Source of the DNA: Microbacteriaceae bacterium
GTDB lineage: Bacteria > Actinomycetota > Actinomycetes > Actinomycetales > Microbacteriaceae
Assembly: GCA_947452675.1 (NCBI GenBank)
Contig: CANGDL010000008.1
Span: forward strand, 1-64,000
Length of the DNA: 64,000 nt
Reading direction: 5' to 3'
Each line of letters begins with the position of its first letter. Positions within the stretch are counted from its first letter, which is position 1. A program made the translations under genes and the position numbers. Under the pieces are notes generated by a model that worked only from the letters and a program-made list of their open reading frames with translations, was not told the origin of the DNA and did no database searches. This document shows positions 1-64,000 of this stretch, piece by piece.

Positions 1-566
1 CTAGGGATGATCTGAGCCTTGTTGTTACGAACGTCGAGGTTACCGGTGGTGTTGGTTGAAACAGAGAAGTAAACACCAGGTGAGCGAACAAGCTGCGAAA
101 CAACAACACGCTCGGTGCCGTTGATAACGAAGGTGCCCTTTTCGGTCATGACCGGGAAGTCACCCATGAAGACGGTCTGTGACTTGATTTCGCCGGTTAG
201 GTAGTTGGTGAACTCAGCCTTGATGTAAAGCGGCTGCGTGTATGACTTGCCCTTGGTCTTGCACTCGTCAGGAGTGTATGAAGGGTCGTAGAGCTCTGGG
301 TTGCCGAAGGCAAGGCCCATCTTTGCGTCCTGCGACGAGTTGGCTGAGTCTTCGATCGGAGAGATCTCTTCGAAGATCTCCTCTAGACCGGTCTTTGCAG
401 ACGGGCCCTCTTTCTCACGCCAAGCTGGTGCGCCGACGAGCCAGTCAAAGCTCTCGGTCTGCAGGCTTAGTAGGTCGGGAAGTTCGATCGGCTCTGGAGA
501 CTTTGCAAATGAAAGTCTCTTAGCGAGGCGGTCGTTCTTGATGGTTTTTGCGTTCTTCGCAGCCAC
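1..566 (-). CDS. rpoB: RNA polymerase beta subunit, N-terminal part (truncated by window edge)
   Basis: The first 188 residues of the beta subunit of RNA polymerase are present; the gene runs off the left edge. The start is a GTG at 566, chosen because a strong GGAGG lies 5-9 nt upstream (571-575) and translation gives [20 protein letters not shown]. Recognisable beta-subunit blocks follow: the protrusion segment with [14 protein letters not shown], then [11 protein letters not shown], then [20 protein letters not shown] and [20 protein letters not shown], which are near-invariant in actinobacterial RpoB. The gene has its own promoter and a leader of about 145 nt rather than sitting directly behind a gene. 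Identification is certain; nothing can be said about the rest of the protein or about rpoC. Confidence 0.98.
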
Positions 567-714
567 TGTTCCTCCAAGGAATACTGCTATTAATCGATCG
601 CGAATCGACGAATAGATGGGTGAAAAATCGCAACCTAAAACCTGTGACGCCAAAATATGCGGTCACGCGCGCAGCCAAAATATGCATGCGGGGTGTTTGG
701 GAGCAAAGGTTCAG

Positions 715-742
715 TCTATAACGATTGCGAAAAGGTTGTAAA
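715..742 (-). promoter_or_regulatory. Probable rpoB promoter
   Basis: Reading the minus strand, TTTACA (-35, 742-737) is separated by 16 nt from TATAGA (-10, 720-715). The predicted transcript starts near 708 and would carry a leader of roughly 140 nt before the GTG of rpoB. The leader contains two copies of GCATATTTTGGC (685-674 and 660-649) 25 bp apart. Spacing and hexamers are close to housekeeping consensus; start site is inferred. Confidence 0.55.
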
Positions 743-782
743 CATTTTTTCTGTTAAATCGCACAGAAATTCGCGAGAGGTG

Positions 783-1088
783 CTAGAAGAACAAAAACAA
801 CTTGCCGCGAAGAGTTTTTTCGAACTTTTCGAACGACCCGTCGATGGTTGCCAGGTCTCGTGCATCCATCAGCATCGAAGTGGTTCCATCCTCGAATTTA
901 GCCAGAATGCAGGGCTCGCGGCCGGAGCTTGAGGCTTCGGTTTCGAGATTCAACCCGTAATCGGCTTTGAGGGCCAGGCCCAGGGCCCTGAACTTAGCCT
1001 TCTGCCGACTCAAGCGCTTGAAATCGCAGCCGCCCAGGCCTTTCTTGGCCAGGTGGACGCCCACGATTGAAACGGGTGTGGTCTGCAT
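783..1088 (-). CDS. Hypothetical protein (101 aa)
   Basis: I do not recognise this small protein. It starts at the ATG at 1088, which overlaps the TGA of the upstream gene by one base (TGATG), so it is very likely translationally coupled to it and made in equal amounts. The product is basic and soluble-looking, with no signal peptide or membrane segment; the first third is rich in Lys and Arg and contains GLGGCDFKRLSRQKAKFRALG, and the second half has an acidic stretch before a Lys-rich C-terminus ending KLFLFF. A longer reading from 1127 is possible in the same frame but would overlap the upstream gene by 40 bases with no ribosome binding site. Function unknown. Confidence 0.6.
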   Translation of the reverse strand: MQTTPVSIVGVHLAKKGLGGCDFKRLSRQKAKFRALGLALKADYGLNLETEASSSGREPCILAKFEDGTTSMLMDARDLATIDGSFEKFEKTLRGKLFLFF

Positions 1089-1468
1089 CAGCAGGAGACG
1101 ATTGCGTCGTTGATCTTGTCGGCCCATCCTTGGGCGTCTTCAACGCCAATGATGATGCGGGTGTACTTGGTGCCGCGAGCATCCGAGGCCATCTTCGCGG
1201 CCAGGGTGATTTCGAGTGGGAGGCCTTGCCTGCGAGTCCAACTAACGAATGCGCGGTCGCCGGGCTGAATGAAAGTGCCGGCGATGATGACGCCCGGAAG
1301 CCCGGTGCCGATTCTCAGGCCTAGGGTTTTCCACCAGCTCTTGTCGGCTACTGCTGCGCCACGGATGGCAATGCCGTTGACAGTCAGGTCACCGTGGAAT
1401 GCCGCCAACTTCTCGGATGGTGTCAATCGAATGAAGAGTTGGTCTTCGGTTAGCTCAAGTTTTGGCAT
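1088..1468 (-). CDS. Conserved hypothetical protein, PH-like beta-rich (126 aa)
   Basis: The product starts MPKLELTEDQLFIRLTPSEK and has the look of small actinobacterial beta-barrel proteins resembling bacterial PH domains: an early strand pair (DQLFIRLTPSEKLAAFHGDL), a central GTGLPGVIIAGTF segment, GDRAFVSWTRR, then TKYTRIIIGVEDAQGWADKIN near the end, where such families end in a helix. The assignment to that fold is an inference from pattern only. The start ATG at 1468 is preceded 6 nt upstream by AAAACT, similar to the -10 boxes of other leaderless genes in this window; an upstream in-frame ATG at 1486 lacks support. It is coupled to the downstream 101-aa gene. No signal peptide, no catalytic motif seen. 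Confidence 0.65.
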   Translation of the reverse strand: MPKLELTEDQLFIRLTPSEKLAAFHGDLTVNGIAIRGAAVADKSWWKTLGLRIGTGLPGVIIAGTFIQPGDRAFVSWTRRQGLPLEITLAAKMASDARGTKYTRIIIGVEDAQGWADKINDAIVSC

Positions 1469-1490
1469 ATCCAAAGTTTTACACACAAAC

Positions 1491-1516
1491 GCGCCCCCTC
1501 CGATTGGAAGGGGCGC
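1491..1516 (-). terminator. Rho-independent-type hairpin after the 73-aa membrane protein
   Basis: GC-rich arms at 1491-1501 and 1506-1516 pair with one mismatch around a four-base loop; on the minus strand a T/G-rich stretch follows. It separates the secreted/membrane gene pair from the downstream hypothetical pair. Confidence 0.6.
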
Positions 1517-1547
1517 GAATCTAAATGTGAGTTGGCAGAGGTTAAGG

Positions 1548-1769
1548 CTACGAACTTTCGATTTCCGAATCGTTCCGCGAATGCGGCCGGACGGCCCAAA
1601 GCGTCAAGCCCAGCACAGGAACAGTGAGTAGGATTACCGTCCACGTGATCTTCCAACCCTTGCTGAGAAATGCGGCTCGCCACAATTGGCCGAGAGTCAC
1701 AAGCAGCAACGTCAAGTACGAGATCTGGATGAATGTTAGAAATGCAATCCAGCGCCAATCTTGTGCCAC
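1548..1769 (-). CDS. Small membrane protein, PLDc_N-like (73 aa)
   Basis: Two hydrophobic helices are clear: FLTFIQISYLTLLLVTLGQLW (about residues 9-29) and TWTVILLTVPVLGLTLWAV (about 43-61), separated by a short basic loop and followed by a polar tail. The second helix has the pattern W..ILLTVPVLGLTLW that resembles the PLDc_N (phospholipase D-nuclease N-terminal) membrane domain found alone in many small actinobacterial proteins. I place the start at GTG 1769, one base after the TGA (1773-1771) of the upstream secreted protein, giving MAQDWRWIAF; longer readings from 1904 would overlap that gene by over 100 bases. The tight spacing suggests coupled expression with the secreted protein. Function unknown. 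Confidence 0.6.
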   Translation of the reverse strand: MAQDWRWIAFLTFIQISYLTLLLVTLGQLWRAAFLSKGWKITWTVILLTVPVLGLTLWAVRPHSRNDSEIESS

Positions 1770-1770
1770 A

Positions 1771-2421
1771 TCAATACCTGACTGTTCCGTTGGAGAGCAC
1801 TTCAATGGAATAACTCTCCGACCAACTGGCAGGAAACCCCTGGAGAAATGGTGAAACCAACCATTGTTGGACGATTGTTCGCGATGCAGTGGAGCCCGTG
1901 TCATAACAGTTCTGGGGTTGAATCGAGAAACCTACTGCGTAATCCACCTGGCAGTAGTGTGAGCCGGTAAAACCTAGATATGGGCTCACCACCCAGACAC
2001 GATTACCGTCGTAGTAAAAAGTTCCCCATTGAGTTAGTGAACTAGAAGCATGGATCGACTGCTGCCTAAAACTTTTGGACTTGACACTTCCAGCTGCAAC
2101 TGCCTGGGTCAGAGCTTGAAACTCGGAAGGCGAGAGAACGCTTTGCGCCTTTGATAAAGCGCTGGCATTAACGGTTTTGGCATCCGAAATACTAGTCGTC
2201 ACTCTTACCTGACAAGGCTCGCCAGCTGGGGCCACAGGGACATCTTTACTGGCTGCTGCCCAAGCCGATTCACATGCCTTGTTTTGGTAGGTCTTGCTTT
2301 CGTTTCCACCCTTGTCACTAGGTGGAATGAGAGGGCCAGCACTCGCAGCCGTTGCTGCGGCAAGCCCTGCAATTGACAGCGCGAAAATCGACGCCGCTTT
2401 GGTAAATGTTGCGTGTTTCAT
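1771..2421 (-). CDS. Secreted hypothetical protein (216 aa)
   Basis: The N-terminus MKHATFTKAASIFALSIAGL followed by AAATAASAG is a classical Sec signal peptide with a cleavage site near residue 28. The mature protein has several Cys (CESAW, EPCQVRV, HYCQVDY, QNCYDT) that could form disulfides, a helical Ala/Ser-rich middle, and a C-terminal beta-rich half beginning WGTFYYDGNRVWVVSP. No family is recognised. Start at ATG 2421 is supported by GGGGATTC just upstream; in-frame codons further upstream (to 2523) would bury the signal peptide. It is followed immediately by the PLDc_N-like membrane protein and then a terminator, so the two form a small transcription unit. Extracellular role unknown. 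Confidence 0.75.
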   Translation of the reverse strand: MKHATFTKAASIFALSIAGLAAATAASAGPLIPPSDKGGNESKTYQNKACESAWAAASKDVPVAPAGEPCQVRVTTSISDAKTVNASALSKAQSVLSPSEFQALTQAVAAGSVKSKSFRQQSIHASSSLTQWGTFYYDGNRVWVVSPYLGFTGSHYCQVDYAVGFSIQPQNCYDTGSTASRTIVQQWLVSPFLQGFPASWSESYSIEVLSNGTVRY

Positions 2422-2579
2422 GAATCCCCGATTCCATTTGATTTGTATGAGATGAAATGGTTCTCCCCCAACCAATTCATTTCGAAACCTATCCAAGGCA
2501 AGTGAAAGGCACAATCGTGCCACGGAAATTCATAGGACAGGCTTTTCTATCCGTGGCTGTGGATAACCTCTGGTTGGAG

Positions 2580-4340
2580 TTAGCTAAGGTCCGGGGTTCT
2601 TGGCGGTTCGGTTCGGCGCGGGCAAAGAGCTTCGAAGGTGCTGGCGATTCTCAGCAGGTTTGCGTCGCTGTAGGCGGCACCAGCAATGGTCAAGCCAAAG
2701 GGCATACCGATGTCCTCGGCCGTACCCATCGGAATAGTCACGGTTGGGATGCCAAGGTGGCGGATTGCTAGGTTTCCGGTTGCCACCCAAACACCGTTTC
2801 GCCAGGCTGAATCTGCCGAAGACTCGTTTGTGTCGGCATCGCTCGGTGCAACATCGGTGAGGGTCGGGAAGATTGCGGCTTCAAAACCACCGGCAGCTAG
2901 CCAATCCTCGAGATCTACTTTTCGAGTTTGCTCCAAAGCCTTGAGACCGGCGGCGAATAAGTCGGCCTGAGGACCTTCGAACGGATCGACAACTCCAACC
3001 TCGAGAGCCCTTGAGACATAGTCGGCAGGGTCGAAGTCGAACTCTGCGTATCGGTCTTTCAATGAGCCTGGCGGTGGTGGGAAGATCTTTGGTCCATCCA
3101 CCTCAGTAATGGACTGCAGGCCTGCCTGACCGTTGGTTTTCAAGAACGAATCCCAAGACCAGATAGAGAGGTCCCAGATTTCGGCATCGAAGAACTCGGC
3201 GGGCACGATGCCACGATTGAATACGTTTGGGGCGCCTTCGCGATCTGCCTCGTAATTCGAAACAACCGGGAAGTCGGTTTCGACGATCTCGGCTCCGGCT
3301 TCGATCAAGGTCTCGCAGTAGCTGGTCCACAAAGCCAAAGCCGATGCTCGTGGTTCGATCTTCTGCCCGGTGACCGAACCCATCCCGGTTCCCGTCCCCT
3401 GCAGCGGGTCTTTGCCGATGAACATCTTTGGTGCGGCGAACTTTGTGCCGGCAAGCGGTTTTGCAGTCGATGCAACCGATGCAACGGCCTCCTCGTGAAT
3501 CTCTAGAAAGCTCATTCCGTGGACAGCCGAGGTGTCCGGCAGCGCGACCCAGGGCTGCATGCGCCAAAAGTCGCCACTGGTTTCCGCATCCTCCACAACA
3601 AGGTAGTCGAGAAGTTCGGCCAGGTCGGCCATGCTTCGGGTGTGCGGGACGACGACATCCATGGTTGGCACCAACGGCCAGTTTCCGCGGGTCGAGATCA
3701 TCCCGCGGGATGGGGTGTATGCGCAGAGGGCGTTGCAAGCGGCGGGCGCTCGGCCACTCGACCACGTCTCTTCGCCGAGGCCGAAGGCAGCGAAGCTAGC
3801 TGCCGTTGCCGTGCCCGAGCCGTTAGAAGAACCTGATGCGAAAGCCGAGGTCAGGAAGTTCTCGTTATAAGGCGATTCTGCGCGGCCATAGAGACCACGT
3901 TGCATTCCGCCGTTAGCCATAGGTGGCATGTTAGTCAGCCCAATGAGCACGCAACCGGCGTCGCGCAAAACTTGAATCGAAAATGCGTCGCTGGTGGCAA
4001 CTAGATTTTCAAAAGCAGGCGAACCGGCGGACACGGTCATGCCCTTGACCTTGTAAGAGTCTTTCGCCGTGAACGGGATTCCATCCAATGGGCCAAGTGT
4101 CTTGCCCGCAGCGCGTCTAGCATCGGATGCCTCGGCTTCGGCGAGCGCCTGTGAATTGAGTTCAACTATCGAGTTGAGTTGAATTCCCTCTCGGTCATAA
4201 ACCCGGATGCGCTCAAGATATGCCTCAACCAGTTGAACCGATGTGACACCGCCCAAACTTAGGGCCTCACGCAACTGAGCGATTGAAGCTTCGACAACCG
4301 AAAATGGCTTAGGCACAATAGCGTGCGCTTGCGTTGCCAC
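2580..4340 (-). CDS. Amidase-signature family hydrolase (586 aa)
   Basis: Member of the amidase signature family, which hydrolyses C-N bonds with a Ser-cisSer-Lys triad. Visible elements: the Lys block LDGIPFTAKDSYKVKGM (about residues 85-101), INMPPMA-like segment, the Gly/Ser-rich signature FASGSSNGSGTATAASFAAFGLG (about 167-189), then EETWSSGRAPAACNALCAYTPSRG where most amidases have the nucleophile motif GSDTGGSIRxPA. This variant nucleophile block, also followed by TPSRG, is seen in a subgroup of amidases. Length fits allophanate-hydrolase/amidase proteins of 450-600 residues. The start is GTG 4340. No neighbour indicates the substrate; aliphatic, aryl amides or urea-derived compounds are all possible. 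Cytoplasmic, no signal peptide. Confidence 0.85.
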   Translation of the reverse strand: MATQAHAIVPKPFSVVEASIAQLREALSLGGVTSVQLVEAYLERIRVYDREGIQLNSIVELNSQALAEAEASDARRAAGKTLGPLDGIPFTAKDSYKVKGMTVSAGSPAFENLVATSDAFSIQVLRDAGCVLIGLTNMPPMANGGMQRGLYGRAESPYNENFLTSAFASGSSNGSGTATAASFAAFGLGEETWSSGRAPAACNALCAYTPSRGMISTRGNWPLVPTMDVVVPHTRSMADLAELLDYLVVEDAETSGDFWRMQPWVALPDTSAVHGMSFLEIHEEAVASVASTAKPLAGTKFAAPKMFIGKDPLQGTGTGMGSVTGQKIEPRASALALWTSYCETLIEAGAEIVETDFPVVSNYEADREGAPNVFNRGIVPAEFFDAEIWDLSIWSWDSFLKTNGQAGLQSITEVDGPKIFPPPPGSLKDRYAEFDFDPADYVSRALEVGVVDPFEGPQADLFAAGLKALEQTRKVDLEDWLAAGGFEAAIFPTLTDVAPSDADTNESSADSAWRNGVWVATGNLAIRHLGIPTVTIPMGTAEDIGMPFGLTIAGAAYSDANLLRIASTFEALCPRRTEPPRTPDLS

Positions 4341-4453
4341 GTTTGCCCATTTCTTCGAGTCGCGTCTGTGTCAGGCGGGTGCCGATACGGCTACATTCTA
4401 TGGGAGCAGGGTGCCTGGGCGAGCGGAAGAAGCCGGTTCATCGAGGCAAAAGA

Positions 4454-4485
4454 AAAAGACCCCACTAATAAAAATGGGGTCTTTT
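4454..4485 (-). terminator. Terminator of tRNA-Ser
   Basis: Perfect 11-bp stem AAAAGACCCCA/TGGGGTCTTTT with a 10-base A/T loop, followed on the minus strand by a T-rich run. It lies directly after the tRNA gene in its direction of transcription. Confidence 0.85.
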
Positions 4486-4493
4486 CAATTCGC

Positions 4494-4583
4494 TGGCGGT
4501 GACGGAGGGATTTGAACCCTCGGTGCGCTTTCACGCACACTTGTTTTCGAGACAAGTACCTTCGGCCGCTCGGACACGTCACC
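4494..4583 (-). tRNA. tRNA-Ser (anticodon CGA)
   Basis: A 90-nt class II tRNA. The acceptor stem GGTGACG (from 4583) pairs with CGTCACC near 4498-4504, followed by discriminator G and an encoded CCA (4496-4494). The anticodon arm reads CTTGT-CTCGAAA-ACAAG, giving anticodon CGA for UCG codons. A long variable arm with GTGCG/CGCAC stem follows, diagnostic of tRNA-Ser, and the T loop is GGTTCAAATCC. It ends in a strong terminator, so it is a monocistronic unit, divergent from the CDF transporter gene. Confidence 0.95.
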
Positions 4584-4603
4584 GTGGGATAGATTACTAC
4601 ATC

Positions 4604-5524
4604 ATGAGTACTGAAGGTTCTTCGAAGGCTATCGCTGCCGCGCTCGCAGCCAACATCGGCATTGCCGCTACCAAGTTTGTCGCTGCCGCCATTTCGGGTT
4701 CGGCATCTATGGTGGCCGAGGCTATCCACTCGGTCGCAGACTCGGGAAACCAGCTGCTGCTAATCGTGGGTGGCAAGCGGAGCCGTCGTGAGGCGACCGA
4801 AGCTCATCCGTTTGGTTATGGCCGCAGCCGCTACATTTATGCGTTCATGGTTTCGATCGTGTTGTTCTCGATCGGTGGTTTGTTCTCGGTAGTCGAGGGT
4901 TTGGCGAAGATCCAAGAGCCGCACAAACTTGAAGCCGCCTGGTTGCCCCTGACCGTTCTTGGCGTGTCAATCATCCTTGAAAGTTTCAGCCTTCGCACCG
5001 CGCTTAGAGAGGCAAAAAACGAGCGCGGTTCACAGAGTTTGGTTCAGTTCATTCGTCACGCAAAGTCGCCTGAATTGCCGGTGGTGATGCTCGAAGATAT
5101 GGCTGCACTGCTCGGTTTGACGCTTGCGTTTGCCGGCGTTGGGCTGACGGTTTTGACGGGCAACCCGATCTTTGATGGAATCGGCACGCTGGCCATCGGT
5201 CTCTTGTTGCTAGCGGTGGCGATCATCCTCGGTGCAGAAACTTCTTCGCTTTTGATTGGCGAAGGCGCGACCGCGGGTGACACCGCAAAGATTCGCGAGG
5301 CGCTGACCGGGGCCGAAGGTGTTGGTTCGGTTATCCACATGAAGACTCTCTATTTGGGCCCCGATGAGTTGATGCTCGCCGCCAAGATTGGTGTCACTCC
5401 AACTGCTAGCGCACAGGAGATTGCCAAAGTAATCGATGCTGCAGAAGTAGCGGTTCGCAGCGTTGTGCCGGCCACCCGAGTGATTTATCTAGAACCAGAC
5501 ATCGCTCGCGATTACGAAATCTAA
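4604..5524 (+). CDS. Cation diffusion facilitator family metal exporter (306 aa)
   Basis: A CDF (cation diffusion facilitator) inner-membrane antiporter, which exports Zn, Fe, Mn, Co or similar ions in exchange for protons. The N-terminal region carries SMVAEAIHSVADSGNQLLLIVG (about residues 37-58), where the family's metal-site HxxxD pattern is seen as HSVAD, and the second site in TM5 is EDMAALLGL (His/Asp replaced by Glu-Asp-Met). About six membrane segments are followed by a ~90-residue cytoplasmic C-terminal domain (AEGVGSVIHMKTLYLGPDELMLAAKI), as in YiiP-like proteins. ATG 4604 is preceded 8 nt upstream by TAGATT, so the message is probably leaderless; the frame stays open into the tRNA gene, which is an artefact. 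Substrate metal cannot be told. Confidence 0.88.
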   Translation: MSTEGSSKAIAAALAANIGIAATKFVAAAISGSASMVAEAIHSVADSGNQLLLIVGGKRSRREATEAHPFGYGRSRYIYAFMVSIVLFSIGGLFSVVEGLAKIQEPHKLEAAWLPLTVLGVSIILESFSLRTALREAKNERGSQSLVQFIRHAKSPELPVVMLEDMAALLGLTLAFAGVGLTVLTGNPIFDGIGTLAIGLLLLAVAIILGAETSSLLIGEGATAGDTAKIREALTGAEGVGSVIHMKTLYLGPDELMLAAKIGVTPTASAQEIAKVIDAAEVAVRSVVPATRVIYLEPDIARDYEI

Positions 5525-5537
5525 ATTCGAGTTGCTT

Positions 5538-5894
5538 TTAGTGGCGAATGTCGGCGCCAACGAAGGCGAATGAAGCCAGCAACGGCAGGATCCAGTAGAC
5601 CACCACAAAGGGAACACCGACCAGCATCGCTAACCCAAAGATCATCGCCCGCTTCACAAGCTGGCGCGTGGTCGCGCTTGTTTTGACCCAGGTATAAGAG
5701 CGGACACCCCAACGCCAGAGCAACACCGTCGAGCTAATCAGAAGGCCTAGGGCGGCAATTACCAAAAGCAAATCGGGTAGCCAACTTAGCGACCGAGGTG
5801 CAACGGGGAGCGTGACCAAAAATACACAGCCCACAATCAAAGCCAAGAGAAATAGTCGAGTTGGCCAGTTCTTTCGATTGATGTTCACTGTCAT
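5538..5894 (-). CDS. Small integral membrane protein (118 aa)
   Basis: No family recognised. Three hydrophobic segments are visible: LFLLALIVGCVFLVTLPVA (about residues 14-32), LPDLLLVIAALGLLISSTVLLW (39-60) and a long C-terminal one, MIFGLAMLVGVPFVVVYWILPLLASFAFV (84-112), connected by basic loops (TTRQLVKRA), which suggests a small polytopic inner-membrane protein. It lies 7 bp downstream of the HAD phosphatase gene on the same strand, so probably shares the tadA-HAD transcript. It converges with the CDF transporter gene with a 13-bp gap and no visible terminator hairpin. Function unknown. Confidence 0.65.
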   Translation of the reverse strand: MTVNINRKNWPTRLFLLALIVGCVFLVTLPVAPRSLSWLPDLLLVIAALGLLISSTVLLWRWGVRSYTWVKTSATTRQLVKRAMIFGLAMLVGVPFVVVYWILPLLASFAFVGADIRH

Positions 5895-5901
5895 TCTCCC
5901 T

Positions 5902-6558
5902 TTAGTTGAGACCCAATAACTTTGCCAGGTGAGCCGGGTTGTCGGCTACCTCGTCGGCCTGCGACCATTCGGCTTCATCCCCGCTACCCCATTTGACAAG
6001 GATGACCTCGATTCCGTGCTCACGAGCACCTTCGATGTCGTGGATACGATCGCCAACCAAAACCACGCGACTAAGGTCGGCGTCAATTAGTTCTAGTTCG
6101 GCGAGTGCGTAGGTGATGACGTCGGCTTTGGTGCTTCTGGAGCCGTCGTTCGATGCGGTGCCGAGCACATCGAAGAGGTGTAAGAAATTGAAATGGTCGC
6201 CGACAATCTTCACACCCGAATAACCCTTGGATGTTGCCAGAGAATTGAATTTCCCCCGTGCTTTGCTGGCCGCGATGACCTCGAGGATGCCTTCAAATAC
6301 ATCGGCTTCTAGGGCCCCTCCACCCTTGAGGTAACGTTCGCGATAAATCGACTTGGCACGTTCGGCAAGGGCTCGGTCTCCCCCGCAGATTTGAATAAAT
6401 GAATCCAGCAGTGGTGGACCAATGTATTGGTTGAGGTTCGCACGCTCGAGCAGGGGTAACTGGAGAGTTTCCATGGTGTGGTTGAAAGAGTTGAAAATGC
6501 CGGCACGTGAATCGATTATGGTTCCGTCGAGATCCCACAAAACCGTCGTATAGGTCAA
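5902..6558 (-). CDS. HAD-superfamily phosphatase, phosphoglycolate phosphatase-like (218 aa)
   Basis: A HAD subfamily IA hydrolase. Motif I is LWDLDGTIIDS at residues 8-18 with nucleophile Asp10 and acid/base Asp12; the cap domain spans roughly residues 18-90; motif II Thr/Ser is in SLATSKGYSG (about 105-114); motif III Lys is near STKADV, and motif IV is VVLVGDRIHDIEGA with the metal-binding GDRxxD. Length and pattern match Gph/PhnX-like small-molecule phosphatases; the exact substrate (phosphoglycolate, pyrophosphate or a nucleotide) is not decidable. It overlaps tadA upstream by 4 bases (ATGA), so the two are translationally coupled. Confidence 0.85.
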   Translation of the reverse strand: MTYTTVLWDLDGTIIDSRAGIFNSFNHTMETLQLPLLERANLNQYIGPPLLDSFIQICGGDRALAERAKSIYRERYLKGGGALEADVFEGILEVIAASKARGKFNSLATSKGYSGVKIVGDHFNFLHLFDVLGTASNDGSRSTKADVITYALAELELIDADLSRVVLVGDRIHDIEGAREHGIEVILVKWGSGDEAEWSQADEVADNPAHLAKLLGLN

Positions 6559-6998
6559 CGCTTTGCCTGAAAGAACTCGCGGATTTGCGCGGAACAGTCT
6601 TCCTGCAAGATGCCAGGGATGACTTCGACCGGCGAGCCGAGTCGGCCATCACGAAGCAGGTCGTAGAGCGAACCAGATGCCCCGACTCGCTCATCCCAGG
6701 CGCCGAATACAACCTTTGGAATTCGAGCGGCCACAATTGCTCCGGCGCACATCACGCATGGTTCGAGAGTAACTATCAACGTGCAGCCCTCAAGGCGCCA
6801 GTCTTCGAGTTTCGCCGCAGCCTCGCGAATGGCGATGATTTCGGCGTGACCGGTTGGGTCGTGGGCAATTTCACGGTTGTTGTGCGCCATGGAGATGATC
6901 TCGTGATTGTCATCGAGGATTATTGCGCCAACCGGAACATCGGTGCCCGACTTAGCTGCTTCGGCGAGAGCAATCTGCATGAGCGATTCGTAATTCAT
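6555..6998 (-). CDS. tadA: tRNA-specific adenosine deaminase
   Basis: TadA deaminates A34 to inosine in tRNA-Arg(ACG), allowing one tRNA to read CGU, CGC and CGA. The zinc-dependent cytidine-deaminase fold is visible: the catalytic motif GHAEIIAIREA (HAE, about residues 51-53) and the zinc-binding PCVMCAGAI (about 81-89), with LEPC directly before. Length 147 aa is normal. ATG 6998 is chosen because of GGGAGGTG just upstream; a longer reading to 7079 would run into the divergent upp promoter. It is the first gene of a unit with the HAD phosphatase and the small membrane protein. Confidence 0.95.
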   Translation of the reverse strand: MNYESLMQIALAEAAKSGTDVPVGAIILDDNHEIISMAHNNREIAHDPTGHAEIIAIREAAAKLEDWRLEGCTLIVTLEPCVMCAGAIVAARIPKVVFGAWDERVGASGSLYDLLRDGRLGSPVEVIPGILQEDCSAQIREFFQAKR

Positions 6999-7040
6999 TG
7001 GCACCTCCCTGCGGTCTAGAGATTCGATTAGATTTAGCCT

Positions 7041-7676
7041 ATGCGAGTTCACATTGCCGACCACCCACTTATCACCCACAAAATCACCGTGCTGCGCGAC
7101 AAATCAACGCCGTCGCCGGTGTTCCGTCAGCTGGTCGAAGAACTCGTGACTCTTCTCGCCTACGAGGCGACTCGGGATGTTCGCGTAGACGACGTGACAG
7201 TCGAGACGCCGGTTACTACGGCCAAGGGTGTAAAGCTTTCCCGTCCACGTCCGATAGTGATCCCAGTTTTACGAGCGGGTTTGGGAATGCTCGAGGGCAT
7301 GGTCAAGTTGCTGCCGACCGCCGAAGTGGGCTTTTTGGGTATCAAACGTGATGAGGAAACCCTTCAGCCTTACACCTACGCCAACCGCCTTCCAGATGAC
7401 CTAACCGGTCGCCAGGTTTTTATCATCGACCCGATGCTGGCTACAGGTGGAACACTGATCGACTCAATCGACTATGTGTTTGAGCGCGGTGCCACCGAGG
7501 TGACCTGCGTTTGTTTGCTCGGCGCACCCGAGGGGCTGGCAGCGGTTGAGTCTCATGTTGCCGGCAAGGATGTCCGCATCGTTCTCGGTGCCCTGGATGA
7601 AAAACTAAACGAGCATGGCTACATCGTGCCAGGCCTAGGTGACGCAGGTGACCGGCTTTACGGCCTAGCGCAGTAG
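7041..7676 (+). CDS. upp: Uracil phosphoribosyltransferase
   Basis: Converts uracil plus PRPP to UMP in pyrimidine salvage. The type I PRTase PRPP-binding motif is seen as [21 protein letters not shown] (about residues 128-148) and the UPRTase-specific C-terminal segment as [16 protein letters not shown]. Other signatures: [11 protein letters not shown] at about 74-84 and TYANRLPDD. 211 aa is the family length. The ATG at 7041 has TAGATT 6-11 nt upstream and no Shine-Dalgarno, consistent with a leaderless transcript. Divergent from tadA with only 42 bp between starts. Confidence 0.96.
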
Positions 7677-7912
7677 TTTCGATTTTCGCTCGGGCACTCA
7701 GAGGTCTACCTGCCCTGGAGAGGTCGAGTAGTCGGAAATGTCACCAAAATGGCGGCTTCGGCCACCTCATTTCGCCATATTTAGCCCGCTTTGCTGGTGC
7801 AAAACGCCAGCTAGCGCCTAGGTCATTTACACACGAGTATGCAAGGTCGCAGTTATCAACAATTTGCTCGGCGCAGGGTAGGCACCGTTGCCCTTGAAGT
7901 TTCAATGGACCT

Positions 7913-8482
7913 ATGTCCTACCTCGCCTACCCACCTCGCCTTCCAGTTGAGTTTTCGGAGAGCGTTGCCCAGCTGATCACAATCACACAGAAGATCAAAA
8001 ATGAAGTGGCACCGCATAAGAACGAGTTCAACGAGACACTGGCTAGGTGGGGTAGGGCATCTATACGACCCGGTCGACCGATTGATGCGCGTTCGTGCTT
8101 GCTTAGACATCAAGTGCGCCAAAGCCGTCACTGGATTGCTTTCGCTGGAGAGGAGATCTGGAGTGGAGTACTGGAAATATCTAGCGAAGAGAAGCTGGCG
8201 CTTAGCGACGATCTATTGAGAAATCTCGAGGCACTTTTCCTGGCTCTTCAGGATGGTGGCATCTGCCCGCTCACCAAGGTCACCACTCTTAAACGAAGCC
8301 TCGCGAAGCGACCCGTGATCTCGATCCGGCAACTAGCCGAGGATGCAAACGTTTCTCTTTCAACGGCAAAAAGATGGCTCGGGGCACTTCAAGCGCGAGG
8401 CATTCTGAGCAGTTTGTTGAAGGATGGTCAGCGGCAGTTCATAAATGAGGGTCTCGTCAGCATTATGGATAAATACGTTTGA
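7913..8482 (+). CDS. Fic-like protein remnant with winged-helix C-terminus, catalytic core absent (189 aa)
   Basis: The C-terminal 90 residues (KVTTLKRSLAKRPVISIRQL then AEDANVSLSTAKRWLGALQARGIL) look like the winged-helix DNA-binding tail of Fic-family AMPylators, and the first 45 residues (YPPRLPVEFSESVAQLITITQ) resemble the Fic N-terminal helix region. The middle lacks the Fic catalytic motif HPFxxGNGR and any room for the ~120-residue Fic core. The likeliest reading is an internally deleted fic gene, although a small stand-alone DNA-binding protein cannot be excluded. The gene stands alone between two noncoding stretches carrying imperfect repeats, and is followed by a good terminator. 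Codon use (several AGA/AGG and CGA) is less polished than in neighbours, fitting decay or transfer. Confidence 0.45.
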   Translation: MSYLAYPPRLPVEFSESVAQLITITQKIKNEVAPHKNEFNETLARWGRASIRPGRPIDARSCLLRHQVRQSRHWIAFAGEEIWSGVLEISSEEKLALSDDLLRNLEALFLALQDGGICPLTKVTTLKRSLAKRPVISIRQLAEDANVSLSTAKRWLGALQARGILSSLLKDGQRQFINEGLVSIMDKYV

Positions 8483-8496
8483 GATCAAAAATAGAG

Positions 8497-8517
8497 GGGT
8501 CTAGAGACCCGCTTTTT
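8497..8517 (+). terminator. Terminator after the Fic-like gene
   Basis: Stem GGGTC/GACCC around TAGA, followed by GCTTTTT. Only 14 nt after the stop codon of the Fic-like gene, on its strand. Confidence 0.7.
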
Positions 8518-8711
8518 GCTGGTGTAAAAAGCGCTGAAAACGGCTGGTTTGGTGCCCGAATGTGGTCCAAAAATTTGTCTTTTTGCGAGGGTTGACCTCT
8601 CCAGCGACCGGACCCAGCTGACCGGTCGCCCGTGTCTACCGCCGAATAGACTTAGGTAACAAACAGCAAGAAAGCCTCTCATTTCAGGGGCTGGGGGATA
8701 ATTAACGTTCT

Positions 8712-9338
8712 ATGTCTAACTCACACCCAGAATTTCACGCGGCCCCGCCGACCAATGTGGCCAGGGGCTTTGCGCTGTACGTGGGTGTTGATGAGGCCAC
8801 CGCCCAGGCAGCCGGCACCACCCTAGCCGAGCTTGTGACTGCCCTGCGCGCCAAGGTCGCCGAGCTTGTACCGGCCGCTCACGATGAGACCTATGCCGCC
8901 GTCGCACTCGCACCCAAGAACATTGGTGGGAAAAATGTAGACATCGTGCGCACAGCTCTGCGCGACCCAAGAGCCTTGGACAAACTCGTGAGTAAGGTCG
9001 AGGAAGAGGCGGCCGAGACCAACAAGGGAATCCTTATCGATTTCAGCCGTAAGAAGGTTTTTGCCGATGGCGAGAATGCCGAACTAACCTATAAAGAGTT
9101 TGAACTCCTGAGCTACCTAATCAACCACGAGGGTGAAACCGTCAGCCGCGAAGAACTGATCGAACTGGTCTGGGCTGGGGATGAAACCAACGCCCCGAGT
9201 GATCGAACGATCGATGTTCATATCCGCCGACTCCGCTCGAAGATTGCCGGCTATGAGGACATCATCCGCACCGTACGCGGCGGCGGTTACCGCTTCGACA
9301 AGCACCCAGACGTTCACGTTGAGGACTACTCGATCTAA
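8712..9338 (+). CDS. Winged-helix transcriptional regulator, OmpR/PhoB-type output domain without receiver (208 aa)
   Basis: The C-terminal 95 residues form a Trans_reg_C winged helix: AELTYKEFELLSYLINHEGETVSREELIELVW (about 113-144), then SDRTIDVHIRRLRSKIAG with the recognition helix, then TVRGGGYRF. The N-terminal 100 residues are not a response-regulator receiver: no Asp phosphorylation pocket; instead there is an Ala-rich segment (TAQAAGTTLAELVTALRAKVAEL) and AAVALAPKNIGGKNVDIVRTA. Such orphan winged-helix proteins are widespread in Actinomycetota but their signal is unknown. The gene lies 2 bp before the P-loop kinase-like gene, implying an operon. A GATAAT -10 lies 10 nt upstream of the ATG. 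Confidence 0.8.
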   Translation: MSNSHPEFHAAPPTNVARGFALYVGVDEATAQAAGTTLAELVTALRAKVAELVPAAHDETYAAVALAPKNIGGKNVDIVRTALRDPRALDKLVSKVEEEAAETNKGILIDFSRKKVFADGENAELTYKEFELLSYLINHEGETVSREELIELVWAGDETNAPSDRTIDVHIRRLRSKIAGYEDIIRTVRGGGYRFDKHPDVHVEDYSI

Positions 9339-9340
9339 TC

Positions 9341-9922
9341 GTGAACCTAGAAAACCTAAGCGCGGCAGCAGAGACCATTGCCGATCAGGTCCTTGAACTG
9401 ATCGACTCCGGCACACCGACTCCGATCATCCTTGTTGACGGCCGGACCGGCTCGGGCAAAACCACATTCGCAGCCATCCTGCAAAACCGTTTATTTCAAA
9501 AAGGCGAATCTGCTCCTCGCGTGATTCACATGGACGACCTCTATGAAGGTTGGGATGGACTTCAAGCGGGTGTCGACTATTTGATCCGGCAAATCCTCAC
9601 CCCAATTGCTCGCCGCGAAGTCGCAAGTTGGCAAGAATACGACTGGCAAGTTGACGAACGTGCTGGCACTTGGCGTGAATTTCGTGGGGGCACTCCCCTA
9701 ATCATCGAAGGTGTTGGTTCGCTTAGTCGCATTGCAGCCGAACAAGCCGACCTCACTATTTGGCTCGAAGCCGATCAAAGCATTCGCCAGGCTCGCATCG
9801 CAGATCGAAATGCTGCCGGCGACGGCGATGGCTCTTGGTTCGCGATGTGGTCTGCGCAGGAAGCAGACTTTTATGCTCGCGAAAAGTCAGATGAAATAGC
9901 TGACCAAATTATCGCAAACTGA
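9341..9922 (+). CDS. Uridine-kinase-like P-loop ATPase (193 aa)
   Basis: P-loop NTPase of the uridine kinase/AAA_33 type. Walker A is VDGRTGSGKTTFAAIL (about residues 28-43, GxxGSGKTT); HMDDLYEGWDG (about 62-72) matches the region where uridine kinases bind Mg and sugar; TPLIIEGVGSLSR matches the second core strand, and the lid is represented by RIADRNAAGDGD. It likely phosphorylates a small molecule, possibly a nucleoside, but the substrate is not clear. The start is GTG 9341, 2 bp after the stop of the winged-helix regulator, so probably coupled to it. Converges immediately with dedA. Confidence 0.75.
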   Translation: MNLENLSAAAETIADQVLELIDSGTPTPIILVDGRTGSGKTTFAAILQNRLFQKGESAPRVIHMDDLYEGWDGLQAGVDYLIRQILTPIARREVASWQEYDWQVDERAGTWREFRGGTPLIIEGVGSLSRIAAEQADLTIWLEADQSIRQARIADRNAAGDGDGSWFAMWSAQEADFYAREKSDEIADQIIAN

Positions 9923-10576
9923 CTAAGCCTGACGGTTTTTCAACCACGTGCGAAGCCCCGCGATAAGCGATGCGATGATGAAAAAACCAGCGATGCCGTA
10001 CGAGGCACTCTTTACCGCAGGTATTGTCGCCGCAAAATAACCCGTCAAGGTCAACCCGGTTCCCCAAGCCAAAGCGCCAACCGCATTGGCGCTGAAAAAC
10101 TTGTAATAGTTCATCTTTGCGACGCCGGCAATCGGCGGCACGAAAACGCGGGCCCAAGGCATGAAACGCGAAATCACAACAGCCCACCAACCCCAGGCTG
10201 TGTAGAACTTCTCCGAGCGAGCGATGGCCGAATGTAACCAGGCGCCCTTGCGCTTATCCAAGTATGGTCGGCCGAAGTGGCGGCCCAGAGTGTAGCCAAC
10301 CTGATCGCCAAGCCAGGCGAAAAACCCGACTCCAATCGCCATAATCCAGATGTTTACCTGACCGGCGATGGCGTGGGTGCCGGCGCCGCCGGCTGCCACG
10401 AGACCTGCGGCAAACACCAGTGAATCGCCGGTGATGAAAGGCACAAACGCTCCTACAAATAGACCCGTTCCGGCAAAGACCAAGGCCCAAACAAGCGCAT
10501 AGAACAAAACCGGACCCGTTTGGGCATACCAGCCGGAGATTTGATCTGAAATTGATAGGTGGATTAATGCGTGCAT
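9923..10576 (-). CDS. DedA-family membrane protein (217 aa)
   Basis: DedA/VTT-domain membrane protein; family members act in lipid scrambling or undecaprenyl-phosphate and envelope homeostasis. Signatures: EFVPFITGDSLVFAAG is seen as AFVPFITGDSLVFAAG (about residues 45-60), then FFAWLGDQVGYTLGRHFGRPYL (about 83-104), and the conserved SRFMPWARVFVPPIAGVAKMNYYKFFSANAVGALAWG block (about 139-175), which holds the R/P residues essential in E. coli YqjA. Several membrane helices follow. The ATG at 10576 sits 6 nt downstream of TAGGCT, so it is probably leaderless. Confidence 0.9.
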   Translation of the reverse strand: MHALIHLSISDQISGWYAQTGPVLFYALVWALVFAGTGLFVGAFVPFITGDSLVFAAGLVAAGGAGTHAIAGQVNIWIMAIGVGFFAWLGDQVGYTLGRHFGRPYLDKRKGAWLHSAIARSEKFYTAWGWWAVVISRFMPWARVFVPPIAGVAKMNYYKFFSANAVGALAWGTGLTLTGYFAATIPAVKSASYGIAGFFIIASLIAGLRTWLKNRQA

Positions 10577-10678
10577 TGCTCAAGCCTATGCTGTGAAGTT
10601 ACTGTCACTCTGACGGATTAAGTGATTCCGGGCTTAACATCGAATCGAAGGGCAAGAAACCTTCTTAGGAGGTGTCAA

Positions 10679-10759
10679 ATGATCAAGACGAATTCATGTA
10701 ACTGTGGCGACAACTGCAAGTGCTCAGGCAAGACCGAATCTAAGGGTGGTTGCTGCTAG
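10679..10759 (+). CDS. Metallothionein-like Cys-rich peptide (26 aa)
   Basis: A tiny ORF with a near-ideal ribosome binding site (GGAGG at 10668-10672, 6 nt before the ATG) and a strong terminator 16 nt after the stop. The peptide has six Cys in 26 residues arranged CxC (7,9), CxC (13,15) and CC (25,26), with the core SCNCGDNCKCSG, no aromatic residues, and Lys, Gly and Asn fillers. This is the composition of metal-thiolate peptides such as bacterial metallothioneins and MymT. A role in binding Cu(I), Zn or Cd is inferred from this pattern alone. It is monocistronic, between dedA and the nitroreductase. It could instead be a very short Cys-rich stress peptide, but the RBS-ORF-terminator arrangement argues strongly that it is a real gene. 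Confidence 0.75.
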   Translation: MIKTNSCNCGDNCKCSGKTESKGGCC

Positions 10760-10775
10760 TCAGCTCACCAAGTGA

Positions 10776-10805
10776 AAAACCCCGACCAGTAAAGGTCGGG
10801 GTTTT
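10776..10805 (+). terminator. Strong terminator after the metallothionein-like gene
   Basis: Twelve-bp stem AAAACCCCGACC/GGTCGGGGTTTT with a 6-base loop. Flanked by A and T runs so it can work in both directions and may also serve the convergent nitroreductase gene ending at 10850. Confidence 0.85.
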
Positions 10806-10849
10806 CCTTTGCCCGTGACGCGTGAGCGCCGCGGTGAGGTTCTTGAAAC

Positions 10850-11428
10850 CTAAGCAGGCATTCCGTGAAGGACGATCTCGGCTAGGTCAACACGGGTGCG
10901 CGGTGCAATCTCGCGCTCGTGTAGTGGACCCTCGAGCTTGTCGGCTGCATCGAGCTTGCCAATTGCAACAACGGTGATGATCTCGAAGTCTTCGTGCAGG
11001 TCAAGTGCCGCAGCGGCTGCTGCCTTGTCTAGTCCAGCCATCTGGTGGGTAACTAGGCCAAGTGCTTCAGCCTGCACAACTAGGTTGCCAACCTGAAGAC
11101 CGGCGTCATACTGTGCGAAGACTGCAGGGCTGCCATCCTGGTTTACCTTGCTGACCGAAACGACGATTAGAGCCGATGCGGTTGGTGCCCAAACTGCGTT
11201 CCATGAGGCAAGTGCCGGAGCAACTGAAGCGTGAAGCTCGGTGCCACGAACTAGCACTGAGAAGCGAGCCGGGGTTGAGTTGTTTGATGTGGTTGCCCAA
11301 CGAGCAGCCTCAAGAACTGAGATGGTCTCATCCTTGGTAAGTAGGTAGGTCTCGTTGAACGAACGAGGTGACCAACGCTCTGCCAATACAGGCAAGATTG
11401 GTGCGGCGGTGATTGCAGTTTTTGACAT
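10850..11428 (-). CDS. Nitroreductase family protein (192 aa)
   Basis: FMN-dependent nitroreductase-fold protein, probably an NAD(P)H oxidoreductase acting on nitro-aromatics, quinones or similar. The N-terminal signature ERWSPRSFNETYLLTKDETISVLEAARWATTSNNSTPARFSVLV is typical (the RSF/Y block contacts FMN phosphate, and the S-N/PxR segment lines the flavin). Mid-protein YDAGLQVGNLVVQAEALGLVTHQMAGLD matches the family helix E region. I prefer ATG 11428 (MSKTAITAAP) since the region upstream to 11467 would add a charged extension; AAAAGG lies about 10 nt before it. A second nitroreductase, more divergent, is at 46382. Confidence 0.85.
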   Translation of the reverse strand: MSKTAITAAPILPVLAERWSPRSFNETYLLTKDETISVLEAARWATTSNNSTPARFSVLVRGTELHASVAPALASWNAVWAPTASALIVVSVSKVNQDGSPAVFAQYDAGLQVGNLVVQAEALGLVTHQMAGLDKAAAAAALDLHEDFEIITVVAIGKLDAADKLEGPLHEREIAPRTRVDLAEIVLHGMPA

Positions 11429-11485
11429 GCGTTTATACCTTTTGTCTAGTGGGGATTGACTAAGCATAACAGGTAGGCTGGCAAA

Positions 11486-12355
11486 ATGTCACGTCGAGGT
11501 TTTCTTTTATTTCTTGCCATTGGTCTAGCCTGGGGCGTGCCGTACTTCTTTCTCGCGGTCGCCGGCAAGGATTTCTCTACCCCGAGCATCATCTTTTCTC
11601 GTGTTGTGATTGGTGCGGCAATCCTGGTGCCGATTGCCATTAAACGCCGGCAATTCAAGGCCGCGCTCAAAGCCTGGCCTTGGGTCTTGGCATTCGCCAC
11701 CATTGAAATGATCGGCCCCTGGTTCTTGCTCACCGAAGCCGAACGCCACGTGCCATCCGGCCTCGCCGGCTTGATGATCGCAACCGTTCCAATCTTTGGC
11801 ATGCTCATCGCCTATTTCTTTCAGGGCGATAAATCGGTTCGCCACCCGAAAACCCTCGCCGGATTGGCAATTGGCTTCGCTGGTGTGGTCTTGCTGGTTG
11901 GCATCGACTCGCTGACTGGCACCTTCCAGCCGATCTATTTACTCATGCTGGTCTTGGCCGCCCTGGGTTATGCGGTCGCACCCGCTATTGCCAACGCCAA
12001 ACTCAAGGATGTTCCTTCGGCCGGCATGATGGGCCTCTGCCTTTTGATGGTGGCCGCGTTTTATGCGATTCCAGCACTTGGCGCATTGCCTCGCGAGTTA
12101 GCCGCCGGCCCCGGCCTTGGTTCGGTGGGTGCCCTGGTGGGCCTTGGCGTGATCAGTTCGGCCCTGGCATTCGTAATGTTCTTCGAGTTGGTTAAGGAAG
12201 TCGGGTCGGCTCGTGCCACCCTGGTGACTTACCCGAACACGGCTTGGGCGTTGATGCTCGGTATCGTTTTCTTGCACGAACCGATCACAATTGGTCTGAT
12301 CACCGGCCTGCCGCTGGTTGCCCTGGGCAGCTACCTGGCGCTGCGCAAGCACTAA
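11486..12355 (+). CDS. DMT-superfamily (EamA) transporter (289 aa)
   Basis: Ten-helix drug/metabolite exporter with two EamA repeats. The first repeat starts MSRRGFLLFLAIGLAWGVPYFF and ends near residue 140; the second spans about 150-289 and ends EPITIGLITGLPLVALGSYLAL, the typical last two helices with the EP motif. The conserved GLAWGVPYFFxxxA and FTYPNTAW-like (VTYPNTAWALMLG) segments fit. Substrate is unknown; EamA proteins export amino acids, purines or other metabolites. The ATG at 11486 has TAGGCT 6-11 nt upstream. Its stop overlaps that of the convergent glycosyltransferase gene by 4 bp. Confidence 0.88.
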   Translation: MSRRGFLLFLAIGLAWGVPYFFLAVAGKDFSTPSIIFSRVVIGAAILVPIAIKRRQFKAALKAWPWVLAFATIEMIGPWFLLTEAERHVPSGLAGLMIATVPIFGMLIAYFFQGDKSVRHPKTLAGLAIGFAGVVLLVGIDSLTGTFQPIYLLMLVLAALGYAVAPAIANAKLKDVPSAGMMGLCLLMVAAFYAIPALGALPRELAAGPGLGSVGALVGLGVISSALAFVMFFELVKEVGSARATLVTYPNTAWALMLGIVFLHEPITIGLITGLPLVALGSYLALRKH

Positions 12356-13887
12356 GCGAGCAGGTCGTCAACAATCGCTTGGATGTTGGCCCGACGGCCG
12401 TAGAAGAAGTATTCATCCGCCGGGTTTTTTAGCCCGTCAATACCGGCAACCAAACCGGCAGCGTCATCAAAGGCCGAGGCATACCCTCCATCGATTAGCG
12501 GGGCAAGGTGCTCCCACCCTGGCAACTTGATGATGGCAACCTTTGCGCCCAACCCTGCGGCTTCAATCAGAGCGGTCGAAAACACACCGACCGAAATTTC
12601 AGACTCGGCGATTACCTCGAGCGAGGACTTTTCGAACTGCATTAGCGAAAGGTTGGTAGGGCGCGGGCCGGTTGATGGGTCGTCAAGGTAGCCGGCGAAT
12701 TCTTCAATCTCATTACGCGGGTGCAACTTGAAAATCACATTGAGGTCTGGCCGCGAGGCCGCGAAGTCGATGGCTGCCTGCAAAATGTCTAGACCAATCA
12801 GCGGTTGCGAAAGCACAACCACCTGACCGGGCACCTTGGCAATCCGACGATCACGAACCGCCTCGAACTCGGCGGTCGAGCCAATTACGCGAACCGACTG
12901 GCCGGCGGCGCGCTCAATACCCGATGTCCAATAATCTCCCCAGGTCCAGATCTCATCTGGAATGTATTCAATCTTCGGCGAACCAGGCCACGAAAATTGA
13001 AGCGAATACTTCGAGAAGACTCCGCTCTGAAGCTCGATGACCTTCATCCCGAGACTCTGCGCCGCGGCCTGTAGCGGCATGCGGGCGGCGTTCACGGCAA
13101 ACACATACTTGGCGCTAGTTCGCTTAAAGATCTTGCGATAACCGCGTTTCTGGATGAAGAAGATGCGAAGCATCCAGCGAGGGAAGGTTCGCACCGGTTC
13201 GAGGCTGAAGCCGGTGAGGGTTTCGAGCATCGTCACAGCGCGCGCATACTTGGCGAGGTCGGCTTTCTTCACACCGAGGCGAACGATGACCGCGGCCGGG
13301 TAGTGCCAAAGGCGGTTGAAATAGCCGTTCAGGTCTTCTACTCGAGGGCGGTTGGTGATTTTGTCCCAGGTGCCAACACCAAGGACGAGTGCCCGATCAC
13401 CGAGTGCGTCGATGACGGGCTGGGCGAACTTCTCGATGTGCGGTTCGTTGCCATCGCGGGTGGCGAAGGGCACGACGATGGCCTGCTTTGACTTAAGGTT
13501 TCGATAGTCGGGTTCACCGAGGTGGGCGGCCGCACCGGCGATTTTGCGCGGGTAAAACGCGGCAGAAGCTAGGGGTCCAAGCCAACCAAATCGCACCGCA
13601 CGCCAGAGCAACTTGGCTGGCTTGCGGCCTCGGTATTGCTCAACGTCCTCATAGAAATCGACCTGCTTGCCGACACCAGAAGCGAACAAGCCGGAGTTCG
13701 CCATCAAATATTTGAGGAGGCGCGAGCGCATCACCGGCCAAATTTGCACGCCCATGACGCGCCAGTTGTAGAGGTCTTCGGCAGCCTCGACCGCAAAGAA
13801 CGCCTCGCCGATTGAGGCGATGCCGGCATCAACTTTTGATTCGTCGTTTGACGATTCTTCAGCCGATGGTTCTAACGAATTGCTCAC
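12352..13887 (-). CDS. Glycosyltransferase-like protein of the legionaminic acid operon, paralog 1 (511 aa)
   Basis: Last gene of the nonulosonic-acid operon. The protein has a polysialyltransferase/CDP-glycerol-transferase-like (GT-B) look: an N-terminal region without signal peptide, then strand-helix alternation with PNLNVIFKLHPRNEIEEFAG (about residues 390-409), where this superfamily has its HP motif contacting nucleotide, and ESEISVGVFSTALIEAAGLGAKVAIIKLPGWEHL (about 445-478) equivalent to the S-S/T-x-E block. It is clearly paralogous to the next gene: both begin with FxxxEAxExLxxWxVxxxxIWPxxRxxL and share the FPRWxL and VNAxRMxxxAxAxxxG segments. A role in transferring CMP-legionaminic acid to a surface glycan or protein is inferred from operon position. 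Overlaps the upstream gene by 4 bases (ATGA). Confidence 0.65.
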   Translation of the reverse strand: MSNSLEPSAEESSNDESKVDAGIASIGEAFFAVEAAEDLYNWRVMGVQIWPVMRSRLLKYLMANSGLFASGVGKQVDFYEDVEQYRGRKPAKLLWRAVRFGWLGPLASAAFYPRKIAGAAAHLGEPDYRNLKSKQAIVVPFATRDGNEPHIEKFAQPVIDALGDRALVLGVGTWDKITNRPRVEDLNGYFNRLWHYPAAVIVRLGVKKADLAKYARAVTMLETLTGFSLEPVRTFPRWMLRIFFIQKRGYRKIFKRTSAKYVFAVNAARMPLQAAAQSLGMKVIELQSGVFSKYSLQFSWPGSPKIEYIPDEIWTWGDYWTSGIERAAGQSVRVIGSTAEFEAVRDRRIAKVPGQVVVLSQPLIGLDILQAAIDFAASRPDLNVIFKLHPRNEIEEFAGYLDDPSTGPRPTNLSLMQFEKSSLEVIAESEISVGVFSTALIEAAGLGAKVAIIKLPGWEHLAPLIDGGYASAFDDAAGLVAGIDGLKNPADEYFFYGRRANIQAIVDDLLA

Positions 13888-15344
13888 TCAGCAATCTTAA
13901 TCGCAGCCCACAACTCTGCCTCGGATGCGGGCTGGGCATAGTAGTAATCGGCACGATCTCGGTCGGCAGAAATATCTTTGCCGCTGAGCGCTTTCAAAAA
14001 CTTGTCTAGATCTTTCTGACTGTTGATGAGCTCGGCGTCACCGCGCTCCACCAACCGGCGAACATGGTGCCAGCCATCAAACGCCAGCACTCCGACTTTG
14101 CAACCTAGAGCGAGCGCCTCGAACAACGCGGTCGTGTAAACCCCGAGCACGAACTCAGACCGAGCCATCTGGTCCAGTGTGTTCACCGACGGGTCAGCAA
14201 GGATGAGATTCGACGGCACCCGCGGTGAGTCAAGCTTGCCCTTGCGAAATGCCTTTTGAGCTACCTCGCCGAAGTTCACAGGAGCCTCTTGAGGATGCTG
14301 TTTGAGGGTAAACATGAAGGTCGGGTGCGCGGCTGCGGCTGCCAGCAAGAACCGCGTGATCTTTTTTGTTGCGTGCGCCTGCGAGGCAACCAAGACGGTG
14401 TTGGTCAGGTGCGCCTGATCGAGAGCCTTTAGTTCTCTTTCACGAGCGATTGCGTTGACCACCAGGCTCGGCGCACCAATCACCTTGCGCTTGGTATTCG
14501 CCGGAAGTGCAGCGATTTCACCCCAGTATGGCCCCCATTCGAGAAGCTCATCCGGTTGGTAGGCAACCCAATCCTGCCCAGGCCAGGTCAGGTATGGGTG
14601 AATATCTGAGATTGCCCCGTGCATTGGCTCGACAACGACAGCCCCAGCATCCTGGGCGCCAGCAATCATTGCTCGCTTCCAAGCATTGACGATTAGCACC
14701 TTGCGCACGCCGGTTGCCGCGAAGAATTTCTTCCATCCCATGCGCTGGGCGGTGAACTGAACAAGCAACCAACGTGGGAAATTTCGGTATGGGCCGGTGA
14801 TAGCAATCACATCGAGGTCAGCGTGCTTAGCTGCATCCTTGAGTTCGGCTTCAAGGAACGCAATTACGCGCGCATACTTGGCGGTGTGTGAAGAGCGCAG
14901 GGTAGGCGCGACCTTGAGGCGAGCAACCAAACCGTGGCGAGAGGTGAATTCGCGCTCGAGCTGTTCCACCTGTGGTCGACCAGAACCGACGTCGTCTGGG
15001 CCCATCCCGAGCACCAGCGGCTGTTCGCCGTGCGCCTCAAGCGAGTCGATCAAGAAAGTCGAAAACGGATCAAGACCGGCGGCATTTCGACGAACGAACG
15101 GCACAACGGCATAATTGGCGCTGGTCGGTGAAGTTGCGCCCAAGGGCGAATCGGGAACCTTCTGCTGAGGAGGTCGCGGCTCAAAAACCCCGAGTTGCTC
15201 CGAGATTTCACGCATGAGCGAAGCCCTGATCAGCGGCCAGATGAAGATGGTGCCAACTTGCCAAGAAACCAAATTCTCGCGCGCTTCAATCTCGGCAAAA
15301 ACCTGCCAGAGTCGCTCGATGGTGAGCTTTGATTTAGCGCTCAA
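13884..15344 (-). CDS. Glycosyltransferase-like protein of the legionaminic acid operon, paralog 2 (486 aa)
   Basis: Paralog of the 511-aa protein that follows it, with the same N-terminal motif (FAEIEARENLVSWQVGTIFIWPLIRASL, about residues 16-43), the same mid-region FPRWLLVQF and VNAWKRAMIAGAQDAG, and the GT-B-like nucleotide-binding elements FTLKQHPQEAP (about 345-355) and ARSEFVLGVYTTALFEALALGCKVGVLAFDGWHHV (about 392-426). The start is TTG 15344 and overlaps the end of the cytidylyltransferase gene by 11 bases, so it is coupled to it. Because the operon makes an activated CMP-sugar and no other transferase is nearby, these two proteins are the best candidates to be the transferase(s), perhaps as a pair with different acceptors or as a heterodimer; this is inference. 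Confidence 0.65.
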   Translation of the reverse strand: MSAKSKLTIERLWQVFAEIEARENLVSWQVGTIFIWPLIRASLMREISEQLGVFEPRPPQQKVPDSPLGATSPTSANYAVVPFVRRNAAGLDPFSTFLIDSLEAHGEQPLVLGMGPDDVGSGRPQVEQLEREFTSRHGLVARLKVAPTLRSSHTAKYARVIAFLEAELKDAAKHADLDVIAITGPYRNFPRWLLVQFTAQRMGWKKFFAATGVRKVLIVNAWKRAMIAGAQDAGAVVVEPMHGAISDIHPYLTWPGQDWVAYQPDELLEWGPYWGEIAALPANTKRKVIGAPSLVVNAIARERELKALDQAHLTNTVLVASQAHATKKITRFLLAAAAAHPTFMFTLKQHPQEAPVNFGEVAQKAFRKGKLDSPRVPSNLILADPSVNTLDQMARSEFVLGVYTTALFEALALGCKVGVLAFDGWHHVRRLVERGDAELINSQKDLDKFLKALSGKDISADRDRADYYYAQPASEAELWAAIKIAE

Positions 15345-16038
15345 GAATGGCCTTTGCCCGGTCGAAATCCTCTTGGGTGTCTATGTCTACCGACTCGTCG
15401 CGGCTCATGATGTAGGCCGCCGCGTTGGTCACCGGCACGGCACCGGCAGCGATGAAGTCGCTCAACTTGAAGATGTAAATCGCGCCGTTTGGAATGTAAG
15501 CCGAAGCCAGGTTCTGGCGGTTTGATTCAAAGGCCTGCGGGAAAAGCGGGGTCAACTGGCCGCGCTCATTGATGTTGAGGGTCCAGTATGGGCTCTTCTC
15601 AGGCGTCGTCACCGAGACCACCGCGCGAACCCCGAGGGTCAACATGTTGAACGCTTCCTCAACGTGCAGGCCGGTTCGGGCCGGCGAAGTTGGCTGAAGA
15701 TAGACGATCCAAGGGTCGCGACCATCTAGGTCGATCATCACGTCAGGCGAACCAAAATAGTCACGGATGACATCCGCGGCGGTGGCTTCATCAGAGGCAG
15801 CAAATGGCGAACGCTTGAAGGTGACCGCCCCAGCGGCCTTGGCATTTGCCAGGATGGCTTCGTCGTCAGATGAAACCACGGTGACGTCTACCTTGGAACC
15901 CGAAAGCCAGTCGGTAGCCGAAGCGACCGCACGTTCGATCATGGTTTTGCCGGCGATGCTCATCAGGTTTTTGCCAGGCAAACCCTTTGACCCACCGCGG
16001 GCTGGAATGAAAGCGATTACCAAGTTATCGTCGAGCAT
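15334..16038 (-). CDS. legF: CMP-nonulosonic acid (legionaminate) cytidylyltransferase
   Basis: Member of the NeuA/LegF/KdsB family, which activates a nonulosonic acid with CTP to give the CMP-sugar. The N-terminal nucleotide-binding signature IAFIPARGGSKGLPGKNL (about residues 8-25) is diagnostic, followed by VTVVSSDDEAIL and the DPWIVYLQPTSPART block (about 108-122; LQPTSP is the CMP-sialate-synthetase motif). 234 aa is normal for bacterial enzymes with only the catalytic domain. Assignment to LegF rather than NeuA rests on the surrounding legB, legC, legG and ptmE-like genes. Followed by two transferase-like genes. Confidence 0.85.
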   Translation of the reverse strand: MLDDNLVIAFIPARGGSKGLPGKNLMSIAGKTMIERAVASATDWLSGSKVDVTVVSSDDEAILANAKAAGAVTFKRSPFAASDEATAADVIRDYFGSPDVMIDLDGRDPWIVYLQPTSPARTGLHVEEAFNMLTLGVRAVVSVTTPEKSPYWTLNINERGQLTPLFPQAFESNRQNLASAYIPNGAIYIFKLSDFIAAGAVPVTNAAAYIMSRDESVDIDTQEDFDRAKAILER

Positions 16039-16056
16039 TTGAGATTCCCACTGGCC

Positions 16057-17109
16057 TTAGTTAAGCCACTGATCGATGTTGTTGCGGGCGTCGTTCAGGT
16101 CGTCGTGACGACCGATGTCTAGCCAAGACTCATGAATCGGGAAGGCAGAAACCCGCTCACCCTCGGCCTTGATCTTGTCTAACAAGGTTGGCATATCGCA
16201 ATACTCATCCGCGGGCACGAGTGAGAGAGCCCAAGGATCAAGCGCATAGATACCGGCCGAAACCATGGAGCGGTGAAGCGGCTTCTCGGAGATTGATTCA
16301 ACCTCGGTGCCATTGATGTTGACCACGCCGTAGGGAATCTGGAACGAATACTCGCGCACACCCAATGTGCCCTTGGCGCCGGTCTTTTTGTGGAAGCGAA
16401 TAACCTGACGGAAGTCACAGTTGGTGAGCAAGTCTGAGTTCATCACGATAAACGGCTCGTGAAGCTTGCCATTCAGCTGACCCAGTGCACCGGCCGTGCC
16501 CAGCGGCTGAGATTCGTGCAGGTAGGTCACATTTAGACCCAGCCAGGCGCCATCCTTGACGTGCTCTTCGATGATGTTGCCTAGATAGTTCACCGAGATG
16601 TAGATGTTCTTGAAGCCCTGAGACTTAAGCTTGCGCAAGATGATTTCAAGAATCGGCATATCGCCGATCTTGAGCATCGGCTTAGGAACATCCTTGGTCA
16701 GCGGGTAAAGGCGAACGCCCTTGCCGCCGGCCATAAGGACAACCGGGGTGGTTATTTCATCCGGGGTAACCAGGTCGGCGTCGGTGAAAAGACCGACCAC
16801 CTTGCCAGTTGCGTCGATCACTGGAACAGAGTGAATCATTCGGGCGAGCTGCTCGACCATCACGGTTTGAGCGTCGTCACCGAGCGATGCGGTGGTTGGG
16901 TTCGGGTTCATGACCTCGGTCACGAGCGCCTTCATGTCGAGGCCGCGCAGCAGACCGCGGCGAATGTCGCCATCGGTAACCGTGCCCAACAGCACATCGG
17001 CGTCATCGATTACCAGAGCAATCTGTTTGGTTCCCTTTGAAATTGCCGCGATGGTGTCGAGCAGGCTCGCATCCGGGCGAACGGTTAGGTCGGTGAGGTT
17101 CTTGATCAT
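16057..17109 (-). CDS. ptmE: CBS-domain nucleotidyltransferase, PtmE-like (glucosamine-1-phosphate guanylyltransferase)
   Basis: The protein has a tandem CBS pair at residues about 1-115 (ALVIDDADVLLGTVTDGDIRRGLL and VPVIDATGKVVGLFTDADLV are the two CBS core segments) followed by a nucleotidyltransferase domain from about residue 120: PVVLMAGGKGVRLYPLTKDVPKPMLKIGDMPILE, the GxGxRLxPLTxxxPKPM pyrophosphorylase signature. This CBS + NTP-transferase arrangement and length (350 aa) match Campylobacter PtmE, which makes GDP-glucosamine for legionaminic acid synthesis. The nucleotide used here is inferred, and regulation by an adenine nucleotide at the CBS pair is plausible. It is 4 bp from the acetyltransferase gene in the leg operon. 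Confidence 0.8.
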   Translation of the reverse strand: MIKNLTDLTVRPDASLLDTIAAISKGTKQIALVIDDADVLLGTVTDGDIRRGLLRGLDMKALVTEVMNPNPTTASLGDDAQTVMVEQLARMIHSVPVIDATGKVVGLFTDADLVTPDEITTPVVLMAGGKGVRLYPLTKDVPKPMLKIGDMPILEIILRKLKSQGFKNIYISVNYLGNIIEEHVKDGAWLGLNVTYLHESQPLGTAGALGQLNGKLHEPFIVMNSDLLTNCDFRQVIRFHKKTGAKGTLGVREYSFQIPYGVVNINGTEVESISEKPLHRSMVSAGIYALDPWALSLVPADEYCDMPTLLDKIKAEGERVSAFPIHESWLDIGRHDDLNDARNNIDQWLN

Positions 17110-17112
17110 CGC

Positions 17113-17796
17113 CTAGCTCTCAATCGGGCGGTTTTGCGCCGGAACGCCAACCGCCATGTGGTTGTCTGGCACATCGCGAATCACGACAGCGCCTGCGCCA
17201 ATAATACAGTTTTCACCGATTTGAACGCCTTGGATGACGGTTGCCCCGATGCCGATGTGGCTGCCCTGACCAACCGAAACCTCGCCGGCAAGCTTGGCGC
17301 CGACCGAAATGTGGCAGCTGCGGCCGATTACGGCGTCATGCTCGATGATTGCGCCGGTGTTGACGATTACGTCTTCGTCGATGAAGGCATCCACACCAAC
17401 GATCGCACCGGTGAGCACCTGAACACCTTCGAGCAAGTTGGCCGAATCGCTGACGATTGCTGTGTCAGCGACGATTTGAAGGAAGTTGAAACCCGCCTCG
17501 GTGAACTTTTCGAACACCGCCTTGCGAAAGTGTAATGAACCTGCCGAGCCGATTCCGTTCACCAGCAGGTGCTCTTCGCGATCAAACTCTAAGAGGTTGG
17601 CGTCGTAGCCGAGCCATTCGATTTCGGCACCCTCATCGGTTGGAGCAAGTCGAGAGTCCACGTCGCGAGGGGCAACGTATCCGTGCAGTTCGAAACCAAC
17701 ATCGCGAAGAGTCTGCTGAAGCACTCGGGCGTGACCACCCGAGCCAAGCATCACTAACTTCGGGAAATTATTGGACAACGTATTCGCCAATCTCAT
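17113..17796 (-). CDS. legH: PglD/NeuD-family sugar acetyltransferase, presumptive LegH
   Basis: A left-handed beta-helix acetyltransferase with the PglD/NeuD N-terminal Rossmann-like domain: KLVMLGSGGHARVLQQTLRDVGF at the start, and hexapeptide repeats from about residue 105 (SANLLEGVQVLTGAIVGVDAFIDEDVIVNTGAIIEHDAVIG and later GIGATVIQGVQIGENCIIGAGAVVIRDV). In PglD the catalytic His lies in this helix, here in EHDAVIG. In legionaminic acid pathways such an enzyme N-acetylates the 4-amino sugar after LegC; it is the only acetyltransferase in the operon. Start is uncertain: ATG 17796 or TTG 17778 both keep the KLVML strand and overlap the synthase gene end (17768). Confidence 0.75.
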   Translation of the reverse strand: MRLANTLSNNFPKLVMLGSGGHARVLQQTLRDVGFELHGYVAPRDVDSRLAPTDEGAEIEWLGYDANLLEFDREEHLLVNGIGSAGSLHFRKAVFEKFTEAGFNFLQIVADTAIVSDSANLLEGVQVLTGAIVGVDAFIDEDVIVNTGAIIEHDAVIGRSCHISVGAKLAGEVSVGQGSHIGIGATVIQGVQIGENCIIGAGAVVIRDVPDNHMAVGVPAQNRPIES

Positions 17797-18865
17797 AACT
17801 CTGAGTGGCAACCGTTCCGATTACCTCATAGAAGTCAAAGCTGGTGCGGCCGGCGCCAGGGCGGCGGCACTCTAGATCGGCCTCGGTGATCACGGCGCCC
17901 TCGGCAATTGGCTGCTTGGCAACGAGCGAGCGGCGAACCGCGGCCTTGTTTGATACTTCGATTGGCTGGCACTCCTTGACCTCTTCGCCAAGGGCAATGG
18001 TGGTCAGGCGAATCTGGTCAATCATGGCTTTTAGTTCGGTTGGGTCGAGTGACGCTTCGTGGTCTGGGCCTTCGAGGGTCTTGTCAAGCGTGAAGTGTTT
18101 CTCGATGACGGTGGCACCGAGCGCAACCGCGATAGTTGAGGCCAGGATGCCGGCAGAGTGGTCTGAATATCCAACTGGCAAACCAAATTCGTGTGCAATC
18201 AAGTTGATTGCCTTCAGGTTCAGGATGTCGAGCTCGGCCGGATACTGAGTGGTGCAGTGCAGGATGGTGCACTTCTGTTTCATGACCTTCTCAACGCGAG
18301 GGTCATCCCAGTAGAGATCTAACTCGGCAGCCGATGGGTAAGCCTCGGATGCGACATACCCGTTGGCCTTTGCATAACCGAAAGCGATGAACTTCAGCGA
18401 CTGCTCGATCTCGGCGATGTTTGCCATTCCGGTTGAAAGAATCACCGGCAGGTTAGACAACCCAGCCTCGACCAGCATCGGTGCAAAGGTTAGGTCACCC
18501 GAGGCCACCTTGACCAGCGGGATGTGTAGTTCGTCGATTAGGAAGGCGAGCTCATCGAGGTCGAATCCGGTTGAAAGGAAGCCAATATCTTGAGCCTTTG
18601 CGTGATCGCGCAAGCGGGCAAACTCTTCGTGCGAGAGCTCGAGGCCCTTCAAGAGATCCCACTGCGAGCGGGTGTCGCCATCGCCCTTCTTCTGATATTC
18701 AGCCAGTTGCGCATCCTTGCGAGCGAGCTTGTCTGCGGAGAAGGTCTGGAACTTGATGATGTCGGCACCGGCGGCCTTGGCAACATCTATCATCTCGATT
18801 GCGCGCTCGACCGAACCGTTGTGGTTCACGCCGGCTTCGGCAATGATCAGAACTTTTTCGCTCAT
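17768..18865 (-). CDS. legI: N,N'-diacetyllegionaminic acid synthase (NeuB family)
   Basis: Condenses phosphoenolpyruvate with a 2,4-diacetamido-6-deoxymannose to the nine-carbon legionaminic acid. The NeuB TIM-barrel begins IIAEAGVNHNGSVERAIEMIDVAKAAGADIIKFQTF (about residues 7-42), with the metal-binding HNGS and KFQT motifs, continues with STGMANIAEIEQSL and PVGYSDHSAGI (metal His), and ALGATVIEKHFTLDKTLEGPDHEASLDP, a hallmark block. A C-terminal SAF/antifreeze-like domain spans about residues 295-355 (RRSLVAKQPIAEGAVITEADLECRRPG). 365 aa is standard. Overlaps legG upstream by 4 bases. Confidence 0.92.
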   Translation of the reverse strand: MSEKVLIIAEAGVNHNGSVERAIEMIDVAKAAGADIIKFQTFSADKLARKDAQLAEYQKKGDGDTRSQWDLLKGLELSHEEFARLRDHAKAQDIGFLSTGFDLDELAFLIDELHIPLVKVASGDLTFAPMLVEAGLSNLPVILSTGMANIAEIEQSLKFIAFGYAKANGYVASEAYPSAAELDLYWDDPRVEKVMKQKCTILHCTTQYPAELDILNLKAINLIAHEFGLPVGYSDHSAGILASTIAVALGATVIEKHFTLDKTLEGPDHEASLDPTELKAMIDQIRLTTIALGEEVKECQPIEVSNKAAVRRSLVAKQPIAEGAVITEADLECRRPGAGRTSFDFYEVIGTVATQSYEIGEYVVQ

Positions 18866-20109
18866 GCTAGATCCCTAAATCTCTTCTTCGGTGGGCTTGG
18901 TAGGTCAAACTTGGTAAGCAATTCGGCGGCCTTCTTGGCAAAGCCGGCGGCACCGAATGGCGATGGCGCGGCTGCGGCCAAGGCCTTGAACTCGGGGGTC
19001 AGCGCCTTTTGCAAGCCAGCCAAAATCTCGTTGCGGTTGAAAATTCCAGACTCAGAATCGTCGACCTTAATAACCCCCGCACCCATTGGGCGGCCTTCTT
19101 GGCGATTGCCAATCAAGACCGAAGCCTTGCCAAAAATTGGCGCCTCTAGCACGGTCGAGGATGAGTTGCCGGTGATCACATCAACCTCTCGCATGACCGA
19201 AAGATAGCCGAGCTGGCCAAACGATTCGACGTAAGAGACGTGGTCTGGGTGGGCATCGGCAAATGCCGAAATTGCCGCGCGCACGTCATCCGAACCGATG
19301 TCATTGTTGGTGCCAGTGATGATCAGTTGAATGTGGTTTCCGTCGGCCGAAGTGGCGGCTTCCATCGCGGCGAGCAGCTCTTCAATCATGAACTTCGGCG
19401 AAGCCACATCGAAGGCGGCGGGGTGGAAGGTCATCAGGATGTTCTTCATGCCGAAGCGAATGCCAAACTTGTGCTCTATCTCTTCGCGCGAAAGCAGCTT
19501 TAGGTCATTGATCGCATCGAGCACCGGCGCACCGAAGTTGAAAACGCGCTCAGGCTCTTCACCGAGTTGCAGCACGCGTTGGCGGTGTTCCTCGGTGGTG
19601 GTGAGGTGCAGGTATGAAAGCTTGGTGATCGAGTGACGAAGCGAATCATCCATGGCGCCGAGGGTTAGCTCGCCACCGTGGATGTGTGCCACCGGAATCA
19701 GCAGGATGGTGGCGGCGGCAGCCATTGCGAAAGCCTCTAGGCGGTCACCCAGAACGACGACAACGTCGGGCTTCAGGTGGTTCAGAATAAGCGAGAACTT
19801 TGCCACTGCCTCGCCGGTTTCGACGGCAGCGGTTAGCGAAGCCGAACCTTCGTCACCAAGCAAATCTTTGGTCGGTTCGTTGCCCCAGATGTCGACCTCG
19901 GCGGCCGGGTGATAACCATCGCGCACGATCTCTTCGATGGTGCGGCCGTGTTCGGCAGAAAGGTGGGTTCCGGTGACGATCAGTTGCAATTCAACGGCCG
20001 GGTTGTCGCCCTCGGCTGCCGCGGAAAGTTCGGCGATGAGTGGGCGCAGAAGCCCATAGTCGGCACGGGTGCCCGTCATCACCGCGATCTTGCGCGATAG
20101 GTCGGTCAT
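18862..20109 (-). CDS. legG: UDP/GDP-sugar hydrolysing 2-epimerase (NeuC/LegG family)
   Basis: Hydrolyses the nucleotide sugar while inverting C2 to release the free mannose-type sugar used by LegI. The start KIAVMTGTRADYGLLRPLI (about residues 7-25) is the NeuC/LegG signature; PDVVVVLGDRLEAFAMAAAATILLIPVAHIHGGELTLGAMDDSLRHSITKLSYLHLTTTEEHRQRVLQLGE (about 115-184) contains the HIHGGE catalytic block. The protein is 415 aa, slightly longer than the usual 370-390, by a C-terminal extension of Ala/Pro/Lys-rich residues. Nucleotide specificity (GDP if the PtmE assignment is right) is inferred. In the leg operon between legC and legI. Confidence 0.9.
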   Translation of the reverse strand: MTDLSRKIAVMTGTRADYGLLRPLIAELSAAAEGDNPAVELQLIVTGTHLSAEHGRTIEEIVRDGYHPAAEVDIWGNEPTKDLLGDEGSASLTAAVETGEAVAKFSLILNHLKPDVVVVLGDRLEAFAMAAAATILLIPVAHIHGGELTLGAMDDSLRHSITKLSYLHLTTTEEHRQRVLQLGEEPERVFNFGAPVLDAINDLKLLSREEIEHKFGIRFGMKNILMTFHPAAFDVASPKFMIEELLAAMEAATSADGNHIQLIITGTNNDIGSDDVRAAISAFADAHPDHVSYVESFGQLGYLSVMREVDVITGNSSSTVLEAPIFGKASVLIGNRQEGRPMGAGVIKVDDSESGIFNRNEILAGLQKALTPEFKALAAAAPSPFGAAGFAKKAAELLTKFDLPSPPKKRFRDLA

Positions 20110-20123
20110 CGTCGCGCCTTAGC

Positions 20124-21323
20124 CTAGAGACCCTGTGCGAGGCGCGGGGTCGATGGCAAGCAGATCAAGGATGCGTGCAACGCTGTGGCGGTGGCAACAT
20201 CGCCAACCGGCGCACCGGCATACATGCGCTGCTTGTGCAGCAGATTCCACATCGGGCGAACCAGCAAGCCAGCATCGTGACAGGCCTGCATGAGCTCGTC
20301 GCGCTTTTCAAGCGAAGGCTCATCAAGCTGAACGGCACAAAGCCAGTAGTTAGACATGGTGCCCTCAGGCTCGAAGACGAACTTGAGACCCTCGACGTCT
20401 GCAAAAGCCTCACCATACGCAAGCGCCAACCGGCGCTTCTGCTCGAGGAAGCGAGGGTATTTGTCGAGCTGAGCCATGCCAAGGGCAGCATTGAGGTTTG
20501 GCATTCGGTAATTCCAAGCGATTTCGTCATGCTCGAACTCCCACTTGTGCGGCAACTTGGCCGTGGTGGTCAGGTGTTTCGCGCGGCGACCGAGCTCGTC
20601 GTCGTTGGTCAAAATGACTCCGCCACCACCTGTGGTGACGATCTTGTTGCCGTTGAACGAGATCATGCTGGTCAACCCGAAGGTTCCGGTGTGCTGCAGG
20701 TCACCGGCAGAGTTGGTCACGAATGAACCGAGCGATTCGGCGGCGTCTTCAACCACCGGCACGTCAAACTCTGCGGCAATCGCACAAATTTCTTCGATCT
20801 TCACCGGGTGGCCAAGTGTGTGCATTGGCGATATCGCGGCGATGCGGCGGCCAGTTTCAGGGTTGATTAGCACGCCATTTTCGCGCACGCAAGCCTCTAG
20901 CGCGGCACGAAGTGCGGCTGGGCTCATGCCCATGCTGCCTAGCTCTGAGTCGATGAAGTGCGGCACGGCGCCGGCGTGTGAAACGGCATTGGCGGTGGCG
21001 ATGAAGGATAGGGTCGGCACAATGACCTCGTCGCCATACTCGACTCCGGCGAGGAACAGGGCAACCTGCAGGCCGACGGTTCCGTTTGAAACCGCGACTG
21101 CGTGCTTTGCCCCGGTGATGTTCTGGATGCGCTCTTCAAGCTGCGGGATAAACGCGCCAACCGAAGAAACGAAGGTTGAGTCGAGGCACTCGAGAACATA
21201 CTTCTTCTCAAGCTCGTCGATCTCGGGTTCGTGAAGATTCACCGGGCGAGGCTCGTTGCCAAGCTCACTCTTTGAAACCACCGAGCGGATTCGCTCGACT
21301 AGCTCACGCGACAAGTCAGACAT
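20124..21323 (-). CDS. legC: LegC-type sugar aminotransferase (DegT/DnrJ/EryC1 family)
   Basis: PLP-dependent transaminase putting an amino group on C4 of the 4-keto-6-deoxy sugar made by LegB. Family elements: GAKHAVAVSNGTVGLQVALFLAGVEYGDEVIVPTLSFIATANAVSHAGAVPHFID (about residues 71-125), PVVEDAAESLGSF (Asp binding pyridine N), and LTSMISFNGNKIVTTGGGGVI, with the PLP lysine in FNGNK (SFNGNK, about residue 231). The variant Asn before Lys and the sequence context match LegC-type enzymes. Starts directly at the stop of legB (TAAATG). 399 aa is normal. Confidence 0.9.
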   Translation of the reverse strand: MSDLSRELVERIRSVVSKSELGNEPRPVNLHEPEIDELEKKYVLECLDSTFVSSVGAFIPQLEERIQNITGAKHAVAVSNGTVGLQVALFLAGVEYGDEVIVPTLSFIATANAVSHAGAVPHFIDSELGSMGMSPAALRAALEACVRENGVLINPETGRRIAAISPMHTLGHPVKIEEICAIAAEFDVPVVEDAAESLGSFVTNSAGDLQHTGTFGLTSMISFNGNKIVTTGGGGVILTNDDELGRRAKHLTTTAKLPHKWEFEHDEIAWNYRMPNLNAALGMAQLDKYPRFLEQKRRLALAYGEAFADVEGLKFVFEPEGTMSNYWLCAVQLDEPSLEKRDELMQACHDAGLLVRPMWNLLHKQRMYAGAPVGDVATATALHASLICLPSTPRLAQGL

Positions 21324-22319
21324 TTATACCGTGTATTCGGTTGGGCGATATTTGGCCAGGTTGACCGGGTTGGTGAACCACTCGACGGTCTTTTCTAGAC
21401 CGACGCGGAAGCCATCTAGACCCTTGATCTCGGGCTCCCAACCAAGCACCGACTTGGCCTTGGTGTTGTCGCTGAATAGGCGCTCGACCTCAGAGTTTGC
21501 CGGACGAATGCGGTTTGGGTCCTCGGTGGCAACTGCCCCGGCGCCCATGATGTCGTTGATGATGTTGAAGGTCTCACCGATTGAAACCTCGAAGCCAACA
21601 CCGAGGTTGGTGACCTCACCGAAACCGGTCGTTGCGTGCAGAGCCTTTTCGAAGCCCTTGGCGGTGTCGGTGACATAGGTGAAGTCGCGGGTCGGGGTCA
21701 AAGCGCCAAGGTTGATGGTCTTCATGCCCGAAGCAAGCTGAGAAATGATGGTAGGAATGACCGCCCGAGCCGACTGACGCGGGCCATAGGTGTTGAACGG
21801 GCGAATGGTGATGGTCGGCAACTCGAACGAGGTATAGAAAGACTTGACCATCATGTCGGCACCAATCTTGGTGGCCGAGTATGGGCTCTGGCCCTGAAGA
21901 ACGTGGCCCTCATCCATCGGCACATACTGCGCGGTGCCATAAACCTCAGAGGTCGAGGTGTGGATGAAGCGTGAAACACCGGCGTCTCGCGCGGCGTTCA
22001 AAAGATTCAAGGTGCCCTGGATGTTGGTCTGCACATACATGTCAGGAGCAACGTATGAGAAAGGGATGGCGATTAGTGCGGCAAGGTGAAGGATTGCATC
22101 CTGGCCCTTGACCAACTGAGCCATGTGATATGGGTCACGGATGTCGCCCATCACGATCTCCATCTGTGATTTAACCTCAGGCGAGATGGTGTCTAGCCAG
22201 CCGTGTGAGCCGATCGAGTTATAAATACACATCGCTTTAACCTGGTGGCCGGCGCGAACCAGCTCTTCTGCCAGGTGTGAACCGATAAAACCATCTGCGC
22301 CAGTTAGAAAGACCTTCAT
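21324..22319 (-). CDS. legB: Nucleotide-sugar 4,6-dehydratase (LegB)
   Basis: Extended short-chain dehydrogenase: MKVFLTGADGFIGSHLAEEL (GxxGFIG NAD-binding loop, residues 7-13), HLAALIAIPFSYVAPDMYVQTNIQGTLNLLNAARDAGVSRFIHTSTSEVYG with the Ser/Thr, and YSATKIGADMMVKSFY (YxxxK). The very conserved segments MCIYNSIGSHGWLD and PYSATKIGADMMVKSF are typical of LegB. It makes the 4-keto-6-deoxy intermediate from UDP- or GDP-GlcNAc. I place the start at ATG 22319; the TTG at 22328 lies in the upstream gene's tail. TAAACT, overlapping the stop of the amidotransferase gene, sits 8 nt before it and would give a leaderless first gene of the leg operon. Confidence 0.9.
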   Translation of the reverse strand: MKVFLTGADGFIGSHLAEELVRAGHQVKAMCIYNSIGSHGWLDTISPEVKSQMEIVMGDIRDPYHMAQLVKGQDAILHLAALIAIPFSYVAPDMYVQTNIQGTLNLLNAARDAGVSRFIHTSTSEVYGTAQYVPMDEGHVLQGQSPYSATKIGADMMVKSFYTSFELPTITIRPFNTYGPRQSARAVIPTIISQLASGMKTINLGALTPTRDFTYVTDTAKGFEKALHATTGFGEVTNLGVGFEVSIGETFNIINDIMGAGAVATEDPNRIRPANSEVERLFSDNTKAKSVLGWEPEIKGLDGFRVGLEKTVEWFTNPVNLAKYRPTEYTV

Positions 22320-22330
22320 AGGGGTCAAGT

Positions 22331-23047
22331 TTAGTTGAAAGCGAGCACCTGCTGGGCGAATGCACGCCCCAGTGCAATCGATCGCTCTTGGTGCAGTTTC
22401 CAGTTCTTTCGAGTGAGTTCAACCTGCTCGGCAGGCACGTTGCCCGCCTTTTCAAAGGCGCGCGGATAGGTTGCTATCCATCCAAGTGTGGTCGGCAGGT
22501 TCAGCTCGATGTGAAACTGGGTTCCCCAGGCGTTCTTGCCAACCCGAAAAGCCTGGTTCATGCCGTTGGCGGTGCCCAGGATGGTGAGATTTTCGGGCTC
22601 AACCGGCCAATTAAAAGTGTCGTAGTGATACTGAATCACCTCGGGCTGCGAGCCAAGCACCGACATTAGCGGGTCGGCTGCGGCCTCTTCGGTCATCTCA
22701 ACCGAATACCAGCCGACCTCAGGGGCGCCAGATTTGCCGACTTCGGCACCGGCCACCGAGGCCAGAAGTTGCGAACCAAAGCAAAGACCAAGCACCGGCA
22801 TCTCAACCGCAAGCGCCTCCTCGATTAGTGCGCGTTCGACAGGCATCCAAGCGGTTTCGGCTTCGTCTTCAACACCGGCGAAGGCCCCCAAAGACACGAG
22901 CCCCGAAAACCCCTCGAGTGAGTCAACCGGTGCGGGAGTCTTTTCGGCGTGCCACTGCACGATCTCTAGGCCGGCCTCGAAAAACGGAGCGGCTAGGTCG
23001 TTTAGGTTGTCGTCGTCATTATGTTGGATGACCAGAATCTTTGCCAT
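22331..23047 (-). CDS. Class I glutamine amidotransferase domain protein (238 aa)
   Basis: GATase1/GMP-synthase-like hydrolase that could liberate ammonia or a glutamyl group. The nucleophile elbow is GLCFGSQLLA (Cys at about residue 94) and the His-Glu pair is in WGTQFHIELNLPT (about 172-184), the FHxE motif. No synthetase domain is attached, so it resembles the YfeJ/GuaA-like stand-alone group, also including gamma-glutamyl hydrolases. TAGGCT lies 6 nt before ATG 23047, indicating a leaderless transcript. It sits between the divalent-metal transporter and legB; a functional tie to either is not evident. Confidence 0.82.
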   Translation of the reverse strand: MAKILVIQHNDDDNLNDLAAPFFEAGLEIVQWHAEKTPAPVDSLEGFSGLVSLGAFAGVEDEAETAWMPVERALIEEALAVEMPVLGLCFGSQLLASVAGAEVGKSGAPEVGWYSVEMTEEAAADPLMSVLGSQPEVIQYHYDTFNWPVEPENLTILGTANGMNQAFRVGKNAWGTQFHIELNLPTTLGWIATYPRAFEKAGNVPAEQVELTRKNWKLHQERSIALGRAFAQQVLAFN

Positions 23048-23056
23048 GCATTCAGC

Positions 23057-24403
23057 CTATGACGCGAACAGCCAGAGAATGGGCAGCGCGGTCATTGCCA
23101 GGGTCGCAACTGCCAGCAAAATCTGAGACCACATCGGTGAAACCCAGCGACCGAGCAGTTTCTTGTTGCGAGCCAGGTACCAAACGATGGCCATCAAAAT
23201 TGGTGCAGACAGACCGTTGAGCACTGCGGCCAACACGAGGAAACGCATCGGTTCGATGCCAACCAGGTTCAACAGGGTCGCGATGCCAACAGAAGCAATG
23301 ATGACGGCATAAAACGCCCGTGCGCGCCACGGCTTGAGTTCAAGCGAGGCACGCCAGCCGAAGGTCTCAGAGAGCGCATAGGCGGTGGAGCCGGCCAACA
23401 CGGGCACTGCCAGCAGACCAACGCCAAGGATGCCTAGCAGGAACAGCACACCGGCAAAGTCGCCGGCGATTGGGCGCAGGGCCGCCGCGGCATCCTCGGC
23501 CGAGTTGATGTTGAGGATACCGGTGGCATTCAGGGTTGCAGCCGAGGTGGCCATGATGGCAAACATGATGAAGACGCCGGTGAGCATTCCGCTGAACACA
23601 TCACCGCGCATTGCTGCAATGTGCTCTTGAGCAACCTCATACTTTGACTCTGGGCCAACCTCACCAAGACCAGCACGTCGCTCAGATTCGGCGGCGGCGA
23701 TTGCCTCGCCCGGCTCGTTGCGCTCTTCGACCTCTTCGGCCGCCTGCCAAAAGAACAGATATGGCGAGATTGTGGTTCCGGCAAGCGCGATTAGCAGCTC
23801 TAACGATGAGCGTTTGAAGTCGAGGTTGGGCACCACGGTGTTCCAGACAACGGCCTGCCAGTTGACGTGGGCAACAAAGAGCACCAGAACATAGGCGGCC
23901 AGTGACAGGCACAGCCAGCGAAGCACCTTGGCATAGCGGTGATAGGGCACCACAATTTCGATGAACGACATCACCACGGCGAACCCGACCACACCGACCA
24001 CCTGGTCAATTGGCACCAGCAGCCTGAGCGCGGCAGCCATCGAACCAAGGTCGGCGGCGATGTTCACAGTGTTGGCGATTGAAACCAGAAGCACCGCGAC
24101 AACCAGAACCCAGCGAGGCAGGGTGGCACGGATGATGGCCGCCAAACCCTTTCCGGTAACCAGGGCGAGACGAGCGCAAGCTTCTTGGGTTGCGAAGGCC
24201 AGTGGCAACAACCAGAGAGCCGACCACAGAAAACCATAGCCGGCCTGGGCGCCGGCCTGAGAATAGGTGCCGATTCCCGAAGGGTCATCATCGGCAGCGC
24301 CCGTGACGATGCCCGGGCCTAGGCGGTGGAAGTATCCTCGACCGCGAATATCGAATCGGCCAGGGTGGTGTTCACGTTTTTTAGAAGAGCCTTGGAACGC
24401 CAC
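23057..24403 (-). CDS. Nramp-family divalent metal transporter, variant metal site (448 aa)
   Basis: LeuT-fold Nramp transporter with about 11 membrane helices. The first helix reads [32 protein letters not shown] (about residues 30-61): canonical Nramps have DPGN where this has DPSG. Helix 6 reads [20 protein letters not shown] (about 210-229), where canonical proteins have the metal-binding MPH; here the Met and His are Ser and Tyr. So the usual Mn/Fe ligands are changed, as in Nramp-related clades reported to carry Mg or other ions. Substrate is therefore open. It starts at 24403, overlapping the end of nucS by 23 bases. Confidence 0.85.
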
Positions 24404-25073
24404 TGTCTATCCCCCGCATTTCGTCATAGTCCAAGACTAAGCACTCTATGCCGCGATCTTCTGCCAGTTTGCGAGCCTGAGGCTTAATCTCTTGCGCGGC
24501 AAACACACCACGAACCGGCGCCAACAGCGGGTCACGGTTCATAAGTTCTAGATAACGGGTCAGCTGCTCGACGCCATCGATGTCACCGCGGCGCTTTAGC
24601 TCAACCGCAATCGAACCCGAAGAATCACGGGCAAGGATGTCTACCGGGCCAATGGCGGTCATGTATTCTCGGCGAACCAGAACCGCCTCATCGTGAACCA
24701 GGGTGATCTGCTCGGCGAGCAACACCTGAAGGTGCGCCTCAACGCCATCTTTGATTAGGCCTGGGTCTTCACCCAATTCGTGGGCAACATCGGCAATGAT
24801 TTCGTGAATCGAAACCTTGAGCACATCTTCGGTCTTTTTCTGCTGCACCTTCCAAACCTCGATCACGCCAAACTCGGCCGCTTCATCGGTTGGCTGCTCG
24901 ACTGTGATGGTGCACGGTGGGTTCATCCAGTTGAGCGGCTTGTAAGAGCCCGAGTCTGAGTGCACCAAGATCGAGCCATCGTTCTTTAGCATCAGCAGCC
25001 GGGTGGCCAGCGGCAGGTGAGCCGAGAGGCGCCCCGAATAATCAACCGCGCAGCGGGCAATGACCAGCCGCAT
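24381..25073 (-). CDS. nucS: Mismatch-specific endonuclease NucS
   Basis: NucS (EndoMS) cuts mismatched DNA and replaces MutS/MutL in Actinomycetota and Archaea. The N-terminal dimerisation domain begins [54 protein letters not shown]; the C-terminal RecB-like nuclease has [40 protein letters not shown] (about residues 150-190), giving the D-x(n)-ExK catalytic set. It ends with a [12 protein letters not shown] tail, resembling the known beta-clamp-binding C-terminus. 230 aa is normal. Starts 1 bp after the DUF1003-like gene stop, in a unit with that gene and the Nramp gene. Confidence 0.95.
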
Positions 25074-25541
25074 TTATTTCTTCAGCTGCTTTGCAATCTG
25101 CTCTTCGAGCTTGCTCATCTTCTCAATGAGTTCAGATAGCGCCGCGTCCTGCGAACCAAGGTGAGCCTGAATCTCTTTTGACTCTTCAAGGATGGCACCG
25201 GCATCTTCATAGGTGGCAATCGCGCGATCGTCAGAAGACTTTGCCTGAATGTTCTGCCCCACAATAATGATCGGCAGCAACACGAGTTGCAAAAAGGTTT
25301 GGGCAACCCAAGAAACAATCACGATTACATTGCCCGAGCTCAAAGCAGCCGGCAGCGAAACCAGGGTCAGACCAAAGAACACGTATGCCGCCCACATTGT
25401 GCCAACCCGCTTGGTGACCCCGAGGCCGATTTTCTCGTTGAGCCCCAGCTCATCCTTGCGAATCTTGTGGCGCTTTGAAACCGCAGGGCCCTTGGCCTTG
25501 CGCGCCTCAATGTGTGGGTGTTCTTTGTATTCGTATGCCAT
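25074..25541 (-). CDS. DUF1003-like membrane protein with C-terminal coiled coil (155 aa)
   Basis: Two membrane helices, TMWAAYVFFGLTLVSLPAAL (about residues 48-67) and VIVIVSWVAQTFLQLVLLPIIIVGQ (about 72-96), followed by an amphipathic segment (AIATYEDAGAILEESKEIQAHL) and a Lys/Glu coiled coil to the end. The SWVAQTFLQLVLLPIIIVGQN block resembles DUF1003 proteins. First gene of a unit with nucS; ATG 25541 is 6 nt from TAGGCT (leaderless). No catalytic residues; perhaps an envelope or stress-related membrane protein. Confidence 0.75.
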   Translation of the reverse strand: MAYEYKEHPHIEARKAKGPAVSKRHKIRKDELGLNEKIGLGVTKRVGTMWAAYVFFGLTLVSLPAALSSGNVIVIVSWVAQTFLQLVLLPIIIVGQNIQAKSSDDRAIATYEDAGAILEESKEIQAHLGSQDAALSELIEKMSKLEEQIAKQLKK

Positions 25542-25580
25542 GCCTAAAGCCTAATCAAATCTTCTGGGCGAGTTAACGGA

Positions 25581-25613
25581 GAAACCCCCTGACCCGAAGG
25601 CCAGGGGGTTTCC
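25581..25613 (-). terminator. Terminator of surface-protein gene 1
   Basis: Eleven-bp stem GAAACCCCCTG/CAGGGGGTTTC with a 10-base loop, just past the stop at 25629 of the 975-aa surface protein. Confidence 0.85.
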
Positions 25614-25628
25614 CTTAGAGATTGATAC

Positions 25629-28556
25629 TTACTTTACGATGAACTTCTCAGTGGTGATGAAACCACCAGAGATCTTCACGGTAACGGTGTGAGTACCCTT
25701 CTTTAGGTTGTAGTTAAGAACTACGTCAGCGTCAGAAGCCGAAGCCTTTGACCACTTCTTGATGCCGTCAACGTAGAACGCAACAGTCTTGCCCTTGGTG
25801 AATGATGAGACAGCGGTAACGCGGTTGTTCACGATATCGATGTTTGCATCGGTAGCACCGAAGGTGATGGTGGTTGCGCCGGCAACTGACTTGGTTGCGT
25901 CAGTCTGAGCGTATGAAGCGGTAACAACTGCATCGCCTACGTCGTTTGAACCAACGACTAGACGAACAGTTCCAACACCAGTTGCATCGGTGTCAACAGT
26001 ACTTGCTGACAGTGAGCCAACACCCGTTAGAGCAACCTTCACAAGACCAGAGACCTTGACTGGGTTACCTAGTGAGTCCTTGACAAGAACTGAGACGGTT
26101 ACGGTGCGAGAAACCTGTGAAAGCGCAACTGCTGTAACGGTAACGGTTCCCTTGTCATCTAGGGTGGTGATGCCGGTGTAGGTGACCTTTGCAGAAGCGG
26201 TAGCTGCACCAACGGTTGCCGTGTAGGTGATGTCACCTGACGCACGCGAGTAAACAGTAACGCTGTATGCACCGGTTGCATCGGTGTAAACCGATACAGC
26301 TCCAACGCCCATAGTTGCAGTTACGTTGGCATCTGCAGCGTTAGCTGCAACTAGCTGCGCACCTGAACCAGCGATGGTTACAAGAGCACCTGGAACTGGT
26401 GAACCATCAGCCGCAGAAACTACACCAGAGATGGTGGTTCCGTTGTTCAAAAGGTAGTCAGCGAATCCAGCTGCGTTGTTGTCTAGACGTAGGTCGTTAG
26501 TGGCGAAGGTTCCAGCAGTAACAGCAACGGTGGTTGCACCAGCGGTTGCGGTTAGAGCGGTTGGAGCCTTGGTGCCAACGTAAACTAGCACGTCCTTGGT
26601 GATGCCAGAGTTGGTCCAGTTACCGCTGGTGTCCTTGTTCTGAAGAACTGCGTGAACTGTGTAGCTACCTGAAGTTGCGGTAGTTGCGTCGTTGATTGCA
26701 ACTGCAGCCTTACCAGCTGACAATGCAACAGCGTTGGTGAAGGTCGCTGCTGCATTGCTTGACGCACCAGTCAAAGTAACTAGGATCTGGCGAGCGTCAG
26801 TAACACTTGCACCGAACTGGTCGCGTAGGTCGTAGTTAAGAGTGATTGAAGCGCCCTTAGCAACTGAACGAACAGCGGTTGAGTTGGCGTAACCGATGGT
26901 GCCGGTCTCAATTAGGTTGGTCGCAGATGCATCCGCCCAGGTAACCGAAAGAGCACTTGAGGTCTTGTAGCCCTGAGTTGATCCAGCGGCCGAACCATCG
27001 TCCGTAGCCACGTTCTGGTCATCAAGACGAACAACGATCGAAATCGCGTCAGTCTTCGCACCAGTTGCAGTTAGAGGGAAGATTACCTTGCCATCAGCGT
27101 TGGTCGAAGTCGCGAACGAGATCGAGGTGCCGGTGCTTGCAAGGGTCTTTCCACCAGCAGCAACGGTGCTTCCCGATGCAAGTGCAGTGTTGGTGATTGT
27201 TACCAATGCCGGAATACCTGCAGGTGCTGCAGCTTCAACGCGTGAAGCGAGAGTTGCATTGTAGGTCTTCCAGTACTTCACGGTTGATGACACGGTAAGA
27301 GCAGTGGTTCCAGTCTTAGCGTAAGTGCCGTTCCATGAAGTGCTGTGGGTGATTGATGGAGTTGAAACAGAAGAAACGTCAACTGAGGCCGAACCGATGG
27401 TCTGGTAGTTGACGTCGCCACGGCTTGCTGATTCGTACTGAGCCTGGGCCGAGAAAGTACCTGCAGTCAGTGCGGTTAGACCAGTAACGGTTGCACGCAA
27501 AACCTTGTCGGTTGAGTTGTACGAAGCGTTGATGTTCTGGCCGGTTGCACCAGCAGTGTCAGCAGCATTCTTGTTGAAGTCAACCTGAACAGCGTTGGTC
27601 GCGAACTCAGAAATGTTGATGTCAGGTGAAGCAGTTACGTCAGCTGACAAAGAAGTGTCGCCAACCTTTGGAGCAGTAAGTGCCGTGCTCCAAGTGATGT
27701 CAGCGTTCTTGAGGAACTGAACTGAGCGAGTTGGTGAAACATACTCGGTTGAGTCGATAACGCCGTTGCCGTTGTTATCGACCCATGCGGTAACGGTTGC
27801 GGTTGCCGAGGTGTCAGCAGCTGCGGTTGAAACCAAACGTAGAACGTTGTCAACACCAGCTGAGGCGGTGTCGGCGGTGTCAACGACAAATGAACCGTCG
27901 GTTGCGCGGGCGCCAATTGATGCAACGGTTCCGAGGATTGAACGGCTACCTAGAGCTGCAGCTGCGATTTCCGCGCGAGTTGCATTTCCGGTCTCAGAAG
28001 TCTTGGAGATCGCGATGGTGGCAGTGCCGCCAAGGTTTGTGGTTAGTGCTGTCGAAGCGAATGACACAGTACCAGTTGTGGTGTTAACTGCGGTAACAAT
28101 TCGTGCACCGTTGAAAGCTGCCGCATCGGCACCTGTTGCACCCGCAACGGTGATGGTGTCGCCTACAACTAGGCCGTGAGCGGCTGTAGTTACAGTCAAA
28201 ACTGCGGTTCCAGCTGCTGCGGTAAAGCCGGTAACAACTCCACCCGTGTAGGCCATGGCGTTGGTATCGACTGAAGTTGCTGCGTTAACGTCAACGTCAG
28301 CCTTGATTACCTTGCTCGGGTCGGTAACGAGGAACTTTAGTGAGCCGCCTGAAGCGACTGAGTTTGCGAATGCGCCGCTTAGGTCAAGGACCTGATTCTG
28401 CGCGGTGTTGTACTGGGTGCCTGAGGTTGGCGCTAGTGATACAAAGCTGGTGTCAGCTAGACCTGCTGCGTGCGCTGCTGCGCCCGAGAACAAGGTCGTG
28501 CCGAGAGCAACGATTGCACCAAAAGCCAGACCCTTGCGGGTTAGGTTCTTAGACAT
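25629..28556 (-). CDS. Large secreted surface (S-layer-like) protein 1 (975 aa)
   Basis: Starts MSKNLTRKGLAFGAIVALG, a Sec signal peptide with cleavage near AHAAG (about residue 31). The mature protein is extremely rich in Thr, Ala, Val and Ser, nearly Cys-free, and looks like a chain of immunoglobulin-like (Big/Ig-fold) beta domains: repeated strands such as VTVTAVALSQVSRTVTVSVLVKDSLGNPVKVSGLV (about 820-855). The final ~75 residues (from DANIDIVNNRVTAVSSFTKG) are nearly identical to those of the second protein (29681-32221). No sortase LPXTG motif. Highest likelihood: an abundant surface-layer or fibrillar protein. It has a conserved structured 5' leader and operator-like palindromes upstream. 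The RBS is GAAAGAGA. Confidence 0.8.
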   Translation of the reverse strand: MSKNLTRKGLAFGAIVALGTTLFSGAAAHAAGLADTSFVSLAPTSGTQYNTAQNQVLDLSGAFANSVASGGSLKFLVTDPSKVIKADVDVNAATSVDTNAMAYTGGVVTGFTAAAGTAVLTVTTAAHGLVVGDTITVAGATGADAAAFNGARIVTAVNTTTGTVSFASTALTTNLGGTATIAISKTSETGNATRAEIAAAALGSRSILGTVASIGARATDGSFVVDTADTASAGVDNVLRLVSTAAADTSATATVTAWVDNNGNGVIDSTEYVSPTRSVQFLKNADITWSTALTAPKVGDTSLSADVTASPDINISEFATNAVQVDFNKNAADTAGATGQNINASYNSTDKVLRATVTGLTALTAGTFSAQAQYESASRGDVNYQTIGSASVDVSSVSTPSITHSTSWNGTYAKTGTTALTVSSTVKYWKTYNATLASRVEAAAPAGIPALVTITNTALASGSTVAAGGKTLASTGTSISFATSTNADGKVIFPLTATGAKTDAISIVVRLDDQNVATDDGSAAGSTQGYKTSSALSVTWADASATNLIETGTIGYANSTAVRSVAKGASITLNYDLRDQFGASVTDARQILVTLTGASSNAAATFTNAVALSAGKAAVAINDATTATSGSYTVHAVLQNKDTSGNWTNSGITKDVLVYVGTKAPTALTATAGATTVAVTAGTFATNDLRLDNNAAGFADYLLNNGTTISGVVSAADGSPVPGALVTIAGSGAQLVAANAADANVTATMGVGAVSVYTDATGAYSVTVYSRASGDITYTATVGAATASAKVTYTGITTLDDKGTVTVTAVALSQVSRTVTVSVLVKDSLGNPVKVSGLVKVALTGVGSLSASTVDTDATGVGTVRLVVGSNDVGDAVVTASYAQTDATKSVAGATTITFGATDANIDIVNNRVTAVSSFTKGKTVAFYVDGIKKWSKASASDADVVLNYNLKKGTHTVTVKISGGFITTEKFIVK

Positions 28557-28656
28557 GTATGTCTCTTTCTTTTCTTGGTTTTCTCAAGATCCAGGACGGA
28601 TCTCAAGCGGCAACTTCTTGAACCCAGCAACCAAGCAGGAGGGCACAAATTTGTCG
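28557..28656 (-). promoter_or_regulatory. Conserved structured 5' leader of surface-protein gene 1
   Basis: The 36-nt block 28618-28653 is 35/36 identical to 32281-32316 upstream of the second surface-protein gene. Downstream of it a hairpin (minus strand TGAGATCC-GTCCT-GGATCTTG, 28605-28585) differs in sequence from its counterpart but keeps pairing, and a CTTGGTT in the block can pair with AACCAAG just before the ribosome binding site. No known riboswitch class is recognised. The gene-free stretch 28557-28860 holds this leader, the palindrome pair at 28712-28742 and the promoters of the two divergent genes. Confidence 0.7.
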
Positions 28657-28711
28657 CACTCTTAAGTCAACGGAAGGCATTACGGTTCATCACGGTAGGT
28701 TCGCGTGTTCT

Positions 28712-28742
28712 GGCTGGACATGGCGAAGTAATGTCCGGACAT
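28712..28742. promoter_or_regulatory. Paired palindromic boxes between surface-protein gene 1 and luxR-type gene
   Basis: ATGTCCGGACAT (28731-28742) is a perfect 12-bp palindrome. A related half-degenerate box GGCTGGAC (28712-28719) lies with start-to-start spacing 21 bp. A wider inverted repeat TGGCGA/TCGCCA flanks the main box (28721-28747). The same box pair and spacing occur at 32344-32372. Confidence 0.55.
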
Positions 28743-28860
28743 CGCCATTAGTTGTCGGAAGGCAGGATTACATTTCTAATAGAGGCTTTAGGCAAACATC
28801 CATTTAGGTCTCTGGGAACTGCGAGAACGTTGTTCCGAGGAAACTCCGGGGGGGGTAGCA

Positions 28861-29586
28861 ATGACTACAACACAAGGCATCAGCGCTAAAGAGGTCGAGG
28901 TGATTCTCGACGCGATGCTTAAGAGCGACACCGCATCTGAATTCTGCCGATCAATCGTGCACGCAGACTTTACGGGTGACAGCGCCCAGGGCTGCCAGCT
29001 ATTTTTTCTAGATAACAAGTCACGCCTATCAGTGGTTGCGGGTTATGGCCTTGCGGCCGAATCGCTGCAAAACACTCACTCAGAGGTTTCAGCTTGGGAT
29101 GACAACCCGATCTCTCGGTGCATCCGTGAAAAGCAACATCTCTTTGAGGCGAACACTGCTGATGGCAAGAACCTGATTTGTGTGCCGCTCATGAAGGATC
29201 AGATTCCGGTCGGCGCTTTGTGTATAGTCGTCGATTCAAAGGTGAAGGCTCTTCCTTTCGGTGAGGCGCTCATCCCGATCATCAGCAAGCTAGGCGCATA
29301 CATTTTGGCCACCATGGCCACACAGCCTGGAGCCAAGGGTGTTGTTGACCCGAATGCAACCGGTGAAGACCTGACCGGTCGCCAAATTCAGATTCTCGAA
29401 CTGATGGCCGAGGGCATGGTGAACGTTGAGATTGCCGCGCAGATGCTTTTGAGTGAGTCGACCATCCGCCAGGAAACCGTTCGCATCTATCGTGCACTTG
29501 GTGTGCCAAATCGCGCAGAGGCTTCAAAGAAAGCCAAGGCACTCGGCATCATTGGTCGGCGCCCGAACATGCAGGTAGTTTCATAG
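28861..29586 (+). CDS. GAF-LuxR family transcriptional regulator (241 aa)
   Basis: N-terminal ~150 residues look like a GAF sensor domain (SAQGCQLFFLDNKSRLSVVAGYGL, NPISRCIREKQHLFEANTADGKNLICVPLMKDQIPVGALCIV). The C-terminal LuxR helix-turn-helix reads TGRQIQILELMAEGMVNVEIAAQMLLSESTIRQETVRIYRALGVPNRAEASKKAKALGI (about 173-232), complete. It has no receiver domain, so it likely senses a small ligand, redox or second messenger through GAF. Start ATG 28861 is preceded by a run of eight Gs that serves as the ribosome binding site. Divergent from surface-protein gene 1, with a palindrome between, so it probably regulates one or both surface-protein genes (inference). Confidence 0.85.
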   Translation: MTTTQGISAKEVEVILDAMLKSDTASEFCRSIVHADFTGDSAQGCQLFFLDNKSRLSVVAGYGLAAESLQNTHSEVSAWDDNPISRCIREKQHLFEANTADGKNLICVPLMKDQIPVGALCIVVDSKVKALPFGEALIPIISKLGAYILATMATQPGAKGVVDPNATGEDLTGRQIQILELMAEGMVNVEIAAQMLLSESTIRQETVRIYRALGVPNRAEASKKAKALGIIGRRPNMQVVS

Positions 29587-29610
29587 CCGAAGCTAAACCT
29601 GGCCAAACGC

Positions 29611-29643
29611 AAAGAACCCCAGACCATAAGGCCTGGGGTTCTT
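29611..29643. terminator. Bidirectional terminator between luxR-type gene and surface-protein gene 2
   Basis: Twelve-bp stem AAAGAACCCCAG/CTGGGGTTCTT with loop ACCATAAGGC, A-run on one side and T-run on the other; between convergent genes ending 29586 and 29681. Confidence 0.8.
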
Positions 29644-29680
29644 CGTTGCTATGTCGGTTTAGTGACTTAGCGAAGGTTCA

Positions 29681-32221
29681 CTACTTTACGATGAACTTCT
29701 CTACGGCTGAGAAGCCGCCTGAGATCTTCACTGCAACAGTGTGGGTACCCTTCTTTAGGTTGTAGCTGATAACAACGTCAGCGTCAGAAGCCGAAGCCTT
29801 TGACCACTTCTTTACGCCATCAACATAGAACGCAACAGTCTTGCCCTTGGTGAAGGTTGCAACTGCGGTAACGCGGTTGTTGACGATGTCAACGTTTGCA
29901 TCGGTTGAACCGAAGGTTACGGTCTTTGATGCGGTTGCGACGGTTGCGTCAGCAAGGGTGCTGGTTGCGGTAACTACTGCATCGCCAGTCTCAGCTGCGC
30001 CAACGATCAACTTAGCGGTGACCTTACCTGATGCGTCTGAGGTGGTGGTGCCGTTGTTTGCTAGGTAGCCAACACCGGTTGCAGATAGGGTTACGGTTGC
30101 GCCCTGAACTGGGTTGCCGAACACGTCGGTGATGACAGCAGAAACGTCAACTGAACGACCAGCCTGTGAAAGTGCAGCTAGGTCGCCTAGTGCAACAGTC
30201 TTACCCGCGGTTGAGCCAGCCTTGTCGAAGGTAACAACAACGGTTGCTGAGACGGTGCCGTTAGTAACGGTCAGGGTCTTAGCACCGGTGGTGTTTGACG
30301 CTACGTAGATTACAGCTGAGGTTCCCTGAGCAACCTTTGAAACTGAATCCTTAGCAACGGCTGCACCATCGATTGATAGGAAGACGCCGGTGCCAGAAAC
30401 GGTTAGCTTCTCGCCTGCGTTTGAACCAGTCAAGGTGACCTTCGCCCAGGTGGTGCTTGCTGCAGGAGCGACATAACCGGTTGCAGCAGTGTTGCTCTGG
30501 TCAACGGTGGTTAGGGTCTGCTTCTGTGCGCCAGCTGAAGTCCATGCGCCGTTGTTGATGCCGTTGGTTGCATCGATTGCCGGAGCAACGGTGAACGAGT
30601 AGGCAGCTGAACGGGTAACGATGGTGTTGCTAACGGTGTTGATGGTTGAACCCCAGGTGACGTTACCAGTTGAACCAGTGGTGCTTGCCTGAAGGGCTGC
30701 ACCAACGGTGATGTCTGCGGTTGAGTCAGTTACTGGAGTGATAACTGCGGTTGCCTTACCAGCAACAACTGCAATGTACTGGGTAACAGTAGCTGCAGTG
30801 GTGGCGGTTACGACTAGACGCTGGTTGGTTAGTGCTGAAAGCACGCCGAACTGGTCCTTGACTGAGTAGCTCAAGGTGGTAGCGGTGTTCTTGTTAGCAG
30901 CAACGGTTGCAGATGAGTTGTCGTCTGATGCGGTGTAGGTTGCGTCAGTCTGAGTTCCAACTGCATAGGCGTCAAAGTTCTGAGCCTTGAAGTCAGCGGT
31001 TAGAACGTCACCAGCAGATAGGCCAACGCTCGAGATGTTTAGTGTTGCAACACCTGAAGCATCGGTGGTTAGCGCGAAAGTAGCAGCGTTCAGAGTGGTC
31101 TCTGAGGTGTACTTGGTGCCGTTCACTGTAACTGAGATTTCGGTTACGCCAGTTGATGCTGGGCGTAGATCGGTTGCGGTCGTGGTTGCAGCAACGCTAC
31201 CAACAATTGCAACGCCAGCAGCAGCAACCGGAGTGGTTGCAGTGTTTAGCGCGGTCACATTAGCAACGTATGAACCGTTGGTGCGAACTGCGCCAGAGGT
31301 TAGTGCGTTGGTTCCGGCAACAGTAGCTGCGGTTAGCGACGAAATGGTGCGAGCAGTTGCCGCAGCAGATGCAGCTGAACCAAGAGCGGTTGCTGAGTAG
31401 GTGTTAGTTGGGGTTGACGGCACTGAATCATAGGTGTTGGTTGCGTAAACGGCGCGAGCGGAAACCGAAGCTGAAGCTGCTAGAGCAGAAACAGTCATGC
31501 TGAACTTGCCAGTGGTTGAAGAGTAGCTAACACCGGTCGCGGCACCAGTTGGGTAAGCGCCTGAGCCGACCTTGAACTCAACACCTAGTGCAGAGTTGGT
31601 TGATCCAGTTGCAGTTAGGAAGGTGGTGCGGTTAGCCTGCTCGATGTTTAGGTCTCCCCAAGCAACGGTAGCTGAAACGGTGGTGTCACCGGTGTTTGGC
31701 TGTGCAAGGGTCACTACTGGAGTGATGTCTGCAAGCTTCTTGAAGGTAACGGTCTTGACGGTGTTCCACTCGCCTGCAGATACTGCACCGTCGTTGTTAG
31801 CGTCAACGAACGCGGTAACAGAAACAGATGAGGTAACGGTAGCGTCGTCGGCCTTTAGGCCGATGTAGTTAACGGTGGTTGCAGAAGCGCTTGAAGCGGT
31901 AACTGCAGATGATGAAAGGCTTACTGCCTGTGAGGTTGTAGGTGATGCAACTGCTGAGGTGCCAACACCATAGTGAACAGCTGAGTTAGCGTCTGAAGTG
32001 ACGATGTACTTTAGCTGTGCGTAAGAAGATGGGGTGAAGCCAGGTGCGAAGGTGGTTGCAAGGTTGAAAACCGAGCCAGCCACTGCGTTGTATGAGGTAC
32101 CTGCTGATGGAACAACGTTTAGCTCGTTCGCTGCGAATGCTGGGGTGCCAGCAAATACGGTAGCGCCAAGAGCAACGATTGCACCAAGAGCTAGACCCTT
32201 ACGGTTTAGGTTCTTAGACAT
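29681..32221 (-). CDS. Large secreted surface (S-layer-like) protein 2 (846 aa)
   Basis: Paralog of the 975-aa protein. Signal peptide MSKNLNRKGLALGAIVALGA with cleavage near PAFAAN (about residue 30). Mature region rich in Thr, Ala, Val, Ser, Asn with Ig-like repeats (for example SLTAATVAGTNALTSGAVRT, and VDVSAVITDVFGNPVQGATVTLSATGVGYL near 725-755). The last ~75 residues match protein 1 almost residue for residue (DIVNNRVTAVATFTKGKTV ... LKKGTHTVAVKISGGF), so they likely share an assembly or cell-wall-anchoring domain. Start is ATG 32221, as the same MSKN start and RBS context (GAAAGAGACATA) as in gene 1; an upstream in-frame codon at 32257 falls in the conserved leader. Encodes probably the second of two alternative or co-assembled surface proteins. 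Confidence 0.8.
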   Translation of the reverse strand: MSKNLNRKGLALGAIVALGATVFAGTPAFAANELNVVPSAGTSYNAVAGSVFNLATTFAPGFTPSSYAQLKYIVTSDANSAVHYGVGTSAVASPTTSQAVSLSSSAVTASSASATTVNYIGLKADDATVTSSVSVTAFVDANNDGAVSAGEWNTVKTVTFKKLADITPVVTLAQPNTGDTTVSATVAWGDLNIEQANRTTFLTATGSTNSALGVEFKVGSGAYPTGAATGVSYSSTTGKFSMTVSALAASASVSARAVYATNTYDSVPSTPTNTYSATALGSAASAAATARTISSLTAATVAGTNALTSGAVRTNGSYVANVTALNTATTPVAAAGVAIVGSVAATTTATDLRPASTGVTEISVTVNGTKYTSETTLNAATFALTTDASGVATLNISSVGLSAGDVLTADFKAQNFDAYAVGTQTDATYTASDDNSSATVAANKNTATTLSYSVKDQFGVLSALTNQRLVVTATTAATVTQYIAVVAGKATAVITPVTDSTADITVGAALQASTTGSTGNVTWGSTINTVSNTIVTRSAAYSFTVAPAIDATNGINNGAWTSAGAQKQTLTTVDQSNTAATGYVAPAASTTWAKVTLTGSNAGEKLTVSGTGVFLSIDGAAVAKDSVSKVAQGTSAVIYVASNTTGAKTLTVTNGTVSATVVVTFDKAGSTAGKTVALGDLAALSQAGRSVDVSAVITDVFGNPVQGATVTLSATGVGYLANNGTTTSDASGKVTAKLIVGAAETGDAVVTATSTLADATVATASKTVTFGSTDANVDIVNNRVTAVATFTKGKTVAFYVDGVKKWSKASASDADVVISYNLKKGTHTVAVKISGGFSAVEKFIVK

Positions 32222-32319
32222 TATGTCTCTTTCTTTCTTGGTTATCCCAATCTTCAAGACGAAGATCAGGCGTCAGCGTTTTGAACCCAGCAACCAAGCA
32301 GGAGGGCACAAATGTGCTG
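32222..32319 (-). promoter_or_regulatory. Conserved structured 5' leader of surface-protein gene 2
   Basis: Carries the 36-nt block (32281-32316) shared with gene 1 and the hairpin TGATCTTC-GTCTT-GAAGATTG (minus strand, 32268-32248), aligned with the gene 1 hairpin: three of eight base pairs differ with both partners changed, and the pentaloop GTCYT is kept. CTTGGTT/AACCAAG pairing is also retained. Confidence 0.7.
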
Positions 32320-32335
32320 CACGTTAAAAGGTAAC

Positions 32336-32372
32336 GGACAAATGTCCGGACTATTACGGTATTTGTCTGGAC
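32336..32372. promoter_or_regulatory. Paired palindromic boxes upstream of surface-protein gene 2
   Basis: GGACAAATGTCCGGAC (32336-32351) contains GTCCGGAC at 32344; GTCTGGAC lies at 32365-32372, start-to-start spacing 21 bp, as upstream of gene 1. ATTACGGT (32353-32360), also seen at 28679-28686 and 33908-33915, sits between the boxes. Confidence 0.55.
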
Positions 32373-32387
32373 TTTTTGAGAATTATT

Positions 32388-32414
32388 AAAAACCCCCTAT
32401 TTCTAGGGGGTTTT
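32388..32414 (-). terminator. Terminator of membrane sigma-factor gene
   Basis: Eleven-bp stem AAAACCCCCTA/TAGGGGGTTTT with a 4-base loop; on the minus strand it follows the stop at 32462 and is succeeded by a T-rich run. It insulates the surface-protein gene 2 promoter from the upstream gene. Confidence 0.85.
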
Positions 32415-32461
32415 CTAAGTTTTGTTACGTGCCGTGTCGCCTATTAGGCGATCGATTTCGG

Positions 32462-33850
32462 CTATTTAGACGGTGCTGTGATTGCCAGGACAGCATCCGA
32501 GACCTTTGGCGAACCAGCGCCGAACGTTAGCTGAAGCGAAACGTGGGTTCCGGCCAACGGCGAGCGATCCCAAACGATGTTGTGCTCGTCAAATGGAAGC
32601 TTGACAATGCCGCTCAGGCGCAGGGTCTGCACACCGGCATCGTTCTGGATAGACACATCGGTGTCTTGAAGGAAAGCGAAGTACTTATAGCCGTTGATCG
32701 TGAAGTCGAACATAGCTGAATCTAGGTGGGCAACACCGTTGGTGGTGGTTAGTGAAACAACGGCGTGGTTGCCCAGGTTGTCATAGACGTCATAGTTGTC
32801 AACCAGGCTGGCAGCTGTGCTGACCGAAGCTGTGCGGATGGCACCGGCAGAGTTTGGGTTGGTTGAGAAGATCTGGCGAACCTGCGCGGCCGAGAATGGG
32901 CTGCTCGATGGGCTCGGCTGGTCACTTGGCAGGGCCGATGCGCTGGCCGAAGGCTGTGAAACCGGCTGGGTGATCGGGCTGGCCGAGTCTGAAGGCTTGG
33001 TCGATGGCCGAGCTGCCTCGGTTGAGCCGGTGGTCGAAGTGTTAGAAGAGTTTGACGCGCTCGGGGTTGACGAAGCCGCGGCCGGGTTGCGGTCTCCCTC
33101 AGCAATAACACTGTTCTGGTTGCGGTTGCCGATGTTCACGAAGGCGCCAACTGCAAGCATCAAGAACAACACGAAGACCATTGCCTGAGCGCCGACCTTC
33201 TTGGCCTCGTGCGCTGCCTTGCGAGCGGCAACCGAGAGAATCGCCGAAACCGACATACCGGCGGTGTCCACGTTGTCGCCAAGAAGGGCCTTCTTGAAGG
33301 CTGCGCGTGCGCGGAAGATGAGTTGAAGGGTTGCGTTCTCGCTTAGGCCAACCTGAGATGCGATCTCGCGGGTCGACTTCTCTTCATACATGGAAGCCAA
33401 AAGGACTTCGCGGTGGCGCGGGTTTAGCTTGCTGAGCGCAAGGCGAACAATCGCTGCGTCTTCGATGTGCTCCATCTCGCTGCCAACCTCGGCATCGTTC
33501 GAGGCAGGCTCGGCAATCTCGTCGATGTTGTTGATGATGGCGCGGCCGGATGCGCGGATTACGTCGAGGCAGAGGAGGCGAACCTTCCACTTCAAGAAGC
33601 GAAGCACACCGATTTCAGAGTCAAGCTCAGGCAGTGTGACCATCAGATAAAGGAATGCGTCTTGCACCACTTCGTCGACCTGGTGCTGGCTGCGCAAAAA
33701 GCGGCGAGCATGGCGTTCGAGGTGTGGACGGAAGCGGGTATAGATGTTGGCGAAGTCTTGGGCGGACCAATCCTTCAGCACCGCTGCGCCGTGCGCGCGG
33801 AACTCAGGGTTCTCGACGTCGTCTAAAGACTCGTCATCCCATTCGGCCAT
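32462..33850 (-). CDS. Membrane-anchored sigma-70-family (ECF-like) protein with extracytoplasmic domain (462 aa)
   Basis: Domains in order: sigma-70 region 2 at about residues 35-100 (FANIYTRFRPHLERHARRFLRSQHQVDEVVQDAFLYL, then FLKWKVRLLCLDVIRA); region 4 at about 135-185 (LNPRHREVLLASMYEEKSTREIASQVGLSENATLQLIFRARAAFKKAL), with a complete HTH; one transmembrane helix at about 220-240 (AMVFVLFLMLAVGAFVNIG); a Ser/Thr/Pro-rich linker of ~85 residues; and a C-terminal ~125-residue domain outside the membrane, ending AVLAITAPSK. This fuses a DNA-directed sigma factor to an external sensor in one chain; some ECF groups have C-terminal membrane extensions. A separate anti-sigma gene is not seen. 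Start ATG 33850 preferred over 33859 since AAGAGG is too close to the latter. Possible targets are the neighbouring surface genes. Confidence 0.8.
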   Translation of the reverse strand: MAEWDDESLDDVENPEFRAHGAAVLKDWSAQDFANIYTRFRPHLERHARRFLRSQHQVDEVVQDAFLYLMVTLPELDSEIGVLRFLKWKVRLLCLDVIRASGRAIINNIDEIAEPASNDAEVGSEMEHIEDAAIVRLALSKLNPRHREVLLASMYEEKSTREIASQVGLSENATLQLIFRARAAFKKALLGDNVDTAGMSVSAILSVAARKAAHEAKKVGAQAMVFVLFLMLAVGAFVNIGNRNQNSVIAEGDRNPAAASSTPSASNSSNTSTTGSTEAARPSTKPSDSASPITQPVSQPSASASALPSDQPSPSSSPFSAAQVRQIFSTNPNSAGAIRTASVSTAASLVDNYDVYDNLGNHAVVSLTTTNGVAHLDSAMFDFTINGYKYFAFLQDTDVSIQNDAGVQTLRLSGIVKLPFDEHNIVWDRSPLAGTHVSLQLTFGAGSPKVSDAVLAITAPSK

Positions 33851-33915
33851 TTGATCCATACCTCTTATTGTGTCAGACCTAATAAGTAACTGACTAGAGG
33901 CTGATTTATTACGGT

Positions 33916-35274
33916 CTACTTGGTTATTGTGATTGCCGGGGTGCTGGCAGCTGCATATTTGATGCCAGTCAGGCTAGCCGAGACCCAAGCCGATGATGCC
34001 TTGGTGGTTGCGGTGCCGCCGGTGACCTTGGCTTTCAAGGTGCCGCCCTTCGCTAGGCCAAAGGTGCAGCGAGCAAAGTCGTCGGCCAAGATCAGGTCGA
34101 GTGTGCCGGTGTCTGCCTTGCCATCCGGGTTATTGAGCATTCCGTTGATGGTCTGCTTTAGGGCGCCGCCGGTTTTGACCGGGTTGAAGCTGTCTGCGAT
34201 CATGGCGTCGGTTGCCACCAGGCCGGCGATGCCAGAGGACGCCTTGCACTTGGTTGGTTGGGTGATGCGGGTGTCATCCTGGTTGGTGACCTGCCAGAAG
34301 GTGCGGGTGCCGGTTGCCTTGTTGCCGGCGGCTGCGCGCAGCGCGGTGACGTTTGCGGTGGTGTCTAGGGAATAGTCGAATAGTCCCTTTGGGGCACCGC
34401 CAACATTTAGACCCTTAGGGGCGCTGGCGGTTGAAAGCTTGAGGCTCAACTGCTGCACCGAAACCGGGGCGCCATCGATGCTAAGCGAAATCTGGTCAGT
34501 TCCCGATGCCTTGGTGACGTTCAGGGTCGGCTTGGCTAGGCGAGCGTTTAGGAACTGCTCGGTTGGCTTGCCCAGGCGGAAGGTCAGGCCGACTCGGGTG
34601 GCGAGGTCGAAATCTTGAAGTTCACCGCAGGTGCCGGCCTCGACCCAGGCGCAGTTGAGTTCGCGCTGGTCGTCGATGTAGGTCTTGCCGCCAACCTTGG
34701 TGATTTTGGCCGCGGTGTATGAGCCGCTTGTGACTGTGTAAGGGTTGACGATTGCCGCGAAGGTGTTTGCGGTTAGCTTTCCGTTGGTGATCTGCACCTG
34801 AACCTCGACGCTCACGGCGTAGGTCTTGCCGTCGGCGCCCGTCCATAGGCTGGTTGCTCCGCCGGCTGGGATGCCCGAGGTTGCTGTGGCCGAGTTGACC
34901 GGCGCGGTTGGCGCGTCGATCTGGCGAATCAAAGTCGCCTTGGCCGTTGCACCCTTATAGATGTTGACGGTGTCTAGGCAGAGAATCTGGGATGCACTGG
35001 TGCAAACCGGCAATACATAAGAGCCGTTAAATATGTCGGTGGTGACGTTGGCGCAAGGTGCCTCGCCGAGGGTTTCGCAGAGCTGGTCTTTCGAGTTGAA
35101 GAGGGTGCTGTAACCCTGGGAGCTGACGAAGTTTTCTTGGCTGTCGACCGCGAAGGTGGTTTTGCTCAAACTGTCGGCGGCGGTTGGCCAATAAACGGCT
35201 GCGTTGGCAGCGGTGGCACCAATTAGGAGGGCAGCAGTGGTGAGGGCCGCAACGGCCGCGCGCTTCAAGTTCAT
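33916..35274 (-). CDS. Secreted hypothetical protein (452 aa)
   Basis: Signal peptide MNLKRAAVAALTTAALLIGATAANA with cleavage near residue 25. The mature protein is rich in Thr/Ala/Gly and contains paired Cys (CETLGEAPC, CTSASQILC, CAWVEAGTC, CTF) probably disulfide-bonded, and Ala/Thr-rich beta segments; no known domain. ATG 35274 lies 6 nt after TAGATT, so the message is likely leaderless. It lies directly upstream (56-65 bp) of the membrane sigma-factor gene on the same strand with no terminator between, so they may be co-transcribed; it might be the extracellular partner of the sigma protein's outer domain (inference). Confidence 0.7.
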   Translation of the reverse strand: MNLKRAAVAALTTAALLIGATAANAAVYWPTAADSLSKTTFAVDSQENFVSSQGYSTLFNSKDQLCETLGEAPCANVTTDIFNGSYVLPVCTSASQILCLDTVNIYKGATAKATLIRQIDAPTAPVNSATATSGIPAGGATSLWTGADGKTYAVSVEVQVQITNGKLTANTFAAIVNPYTVTSGSYTAAKITKVGGKTYIDDQRELNCAWVEAGTCGELQDFDLATRVGLTFRLGKPTEQFLNARLAKPTLNVTKASGTDQISLSIDGAPVSVQQLSLKLSTASAPKGLNVGGAPKGLFDYSLDTTANVTALRAAAGNKATGTRTFWQVTNQDDTRITQPTKCKASSGIAGLVATDAMIADSFNPVKTGGALKQTINGMLNNPDGKADTGTLDLILADDFARCTFGLAKGGTLKAKVTGGTATTKASSAWVSASLTGIKYAAASTPAITITK

Positions 35275-35400
35275 ACTGCAAATCTATTGCTGACCCCGGC
35301 ATTTTGGGGTTAGGTGACCGGACAGACCTTGTGAACTCTTTTAATTGACTGGCTTAACCTAAAGAAACTTAAGGCTTTTAACAGGCTTTTCTGGCAGACT

Positions 35401-35476
35401 GGCTTTGTAGATGTAAACCAAGCCGTCTACACAGGAAAAGATTCGGGACCCATGAATTCGGGGCCTCGGGTCTTTT
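35401..35476 (+). ncRNA. Candidate structured small RNA or leader with pseudoknot-capable stems and terminator
   Basis: GGCTT (35401-35405) can pair with AAGCC (35420-35424) while TGTAGA (35406-35411) can pair with TCTACA (35426-35431); the two pairings interleave as in an H-type pseudoknot, or act as alternatives. An intrinsic terminator follows (GACCC 35447-35451 with GGGTC 35468-35472, then CTTTTT; outer AAAAGA/TCTTTT can extend it). There is no upstream plus-strand gene to be terminated, and the next gene (35540) has its own -10 box 6 nt before its ATG. The promoter of this element is not clear. Confidence 0.4.
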
Positions 35477-35539
35477 TCCTTTTAACCTCGTTCATCTCGA
35501 GGCTTCTCTGGCTCGCCAGTTGAGCGTTAGCCTAGACAC

Positions 35540-36820
35540 ATGATCAAACGCGTGGCATTCGTCACCTTCTATTACGAGGCTTGGGATTCTCTGGCCGAGG
35601 TCTATCAGCGCATGCTGGATGACCCACGTTTTGAGGTGTTGGTTGTCGCTATCCCCCGCAAATTGACGGGTGACACTGCGTGGGATGACGCATCCGGGGT
35701 TTCAGACTTTTTCGCTGCACAGGGCATTGACCATGTGATTGGCTCGGCCGACGCGAGCGAGCTGCGCGAGTGGGCGCCCGACTATGTTTTCATCAACTAT
35801 CCGTGGCAGCGCAACTATCAGAAGGCCTATCGCGCCGACGAGTTGGTCAAGTTCACCCGCATTGCCTATGTGCCTTATTATTCATTGCCGTTAGTCAATG
35901 AGCTCAGCACGGATGGCCACGCGGCCTTGCCCGGCTCGGATGGCCTACCTGGCGTTGCCGGTCACCTTTATACGCAACGGTCACACCAGTTGGCCTCATT
36001 GGTTTTCACTCAGGACCGGTTTGTTCGAGATGCCTATGCCACCACGTCTCGCGGAGCCGAGCACGTTTTCTTCACCGGTTCGCCGAAGGTGGATGCCCTG
36101 ATTGCTGCGGCCGAGGCGATTGAGGCTTCTGGTTCGATTGAATCTGCGGCTCATCGGCATGCGGGCGGCGGGCGATCGCGCATTGTTTGGGCCCCGCACC
36201 ACAGTTATTCTCCACACTGGCTGAACTTCGGAACTTTTGCACAGAACTATCTCGAAGCTCTGGATTGGGCAACCGAGCACCCTGAGATTGACCTATGTTT
36301 GCGACCACACCCATTTATGTTTGGCACCCTGGTTGACCGCGAGGTTATTAGCGACTCGGACCTGGATGCCTGGTTGGCCGCCTGGGATGCCCTGCCGAAC
36401 ACCTCGATTGACTCGACCTCTGGGCCAGCTGAACTCTTTGTGAGTTGCGATGTTTTGTTGACCGATGGCATTTCTTTCTTGGCTGAGTATCCTTTGGTGA
36501 CGGGCCGACCTTCGGTCTTCATCGAGAATCAGGGTCACTGGGAGTTTTCGGAGCTCGGGGAACTGGCTGCACAGGCATCGATTCGCCTCAGTTCGTTTGC
36601 CGAGTTTGCCGCTGGTTTCGATTTCATTCTTGAAGCTGGTTTACCTGATCGTTCGGCAGAGATTGCTGCCTTACGCGAGGCGTCATCGCCTTATCCGGGT
36701 GAATCCGCTGCGCGAATCGTTGAGATTGTCGCCGCCGATCATTCGGGTTTGGTTGACCCTGCCTTGATCACCGAGGTGCCGTGGGAGCGCCAACCCGGGC
36801 GCGAACCGCTAGACGACTAG
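35540..36820 (+). CDS. CDP-glycerol glycerophosphotransferase-like surface-polymer enzyme (426 aa)
   Basis: GT-B-type protein resembling TagF/TagB glycerophosphotransferases. Key elements: VVWAPHHSYSP-like IVWAPHHSYSPHWLNFGTF (about 215-233; the conserved HSY/His region), LCLRPHPFMFGTLV (about 253-266; the RPHP motif contacting the nucleotide), and CDVLLTDGISFLAEYPLVTGRPSVFIENQGHWEFSELGE (about 300-338; the S-x-E-Y block). It lacks a signal peptide and is likely a cytoplasmic enzyme at the membrane. Donor could be CDP-glycerol, CDP-ribitol or a related activated polyol. ATG 35540 has TAGCCT 6-11 nt upstream (leaderless). It is a single gene converging on the DUF3048 gene. Confidence 0.7.
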   Translation: MIKRVAFVTFYYEAWDSLAEVYQRMLDDPRFEVLVVAIPRKLTGDTAWDDASGVSDFFAAQGIDHVIGSADASELREWAPDYVFINYPWQRNYQKAYRADELVKFTRIAYVPYYSLPLVNELSTDGHAALPGSDGLPGVAGHLYTQRSHQLASLVFTQDRFVRDAYATTSRGAEHVFFTGSPKVDALIAAAEAIEASGSIESAAHRHAGGGRSRIVWAPHHSYSPHWLNFGTFAQNYLEALDWATEHPEIDLCLRPHPFMFGTLVDREVISDSDLDAWLAAWDALPNTSIDSTSGPAELFVSCDVLLTDGISFLAEYPLVTGRPSVFIENQGHWEFSELGELAAQASIRLSSFAEFAAGFDFILEAGLPDRSAEIAALREASSPYPGESAARIVEIVAADHSGLVDPALITEVPWERQPGREPLDD

Positions 36821-37939
36821 TTACTTGGTTGGGGTCGGTGAGCTCGAAGGGCTCGCGGCACCAACTATCGTCAACTTGCCTTCTGGTGCGGCTGGCTTCA
36901 ACTCAACCCAGGTGTTGCCCGGGGCAAGGTTGATTGCGGCACCCTTGGCGTCAGTCAGAATGATTCGCGCGGTCTGGTTCGACTTTGTCCAGGTGGCCTC
37001 AACGTATTTGCCGCCGGTGAAAACCCAAGCCTTGCCGGTGCCGATGATCATGGCTTTTGGAATGTGACCATACTTAGGGTCGGCATAGCTGCGGTCTTCT
37101 TGAACATCGAGAACGACAACGTTTGTGGCGTGCAACTGCTCCTTGGTCGCTGAGTCGGTGTCTACCTTGCCATCCTGGATGCGCAGCCACTGGCTGCCAT
37201 CCGAGCTAGGAACCCATTCGGCGAGCGCGGCTGGGAAGGCGACCTTGATCTTTGTTACGGCTGTGCCCGCGCTGACTGCGGTGGCGGCGGCTAGGTCAGG
37301 AGCGAAGTCGAAGCCCTGCTGAGGTGCAGCGATCTCGGGGTGATTGGCGGCCAGCAGCTTGACGTTGACCTGAACGTTGTGAGGAGCCTGGCGAGTGGTT
37401 AGGCGGCTGAAGGTGTGGTTGCCCTGCTCGCTGGTTTCGCTCGCGTTGAACACCTTGGTGGCACGCATTAGGTTGACGAACTTGAGCTGACCACCCGAAT
37501 AGCAGACGATGCCGCCGAACTGGCTGATGATGTCTGGGTCCATTGGGCGAATAGAGCGAACCGGCGCGACACCGACCGCGGTCTTGATTGCATCGGTGGT
37601 TGGCAACTGTGAGTGGAAGACGGCGACAAAGCGGGTAAGCCCACCCTCGACCATCTCGTCGAAGACCATGTCGGTCTTGTTTAGGTTTTGCTGAGGTCGG
37701 GCGGCATCGCTGTTGTCTACCTTGCAGGCAACCGATGGGCCAGCTGCAGCCAGCGCCTCTGGGGTGCCCTGCTCATACTTGACGCCGGTCAATGGTGCGG
37801 TAACAAAGACCTTCTCAGCGGTTGGTGTTGCTGTCGAGCTGGCGCCCGGCAACGCAATCGAGCCCCCTGCACAGCCGGTTAGGGCCAAGGTTACGACGGT
37901 AGTTGAGGCAAGTACAAGGGCGATTCGCGAGAACTTCAT
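36821..37939 (-). CDS. DUF3048 (YerB-like) lipoprotein (372 aa)
   Basis: A lipoprotein with lipobox LTGC (Cys at about residue 23) and a Ser/Thr/Ala linker, followed by the two DUF3048 lobes: PLTGVKYEQGTPEALAAAGPSVACKVDNSDAARPQQNLNKTDMVFDEMVEGGLTRFVAVFHSQLP (about 50-115; the ARPQ...NKADMVYE.xVEGGxTRF signature) and VGVAPVRSIRPMDPDI...GGIVCYSGGQ. C-terminal half contains KAMIIGTGKAWVFTGGKYVEATWTKSNQTARIILTDAKGAAINLAPGNTWVEL, the second conserved lobe. Function of the family is not established; in Firmicutes and actinobacteria it is envelope-associated. TACACT lies 6 nt before ATG 37939 (leaderless). Confidence 0.9.
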   Translation of the reverse strand: MKFSRIALVLASTTVVTLALTGCAGGSIALPGASSTATPTAEKVFVTAPLTGVKYEQGTPEALAAAGPSVACKVDNSDAARPQQNLNKTDMVFDEMVEGGLTRFVAVFHSQLPTTDAIKTAVGVAPVRSIRPMDPDIISQFGGIVCYSGGQLKFVNLMRATKVFNASETSEQGNHTFSRLTTRQAPHNVQVNVKLLAANHPEIAAPQQGFDFAPDLAAATAVSAGTAVTKIKVAFPAALAEWVPSSDGSQWLRIQDGKVDTDSATKEQLHATNVVVLDVQEDRSYADPKYGHIPKAMIIGTGKAWVFTGGKYVEATWTKSNQTARIILTDAKGAAINLAPGNTWVELKPAAPEGKLTIVGAASPSSSPTPTK

Positions 37940-37956
37940 GGTGAAAGTGTAAGTCG

Positions 37957-38409
37957 TTATTCGATGACTGCCTTCAAGACCTTCAGGCCGTTCTCAAAGT
38001 TCTTGAACATCATCTTGTCGAATACGAGCGTGCCAACGAGGTGCCCAAATAGGTTGCGTTCGCCCGACATGACCCAGGTAACCCGGGTTCCTTCGAATTC
38101 CGGCTCGAGGCAATACTCGGTGTTGGCGACTTCGGTCTTCTTGTTAAAGAAGGTCATGGTCGACCGGATGCAGGTTGGGCCAGATGAAATGATCTCCATG
38201 CGACCCTTGCCGATGCGCTTGCCAACATAGTCATAGGTGGCACCCGGACCAAAGGACTTTTCCGAGACCTTTGAGGTAACGGTTTTATCCATGGCCGAAA
38301 ACGGAGACCAGTCGTCAAGGCGACCAAGGTCATTTAGAACCTCGTGCACCTTGGCCGGCACGGCCTCGATCAGGATGCTTACTTTGATTTCATAAGGTCG
38401 TTTAGCCAT
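37957..38409 (-). CDS. SRPBCC-family polyketide-cyclase/START-like protein (150 aa)
   Basis: Small helix-grip protein with the SRPBCC fold: beta-alpha-alpha-beta start SILIEAVPAKVHEVLNDLGRLDDWSPF (about residues 10-35, including the LxxWxxW-like DDWSPF motif), long beta sheet, and the C-terminal helix FGHLVGTLVFDKMMFKNFENGLKVLKAVIE that closes the cavity. Such proteins bind hydrophobic ligands; the ligand is unknown. The 150-residue length is typical. TAGGAT lies 7 nt before ATG 38409 (leaderless). It sits between the DUF3048 lipoprotein and the alpha-glucosidase gene on the same strand. Confidence 0.85.
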   Translation of the reverse strand: MAKRPYEIKVSILIEAVPAKVHEVLNDLGRLDDWSPFSAMDKTVTSKVSEKSFGPGATYDYVGKRIGKGRMEIISSGPTCIRSTMTFFNKKTEVANTEYCLEPEFEGTRVTWVMSGERNLFGHLVGTLVFDKMMFKNFENGLKVLKAVIE

Positions 38410-38419
38410 GGCTCAAATC

Positions 38420-40078
38420 CTACTTAATCCATGCAGTTGCGTTTGCCGGCAACTTGCCATCGATGATGTCCTTGGTGGCCAAAAGCACCTGACCCTTAGG
38501 CAGCTTGAATGGCTTGGTGCCGAAGTTGGTCACACACTGCCAACCGTTCGGGCGCTTGAAGTGCATCACAGACGGGGCCAGCGGGTGCTTGACCCACTTG
38601 AACTGCTCGGCGCACTGCAGGTCGCGGCGAATCCGCAAAGCATCGCGATAAAGGTTCAGGGTGGACTTGGCATCCTTGTCTTGCACCTCAACGTTGACGT
38701 CTTTGAACCAGGCCGGCTGCGGAAGGTGTGCGCCGCCAGGGCCGAAGCCAAACGATGTGCCGGTCGATGTCCAAGGCATTGGCACACGGCAACCGTCGCG
38801 GCTGATGCTGCCCTCACTTCGGAACCACTGCGGGTCTTGCATCTGCTCAGATGGAATGTTCAGCGGCTCCTGCATGCCGAGCTCTTCGCCCTGGTAGAGG
38901 TAGGTCGAACCTGGCAGGGCCAACACCAACATGGTCGCTGCACGAGCACGGTCGAAGCCCTGCTGAACATTGATCTGCTTCTCGCGGTCTGCCGAGCGAT
39001 ACCACTTCGGCAAGTTTGCGAGCGCCGACTCAGGCAACCCGAAGCGGGTGGCGTGACGAATCACGTCGTGGTTTGAGAACACCCAGGTGGTTGACGAACC
39101 GGTTTCTCCCGCGGCCTTCAACTGATAGTCGATGGTCGAATGGAAGCGCTTCTTATTCCAAGGTGTGCCGAGAAGGTCGAAGGCGAACGACTGGCCAAGA
39201 CCCTCGGTGCTGGCATAGCGTGCCCGACGATTGGCGTGCACCCACGCTTCGGCGACGGCAACACGCGGTGGGTCATATTCGTTATAAACCTTGCGCCAGG
39301 TGGCATAGATTTCGTGCACCTCATCGCGGTCGAATAGGTCGTCGGTGCCGTCATCCTTCATCACACTGACGTCGTATGACTGACGCTCAGGTAGGTGGCC
39401 GTTCTTAAGATCTTTGACCAGTGCGTGCGCCACGTCGATGCGATAGCCGTCGACACCGCGGTCTGACCAGAAACGCATGGTCTTGATGAAGTCGTCGCGG
39501 ACTTCCTGGTTATCCCAGTTGAAGTCTGGCTGCTCCTTGGCAAACAGGTGCATGTACCACTGGCCAGGGGTGCCATCCGGCTCGGTGATGCGGGTCCAAG
39601 CGGTTGGGCCGAAGTGGCTGACCAACTCGGATGGGCGGATCTCGCCATTTTCACCCTTGCCGTCACGGAAAATGTAGCGGTCACGCTCAGGCGAACCCTT
39701 TGGCGCCTTGAGTGCGGCCTGAAACCATTCGTGCTGGTCGCTTGAGTGGTTTGGCACCACGTCAACAAAGACACGGATGCCTGCGGCGTGCAGGGTCTCG
39801 AGCATGGTGTCGAACTCTGCAAGGGTGCCTATGCGAGGGTCGATGTTGCGATAGTCGGCAACGTCATAACCGCCATCGGCAAGCTCGGATGGGTAGAACG
39901 GGCTGAGCCAGACCGCGTCAACACCGAGCTCCTTTAGATAAGGAACGCGCGAAGTGATGCCCTTTAGGTCGCCGATGCCATCGCCGTTTTGGTCGGCATA
40001 GCTGCGCGGATAGATCTGATAGACGACGGCCTGGCGCCACCAGTCTGCAGGACCACGAAGGAATGTGTGTTCAGCCAT
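38420..40078 (-). CDS. GH13 alpha-glucosidase / oligo-1,6-glucosidase (552 aa)
   Basis: Glycoside hydrolase family 13 exo-acting enzyme on alpha-glucosides (maltose, isomaltose, trehalose or sucrose are possible). The start WWRQAVVYQIYPRSYADQNGDGIGDLKGITSRVPYLKELGVDAVWLSPFYPS (residues about 11-62) is diagnostic. Conserved region I VDVVPNHSSDQHEWF, II DGYRIDVAHALVKD (nucleophile Asp), III VAVAEAWVH (acid/base Glu), IV WVFSNHDVIRH (stabiliser Asp). C-terminal beta domain follows. Start ATG 40078 (MAEHTFLRG) is chosen; a longer frame to 40183 would overlap the region of a terminator. Cytoplasmic, no signal peptide; with the sucrose phosphorylase at 53 kb it suggests use of small glucosides. Confidence 0.9.
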   Translation of the reverse strand: MAEHTFLRGPADWWRQAVVYQIYPRSYADQNGDGIGDLKGITSRVPYLKELGVDAVWLSPFYPSELADGGYDVADYRNIDPRIGTLAEFDTMLETLHAAGIRVFVDVVPNHSSDQHEWFQAALKAPKGSPERDRYIFRDGKGENGEIRPSELVSHFGPTAWTRITEPDGTPGQWYMHLFAKEQPDFNWDNQEVRDDFIKTMRFWSDRGVDGYRIDVAHALVKDLKNGHLPERQSYDVSVMKDDGTDDLFDRDEVHEIYATWRKVYNEYDPPRVAVAEAWVHANRRARYASTEGLGQSFAFDLLGTPWNKKRFHSTIDYQLKAAGETGSSTTWVFSNHDVIRHATRFGLPESALANLPKWYRSADREKQINVQQGFDRARAATMLVLALPGSTYLYQGEELGMQEPLNIPSEQMQDPQWFRSEGSISRDGCRVPMPWTSTGTSFGFGPGGAHLPQPAWFKDVNVEVQDKDAKSTLNLYRDALRIRRDLQCAEQFKWVKHPLAPSVMHFKRPNGWQCVTNFGTKPFKLPKGQVLLATKDIIDGKLPANATAWIK

Positions 40079-40119
40079 TTTCGGCTCGCTTTCGCTAAAG
40101 GTTATGACCAGTTTAAGGC

Positions 40120-40151
40120 AAAAGGCACCGACCCGAGGGTCGATGCCTTTT
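40120..40151 (-). terminator. Terminator of the Ala/Lys-rich secreted protein gene
   Basis: Long hairpin with AAAAGGCA and CGACCC arms pairing with GGGTCG and TGCCTTTT (one mismatch), in the minus-strand 3' flank of the gene ending at 40210. Confidence 0.8.
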
Positions 40152-40209
40152 GTGATTCCTTGCCCGGATCCGCGCTCGGGCAAAGTTTTCTTACTAGGAG
40201 GTAAGCCGA

Positions 40210-40788
40210 TTATGGTGCTGGGGTTGGAGCCGGAGTTGCCGGAGCCTTTGGAGCGTGAGTCACCGTGATGTGCTCAGGCTTGACTGGCGGGACAGGCTTG
40301 GTCGGAGCAACTGGCTTCACAGGTGCTGCGCCTAGCGCTGAGATGGCTGCATCGCGAACTGTTGCCGCTGCTGCAACTGCAGCCTTGCGAGCTGCAAGCG
40401 CCGCTGCCTTGTCTGCATCGGTGGTTGCTGCTGCCTTAGCTGCGGTGAAGGTAGTGTTTGCTGCCTGAACAGCAGCGCGGAAGGTGTCGCCGATGACCTT
40501 CTTGGCTGCGCCATAGGTCTGGTTGGCGGTCTTGAAGGCAGCCATTGACGCTTCGAAGGTGACCTTAGAAGCCTTGAACTGCTCCTGGGCACCCTTGAAA
40601 GCGGTCTGAGCGGCGCGGAATGCATCCATGGCTGCCTTGTTTGGGTTCTCCTTCGGCGCCCTGGCGACCGGAGATGCTGATGGAGCCGGGGTGGCGTCTG
40701 CAGCGTATGCGCTGACCGAAACGCCGCCAAGTACCAGAGCGGCGCTAACCGCGGTGGCCATGATTGCCTTGCTGGTGATCTTGAACAT
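40210..40788 (-). CDS. Secreted Ala/Lys-rich helical protein (192 aa)
   Basis: Signal peptide MFKITSKAIMATAVSAALVLGGVSVSAYAAD, cleavage near residue 30. The mature region is a long Ala/Lys/Gln/Thr-rich helix (NKAAMDAFRAAQTAFKGAQEQFKASKVTFEASMAAF, about 49-84, and following), with a near-heptad repeated FxxAxxxFK pattern, then a Pro/Lys-rich tail (KPVAPTKPVPPVKPEHITVTHAPKAP...) that looks like a cell-wall-spanning or attachment segment. No Cys, no known domain. ATG 40788 is chosen with AGAAGG just upstream. Probably an extracytoplasmic structural or adhesin-like protein. Convergence none; flanked by a terminator and a divergent response-regulator gene. Confidence 0.7.
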   Translation of the reverse strand: MFKITSKAIMATAVSAALVLGGVSVSAYAADATPAPSASPVARAPKENPNKAAMDAFRAAQTAFKGAQEQFKASKVTFEASMAAFKTANQTYGAAKKVIGDTFRAAVQAANTTFTAAKAAATTDADKAAALAARKAAVAAAATVRDAAISALGAAPVKPVAPTKPVPPVKPEHITVTHAPKAPATPAPTPAP

Positions 40789-40991
40789 TTTGACCTTCTT
40801 CTTTGGTTGAATCTGTGTTTTGAAACTTTGGTTTGAATCTGAATCTGGAGCTGGTTTCCTCTGGAAAGGATTGCTTGGTTTTCACCTTGCTCAATAATGA
40901 TGCGTCGGTGACTTTGTGAGTTTTATGTGAAAAGGGTTCGGGAGGCATGAGAGTTTGAAAGCTCTTTGGCCGCGAGCCCTAGCATTGAGAC

Positions 40992-41699
40992 ATGAGCGCA
41001 GCACGCATCCTTGTAGTCGATGACGAACCCGGAGTTCGCGACATGATCTGCGACACTTTGCGCCTCTCGGGTTATGAACCATTTGAAGCCAAAGATGGAT
41101 TCCTCGCACTCAAGTGGCTGCGCGAAAACTCGGTCGATCTGGTGATCACCGACATAAATATGCCCAACATGGATGGCTACGAGCTACTAGAACGCATGCG
41201 TGCCATTGGAGATGACACCCCGGCCCTGATGCTAACGGCACGTGGCGAGCGCGGCGATGTTACCCGCGGCCTACGCCTCGGCGCCGATGACTATGTGACC
41301 AAGCCGTTTGGGCTCGAAGAGCTGATGCTGCGCATCGCGGCGATCCTGCGCCGCACCATGGGTGCCGGTGAAACCGACTCGGCGGATATCGTTTGCGGCC
41401 CAATCGTTTTGAACGAAGATCGTCACTCGGTCACGCTCAATGGCAAGCCGGTTGAACTCTCGCCAACCGAGTTCAAGCTGCTTTATGAATTGATGATCAA
41501 GAGCGGCAAGGTGGTTACCAAGACCACCCTCTTGGATGTTGTCTGGGGCATGTCGTTTGCTTCGAACGCGACCGTGGTTGACACCTACATTTCATACCTG
41601 CGCAAGAAGCTACACACCACCACTTATGAGGGGATCAAAACGGTTCGCGGCATCGGTTTTCAGATTGTCGCCGAAACCAAGCCAGAGGGGCAGGTCTAG
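40992..41699 (+). CDS. OmpR-family response regulator (235 aa)
   Basis: Receiver domain at about residues 5-115: RILVVDDEPGVRD (acidic pair DD), phosphoacceptor Asp in LVITDINMPNMDGYELL, Thr/Ser in LMLTARGE and Lys in DDYVTKPFGLEELMLR. Output winged helix at about 135-232: HSVTLNGKPVELSPTEFKLLYELMIKSGKVVTKTTLLDVVWG...NATVVDTYISYLRKKL then IKTVRGIGFQI. Pairs with the histidine kinase 3 bp downstream. TAGCAT lies 6 nt before ATG 40992 (leaderless). Target unknown; the collagen-like gene directly after the pair has tandem GGCCGATAGT repeats 22 bp apart upstream and is a candidate. Confidence 0.92.
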   Translation: MSAARILVVDDEPGVRDMICDTLRLSGYEPFEAKDGFLALKWLRENSVDLVITDINMPNMDGYELLERMRAIGDDTPALMLTARGERGDVTRGLRLGADDYVTKPFGLEELMLRIAAILRRTMGAGETDSADIVCGPIVLNEDRHSVTLNGKPVELSPTEFKLLYELMIKSGKVVTKTTLLDVVWGMSFASNATVVDTYISYLRKKLHTTTYEGIKTVRGIGFQIVAETKPEGQV

Positions 41700-41702
41700 C
41701 CG

Positions 41703-43085
41703 ATGCGCCTGCAGACTCGCCTCTCGATTGCCACGGCCTCAATAATCTCGTTGGTCTCGGTTGCCATCGGCGGCTTTGCAGTCTCGACATCATTCGACTC
41801 GGATGTTGCCAGGGTGGATGACGCCCTAGCTATTGCGGCAAACCAGGTGCGGCATGCGCACGGTGACGCGATTGGCTCGGCGCTGCTTGCGGCCGATCAG
41901 TCTCCGATCAGCCTGACTGTGGACTTTCTGAGCCTGAACAACGATTTACTGGCGCTCAGCCCGGGCAACCTTGAAATCAACACGCAGCCAAGCGTTTCGG
42001 TGCTGAAAAACGGCGATAGCCGCGCGGTCACTGTCACGAGCGACGCTAGTGACACCTATCGCCTACGAACCGTGGCCCTGCCAGATAACGAATACCTAAT
42101 TTTTGCCACCTCGCTCTCGGCGCAGATTCAGAGCCGCGATGCCAACATCCGTTTGCTGCTGTGGTTCATTCTTGGCTCGGTGATTTTCGGAGCGGCCGCC
42201 ATCACACTGTTTATTCGGCGTGACGTTCGCAAAATTTCTCGGTTGGTCGACGCCGCTAGTTTGATTGCGCAGGGTGACACGGATGTGGTTTTGCCAGCTG
42301 GGCTTGGCAAATCTGAGGTAGACCGGTTGGCCAGCGCGTTGCGGAACATGGTTGATTCGCTTCAGCGAGCCATTGAAGTTGAGCGCAAGACCCAGCAGAA
42401 TATGCAGACCTTCTTGGGTGACGCATCGCACGAGCTGCGCACTCCCCTGACCGTAATTAAGGGTTATGTTGAGTTGCTGCAAAAGAACCCGGATGCCGGC
42501 GCCGAGCAGACCGAGCGCGCATTCGAAAGAATGCTCTCAGAAGCCAACCGCATGGATGCCCTGATTCGCGACCTGTTGCTTTTGGCCGAACTTGGCGAGG
42601 CTAAAACCGAAACCAAGATGATGAGCGAACTTTCGGTAATCGATTTATCGGCTCTGGTTGGCACGGCCGTCGATGACCTGCGCATTTTGCAACCAACCCG
42701 ACCGGTTGCTGTTTCAATCGAAGCCGGCATCGACATCCTTGGCGCCCGCGAATTGATTTTGCAGGTCTTGGCGAACCTCACCGCGAACATTAGGCGGCAC
42801 ACGCTGGCATCCGACTCGCTGCGCGTTTCGCTTCGAGCCGAGGATGGTGCTGTTGCTGTGCTCAGCTTCGACGACAGCGGTCGCGGGTTACCCGAGGAGT
42901 TTTATTCAGCGGGCATAAGCCACTTCAAACGTTTTGACAACTCGCGCTCGCGCGAATCTGGCGGCTCTGGTCTCGGCATGAGCATTCTGGCCGCGATTGT
43001 GCAAAAACATGGTGGCACGGTGACTCTAGAGAAGAGCGACCTCGGCGGATTGCGCACCGAGATTCGCCTGCCACTCGCCCGCTAG
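41703..43085 (+). CDS. Sensor histidine kinase of the 40992 system (460 aa)
   Basis: An N-terminal membrane helix (SIATASIISLVSVAIGGFAV, about residues 8-27), an extracytoplasmic sensor of ~115 residues, a second helix (LLLWFILGSVIFGAAAITLFI, about 150-170), a HAMP linker (RRDVRKISRLVDAASLIAQGDTDVVLPAGLGKSEVDRLASALRNMVDSL), the HisKA domain with H-box FLGDASHELRTPLTVIKGYVELL (phosphoacceptor His), and an ATPase with N-box (LANLTANIRRH, with Arg-rich variant), G1 DDSGRGLPEEF and G2 GGSGLGMSILAAIVQKHGG. Conserved kinase architecture is complete. Co-transcribed with the response regulator, 3 bp gap. Confidence 0.92.
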   Translation: MRLQTRLSIATASIISLVSVAIGGFAVSTSFDSDVARVDDALAIAANQVRHAHGDAIGSALLAADQSPISLTVDFLSLNNDLLALSPGNLEINTQPSVSVLKNGDSRAVTVTSDASDTYRLRTVALPDNEYLIFATSLSAQIQSRDANIRLLLWFILGSVIFGAAAITLFIRRDVRKISRLVDAASLIAQGDTDVVLPAGLGKSEVDRLASALRNMVDSLQRAIEVERKTQQNMQTFLGDASHELRTPLTVIKGYVELLQKNPDAGAEQTERAFERMLSEANRMDALIRDLLLLAELGEAKTETKMMSELSVIDLSALVGTAVDDLRILQPTRPVAVSIEAGIDILGARELILQVLANLTANIRRHTLASDSLRVSLRAEDGAVAVLSFDDSGRGLPEEFYSAGISHFKRFDNSRSRESGGSGLGMSILAAIVQKHGGTVTLEKSDLGGLRTEIRLPLAR

Positions 43086-43099
43086 ATGCCCGCCTATTA

Positions 43100-43137
43100 G
43101 GCCGATAGTTAGCCTAAAGTCGGCCGATAGTCCGGAC
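43100..43137 (+). promoter_or_regulatory. Tandem GGCCGATAGT repeats and GTCCGGAC box before collagen-like gene
   Basis: GGCCGATAGT at 43100-43109 and 43122-43131 (22-bp spacing, about two helical turns) is a direct-repeat layout typical of OmpR-family binding sites. GTCCGGAC (43130-43137) overlaps the second copy and matches the surface-protein boxes. The gene starts at 43228. Confidence 0.45.
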
Positions 43138-43227
43138 CTAATTTTTTTCACCGAGTTTTGACTAAGGTTTTGAGGAGTAGCCTCAAGTTATGCCCTAATT
43201 GGGCAGTTCGATTCACCTGGGGGCGTT

Positions 43228-44475
43228 GTGTCGCGGTACGAAAAAATCTTCATGTCTATGACGGCACTTGCCACAGTGGTTTCGTTGACCACGGGTGGTT
43301 ATTATTTGGCCGACACCTTGAACGGCAAGAACACTACGCTGGCAGACAACCTCAAAATCATCGGGTTCTGCCCAACCGGCAGCCCGAGCGCGAACCCCAG
43401 TGGCAGCTCAAGTGCGGCGCCTAAAGCAACTGGCGCAGTCGGAGCTAGCGGCGTAGAAACTCCAGTGGCGGGCGCCAAGGGTGAAACCGGTGCGACAGGA
43501 GCCACCGGCGCCACGGGTGCATCCGGCGCTACTGGTGCTACTGGTGCTGCTGGTGCTGCTGGTGCTACTGGTGTAACCGGTGAAAAAGGTCAAACCGGTG
43601 AACCGGGCAAAGTAGGCCCTGCAGGTGCCAACGGAGCCACAGGCGCCACGGGCGCATCCGGTGCTACTGGTGCAACCGGAGCGGCCGGTCTCTGCACCGG
43701 TATGGTGGCCCTGACTGCTATCACCGGCGATATGATCCCCGCGATTGACAACACATATTCACTCGGAACGGCACAGTTTCGCTGGAAGGGCCTTCAGCTC
43801 GGCCCAGGAACCCTATTTATTCAAGATACGGTCACTGGTGCCCAGGCTGGGCTCACTGTAACCGATGGAAGTTTGCTAATCGACGGCGCCGACTCACTCC
43901 GAATCGGCAATATTCGCCTCACGACAACAGGTCTACGTTCGGTACTTTCAAATCAAGACATCTCGATCGGCGCCACCGGGGACACCGGCTGGATGAGCGT
44001 TGCTCACGGAATAAAGTTTCCCGATGGAACAACCCTGCAATCGGCAACGGCACTTGGCGGGGGAACCGGCCCAGCTGGCCCTCCGGGGCCGACCGGCGCA
44101 ACAGGTGCCACAGGCGCAACGGGTGCAACCGGCCCGCAGGGACCCGCAGGAGCATCGGGTGGCCCACTAGGAGTGAGCTATCCAGCACCAGCAACCCTTG
44201 ATCTATCCAACGATATCTTCGCTCTTGAAAAGGGCACTTACGTTTTGCCGGAAGGTAAAGAGGGCCAGTTGGTTCACTTTGTCATCACTGATGCGGCCGA
44301 CATTTCGGCGATAAATGTGACCGTCAGCATTTTGCGATACACGCGAGGTTCTTCAGTGATTGTCGCCAAGGACGTGAATTGGAATCCCTTTGGCTCCAAC
44401 TCTGCGCCGACCACACTGGTGAGTGCAATTTTTACCAAGGGCGCTTGGAACATCAGCGGCGGCAACGCTCGCTAA
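43228..44475 (+). CDS. Membrane-anchored collagen-like surface protein (415 aa)
   Basis: Starts at GTG 43228 (GGGGG upstream). N-terminal signal anchor about residues 9-28 ([19 protein letters not shown]), a Ser/Pro/Ala linker, then a collagen-type G-x-y region ([20 protein letters not shown]... through GAAG, about 85-165), including [19 protein letters not shown], with a middle ~120-residue domain ([23 protein letters not shown], resembling the intramolecular-chaperone/tail-fibre type beta repeats), a second short collagen run ([32 protein letters not shown], about 285-316) and a C-terminal beta domain. Bacterial collagen triple helices need Gly at every third position, satisfied here. Surface-exposed fibre; adhesion or structural role inferred. 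Follows the two-component genes on the same strand. Confidence 0.88.
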
Positions 44476-44484
44476 CCTAAGCGA

Positions 44485-45573
44485 TCAACCGATGTTGCCG
44501 AAGGCAGAGTCAAACACGTTAACTTGCTGTTCAGCCAAAAGTTTTCGCACGCGTGGCACAACCTCGGTCGCATAAAGTTCGATCGAGGTCATCAGGTGCT
44601 CGTGTGGCACCGGCCCATTGTCAAACTTCATGTCAAAGCGAGAGGCACCCACCGAGGTGATTGCGTGGGCAATCTTCTCGGCCACGGTGTCTGGCGAACC
44701 GACATAGAGAGAACCGTGTTCGATTTCTTGGATGAAGTGGCCCTTGTTTGCCGGACCCCATCCTCGTTCGCGACCTAGACGATCGATGAACTTTTCGTAA
44801 TAAGGCCAGACGAGCTCTCGAGCTTCGGCATCGGTTGAGGCAATGTGGCCTGGAGAGTGAATCGAGATCGGCAAAGTCTTCTGACCAAACTTCTCAAGCG
44901 CCTCGTGATAGAGATTGGCATAAGGGCCGAATCGCGCCGGGTCGCCACCGATGATTGCCAGAGCCATTGGAATACCGAGACGAGCGGCACGGATGACCGA
45001 CTCAGGGCTGCCGCCGACACCGACGCGCATCTTCATGGAGCCAGACTCGGTCTTTGGGTAAACCTCTTGGTTGGTGAGTGGTTTGCGGGTGGTTCCAGAC
45101 CAGGTCACCGGGGCCTCTTTGAAGAGCTCAACCAGCAACTCGAGCTTCTCTTCGAAGAGGACGTTGTAGTCGCTTAGTTCATAGCCAAAAAGCGGGAACG
45201 ATTCTGTGAATGAACCGCGGCCTGCAGTGATTTCGGCACGGCCGTTTGAGAGTGCATCGATGGTTGCAAAGCGCTGATAAACGCGAACCGGGTCCTCACT
45301 CGAGAGGACGGTGACACCGGTGCCCAGGATGATGTTTTCGGTAACGGTTGCGATTCCGGCGAGAACGGTGTCTGGAGCAGAAACCGCGAAGTCGTCGCGG
45401 TGGTGCTCGCCAACGTTGAAGTTGTTGAGGCCAAGCCGGTCAGCAAGCTTCGCCTGCTCGACGATGTTGCGGATGGTCTGTGCAGCGGTGTGCGGAGTGC
45501 CGTCCAACTTGACGCTCATGGCGCCGAAGGTGTCTAGACCGAATTTTATTTCTGCTGGATTGATTGCATTCAC
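44485..45573 (-). CDS. LLM-class flavin-dependent oxidoreductase (362 aa)
   Basis: Luciferase-like monooxygenase with a TIM-barrel: IKFGLDTFGAMSVKLDG (strand 1), FNVGEHHRDDFAVSAPDTVLAGIAT (residues about 52-76; the EHH substrate/flavin motif), GTGVTVLSSEDPVRVYQRFATIDALSNGRAEITAGRGSFTESFPLFG (about 86-132), and PESVIRAARLGIPMALAIIGGDPARF. Such proteins use FMN or F420; reduced cofactor unknown. The start is a GTG at 45573 whose -10 box TAAACT is exactly 6 nt upstream, arguing it is the right start of a leaderless transcript. It converges with the collagen-like gene (9-bp gap). Confidence 0.88.
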   Translation of the reverse strand: MNAINPAEIKFGLDTFGAMSVKLDGTPHTAAQTIRNIVEQAKLADRLGLNNFNVGEHHRDDFAVSAPDTVLAGIATVTENIILGTGVTVLSSEDPVRVYQRFATIDALSNGRAEITAGRGSFTESFPLFGYELSDYNVLFEEKLELLVELFKEAPVTWSGTTRKPLTNQEVYPKTESGSMKMRVGVGGSPESVIRAARLGIPMALAIIGGDPARFGPYANLYHEALEKFGQKTLPISIHSPGHIASTDAEARELVWPYYEKFIDRLGRERGWGPANKGHFIQEIEHGSLYVGSPDTVAEKIAHAITSVGASRFDMKFDNGPVPHEHLMTSIELYATEVVPRVRKLLAEQQVNVFDSAFGNIG

Positions 45574-45619
45574 AAGAACAGTTTAGGTGAGCTCTTTGAT
45601 TCTGTCTAGTGGGGCTTTA

Positions 45620-46024
45620 CTAGAGTTGTGCGTCAACTATCCAGTCGTGGCCCAGGGCAAGCATCCGCTCATCCGAGGTGAGGAGAATCGCTTCTTCATG
45701 AAGAGCTTGGGCTAGAATCATGCGATCAATCGGGTCGCCAGATTCAAAGCTTAGAAACGACTTTGACGCCTCTGCATGTTCGGCGCGCAATTGGATCTCT
45801 TCGAAGCCAGCCCCGATAGCTGCTGCCGCGAAGCCTTCACTCAGGCGCAGTGCCGGTTTGCCATTTCGGCCGAGTTTCTGACTCTTCAAGGTCAGCTCAA
45901 AAATTGACGCAGCCGAGAACCAAAGTTTCGGCGCGAGATCTATTCGATTTCTGGCAGCGTGACCGAGTTTTTCAGGAGAACGCAGAACCCAAATAAGAGC
46001 GTTGGAGTCGAGCAGCAACTTCAC
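45620..46024 (-). CDS. PIN-domain toxin (VapC-like) of a type II TA pair
   Basis: PIN-domain RNase-like toxin. Acidic residues: the first Asp of KLLLDSNALIWVLRS (residue 5), Glu in IFELTLKS (about residue 42) and the C-terminal DPIDRMILAQALHEEAILLTSDERML (about 90-115, Asp and Asp), as in VapC/PIN toxins of the PHD-associated type. Length 134 aa is typical. The start is GTG 46024, which overlaps the antitoxin stop TGA (46023-46021) by two bases, the usual coupling of such modules. A longer frame to 46051 would lie inside the antitoxin and be unlikely. Confidence 0.85.
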   Translation of the reverse strand: MKLLLDSNALIWVLRSPEKLGHAARNRIDLAPKLWFSAASIFELTLKSQKLGRNGKPALRLSEGFAAAAIGAGFEEIQLRAEHAEASKSFLSFESGDPIDRMILAQALHEEAILLTSDERMLALGHDWIVDAQL

Positions 46025-46281
46025 CACTTGGAGAGATCCTCGCCAGCCCAAGGATCCCAGGGCTCGGGAGCAAAGAACTCTTTCTCTTCTTCATCGGTCA
46101 GGTTGTATTCAATTAGGTGAGCTAACGAACCGAGAACAAACTTTTTCTTGGGCGAGTGTGGCATCAAATCAACCAAAGGTTGGCCTGAGCGAGCAATCGT
46201 TACAGACTCGCCTGCCAGAACCTCCTCGATCAATTTCGATAGGTTGCTCTTTGCGTCGTGCATGTTGTAAATCTTCGCCAT
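46021..46281 (-). CDS. Phd/YefM-type antitoxin (86 aa)
   Basis: Type II antitoxin: KIYNMHDAKSNLSKLIEEVLAGESVTIARSGQPLVDLMP (residues about 3-41) is the Phd/YefM N-terminal fold that binds DNA and dimerises (the family form is xxxAKxxLSxLLxxVxxGExVxITRxGxPVAxL). The rest is an acidic tail that would wrap the PIN toxin: TDEEEKEFFAPEPWDPWAGEDLSKW. It precedes and overlaps the toxin gene. TAAAGT lies 6 nt before ATG 46281, suggesting a leaderless, autoregulated promoter. Confidence 0.88.
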   Translation of the reverse strand: MAKIYNMHDAKSNLSKLIEEVLAGESVTIARSGQPLVDLMPHSPKKKFVLGSLAHLIEYNLTDEEEKEFFAPEPWDPWAGEDLSKW

Positions 46282-46381
46282 ATCCCGACTTTAGTTAGCC
46301 CACTTAGCCCGGTCAAGAGCTAAGCCCTAAAATGTGGATAGATTTGGTAATAACCAAAAGCTGTGGAGAGTTGTAAATTTC

Positions 46382-47137
46382 ATGACCAACAGACCAGACA
46401 CCCGCGCCAAGTCGAAGATCACCGGCGACCAGTTTGCCGAGTTTGCCGCCACCCGCCGCTCGACCCGCGATTTCTTGCCGACTCCGGTGCCGCGAGAAGT
46501 CTTAGATGAGATTCTGCGCGATGCGATGACCGCACCATCATGGTCAAACACTAAGCCGATTTTGGTTGCCGTTGCCGATGGCGAAAAGCGCGACCGACTC
46601 TCTGCCGATTTCAAGGCCCACTGGAAGGCCGTTCAGGCAGCACGATCGGGTGGGCTCCTGCCCAAGCTTCGCCTTCTAGTGACCCGCTTCGGGCTGCCAA
46701 GCAGCAACGCCTTCATTGCTAAGCCATATGTGAAGTCACTCTTGCCACGTGCTCAGCGGGTTGGCAAAGAGATGTTCGCAGCAGCCGGCATTAAGCGCGG
46801 CGACACTGCTGCGCGCAACGCGAGCTGGGCTCGCAACTACGACTTCTTTGGCGCCCCGACCGAGCTCTTCATCTTTGCCCACAAGTCGCTTGGCGTATTT
46901 TCGGCCAACGATGCCGGTCTATTTGTTCAGAACCTAATGCTTTCGGCACACGCCCGAGGCCTTGGCACCTGCGCCCAGGGTGCGCTTTCAACCTGGGCTA
47001 ACGTGGTTCGCAAAGAATTCGAAGTGCCAGCCGACTACCACTTCTTGTATGGCATCGCCATTGGCTATCCGAGCGATGCGCCAATCAACGACTTCGGGGC
47101 CAACCGTCTCGACATCGAAGAAATCGTGATTCGCTAA
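46382..47137 (+). CDS. Nitroreductase family protein (251 aa)
   Basis: Second nitroreductase-fold protein: EFAATRRSTRDFLPTPVPREVLDEILRDAMTAPSWSNTKPILVAVADG (about residues 19-66) has the RRSxRDF FMN-phosphate motif and the SWSN/P region; C-terminal GLFVQNLMLSAHARGLGTCAQGALSTW (about 178-204) matches the family LxCxP-like region, and AIGYPSDAPINDF near the end. I prefer ATG 46382 with GGAGAG nine bases upstream; the in-frame ATG at 46334 is only 40 bp from the antitoxin promoter region. Electron donor NAD(P)H and oxidised substrate not identified. Confidence 0.88.
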   Translation: MTNRPDTRAKSKITGDQFAEFAATRRSTRDFLPTPVPREVLDEILRDAMTAPSWSNTKPILVAVADGEKRDRLSADFKAHWKAVQAARSGGLLPKLRLLVTRFGLPSSNAFIAKPYVKSLLPRAQRVGKEMFAAAGIKRGDTAARNASWARNYDFFGAPTELFIFAHKSLGVFSANDAGLFVQNLMLSAHARGLGTCAQGALSTWANVVRKEFEVPADYHFLYGIAIGYPSDAPINDFGANRLDIEEIVIR

Positions 47138-47145
47138 ACCCGAAA

Positions 47146-48255
47146 CTAGGCTCGAACCCACTCACGAGACACGGCGAAGCGCTCAATTATTTCGGGGATT
47201 GGGTCGATGCCAATCCCAGGCCCTTTAGGCACCGAAATGTGGCCGTCAACCAACACAAACGGTTCCGTCAGGTCGGTCTCGAAATAGCGGCTCGAAGCCG
47301 AGGTGTCGCCAGGCAAGGTGAAGCCAGGCATGGCAGCCAGAGCTAGATTGGCCGCGCGGCCGATTCCGGTTTCGAGCATTCCACCGCACCAAACCGGGAT
47401 GCCTGCGGCAACCGAAACGTCGTGAATCTTCTTCGACTCGATGTAGCCGCCGACTCGAGACGGCTTGATGTTGATGATCTCGGCGGCACCGAGTTCGATG
47501 GCGTCGCGAGCGATGTCGGCCGAGACGATGCTTTCATCCAAGCAAACCGAGGTCTCGATATAGTCGGCGAGCTTTGCGTGGCCGAGCACGTCTTCTTCGT
47601 TGATCGGCTGTTCGATGAGCAACAGGTTGAACTCATCCAAGCGCTTCAAAAGATCGAAATCGTCGCGTGTGTATGCGGTGTTGGCATCGACCTGAAGCAG
47701 CAGGTCATCGCCGAACTTTTCGCGAACCATCTTGACCGGCTCATAATCCCAGCCAGGTTCGATCTTCAACTTGATCCGGACGTATCCCTCGGCGAGATAA
47801 CCGGCGACAAACCGCTCGAGTTCATCGAGGCTGTTCATTATGCCAACCGACACACCAGAAGGAACCCGTGTCTTGGTTGAGCCAAGATAGGTTGCCAAGG
47901 ATGTGTTTGCCGCTCGCAACTGTGCGTCAAGAATCGAGGTTTCGAGGGCGGCCTTTGCCATCCGGTGTCCCTTGGCCCAGTGGAGGGTTGGGGCTATGGC
48001 TTCGGCGGTTAGGTCGTTGCCCAACTTGAATAGGTCGGGCAGCAGAAACTGCTTCATGACCGCCATTGCGCCGGTGTGATATTCGCTCGAATAGTCTGGG
48101 CGGTCGTTTGCGCCACACTCGGCCCAACCCTCACCAACATCGGTGATGGCGTGAGCCCACACCACCTCGTGCACGTTGACCGAGCTAAACGATGTGCGGA
48201 AAGCCGACTTTAGCGGCACGTTCAAACGGATGAGTTCGACAGCTTCTAGTTTCAT
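47146..48255 (-). CDS. Enolase-superfamily N-succinylamino acid racemase / o-succinylbenzoate synthase (369 aa)
   Basis: Muconate-lactonising subgroup enolase. Metal/acid-base residues: KxK in RIKLKIEPG (about residues 160-168), Asp of QVDANTAYT (about 190), Glu of LIEQPINEED (about 216), Asp of CLDESIVSA (about 240), Lys of INIKPSRVGGY (about 265). Length 369 matches NSAR/OSBS family members. N-acylamino acid racemases and menC-type OSBS are hard to separate by sequence; the adjacent GNAT and amino-acid ABC transporter strongly favour NSAR in a D- to L-amino acid conversion route. Overlaps the GNAT gene by 4 bases (ATGA). Confidence 0.8.
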   Translation of the reverse strand: MKLEAVELIRLNVPLKSAFRTSFSSVNVHEVVWAHAITDVGEGWAECGANDRPDYSSEYHTGAMAVMKQFLLPDLFKLGNDLTAEAIAPTLHWAKGHRMAKAALETSILDAQLRAANTSLATYLGSTKTRVPSGVSVGIMNSLDELERFVAGYLAEGYVRIKLKIEPGWDYEPVKMVREKFGDDLLLQVDANTAYTRDDFDLLKRLDEFNLLLIEQPINEEDVLGHAKLADYIETSVCLDESIVSADIARDAIELGAAEIINIKPSRVGGYIESKKIHDVSVAAGIPVWCGGMLETGIGRAANLALAAMPGFTLPGDTSASSRYFETDLTEPFVLVDGHISVPKGPGIGIDPIPEIIERFAVSREWVRA

Positions 48256-48953
48256 TCTTCGACTTTCTCTAGGACGAGCGAGTGGCGTTCCAAAATTCCG
48301 GTAACCCGATAACCATCGGCTAGCGCCGGGTCAAGCACTTCGCGAACCCGCGCACGCCATTCGAGCGCCTCGGTGAGGTTTGTTTTGCGCAACGACTCGA
48401 TGTCTTCGGGCAGTTCAACCAGGATGGCCTGAGCGCTGGTCGCCTGCGCCGAAATCGGCTCCTCGCGCAATGACCAATAGGTGAAAAGGCGATCTGATTC
48501 ATCACCCGCGTTTATGGTATCGGTCATGGTGCCGTAAAAGTTTGGCAGGTATTCGATGCCGACGGCACCGAGCTTCTCGAAGTTGAACACTGCGTTGCGG
48601 CGAACCAAGGGGTCGAAAGTCCAGGTGATTGCATCGAGGTCGTTCTCGATGGCCCATTGCCTTTGGTGTTGTTTGATTGCGAAACCAACACCTGGCATGG
48701 TGGCTGCGGTGACGTGCGAGTGCAGGATGCGCTGGCCGGGTATGGAATCGTGAGCGCCTTGAAACCCGAAAGACGCCCCGACGATCTGGCCGTCGAGTTT
48801 GGCAATCGCCGAATATCCCCCAACGTGCTGCGCCGCGAGCGCAAGGTCAAAGGGCACTACCTCAGGGCCATCGGCCCATACCTGCATGAAGAAAGCGCTC
48901 ATCGCCTCGGTGTCGGCGATTGTCGAAACGAGCTGGATTTGCGCTTGAGTCAT
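48252..48953 (-). CDS. GNAT acetyl/succinyltransferase, COG3375 type (233 aa)
   Basis: GNAT-like protein of the COG3375 group. Motifs: the GHSYNAFxxGA-like VGGYSAIAKLDGQIVGASFGFQG (about 42-64), HSHVTAATMPGVGFAIKQHQRQWAIENDLDAITWTFDPLVRRNAVFNFEKLGA (about 76-128), where the Gly-rich acyl-CoA loop is in MPGVGFAIK, and YLPNFYGTMTDTINAGDESDRLFTYW. This family is commonly found beside enolase-superfamily racemases, where it succinylates D-amino acids. Start ATG 48953 (GAAAGAAATC upstream); TTG 48965 is an alternative. Located between the solute-binding protein gene and the racemase gene, preceded by a partial terminator. Confidence 0.8.
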   Translation of the reverse strand: MTQAQIQLVSTIADTEAMSAFFMQVWADGPEVVPFDLALAAQHVGGYSAIAKLDGQIVGASFGFQGAHDSIPGQRILHSHVTAATMPGVGFAIKQHQRQWAIENDLDAITWTFDPLVRRNAVFNFEKLGAVGIEYLPNFYGTMTDTINAGDESDRLFTYWSLREEPISAQATSAQAILVELPEDIESLRKTNLTEALEWRARVREVLDPALADGYRVTGILERHSLVLEKVEE

Positions 48954-48971
48954 GATTTCTTTCAAAAGAAA

Positions 48972-49006
48972 GGGTGGGCCCGCGGACTAAACCGTTGACC
49001 CACCCC
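48972..49006 (-). terminator. Partial terminator/attenuator between solute-binding protein and GNAT genes
   Basis: GGGTGGG/CCCACCC stem with a long loop on the minus strand, followed by TTTCTTTT. Placed as in ABC operons where the binding protein is made in excess of downstream genes. Confidence 0.55.
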
Positions 49007-49021
49007 GCTAACTTTTTGTGA

Positions 49022-49957
49022 TTAGTTCTTGGTGCCGTTGATGGTTGCGGTGGTCACGCCGAAGTTTGACAGGTTCCACTTAGCAAGGATCTTGCCGTAG
49101 GTGCCATCTGCGATGAGCGACTGAACTGCAGCCTGAAGTGCGGCGGTTAGCTTGGTGTTTGCCTTGAGCACACCGATGCCGGTGTAAACAGCCTGGTAAC
49201 CGTTTGGGTTAGCAGCGTCGGTGATTAGGTCGAAGTACTGACCCTTGCCGGCGGTCTGTGCCGCATAGGCTGCGATTGGCGCATCCATGACGTCAGCGAT
49301 TCCCTTGCCAGCGCGAAGAGCATTTAGAGCCTCTGGATCTGATGGGTACTCGTTGATGATGACGGCCTTCTTGCCAGCAGCGACACACTGTGGGGTTAGC
49401 GCCTTGAGCATGTCGCCCTGAACGGTGGCCTTCTGGATGGTTACCGGCTGACCACATAGGTCGGTCAGAGTCTTGACGCCCTGTGGGTTGCCCTTGGCAA
49501 CCACAATCGAGAAGCCGCCCTTGAAGTAGTCAACGTAGTCGAGGGTCTTCTGACGGTCGACTGTGTCATTCATACCAGACATGATGATGTCATGGTTGCC
49601 GGCCTGAAGAGAAGGGATGATGCTGTCCCAAGCCTGCTTGTTGAAGCTTACGGTGACGCCAAGCTTCTGGCCGATTGACTGTGAAAGGTCATAGTCGAAA
49701 CCGGTTGGCTTGTTGGTGGCGTCGAACATTTCCATCGGTGCATAAGGGATGTCGCTGGCAACGTTGATGCCCGCGGTCATGTACTTAGCAGGCAGCAAAG
49801 CCGCTGCGGCTGAGTCAACCGAAACGGTCGGGATGGTTGCCGCGTCGGCAGTTGCCGAGGCGGTTGGGGTTGCGGTGGTGGTTGACGAGCAACCGGCAAC
49901 CAATAGAACTGATGCGGTTGCCATTGCTGCCAGAGCAGCGAACTTCATCTTTGACAT
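49022..49957 (-). CDS. Polar amino-acid ABC transporter substrate-binding lipoprotein (311 aa)
   Basis: SBP_bac_3-type lipoprotein: lipobox VAGC (Cys about residue 23) after a hydrophobic segment AALAAMATASVLL; then the two-lobed binding domain from about 45: INVASDIPYAPMEMFDATNKPTGFDYDLSQSIGQKLGVTVSFNKQAWDSIIPSLQAGNHDIIMSGMNDTVDRQKTLDYVDYF, the polar-amino-acid/glutamine family core. It ends with FDLITDAANPNGYQAVYTGIGVLKANTKLTAALQAAVQSLIADGTYGKILAKW. Ligand (glutamine, arginine, cystine, D-amino acids) not certain. Fourth position in its operon order is third after permease and ATPase, with 71 bp to the ATPase gene. Confidence 0.88.
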   Translation of the reverse strand: MSKMKFAALAAMATASVLLVAGCSSTTTATPTASATADAATIPTVSVDSAAAALLPAKYMTAGINVASDIPYAPMEMFDATNKPTGFDYDLSQSIGQKLGVTVSFNKQAWDSIIPSLQAGNHDIIMSGMNDTVDRQKTLDYVDYFKGGFSIVVAKGNPQGVKTLTDLCGQPVTIQKATVQGDMLKALTPQCVAAGKKAVIINEYPSDPEALNALRAGKGIADVMDAPIAAYAAQTAGKGQYFDLITDAANPNGYQAVYTGIGVLKANTKLTAALQAAVQSLIADGTYGKILAKWNLSNFGVTTATINGTKN

Positions 49958-50028
49958 TGATTCTCCAATTTGGTGGTTTTTCTTAGGTTACAACTCTGAT
50001 GTTTCCAACGCGTTTAACCGCCGGGGTT

Positions 50029-50793
50029 CTAAAGCACGCTGTTAATAAATGCCTTGGTGCGTTCATGTTGCGGGTTATCGAGCACCTCAGCCGGCGAACC
50101 GGCTTCGACTACCAAACCTTGATCCATGAAAACTACTGTGTCAGCGACTTCGCGCGCGAAGCCCATCTCGTGGGTGACCACAATCATGGTCATTCCATCC
50201 TTGGCGAGGTCACGCATTACGCCGAGAACTTCGCCAACCAACTCAGGGTCGAGCGCCGAGGTCGGCTCATCAAAAAGCATTAGCTTCGGCTCCATGGCAA
50301 GCGCACGGGCAATAGCCACGCGCTGCTGCTGGCCACCGGAAAGCTGCGATGGATAGTGGTCGAACTTGTCGCCTAGACCCACCCGCTCAAGCAAAGCCAT
50401 GCCGCGCTTTTTGGCATCCTTGGCATTTTCTTTGTTCACACCGATTGGAGCCTCGATCACGTTCTCGATAGCGGTTAGATGCGGAAAGAGGTTGAAGCGC
50501 TGAAAGACCATGCCGATGTGCCGGCGCTGAGCTGCAATTGCGGCGGGCTTCATCTCGTGAAGAACATCGCCGGCTTGGCGATAACCCATCAGGTCACCAT
50601 CAACATAGATGCGCCCACCGTTGATGGTTTCCAGGTGGTTGATGCAGCGCAAGAAGGTCGACTTGCCCGAACCCGAAGGGCCCAGCAGCACAAGAACCTG
50701 GCCCTGTTCAACCGAAAGGGAGATGCCCTTTAGAACTTCGTTTGAACCGAAAGACTTGCGAACGCTTCGAGCGTCAACCATTAGCTGGCTCAT
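50029..50793 (-). CDS. Polar amino-acid ABC transporter ATP-binding protein (254 aa)
   Basis: Complete ABC ATPase: Walker [21 protein letters not shown] (about residues 33-52), Q-loop [18 protein letters not shown] (about 90-107), signature [40 protein letters not shown] (about 150-189, with Walker [10 protein letters not shown]), and H-loop [14 protein letters not shown]. The FNLFPH and [10 protein letters not shown] elements are specific to the PAAT (polar amino acid) type. It starts 4 bases inside the permease gene (overlap 50790-50793) and pairs with the permease to drive uptake with the binding lipoprotein. Confidence 0.95.
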
Positions 50794-51677
50794 GCTGACA
50801 CCTTCTTCTTGCCGAAACCAAACATTCGATTGCGCGCGGTGGCCACGTTGAAACCGCGGCCATACTTCTTTTCAAGTTGGCGCTGAGGAATCGAAAGGAC
50901 TGTGGTCATAACCAGGTACCAGAAACCGGCTACGACGAGCAGCTCGACCTGGGCAAGGTTTTGCGCCGAGATCATCGTTGCCTGTGTGTAGAGCTCGAGC
51001 ACAGCGACGACCTCTAGAAGCGCGGTGTTCTTCAACATCGAAATGAACTCGTTGCCCATTGGCGGAATGATCACGCGCATGGCCTGAGGCAAAATGATGC
51101 GGCGAAGTGTGTAACCGCCTCTCATGCCAAGCGATGAGGCAGCCTCCATCTGGCCACCGTCAACCGAAAGGATGCCCGCGCGAACAATCTCAGCCGAGTA
51201 GGCGGCCTCGTTTAGTGCAAGGGCGATGATTCCAGCGGCAAGCGAAGGGACCAAGGCGCTTGTCTGACCGTGAATGAAAACGATATTGGTGAATGGAATG
51301 CCCAAGGTCAGCGTCGGGTAAATGATGCCCAAGTAACCCCAGAACACGATTTGAAGAAGGAGCGGTGTTCCGCGGAAGAAACCGATGAACGCGCTAGCAA
51401 CTAGCTTTAGCAACGGGTTGGGTGACAACTTCATGACCGCAAGAATTACGGCCAGTATGGTCGCAATCAACATCGAGACCACCGTGATTACAACGGTGAG
51501 AACTGCGCCGTTGAGAATCTGTGGATTGAAGAGGTATTGAACGATGATTCCATGGTCGACCGAAGGTGATGACCAGAGTGAATAGATGAAAAGCGCTAAA
51601 ACGCCAACAACCAGCACACCGGAAATCCAGCGCCAAGGGTGTCTAAGCGGTTTTGCGACTACGTCGTCTTCGTTCAT
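50790..51677 (-). CDS. Polar amino-acid ABC transporter permease (295 aa)
   Basis: HisMQ/GlnP-type permease: a ~60-residue N-terminal segment with one helix ([21 protein letters not shown]), then the transport domain with [43 protein letters not shown] (the EAA loop, about residues 178-206, which docks the ATPase), and [23 protein letters not shown]. Length 295. I start at ATG 51677; the in-frame region to 51743 would overlap the end of rlmN. First gene of the amino-acid uptake and conversion operon (permease, ATPase, binding protein, GNAT, racemase). Confidence 0.9.
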
Positions 51678-51693
51678 AAGTGAAAGCCTAGTG

Positions 51694-52884
51694 TTATTCG
51701 GCTGCAGCCAACTGCCCGCAAGCCCCATCGATCTCTTTGCCACGGGTGTCTCGAAGTGTGGTTGGGATTCCCGCCTTCTCGAGGCGATAGATGAATTCTC
51801 GGGTGACCTCGCTGGTCGAGGCGGTCCAGATAGAGCCAGGAGTCGGGTTCAACGGAATCGGGTTCACATGCACCCAGCCCTTGCCGCGCTCATTTAACTT
51901 CTGACCAAGAAGGTCAGCGCGCCAAGCGTGATCATTCATGTCCTTGATCAGCGCATACTCGATCGAGACGCGGCGGCCGGTGGCATCAAAATAGGCTCGG
52001 GCTGCATCGAGCACCTCGTCGACCTTCCACTTTGAGTTCACCGGGATGAGTTCATCGCGTAGGCCGTCATCCGGGGCGTGCAGGGAAAGAGCAAAGGTGA
52101 CCGGGATCTTCTCGGCGGTTAGCTTTTCGATGCCGGGCAAAAGACCAACGGTCGAAACCGTGATGTTGCGAGCTGACATACCTAGGCCTTCAGGCTGTGG
52201 GGCAATCATGGTTCGGACCGCCTTCATCACGCGGCTGTAGTTTGCCAGTGGTTCACCCATGCCCATGAAGACAATGTTGGTGACGCGGTCTGGCGAATCG
52301 GCAAGTTTGGCCTTTGAGCCTCCGAGTTCGCCGGCGGCAATCACCTGGTTGGCGCGAACGATCTGGTCGACTATTTCGCCGGCAGACATGTTGCGCGTGA
52401 GACCTGCTTGCCCCGTGGCACAGAATGGGCAGTTCATGCCGCAACCAGCTTGGCTCGAAATGCAAAGTGTGATGCGGCCGGTGTAACGCATCAGCACCGA
52501 TTCGACCAATGCGCCATCGTGCAATTTCCAGAGGAATTTGATGGTGTCGCCGTTGTCGGTTTGTAGACGCTTGACCGGAGTTAGTAGGTCGGGAAGCAGA
52601 GCTTTCACTAGGTCTTCGCGGCCGGCCGCCGGAAGGTCAGTCATTTCGGCCGGGTCGCTGGTGTAGTGAGAGTAATAGTGGGCGGCAATCTGCTTCGCGC
52701 GGAATGCAGGAACGCCGAGTTCCTTCATCTTCTCTGCACGCTCTTCAGGACTTAAATCGACCAGGTGAACCGGTGGTTTGCCGCGCTTAACTTCGGCGAA
52801 CTGAAGCAGTGGCTTGCCAGTTTTTTCATCCAGCTTTTGCTTCCAGCCCTCGGTCGCTGGTCTGACCTGTGGTCTCTGCGACAT
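51694..52884 (-). CDS. rlmN: 23S rRNA/tRNA (adenine-C2)-methyltransferase
   Basis: Radical SAM enzyme methylating A2503 of 23S rRNA and A37 of some tRNAs. The CxxxCxxC cluster motif reads [18 protein letters not shown] (about residues 151-168); SAM-binding GMGEPLANY (about 208-216); second conserved [13 protein letters not shown] appears as [20 protein letters not shown]. The C-terminal Cys for the mechanism lies in [15 protein letters not shown] (about 380-394). N-terminal segment resembles the usual HemN-like extension. 396 aa is normal for actinobacteria. RBS GGAGAG before ATG 52884. Ends 17 bp before the transporter permease start. Confidence 0.95.
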
Positions 52885-52934
52885 TGGGCTCTCCTAAAGA
52901 TTCGGTAACAATCAATATTAGGGCGAACTTGGCG

Positions 52935-52950
52935 ATGTAAACGCTTACAT
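52935..52950. promoter_or_regulatory. LacI-type operator upstream of sucrose phosphorylase
   Basis: ATGTAAACGCTTACAT is a near-perfect palindrome with central CG, of the LacI/GalR/CRE type (TGTAANCGNTTACA). It lies 77 bp before the sucrose phosphorylase ATG and 51 bp before rlmN. The cognate regulator is not in the window. Confidence 0.75.
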
Positions 52951-53026
52951 TTTTCGGTTAGAGTGGAGCGAAATAGAAAGTTGCGTCAGCAAACTATTGT
53001 TTGCTGCGCGTTTCAAGGAGGAACTC

Positions 53027-54496
53027 ATGTCTGGTGCCAGCATCCTGGTTTATGCGGAGCGCGTCGGTGGCAACCTAGGTCACATCGAGAAGTTGCTTAA
53101 GGGCCCACTCGCCGACTTCAACGGAATCCACGTGCTGCCGTTCTTCCACCCTTACGACGGTGACGACGCAGGCTTCGACCCAATCGACCACAAGATCGTT
53201 GACCCACGCCTAGGCAACTGGGCAGACTTCAAGCGCATCGCTGACACGCATGAGCTAACCGCCGACCTAATCGTGAACCATGCCTCGGCGCTTTCACCTG
53301 AGTTCATTGACTGGCAGGAGAAGGGTGACGCATCTGACTTCGCCGGACTGTTCTTGACCTTCGATACAGTCTTCCCGGATGGCGGAACCGAAGAGGGCAT
53401 CACCTCTTTCTATCGCCCACGTCCTGGCATGCCATTCACCGCTTATGAAGTCGCCGGCAAGCGCCGCCTGGTTTGGACCACGTTCATGCCTTCACAGGTT
53501 GACATCGACATCAAGCATGAGAAGGGCCAGGCATACCTGCGCTCTGTTCTTGACGCGTTGAAGTCCGGTGGAGTCAAGGTGGTTCGTCTAGACGCTGTGG
53601 GCTACGCGGTTAAGACCCCTGGCACCGACTCATTCATGACCCCTGAGACCCTAGAGTTCGTTGAAGAAATTGCCGCGCTGATTCAGTCGTATGGCATGCG
53701 CGTTTTAGTTGAGGTGCACGCGCACTACACCCAGCAGCTCGAGATCGCCCCGCTGGTTGACCTAATTTATGACTTCCAGACCGCACCGCTACTGTTGCAC
53801 TCGTTCTTCACCGGCACCGTCGACCGTCTCGATGACTGGTTCAAGATTCGCCCGAACAACTGCCTAAACGTTCTCGACACCCACGATGGTTATGGTGTCA
53901 TCGATGGTGGCCCAATCAACGGCCGCCCTGGTCTAATCACCCAGGATGAAATGGCTTTCATCTTCAAGAAGGCCGAGGAGAACACCAACGGTCACAGCGC
54001 TATTGCCTCGGTTGTGCCACAGTGGTTCACCCTTCCTCACCAGATCAACGCGACGCTTCCAAACATCGTCGCCAACGACACCGCATACGTAATCATGCGT
54101 GCGGTCCAGTTCTTCTTGCCGGGCGAACCACAGATTTACTATGTCGGTTTGTTCAATGGCATGGATGACGTTGAGTTGTTCAACAAGACCGGGCAGGGTC
54201 GTGACGTAAACCGCCACAACTACACCCCAGAAGAGATCGAGGTTGCACTTCAGCAGCCGGTGACTCAGGCAATTCTTGGTTTGGCTCGTCTGCGCAAGCT
54301 GCCGGTTTTTGAGGGTTCTTATACCTGGGCCGTGACCGGTGGCGACACGCTTCGCATTGAATGGGTTGCGGGTTCTGACTCTTTAGTTCTTGATTTCAGC
54401 ACCAAGGTTGGTGCGCCTTCGTTCAACATCGTGGTGAACGATTCAGCCGGCACACGCAGCTATAGCACGGTCGAAGAACTGGGTTCTGCGCGCTAA
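53027..54496 (+). CDS. Sucrose phosphorylase (GH13_18) (489 aa)
   Basis: Phosphorolyses sucrose to glucose 1-phosphate and fructose; the same subfamily includes sucrose-6F-phosphate and glucosylglycerate phosphorylases, so substrate is not fixed. Diagnostic N-terminal: ILVYAERVGGNLGHIEKLLKGPLADFNGIHVLPFFHPYDGDDAGFDPIDHKIVDPRLGNWADF (about residues 5-70). Catalytic elements: VKVVRLDAVGYA (nucleophile Asp, about 189), VLVEVHAHYTQQ (acid/base Glu, about 225), LDTHDGYGVIDG (stabiliser Asp, about 285). Start ATG 53027 is preceded by GGAGG at the ideal 6 nt spacing. Controlled probably by the LacI-type operator at 52935. Cytoplasmic; sugar uptake genes are not in the window. Confidence 0.9.
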   Translation: MSGASILVYAERVGGNLGHIEKLLKGPLADFNGIHVLPFFHPYDGDDAGFDPIDHKIVDPRLGNWADFKRIADTHELTADLIVNHASALSPEFIDWQEKGDASDFAGLFLTFDTVFPDGGTEEGITSFYRPRPGMPFTAYEVAGKRRLVWTTFMPSQVDIDIKHEKGQAYLRSVLDALKSGGVKVVRLDAVGYAVKTPGTDSFMTPETLEFVEEIAALIQSYGMRVLVEVHAHYTQQLEIAPLVDLIYDFQTAPLLLHSFFTGTVDRLDDWFKIRPNNCLNVLDTHDGYGVIDGGPINGRPGLITQDEMAFIFKKAEENTNGHSAIASVVPQWFTLPHQINATLPNIVANDTAYVIMRAVQFFLPGEPQIYYVGLFNGMDDVELFNKTGQGRDVNRHNYTPEEIEVALQQPVTQAILGLARLRKLPVFEGSYTWAVTGGDTLRIEWVAGSDSLVLDFSTKVGAPSFNIVVNDSAGTRSYSTVEELGSAR

Positions 54497-55101
54497 ATCT
54501 CGACGCCTCTGGCGGTGAGCGCTTCGGCGAATTCATCCGCGTATTTGAGCGATGCCACCAGCAGCGGAACGGCCATGAGCGTGACTCTCGGTTTGACGCC
54601 GCGTGCCGTTTGGGCCTCTTTGGCCTGTGCTGAAAATTTGAGAATCATCGGAATCGCGTTAATCGTCATTGCGATGGTGAGGCTGAAGATTTCTGGTTTG
54701 AGGCCGAAGCGTTTGAATGGGCCGAGGGTGTGTTCGATGGATGCGATCAGGTCGGCCGACTTGGTGGTGAATGTGAATAGCGTTGCAGCGAGCATGGCCG
54801 CTGCCAGTCGGATTACGTTGGCTAACACCGATTGCCAGAGCGCGCCGAAAATCAACTGCGGGATGATGATGACTAGGAGCAACCACTTGAGTTGCCAAAG
54901 TTGCTGGGCGAAGAGCCGCAGGCCGGCGAGGCCGAAAGCGAACGAATAGGCGCCGGAGATTGCGGCCAAGGCCGCGAGGGCTTCGAACGGGTCGGATCCA
55001 ATTATTGAAATCCCGGCGATGGCCGCGATTAGGACGAGAAGCTTGGGGCCGGCTGGCATTCGGTGTAGGGGTGATACACCTGGCCGGATAAGTGAAATCA
55101 T
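54493..55101 (-). CDS. bioN: Biotin ECF transporter T component (BioN-like)
   Basis: EcfT/CbiQ-type transmembrane coupling protein (202 aa). Membrane helices in the N-terminal two thirds (LLVLIAAIAGISIIGSDPFEALAALAAISGAYSF and LFAQQLWQLKWLLLVIIIPQLIF), followed by the coupling helices with the Ala-Arg-Gly motifs EIFSLTIAMTINAIPMILKFSAQAKEAQTARGVKPR (ARG at about 166) and DEFAEALTARGVEI at the C-terminus (second ARG), which bind the ATPase. Overlaps bioM by 4 bases. Its 3' end overlaps that of the convergent sucrose phosphorylase gene by 4 bp. Confidence 0.9.
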   Translation of the reverse strand: MISLIRPGVSPLHRMPAGPKLLVLIAAIAGISIIGSDPFEALAALAAISGAYSFAFGLAGLRLFAQQLWQLKWLLLVIIIPQLIFGALWQSVLANVIRLAAAMLAATLFTFTTKSADLIASIEHTLGPFKRFGLKPEIFSLTIAMTINAIPMILKFSAQAKEAQTARGVKPRVTLMAVPLLVASLKYADEFAEALTARGVEI

Positions 55102-55778
55102 CCGTTTTCGGCCAAATATGACGAGATCACGGGCGACGGCTCGCCAACTTCGAGCAATCTTGCATCAGCAAAACGCAGAAGAATGTCGCATTCATTTGCG
55201 AGCCTTAGGTCATGAGTTATCAGGACAACCTGTTGGTCGATTTGCTCTAGCAAAACGCGGGAAACTAGGCGGGCGTTGGCCAGGTCTAACAAAGCGGTCG
55301 GTTCGTCAGCCACGATTAGTTTGGGTTCTGAAACCATGATTGCGCTGATTGCCAAAAGCTGCTTCTGCCCGCTCGACAGCGAGTGAGCGGCCTGATTAGC
55401 TAAATGCCCAATACCAAAGCGCTCTAGAGAGGCCAGGGCCTTCGACGCAATTTCATCCTTGGTAAGCCCAGACTGTCTGAGGGTGAATGAGACATCTTCG
55501 AGCACGGTTGGCATGATGATCTGAACATCCGGGTTGCTGAAAATAAAACCGGTTTGACTGCGAGCCGCCTTGGGGTCAGTTGCCGGGTTGACGCCGCCAA
55601 CCGAAACCCTGCCTGAAGTTGGAGTGATCAAACCGTTGAGTAGCCTTGCGAAGGTCGACTTGCCCGAACCGTTGAGCCCGATCACACCGATTCGCTTTTG
55701 ATCGAGTTTGAGGTTGATGTCATCGAGCGCGGTCTTGGCATCGAATGATACCGAGACCGACTCAAACTCGATCAACAT
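55098..55778 (-). CDS. bioM: Biotin ECF transporter ATPase (BioM-like)
   Basis: ABC ATPase of the energy-coupling-factor type (226 aa). Walker A IGLNGSGKSTFARLLNG (about residues 34-50), ABC signature LSSGQKQLLAISAIMVSEPKLIVADEPTALLDLANARL (about 136-173, with Walker B LIVADEPT), H-loop VVLITHDLRLANECD. The first strands IEFESVSVSFDAKTALDDINLKL fit EcfA. Single ATPase beside one bioN and bioY, so probably a homodimer in the complex. Starts 27 bp after bioY. Confidence 0.93.
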   Translation of the reverse strand: MLIEFESVSVSFDAKTALDDINLKLDQKRIGVIGLNGSGKSTFARLLNGLITPTSGRVSVGGVNPATDPKAARSQTGFIFSNPDVQIIMPTVLEDVSFTLRQSGLTKDEIASKALASLERFGIGHLANQAAHSLSSGQKQLLAISAIMVSEPKLIVADEPTALLDLANARLVSRVLLEQIDQQVVLITHDLRLANECDILLRFADARLLEVGEPSPVISSYLAENG

Positions 55779-55805
55779 AATCGCCAGTGCTTTTGCCGCC
55801 GGTCG

Positions 55806-56366
55806 TTAGTTCTTGAAAGCCTTTGGGTAGGCGCGGAACAGTGCAAACGCGATCACCGCGGTTAACACAACCTTGACCGCATCACCGATTAGATAAACCG
55901 ATACGTATCCGGTTGCGGTGACCAGGTCGACCTTTAGGTTGGCGGCCATTACCGGGATTCCGATTGCATAGATTACGCCGATGCCACCGACGATTGAACC
56001 CAGGATCACGCGCACGAGGCTGAACTTTGACTTAGCCGAGTGAGCAATCAATCCGGTTACAAAGGCGCCCGGGATGAATCCCAAAAGGAAACCCGCGGTC
56101 GGGCCGGCTAACACCGAGAAGCCACCGGTGTGACCGGAGAGAATCGGCAGGCCGATGAGGCCAAGAACGACATACAAGGCAACTGCAAGTGAACCGCGAT
56201 AGGCACCGAGGACCACTCCGGCGAGCATCACACCGAGAGTCTGCAGGGTGATTGGAACACCGGTCGCGAGTGGAAGCTCACCAGGCAGAGTTAGAGCCGC
56301 AATTATTGCGGCAAAGATTGCGATGCGCGATAGGTCGCGAAGGGTCAGCTTGTTGCTGGTTGCCAT
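55806..56366 (-). CDS. bioY: Biotin transporter S component BioY
   Basis: BioY substrate-specificity protein (186 aa) with about six helices. Signatures: LRDLSRIAIFAAIIAALTLPGELPLATGVPITLQTLGVMLAGVVLGAYRGSLAVALYVVLGLIGLPILSGHTGGFSVLAGPTAGFLLGFIPGAFVTGLI (about residues 8-107; VPITLQTLGVML and GPTAGFLLGF are the biotin-binding family motifs). First gene of bioY-bioM-bioN. A GGAGACC RBS precedes ATG 56366; the operator TGAACACTGTTCA lies 28 bp upstream of it. Confidence 0.96.
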   Translation of the reverse strand: MATSNKLTLRDLSRIAIFAAIIAALTLPGELPLATGVPITLQTLGVMLAGVVLGAYRGSLAVALYVVLGLIGLPILSGHTGGFSVLAGPTAGFLLGFIPGAFVTGLIAHSAKSKFSLVRVILGSIVGGIGVIYAIGIPVMAANLKVDLVTATGYVSVYLIGDAVKVVLTAVIAFALFRAYPKAFKN

Positions 56367-56393
56367 GATGGTCTCCTAGATTGGGGAAGTTCC

Positions 56394-56406
56394 TGAACAC
56401 TGTTCA
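56394..56406. promoter_or_regulatory. BioQ-type operator between bioY and the TetR gene
   Basis: TGAACACTGTTCA is a perfect palindrome (arms TGAACA/TGTTCA, one-base centre), the general form TGAAC-N3-GTTCA known for BioQ sites in Corynebacteriales. Located between the divergent bioY and tetR-type genes, 25 bp before the TetR start. Confidence 0.7.
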
Positions 56407-56430
56407 TGATGTTAGTAGACTGAGAGCGAA

Positions 56431-57078
56431 ATGAGCAAACCTGGTGCATATACGCGAGCGGATGTCGTCGAAACTGCCTTGAACATCCTCGATGAGTTCG
56501 GCCTCGCCGACCTCTCGATGCGTCGCCTTGCCGGGGTTCTAGAGGTTCAGCCCAGCGCTCTCTACTGGCATGTACCGAACAAGCAAACTCTGCTCGGATT
56601 AGTGTCTGATCAAATCATCGAACGTGCCGCCAGGGTTGATCGTGCCGACTTTGTCAGGGATGGCTTGCTCGACTGGAAGGCCTTCACATTGGCCGAGGCG
56701 TCCGCGATTCGCGATTCGCTGATGGCATTCAGAGACGGTGCCGAAGTGGTCAGTAGCACACTTGCTCTTGGCCTCGGCGCCGACGATGCCCTGGCAAGAA
56801 TTCGAGCCGGCATCGATGAGGTTTGTGAAGACCAGAACACCGCCCGCGTTGCCGCCGAATCGATTCTGTTTCTCACTCTTGGTCAGGTTTGGCACGAACA
56901 ACAGCGCATGCAAGCCGACAGCTTGGGAGTTGTGGCCCCCGCCCTCGTCGCAAAGCCTGAGGATGCCAGCCCACCATCCAGCGTTTTGCATGACAAAATT
57001 GGTTCTTTCGAGTTCGGCATCGAACTCATCCTAGATGGTCTCGAAAAGAAGTTAACCTTGAAGCATGGATCTCGATGA
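56431..57078 (+). CDS. bioQ: TetR-family regulator, probable biotin regulator BioQ
   Basis: TetR-family DNA-binding HTH at residues about 8-58: TRADVVETALNILDEFGLADLSMRRLAGVLEVQPSALYWHVPNKQTLLGLVSDQI, with the TetR signature SMRRLAxxLxVxPSALYxHVxNK. The remainder is an all-helical ligand domain (215 aa total). Placement divergent from bioY with a BioQ-type palindrome in between makes it the likely repressor of biotin uptake, with biotinoyl-AMP or a biotin-linked signal inferred from known BioQ systems. TAGACT lies 9 nt before the ATG. Its 3' end overlaps the start of the phosphatase gene by 14 bases. Confidence 0.72.
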   Translation: MSKPGAYTRADVVETALNILDEFGLADLSMRRLAGVLEVQPSALYWHVPNKQTLLGLVSDQIIERAARVDRADFVRDGLLDWKAFTLAEASAIRDSLMAFRDGAEVVSSTLALGLGADDALARIRAGIDEVCEDQNTARVAAESILFLTLGQVWHEQQRMQADSLGVVAPALVAKPEDASPPSSVLHDKIGSFEFGIELILDGLEKKLTLKHGSR

Positions 57079-57808
57079 ACTACTCAAGGTTGCGCTAGAT
57101 GCCGCCAATACCGGCGCAGCAGAACTCAAAGCCCGCTACCGTGGGCCGCTAGAAATCAGTTCAAAGACTTCCCCCGAAGATCACGTTACCGACGCCGACC
57201 TAGCCTCTGAAACCTTGGTCCGAACCCTAATTCACGAACGTCGCCCTAACGACAGCATCACCGGCGAGGAGTTCGCCGGCCTCGAAAACGCTTCGGCAAA
57301 GGTTCGCTGGAGCATCGACCCGCTGGATGGAACGGTCAACTTCACCCGCGGTTTCCCAAACTTTTGCACCTCGGTTGGCGCAGCCGATGTTGAAACCGGC
57401 GACTGGTTGGTGGGCGCGGTGGTTGCTCCAATCCTCGACCTCACCTATTACGCCAAGCGCGGTCACGGAGCGTTCGTGATTCGCAACGGCCAACACATTC
57501 GCCTCACCGGCCCGCCAGCCGACCGTGCTACCAAGATTCTAGCCACCGGTTTTTCATACTCGGCCGAAAAGCGCATCGCCCAATTTGAAGACATAGCCCG
57601 GATGATGCCCGACTTCGTCGACCTTCGCCGCATGGGTGCTGCGGCTTTAGACATGTGTGCTGTAGCCGAGGGAGCGATCGACGCCTACTACGAACGCGAC
57701 ATTAAAGAATATGACTGGGCAGCGGCAGCATTGATTGCCGAGGAAGCTGGGCTCACCGTGCAACGACCGGAATTTGTTGGCGACCTATGCCATGTGCGCT
57801 TAACTTAG
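57065..57808 (+). CDS. Inositol monophosphatase family protein (247 aa)
   Basis: Li-sensitive phosphatase fold. Metal-binding motifs: GEEFAGLE (about residues 67-74), IDPLDGTVNFTRGFPNFCTSVG (about 85-106, DPLDGT) and the C-terminal EYDWAAAALIAEEAGL (about 212-227, the WDxAAxxL motif). Members dephosphorylate inositol phosphate, histidinol phosphate (HisN), NADP or PAP; the acting substrate is not resolvable. Its ATG 57065 overlaps the TetR gene's last 14 bases so translation is coupled; a link to biotin is not evident. Length is normal. Confidence 0.88.
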   Translation: MDLDELLKVALDAANTGAAELKARYRGPLEISSKTSPEDHVTDADLASETLVRTLIHERRPNDSITGEEFAGLENASAKVRWSIDPLDGTVNFTRGFPNFCTSVGAADVETGDWLVGAVVAPILDLTYYAKRGHGAFVIRNGQHIRLTGPPADRATKILATGFSYSAEKRIAQFEDIARMMPDFVDLRRMGAAALDMCAVAEGAIDAYYERDIKEYDWAAAALIAEEAGLTVQRPEFVGDLCHVRLT

Positions 57809-57835
57809 TCACCTCGCTTGAGTCTTTGCTAATCC

Positions 57836-60800
57836 TTAGGGCTTGCGAATCACCAAGATGAAACTCGGCCGCTCGGCCTTCGAATTTGGCGGCAGAACCT
57901 CCGCCCGAATAATGACCTTGACTAACAACCCCGCTGCGCGCAGTTGACCATTGAGGGCTCGGATCTCGGCGCTCAACAGGCTTCGCAACGTTGTCTGTGC
58001 AAGCTTGGATGAGTTTCTCGCCAAACGAAGACTTACGCGATAACCTCCGGCATCTTGCTTGACCATCGTCTTGAGCGCCTGCAGCTGAGCCTGATTTAGA
58101 AGTTTCACTTTTGGTCTGCCGCCAAACACTTGAACTTGCCACAGATTGAGACTGAGTGGAACGAAGGCCTTTTGGCCAAGTGCGGTTGCCGGAGGGCTTT
58201 CGCCTGCTGCGTTTCTGGCCTTGACGCTCACTTGAAGCAATTGGCCGGGTTGCAAACCGGTCAAGCGACAGCGGAGAGTTTTGCTGGTGCATTCAGAGCC
58301 CGATGGCGTTGTCACTCGATAATCAAAGATTGGTGAGCCTCCGTCGCTAGCCGGCGCCAGCCAAGAGACCTCGGCGCCTCTCCAAAGAGGAACCGCGACT
58401 ACGCCGGTTGGTGCATCGGGAGCCGAACCAAGTGTCGGGGTTGGGGTTGGGCTCGAGGTTGGGCTCGGGGTGCCACCTGATCCACCTGATCCATCTGAAT
58501 TCACCGACGGTTCAACATATGAAATTGTGATCCGCCCGTTCGCGTTCTGGCCGGCCACAAATGAATAGGCCGAATATCCCGAAGTTAAGGTTGAAACACC
58601 TGCGGTTGAGTTTTGCCCTGGAGCTGAGGCGAGCGGGCAGTAGTCCTGGGCACCACAGGGGAGGTTCATGTCATAGCCCCCGATTGCACCGCCAACTGCT
58701 CCTCCACCGCCACCGCCGTCGCCACCACCATCCGAAGGCCAGTCGAAGTAATCGGGGAAAGTGTAAGACCACAGACCCAGACCAGACTGGCCATTCGTGG
58801 TCGACAAATCGGTGCGAGCAGAATGCGCTGCCAGACCGATTTTGCCCGGATATTGATCGCTCGAACCCGAAGAACCAGCCGAACCTCCGGCCACCAGAGT
58901 TGCGACCCCCGCAGGGTTCGAGCCGTCACCAACCTGAATCACCGATGCGGCACCACCGGCACCGCCATAACCTGAACAGCCATCGATTCCGGGTGAGCCA
59001 CCATTGCCGCCTGAAAAGCCACCTAGCGGATTCATGCCACCCTTTGCCACTCGGCTATCGAGGGCGATTCGATCGCTGCCACTAAGGCAATCGCTCGGTG
59101 CATCGCCGGCGGCCTCCCCCACTCCAAGCGTTAAAACCTGACCGGGCACCACAGCGATGGTGCCCTGAACCACGCCCTTGAACCCTGAACGATCCGGCCG
59201 CGAAGAGCCATTATCTAAGCCTCCTTGGCTACCTTCGGCACCTTGAATCTGGACGCTCAACTGAGTCACACCAGCCGGCACCGTAAAGTGCTCCGCCGCA
59301 TAAGGGTTGCCGAATAACAAAGTTCTGACCCCGGCCGAGTTGGTTGCCACCAACCCAAACAGCACCGCGGCGCGTGCGTTGAACCTGGCCAAAAGAGCTG
59401 CCTTAGCGTTAGAAGCCGGCACTGCCAGGATGCGTTGCCGAACATCCTTTGCCAAAGCCCCACCAGATTCGAAGGAACCCACCGAATTGGTGGCGGACTG
59501 CAACGCAACACGAGCACGCAGGTCATTCAAAAACGTCGATTGGGGTGCCGCCTGGTTGGCAAAACCATCCACCACCGCCGTCGCCGCACTTTCGTCCAGC
59601 GAACCGCCCTCAAATTGTTCCACCGCGTTTTCGGCGAGGATGCCTGAATCCGCTGTTCCAGAAGGAATCTGATCGGCCGGCAGTGCGCGATAGGCTGCGA
59701 TCGCCAGGTTCCAATCACGACCCGTGCCCGAATATTTCGCGGTCAAAAGCTTCATTTGAAAGAGTTGCGCGGCAGTCAACTGACCGTTGTTCCTCAAGCT
59801 CAGGCGAACGCCTACCGAGCCGGAGGCATCCCGGTCTAAGGTTGCGGTGGCTTGGCTTTGCAGAACATCGAAGGCATTGCTCGGGCCGTGGTGAGCCACC
59901 CAGTTGATGTTGATGTCGGTGGTCGAAGAAGTAAGCGCGGTTGTGGAGGTGGCCTCAAGTTTGCAATCACTGGTTAGGCTGACGCCGATCGGTAGAGGTG
60001 TGCTCGACGAAAGTTGGCAACTGAGCGTTGTGTTCACTGGCGAGTCATACTGGTCACCGAAGGCGCTGACCGAGAAACCACTGCCATCGATCTCTTGAGT
60101 GGTAGCCAATCGCATGCCAGAGTCACCGAGTTGGCGAAGGCGAACTAAGCCACTGTGAACACCGTCAACCGATTGCAACGCAACCGACTCGTTGAGATTC
60201 TTGTTCATGATGTAGCCCATCCGTGAAGGTGGGTTGGCCCCCGCCGGGTTTCGCGGGTCCCGGCAGTTATGCAGTTCGAGGGCAACGAATGGCAGGCCGA
60301 TGAAATCCTTTCCGCCATCGATGTGGTTGCAATCGATCTGATACGGAGTTACCTGGTCAAACTGCCCCGGATTTAGGCCGAGCGATGGTGCACCTCGAGG
60401 TTGCACCTGAGTGTAGGTGCCCGATTGCCAAACTGCGCCAGGGTCCAAGTGGGCAGGGTTGCCCTCAAAATAGAGCACGTTATTGCCGGTGGCGGCCACC
60501 GCATAGGCATCCATCGAGGTCAGGCTCGGCGGAAACACTATTGATTTGATTTCTGCACCCGCATAAAAAGCGGCGCGTTCAACGGTTTGCAGTTGACTAT
60601 TTGCCTCAAATGAAACGGAACCCTTGAAATAGAAGAACGCCCTCGACTTGATTGTGGTTACCGAAGCTGGGATGACCAGATCGCCGGTGCAAAAGTCAGC
60701 TGAAACCAGCTCATGCTGGGCGTTTATGAGGAGGCAGGAGTTATCTGTAGTTGACTCGAGAGCCAAAGCGAGCGTGACCGGCATGGTCGCCAAAGGCGCT

Positions 60801-60856
60801 GCGATTAGCGCCGATCCAGCAACCAACGAAATAATTCTTCGCCATGGCCAAGCCAA
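57836..60856 (-). CDS. Large secreted multi-domain protein with LRR-like, glycine-rich and FN3 regions (1006 aa)
   Basis: Starts TTG 60856 (GGGGTG 7 nt upstream). Signal peptide MAWPWRRIISLVAGSALIAAPLATMPVTLALA. Regions: BspA/LRR_5-like repeats (TIKSRAFFYFKGSVSFEANSQLQTVERAAFYAGAEIKSIVFPPSLTSMDAYAVAAT, about 67-123); a unique region 130-480 with a putative Ig-like segment (SAFGDQYDSPVNTTLSCQLSSSTPLPIGVSLTSDC); an Ala-rich helical stretch (~400-500); a glycine-rich region 530-780 (GVTQLSVQIQGAEGSQGG..., GGSGG and GGGGGG clusters) typical of actinobacterial secreted proteins; a Ser/Pro/Thr linker; fibronectin type III (PDAPTGVVAVPLWRGAEVSWLAPASDGGSPI, about 830-900); a C-terminal basic region. 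Likely a large surface adhesin. Upstream region carries CCCCAAATAGGGG. Confidence 0.72.
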   Translation of the reverse strand: MAWPWRRIISLVAGSALIAAPLATMPVTLALALESTTDNSCLLINAQHELVSADFCTGDLVIPASVTTIKSRAFFYFKGSVSFEANSQLQTVERAAFYAGAEIKSIVFPPSLTSMDAYAVAATGNNVLYFEGNPAHLDPGAVWQSGTYTQVQPRGAPSLGLNPGQFDQVTPYQIDCNHIDGGKDFIGLPFVALELHNCRDPRNPAGANPPSRMGYIMNKNLNESVALQSVDGVHSGLVRLRQLGDSGMRLATTQEIDGSGFSVSAFGDQYDSPVNTTLSCQLSSSTPLPIGVSLTSDCKLEATSTTALTSSTTDININWVAHHGPSNAFDVLQSQATATLDRDASGSVGVRLSLRNNGQLTAAQLFQMKLLTAKYSGTGRDWNLAIAAYRALPADQIPSGTADSGILAENAVEQFEGGSLDESAATAVVDGFANQAAPQSTFLNDLRARVALQSATNSVGSFESGGALAKDVRQRILAVPASNAKAALLARFNARAAVLFGLVATNSAGVRTLLFGNPYAAEHFTVPAGVTQLSVQIQGAEGSQGGLDNGSSRPDRSGFKGVVQGTIAVVPGQVLTLGVGEAAGDAPSDCLSGSDRIALDSRVAKGGMNPLGGFSGGNGGSPGIDGCSGYGGAGGAASVIQVGDGSNPAGVATLVAGGSAGSSGSSDQYPGKIGLAAHSARTDLSTTNGQSGLGLWSYTFPDYFDWPSDGGGDGGGGGGAVGGAIGGYDMNLPCGAQDYCPLASAPGQNSTAGVSTLTSGYSAYSFVAGQNANGRITISYVEPSVNSDGSGGSGGTPSPTSSPTPTPTLGSAPDAPTGVVAVPLWRGAEVSWLAPASDGGSPIFDYRVTTPSGSECTSKTLRCRLTGLQPGQLLQVSVKARNAAGESPPATALGQKAFVPLSLNLWQVQVFGGRPKVKLLNQAQLQALKTMVKQDAGGYRVSLRLARNSSKLAQTTLRSLLSAEIRALNGQLRAAGLLVKVIIRAEVLPPNSKAERPSFILVIRKP

Positions 60857-60924
60857 AGTTTTTCACCCCGAAACCTTGGCACAAGCCTAACCGACTGTCC
60901 CCCAAATAGGGGATTCCCGCAGTT

Positions 60925-61809
60925 TTAGCTGCGTGGACCCCTCAGGTGCGCCGCCACTAGCGCCTGATACTCTTCTTCACTCAAGTCGTCGGTCTTGCGT
61001 GCCTCTTTGCGATCAGACTTGCGCCAACGAATCAGCAACATGATGAGCAACGGCAGGTCGCCGCCTTCGGCAATCATCCAGAGGAGGTTGCCCGAAAAAT
61101 GTTGATCATTGAGCGCGCTCGGAAACCAAGCCGGAGCATTGGCGATTACCTCGGTTACGCCATCCATGACCACATTGCTGATGCTGAGCACCACCCCGGG
61201 AATTGCGTCGAGCATCAGCTCAACAAAGGCCAACATGAATTCGCCGGTGATGAACAGGCTGCTCCGATGGGTTTGGTGTGACACCAGCGGCAGCACCATG
61301 ATCAAGCCAAGGATGGGTATCGCCACGGTGATGATGTTTTCGGCGAGACCGCTGTGGCGAACCTGGCCCGCGATTGGTGTGATGAAGAACATGAAAAGCA
61401 CGAGGGCAAAAATCGGGGCAAAGATAGCGTTCGACATGAGGCGAACCGGCCAAGATTTGAGCACCCGGCGCAGCCGCTTGCGAGGCACCTGGCGCAGCAC
61501 GGTTAGCACTAAAGCGATTGGCCGACCGATCGACATAACCAATGGCACACCAAAGAGCAGCAGAGCGATTCGAGTCGTGAAGGCCCAGCGAAGATCGTGA
61601 CTGTAAGTGCCGAAGAACCCGAAGTTGACCCAAGCATAAAGACCGACACCCAAAAGTATGAACGCGGCCGTGCGCGGCATCGGCCATCGGTGACCGCGAC
61701 TTCGCAGAGCAATGACACCGGCGAGGTATAGGCCAGCGGCCAGCAAGCTGACGATTAGTGAGGTCAGGTCAAACCGATAGGTGGATAGAAAAACATCGAA
61801 GGTTGGCAC
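60925..61809 (-). CDS. Cytochrome c oxidase assembly factor CtaG-like membrane protein (294 aa)
   Basis: CtaG (Caa3_CtaG) family membrane protein with about seven helices. Hallmarks: RSRGHRWPMPRTAAFILLGVGLYAWVNFGFFGTYSHDLRWAFTTRIALLLFGVPLVMSIGRPIALVL (about residues 36-103), and MLDAIPGVVLSISN (about 200-213), the latter matching the family DxxxG motif. A cytoplasmic charged tail ends KSDRKEARKTDDLSEEEYQALV. The family assists copper delivery to cytochrome oxidase (Gram-positive type) and may have wider roles. GTG start 61809 with AAGGGG close upstream; divergent from the deacetylase by 38 bp. Confidence 0.85.
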   Translation of the reverse strand: MPTFDVFLSTYRFDLTSLIVSLLAAGLYLAGVIALRSRGHRWPMPRTAAFILLGVGLYAWVNFGFFGTYSHDLRWAFTTRIALLLFGVPLVMSIGRPIALVLTVLRQVPRKRLRRVLKSWPVRLMSNAIFAPIFALVLFMFFITPIAGQVRHSGLAENIITVAIPILGLIMVLPLVSHQTHRSSLFITGEFMLAFVELMLDAIPGVVLSISNVVMDGVTEVIANAPAWFPSALNDQHFSGNLLWMIAEGGDLPLLIMLLIRWRKSDRKEARKTDDLSEEEYQALVAAHLRGPRS

Positions 61810-61847
61810 CCCTTAACTTTGCCACCTTCGAAGGTATGTTTAGAACC

Positions 61848-62567
61848 ATGGGGTTGGAATTGGAACGACGAAGTTTCTTAGCCGCGGTTGCAACGATGGT
61901 GACTGCCGGACCGCTGCTGTTCGGCAAAGATCAGGCAGCGAGCGCCGCATCCGGTTGGCCAAAGGGTTCACTCTGGCGACTGCCGTCGGGTTCTGGTTCA
62001 ATCGCTTTGACGGTTGACGATGGGGTCAGTTACGACACCGTCTCGAAGTACATCGACTTCGTGGCTAAATACAACCACCGCCTTACCTTCTTTGTTACAA
62101 GCAGATATTCAACCTGGGCCAAGGTGCAAAACAAACTTCAGCCATTCGTGACTTCTGGGCAAATTCAACTAGGCAATCACACGGTGAACCACCCGAACCT
62201 GAACACCCTTTCGGCGAGCAAGATTCATCAAGAGTTGAATGGCTGCCAGAAGTTCATCCACGATCACTACGGGGTCGAAGCGCAGCCCTATTTCAGGCCG
62301 CCTTATGGAGACATCAACGACTATGTGGTCAAGGCGGCTGCCGACGCCGGGTTTACCAAACCGGTGCTTTGGTTAGGAAGTCTTGGTGACTCAACGCCGA
62401 CTAGTGAGGCAGCGGTGTTGAAGTTGGCTAACACCTGGCTCACCGCAGACCGAATTGTGATCGGTCACGCAAACCAACCAACCATCACCCACTTGTTTCC
62501 GCAGATCGAAGCCATTCTGGCGAAGCGTCACCTGAAGACTGTGACCCTCAGGGATGTCTTTGGATGA
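61848..62567 (+). CDS. Tat-exported polysaccharide deacetylase (239 aa)
   Basis: Carbohydrate esterase 4 family. An N-terminal twin-arginine motif ERRSFL (residues 5-10) precedes a hydrophobic segment AAVATMVTAGPLLFG, so Tat export is likely. NodB-homology motifs: IALTVDDGVSYDTVSKYIDF (Asp-Asp metal motif, about 46-65), GNHTVNHPNLNTLS (His-x-x-x-His, about 107-120), and RPPYGDINDYVVKAAADAG (about 146-164, RxPY). Deacetylates cell-wall or exopolysaccharide sugars. I choose ATG 61848; the ATG at 61836 is equally in frame but would lengthen the n-region. TATGTT lies 7 nt upstream of 61848. Confidence 0.85.
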   Translation: MGLELERRSFLAAVATMVTAGPLLFGKDQAASAASGWPKGSLWRLPSGSGSIALTVDDGVSYDTVSKYIDFVAKYNHRLTFFVTSRYSTWAKVQNKLQPFVTSGQIQLGNHTVNHPNLNTLSASKIHQELNGCQKFIHDHYGVEAQPYFRPPYGDINDYVVKAAADAGFTKPVLWLGSLGDSTPTSEAAVLKLANTWLTADRIVIGHANQPTITHLFPQIEAILAKRHLKTVTLRDVFG

Positions 62568-63249
62568 ATGTTAGACCTTTTTGCGAGAGGCAAAAAGGTC
62601 TATACGTCAAAGACGCGCGGGCTAAATCCTGTTCCATCGGAAAAGAATTATCACCGAGTAGCGATGTCCCAAGTTGCGCACCATACTTTTTAATTGCAGT
62701 CTGAACCTGTTTGGTCCCGCCTTTGAAAAGCCACTCAAGGTCCTGAAAGTGGCGCTTTTCACCCGCACGGTCGTCGAAATGAGATTCCATGGCTGCAGTT
62801 GATAGCCCCATACAGAGATCTTGCTTAGTCGTGTAACTAGTCAGACCCAGGCCCGACTGGGTTTTACGAATCAAGTTTGAGTTGAGAACTGCGTTTATGT
62901 CTTGAGGCAAACCAAAAACGAACCAGTTCTTGCCCTTATAAACTTTTCTACCACCCGTTTGAATCGGTTCATAGAGGTCGGTGTCCTCCTGAGCCGATTT
63001 AATGGAATCGAATATCTTGACAACCCTGAAGTTTGCCCGAAGGCCGGTCACGCAATAAAAACCGTTCATTCTGGCAGCGCGGTTTGGATCGGAAATGACT
63101 GGATAAACCTCGTCGCATTTCAGCAGCTTTTGGAGTTGGGTGGCAGCAGCAAGCGGCAAAAAGCCTGGATTACTGACTGATGGAATATTGGCTGTCGAAC
63201 CAGCCAATGTCAGGGAAATCGCCAAAAAGGCTTCTAAAAGCGAGGACAC
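62548..63249 (-). CDS. Secreted hypothetical protein (233 aa)
   Basis: Signal peptide at the N-terminus (MSSLLEAFLAISLTLAGSTAN) with cleavage near residue 20; the start is GTG 63249, 7 bp after the stop of the upstream gene. The mature protein has Lys/Asn/Asp-rich mixed alpha/beta content and Cys pairs (LLKCDEVYP, FYCVTGLRAN, DLCMG, PFCLS), but no known domain; ...LKCDEVYPVISDPNRAARMNGFYCV could be one disulfide-linked unit. The 3' 20 bp overlap the end of the deacetylase gene, and its coding end contains a hairpin that works as a terminator for the deacetylase. Function unknown; possibly a co-transcribed partner of the 181-aa protein upstream. Confidence 0.6.
   Translation of the reverse strand: MSSLLEAFLAISLTLAGSTANIPSVSNPGFLPLAAATQLQKLLKCDEVYPVISDPNRAARMNGFYCVTGLRANFRVVKIFDSIKSAQEDTDLYEPIQTGGRKVYKGKNWFVFGLPQDINAVLNSNLIRKTQSGLGLTSYTTKQDLCMGLSTAAMESHFDDRAGEKRHFQDLEWLFKGGTKQVQTAIKKYGAQLGTSLLGDNSFPMEQDLARASLTYRPFCLSQKGLTFIQRHP
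62574..62600. terminator. Terminator hairpin inside the 3' end of the minus-strand gene
   Basis: Perfect 11-bp stem GACCTTTTTGC/GCAAAAAGGTC around GAGAG. It starts 7 nt after the deacetylase stop and lies within the last codons of the convergent gene. Confidence 0.75.
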
Positions 63250-63256
63250 GACTACT

Positions 63257-63802
63257 TCAGTACCAATAAAGAGGCACTATTAGACCCGAAAGGGATTGGA
63301 ACTTCATCTTTGGGTAAGCGGCGACTTGCCCCCAGGCGACTTGTGTGGCTCCCGAATCACCGCAAGTTAGGCGAACCCAGATCGGCACTTGATCGGCCCT
63401 AAAACCATAACCTTGCGCACAGGCCAAGGAACTAGAACCTGGGCTCACATACCATTGGTAGTTCTTGGTTGCCTTCGAATTAGTACCCCAGTATGAACAG
63501 GCAAACCATCGGTACTCCCCAGACCAACCAAACCCAAGCGGTGTGACTGCAGAAATCAGGTAACTGCAAGGGCCTAAGTCTTTGGTGGATTTAGATCCAT
63601 CCGAATTCACATGAGGACCGTTCAAATCAACATTTCCAATGACCGTTGGCTCCTGTGGTGAAGTAGGTTTCTCTTCAGCAGTAGCAGGATTCACCCCAAC
63701 TAAGAAGAGCCCTGCCGTTGCCATCAAAGCGGTGCTGAATTTGAGAATCTTGCGACCTGACTGCGAAATTTCGGATGGCCGACGACTTGGCTGTTTGTTC
63801 AT
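63257..63802 (-). CDS. Secreted hypothetical protein (181 aa)
   Basis: N-terminus MNKQPSRRPSEISQSGRKIL then a hydrophobic segment FSTALMATAGLFLVGV and ATAEE cleavage region (about residue 43): a long n-region with basic residues, so a Sec signal of the long type. Mature region contains aromatic-rich strands (FGWSGEYRWFACSYWGTNS, NYQWYVSP) and two to four Cys (GPCSYL, ACSYWG, LACAQG, LTCGDS), suggesting a small beta-rich disulfide-stabilised extracellular domain. No family recognised. ATG 63802 is preceded by a G-rich RBS (GGGGAAAAT). The upstream region has GGACAGAATATTATGTCC (63890-63907). Followed by the 233-aa secreted protein gene with a 7-bp gap. Confidence 0.62.
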   Translation of the reverse strand: MNKQPSRRPSEISQSGRKILKFSTALMATAGLFLVGVNPATAEEKPTSPQEPTVIGNVDLNGPHVNSDGSKSTKDLGPCSYLISAVTPLGFGWSGEYRWFACSYWGTNSKATKNYQWYVSPGSSSLACAQGYGFRADQVPIWVRLTCGDSGATQVAWGQVAAYPKMKFQSLSGLIVPLYWY

Positions 63803-63889
63803 GATTTTCCCCGCTTCTAATTTCGATTCCCCTAACCATTAGGCTATTGGGCTCGATAAAGCGAAACAAGGGGATAACCCCAGAACGGT

Positions 63890-63907
63890 GGACAGAATAT
63901 TATGTCC
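63890..63907. promoter_or_regulatory. GGACA-N8-TGTCC inverted repeat upstream of the last secreted-protein pair
   Basis: Arms GGACA (63890-63894) and TGTCC (63903-63907), 8 bases apart, 88 bp before the ATG of the 181-aa gene; half-sites resemble the surface-protein boxes. Nothing else was recognised in 63908-64000. Confidence 0.35.
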
Positions 63908-64000
63908 GAGGCGAACTAACTTGTGGAAAGCCTTCCGGCCAGGAAACTAGCCGGCGAGGTGCTGGCTAAATAGACCCAGCCGCGTGGAGCGCTAGCTTCG

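Follow-up and report, generated by a model that had tools for sequence, protein, structure and literature searches.

This locus raises the question whether the similar leaders of two related genes form a common RNA element and, if so, how such an element would act on the expression of the encoded proteins. The window, i.e., the whole stretch of DNA that was analyzed, comprises 64,000 nt of the forward strand (positions 1–64,000) of contig CANGDL010000008.1 from assembly GCA_947452675.1 of a Microbacteriaceae bacterium. Both genes lie on the reverse strand and likely encode surface proteins. Gene A (25629–28556; 975 amino acids) belongs to no Pfam or NCBIfam family, gene B (29684–32221; 846 amino acids) matched no family above cut-off, and both have starts that resemble signal peptides by eye. 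Gene B ranked first and gene A third in codon bias among 49 reading frames of the window, and a sequence search of the gene B product against solved structures retrieved no match. A gene for a LuxR-type (GerE) regulator with a GAF-like part below cut-off is situated between the two on the forward strand (28861–29586), and a reverse-strand gene for an ECF sigma factor (32462–33859) with regions 2 and 4 and, by eye, a hydrophobic stretch and a C-terminal extension is located upstream of gene B.

Leader A (28554–28663, including the start codon of gene A at 28554–28556) and leader B (32219–32326, including the start codon of gene B at 32219–32221), both on the reverse strand, matched the full length (1–109) of a 109-position model, which was built from four leaders with A and B among them, with scores of 128.1 and 122.4 bits, respectively. 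They have in common the block CA(A/C)ATTTGTGCCCTCCTGCTTGGTTGCTGGGTTCAA, in which 35 of 36 bases are identical, just as the initial annotation had reported, and their similarity extends into the first codons of the two genes. The hairpin following this block, here termed P2 (28583–28607 in leader A, 32246–32270 in leader B), had been described as a stem of eight pairs with compensatory changes. The changes were recovered, but folding and pair counts gave a size of 10 pairs, with a 5-nt loop that reads GUCCU in leader A and GUCUU in leader B. Four of these pairs (the three noted before and an outer U-A/C-G) differ on both sides between the leaders, and all still pair. A second and longer stem, P1, had been overlooked. 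According to folds and pair counts, and in leader A also a pair list, it spans positions 28610–28657 in leader A (5′ arm 28641–28657, 3′ arm 28610–28625, with the apical loop between them) and 32271–32323 in leader B (5′ arm 32304–32323, 3′ arm 32271–32288). P1 takes in most of the block, and its 5′ arm lies partly upstream of CTTGGTT. Folds of the single leaders were only moderately better than those of dinucleotide shuffles (z = −1.93 and −2.46).

Strong evidence beyond chance is comparative and comes from arm swaps and pair counts rather than from single folds. A total of 40 leader copies was collected from two genera. The window's own genus (Rhodoluna group) contributed 22 of them, carried by 16 of 67 genomes, and a second genus (Aquiluna group) the other 18, carried by 13 of 22 genomes. 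When arms were swapped between leaders in a set of 17 non-redundant copies, pairing weakened from −20.9 (native) to −12.7 kcal/mol for P1 and from −13.0 to −7.0 kcal/mol for P2, and none of 20000 permutations reached the native pairing. Across all 40 leaders, 93.4% of the alignment cells at P1 and P2 pairs do pair, compared to 69.1% after shuffling and no more than 50.6% when partners were slid, although the model had fitted the alignment to the structure and thereby favors this structure in the pair counts. All 23 tested pairs of P1 and P2 show double-sided changes somewhere in the alignment, and the excess of G-U over A-C cells (147 versus 12) fits an RNA in the sense of the genes. The loss of pairing without compensation in related leaders had been named as the observation that would refute an RNA element; instead, P1 and P2 were found to be kept by compensating changes, and the arm swaps and pair counts support the proposed element.

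The initial annotation recognized no known riboswitch, and the leaders match no Rfam family. A scan of the whole window against Rfam 15 at gathering score, the only one covering leader B, yielded a tRNA at 4497–4583 as the sole match and none at either leader, and a scan of positions 28500–28900 with E up to 10, which includes leader A, gave two chance-level matches, neither of them on the leader strand. Exact 20-mer scans of genome and viral collections, in which records close to the window's own genome are possibly absent, retrieved no match, and a 28-mer with up to three mismatches was found among 299 family genomes only in the own genome. Since these scans matched at most the own genome, it is the fold and not the block that is conserved. 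On these comparative grounds, leaders A and B are members of an RNA family that is new to Rfam and found in the Rhodoluna and Aquiluna groups. Four model matches were dropped (genomes G310, E = 0.06; G308, E = 0.08; G131, E = 0.004; G134, E = 0.009). CUUGGUU is missing from the stretches inspected in each of them; the genes following those in G310, G131, and G134 are of other kinds, and G308 has no gene in the inspected frame. A search for the loop–tail pattern had no match in the viral collection. Its matches in records named Thermaerobacter, Bacteroidetes, and Calothrix were taken as chance; in two of these records the model found nothing up to E = 0.01, and in one it scored 23 bits (E = 0.006).

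Sequence conservation is low except in the P1 loop, the tail, and the ribosome-binding region, and the stem sequences drift. Of the 40 leaders, 39 carry CUUGGUU in the apical loop of P1 (28629–28635 in leader A, 32292–32298 in leader B), and all 40 have AACCAAG directly 5′ of the ribosome-binding site (28574–28580 and 32237–32243, respectively). As had been proposed, both motifs occur in leaders A and B and are complementary at seven of seven positions; the same applies to 39 of the 40 copies, with six of seven in the remaining one. Loop and tail could thus form a 7-bp helix, P3. No covariation of P3 was detected among the 40 leaders, and because both strands are almost invariant, covariation neither supports nor refutes this pairing. 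Genome G351 contains two further divergent leaders in which both strands have changed, with a mismatch, and P3 is weakened. Rough geometry suggests that P3 would be incompatible with a complete P1 in most copies. Nested-fold energies, with the pseudoknot itself left out, are better for the P1 state in 36 of the 40 copies (mean advantage 5.2 kcal/mol over all copies); in the window, the two states appear near balance (−0.2 kcal/mol for leader A and 2.0 kcal/mol for leader B). Computed openness of the tail, ribosome-binding region, and start codon was 0.57, 0.59, and 0.46 in native leaders versus 0.50, 0.58, and 0.45 with the upstream part shuffled, so that an opening or closing of the ribosome-binding region by the upstream fold (0.59 versus 0.58) is unsupported. 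A conserved upstream reading frame starting from the UUG of the loop was likewise unsupported in the six leaders looked at.

Promoter-like sites on the reverse strand precede leader A (28668–28696; ACCGTGA, 17 nt, CGTTG) and leader B (32332–32360; ACCGTAA, 17 nt, CGTTA), and a third (33887–33915), with one mismatch to the typed pattern, lies 27 nt before the start of the sigma factor gene. The pattern was drawn after looking at the sites, and with up to one mismatch its loose form had 12 matches in the own genome versus 24 for the reversed pattern; it therefore carries no weight by itself, and what counts is only its constant position ahead of the leaders. Among 31 leaders in which the pattern matched, 30 have the site ending 1–4 nt before the modeled leader, and in one it overlaps by 1 nt. 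Transcription would probably start a few bases before P1, in which case the mRNA would open with this long stem-loop, directly followed by P2 (about 10 pairs); a short linker would connect P2 to AACCAAG and the ribosome-binding region. No terminator-like site was found inside leader A or B, which speaks against transcription attenuation.

The best reading of these features is a structured, 5′-terminal leader that would set how well abundant surface-protein mRNAs are translated or how stable they are, and control of this kind can fairly be inferred. Most likely the leader raises and sets the output of presumably very abundant mRNAs by protecting their 5′ end and by controlling what sits directly upstream of the ribosome-binding site. 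The near-invariant loop and tail would be its sequence-specific working part and probably pair as P3 in exchange with lower P1, which would create two states with the tail beside the ribosome-binding site either free or not. This explanation as a whole, including the view of the leader as a lineage-specific structured element that the Rhodoluna and Aquiluna groups carry at the 5′ end of surface-protein mRNAs, is held tentatively, at slightly less than an even chance. Stabilizing leaders occur in the mRNAs of Lactobacillus slpA and other S-layer proteins. The slpA leader resembles those described here as a structured leader before the gene of an abundant surface protein (the abundance being presumed for genes A and B), but we know of no conserved loop and tail in S-layer mRNA leaders such as that of slpA.

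A rival explanation is a translation switch in which an enhancer pseudoknot, consisting of P3 and the top of P1 with lower P1 open, would be needed for efficient translation. Translation of repZ of plasmid ColIb-P9 reportedly depends on a pseudoknot, according to work attributed to Asano and Mizobuchi in 1998. There, as in the leaders, the bases immediately preceding the ribosome-binding site are complementary to the loop of a hairpin. The present system differs in that one further hairpin and a short linker intervene between the loop and its partner, that the gene is a chromosomal one for a surface protein, and that neither a leader reading frame nor an antisense RNA was found on non-systematic inspection. 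The seven complementary, nearly invariant positions agree with a pseudoknot, and so does the geometry of most second-type leaders, where by eye two bases before and none after CUUGGUU lie between the closing pairs. The loop UUGG also fits the YUNR motif of U-turn loops in hairpin-loop recognition (PMC4485353), which could make pairing with the tail faster, although the partner here resides in the same RNA and no antisense RNA was identified. Against this stand the missing covariation of P3, its weakening in G351, and the preference of the nested folds for P1, and we consider such a switch rather unlikely. Similarly low is the probability that a protein or trans-acting RNA recognizes loop or tail, with their complementarity being secondary. 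Near-invariant motifs on drifting stems would suit such a factor, but two separate conserved strings that match at seven positions would hardly arise by chance in a short leader, and there is no candidate factor.

The remaining explanations have far lower probabilities. In leaders with a linker so short that the loop cannot contact the AACCAAG of the same molecule while P1 is intact, pairing might occur between molecules, and the mRNAs of A and B could dimerize or cross-pair when abundant and so limit or balance surface-protein synthesis; this concentration-sensing reading is highly improbable. Just as improbable is a riboswitch or other small-molecule sensor, which structured leaders heading genes that apparently share one function could suggest, but whose expected ligand-binding core beyond the paired strands is missing, as conserved positions are mainly confined to loop, tail, and ribosome-binding region; the Rfam result and the lack of a terminator-like site argue in the same direction. 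Mere duplication, with leaders alike through paralogy and hairpins arising by chance, is the least probable. It could account for the relatedness of genes A and B and for the similarity reaching into their first codons, but the stem sequences have diverged with pairing kept, and the arm swaps contradict it. In addition, the leader of three genomes precedes a differently built protein of 310–324 amino acids, one of which showed only a weak 72-residue match to the gene B product (E = 0.001). These three genomes also bear on the idea of an autogenous leader bound by the product of its own gene, for which a single homologous product would be expected behind every copy.

The folded element is a new candidate for setting the amounts of two likely surface proteins in a small bacterium from freshwater. 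It represents a new RNA family in two groups of small-genome aquatic actinobacteria, which at this locus maintain a dedicated sigma factor together with a LuxR-type regulator and the structured leader for paired exported proteins. If it works as proposed, it would show post-transcriptional control of a bulk surface product in such cells and provide a leader ready for expression work; genome editing is reported for Rhodoluna lacicola (PMC11577799). All 22 leaders of the window's genus end at a gene start, and the translated genes show signal-peptide-like starts. A search for the sigma factor in 26 chosen genomes gave a match in four, and in all 16 genomes of the window's genus with strong leader matches one leader copy is located just downstream of an ECF sigma factor gene.

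Genes A (25629–28556) and B (start codon at 32221), both on the minus strand, are preceded by RNA leaders (leader A, 28554–28663; leader B, 32219–32326) that have a block of 36 bases in common, identical at 35 positions. Folding predicted the same two stems in both leaders: P1, a long, interrupted stem with UGCUUGGUU within its apical loop, and P2, a hairpin of 10 pairs closed by a 5-nt loop. P2 had been described in the initial annotation and was confirmed by folding, whereas P1 had been overlooked; the compensatory changes reported for P2 are real, but affect four of its 10 pairs on both sides between A and B, with pairing kept, and not three. The two leaders are members of a real structured RNA leader family that is absent from Rfam and occurs in two actinobacterial groups.

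Homologs of protein B were found in 17 of 60 genomes of the window's genus (the window's own genome has a size of 1.4 Mb), and leaders were read before 15 genes matching its N-terminus, including the window's own two. All 15 contained CUUGGUU, located in the apical loop of P1, and AACCAAG, a tail just before the ribosome-binding site. With a first covariance model, built from four leaders, 18 of 67 genomes of this genus yielded a total of 24 matches; two were dropped, leaving 22 matches (E up to 0.004) distributed over 16 genomes. The model of these 22 leaders had matches in 17 of 398 family genomes (85 genera searched), eight from the window's genus, seven from one other genus, and two that were dropped; in this second genus, 18 copies were detected in 13 of 22 genomes. 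The two genera probably represent the Rhodoluna and Aquiluna groups, respectively, beyond which the leader family was not seen within the collections searched. A scan for the loop–tail pattern in one genome per species (84,980 species) returned 22 stretches, 19 of them from records whose titles name Rhodoluna, Aquiluna, Microbacteriaceae, or a wider actinobacterial group; the other three were taken as chance.

In the alignment of 40 leaders (39 distinct rows), which like the 22-leader alignment was fitted to the structure, 93.4% of the cells could pair, compared to 69.1% after shuffling and no more than 50.6% when the partners were slid; all 23 pairs of P1 and P2 showed changes on both sides. 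The first 22 leaders had given 92.6% versus 70.4%. Independent of these structure-fitted alignments, an arm-swap test was applied to the 17 leaders that remained in the window's genus after removal of redundancy (five near-identical rows of the 22 and swaps between similar arms excluded, otherwise uncorrected for the family tree). Native arms were more stable than swapped ones for both P1 (−20.9 versus −12.7 kcal/mol; native stability reached in 10 of 254 swaps) and P2 (−13.0 versus −7.0 kcal/mol; 14 of 266), and in either case none of 20,000 permutations reached the native total. G-U cells (147) far outnumbered A-C cells (12), as expected if the folding RNA is the gene-sense strand. Two leaders of one genome (G204, L042 and L056) have a longer P2 with a common UUUCACGUG within stems of differing sequence.

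The loop is CUUGGUU in 39 of 40 leaders (CUUGGUG in the remaining one) and the tail is AACCAAG in all 40. Since the seven pairs of P3, the possible loop–tail helix, are invariant in this alignment, covariation cannot test P3. Genome G351 carries two additional, divergent leaders, one matched at E 8.6e-4 and the other, behind the sigma factor gene, missed by the covariance model. Their loops are CACUUUGG and CAGUUUGG and their tail is AACCUAAG; both strands are thus altered, causing a central mismatch and, in one leader, also the loss of an end pair, with one base gained at the matching place in loop and tail. Despite these matching gains, the altered sequences speak against a strict requirement for P3. 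The UUGG of the P1 loop matches the YUNR motif (PMC4485353).

Assuming ideal A-form helices and ignoring bends at internal loops, the gap to be bridged across a P1 with 18 to 20 layers measures 46 to 53 Å, of which P2 can cover about 18 Å at most and every linker step about 6 Å. In the computed folds of the 40 leaders, P2 and AACCAAG are separated by linkers of 1 nt (15 leaders), 2 nt (10), 3 nt (3), 4 nt (6), 5 nt (5), or 7 nt (1). Linkers of no more than 3 nt (28 leaders, including A and B) are estimated to be too short, whereas the longer ones (12 leaders) would just reach, so that in most copies P3 would either need an open lower P1 to form in cis or be intermolecular. Judged by nested-fold energies (mean 5.2 kcal/mol, range −2.5 to 14.1), 36 of the 40 leaders prefer the P1 state, and leaders A (−0.2 kcal/mol) and B (2.0 kcal/mol) are close to balance; P1 and P3 may exchange. 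The computed unpaired fractions of the tail, the ribosome-binding region, and the start codon were 0.57, 0.59, and 0.46 with the native upstream part and 0.50, 0.58, and 0.45 with a shuffled one, giving no sign that the upstream fold opens or closes any of them.

The leaders combine RNA stems with a conserved loop and tail and are associated with genes of exported proteins. They presumably lie at the 5′ end of the transcript and may act on translation or stability. The nearest precedent for a pairing adjoining the ribosome-binding site is the ColIb-P9 repZ leader, for which Asano and Mizobuchi reportedly described pseudoknot-dependent translation in 1998. Term searches of a paper on Rhodoluna RNA-seq and of another on the Luna-1 group found no passage on the leader-associated genes, and no literature was found on a Rhodoluna or Aquiluna S-layer or on candidate structured RNA in Microbacteriaceae.

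Upstream of gene B, an ECF sigma factor is encoded (32462–33859) in which a hydrophobic stretch and an extended C-terminus were recognized by eye; it is possibly a membrane-tethered sensor of the cell surface. This sigma factor is present in 18 of the 67 genomes of the window's genus (E up to 1e-30). These include each of the 16 genomes in which the leader was strongly matched, and in every one of them a leader on the same strand follows the sigma match within 600 nt. No strong match occurs in the 49 sigma-less genomes, although these counts are affected by the incompleteness of many genomes. The sigma factor without a strong leader was found in G351, with its divergent leaders, and G326, where a different gene follows. 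Nine additional loci were compared with the window. The sigma gene is present in eight, in seven of which a LuxR-type gene is also flanked by two surface genes; G344 lacks the LuxR-type gene and has a single surface gene. The leader of G095 has no adjoining sigma gene. Both G095 and G157 carry the sigma gene at another site, with no leader directly downstream in the stretch read. Sigma gene and leader are strongly linked in the window's genus and less tightly in the second one.

A promoter-like pattern (ACCGTRA or GCCGTAA, 17 nt, NGNTR), drawn and widened after inspection of the leaders, precedes all 15 first-set leaders and, slightly wider, 31 of 40. The nine others are G354 and eight second-genus copies, which have AGTAAC (six) or GATAAC (two) in its place. 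A one-mismatch match 27 nt upstream of the window's sigma gene and an exact one at a partial second copy of the sigma gene start would fit autoregulation by the sigma factor. This partial copy (G000:C20:21259-21287, L111) is located near the end of contig C20 of the window's genome and is a strain variant, a duplication, or an assembly effect. The minus strand of 28500–33000 yielded no sigma-70-type site. Because a terminator-like hairpin (32389–32414, both strands) separates the sigma gene from promoter B, gene B is probably transcribed separately.

The palindrome TGTCCGGACA (at most two mismatches) occurs at 28732–28741 and 32343–32352, and its positions are fixed in the 18 paired leaders checked, against an expectation of 0.06 per region after shuffling. 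Relative to the leader start, it lies at −76 to −78 in eight of nine A-type copies and at −21 to −26 in all nine B-type copies, five of which have a second site 20–21 bp further upstream; the A/B assignment of the G290 copies rests on similarity. B sites overlap the promoter spacer and A sites lie upstream; the LuxR-type protein encoded between genes A and B could switch them oppositely.

Judged by eye, proteins A and B have signal-peptide-like starts, and neither reaches the cut-off of any Pfam or NCBIfam family; their location is probably the cell surface. Of 49 reading frames in the window (at least 600 bases, called mechanically), gene B has the highest and gene A the third-highest share of C- or G-ending two-fold codons, which would fit high expression. 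In three genomes (G319, G301, and G287) this leader is followed instead by a gene for a protein with a different C-terminus and a length of 310 to 324 amino acids; the one compared with B matches it weakly over 72 residues.
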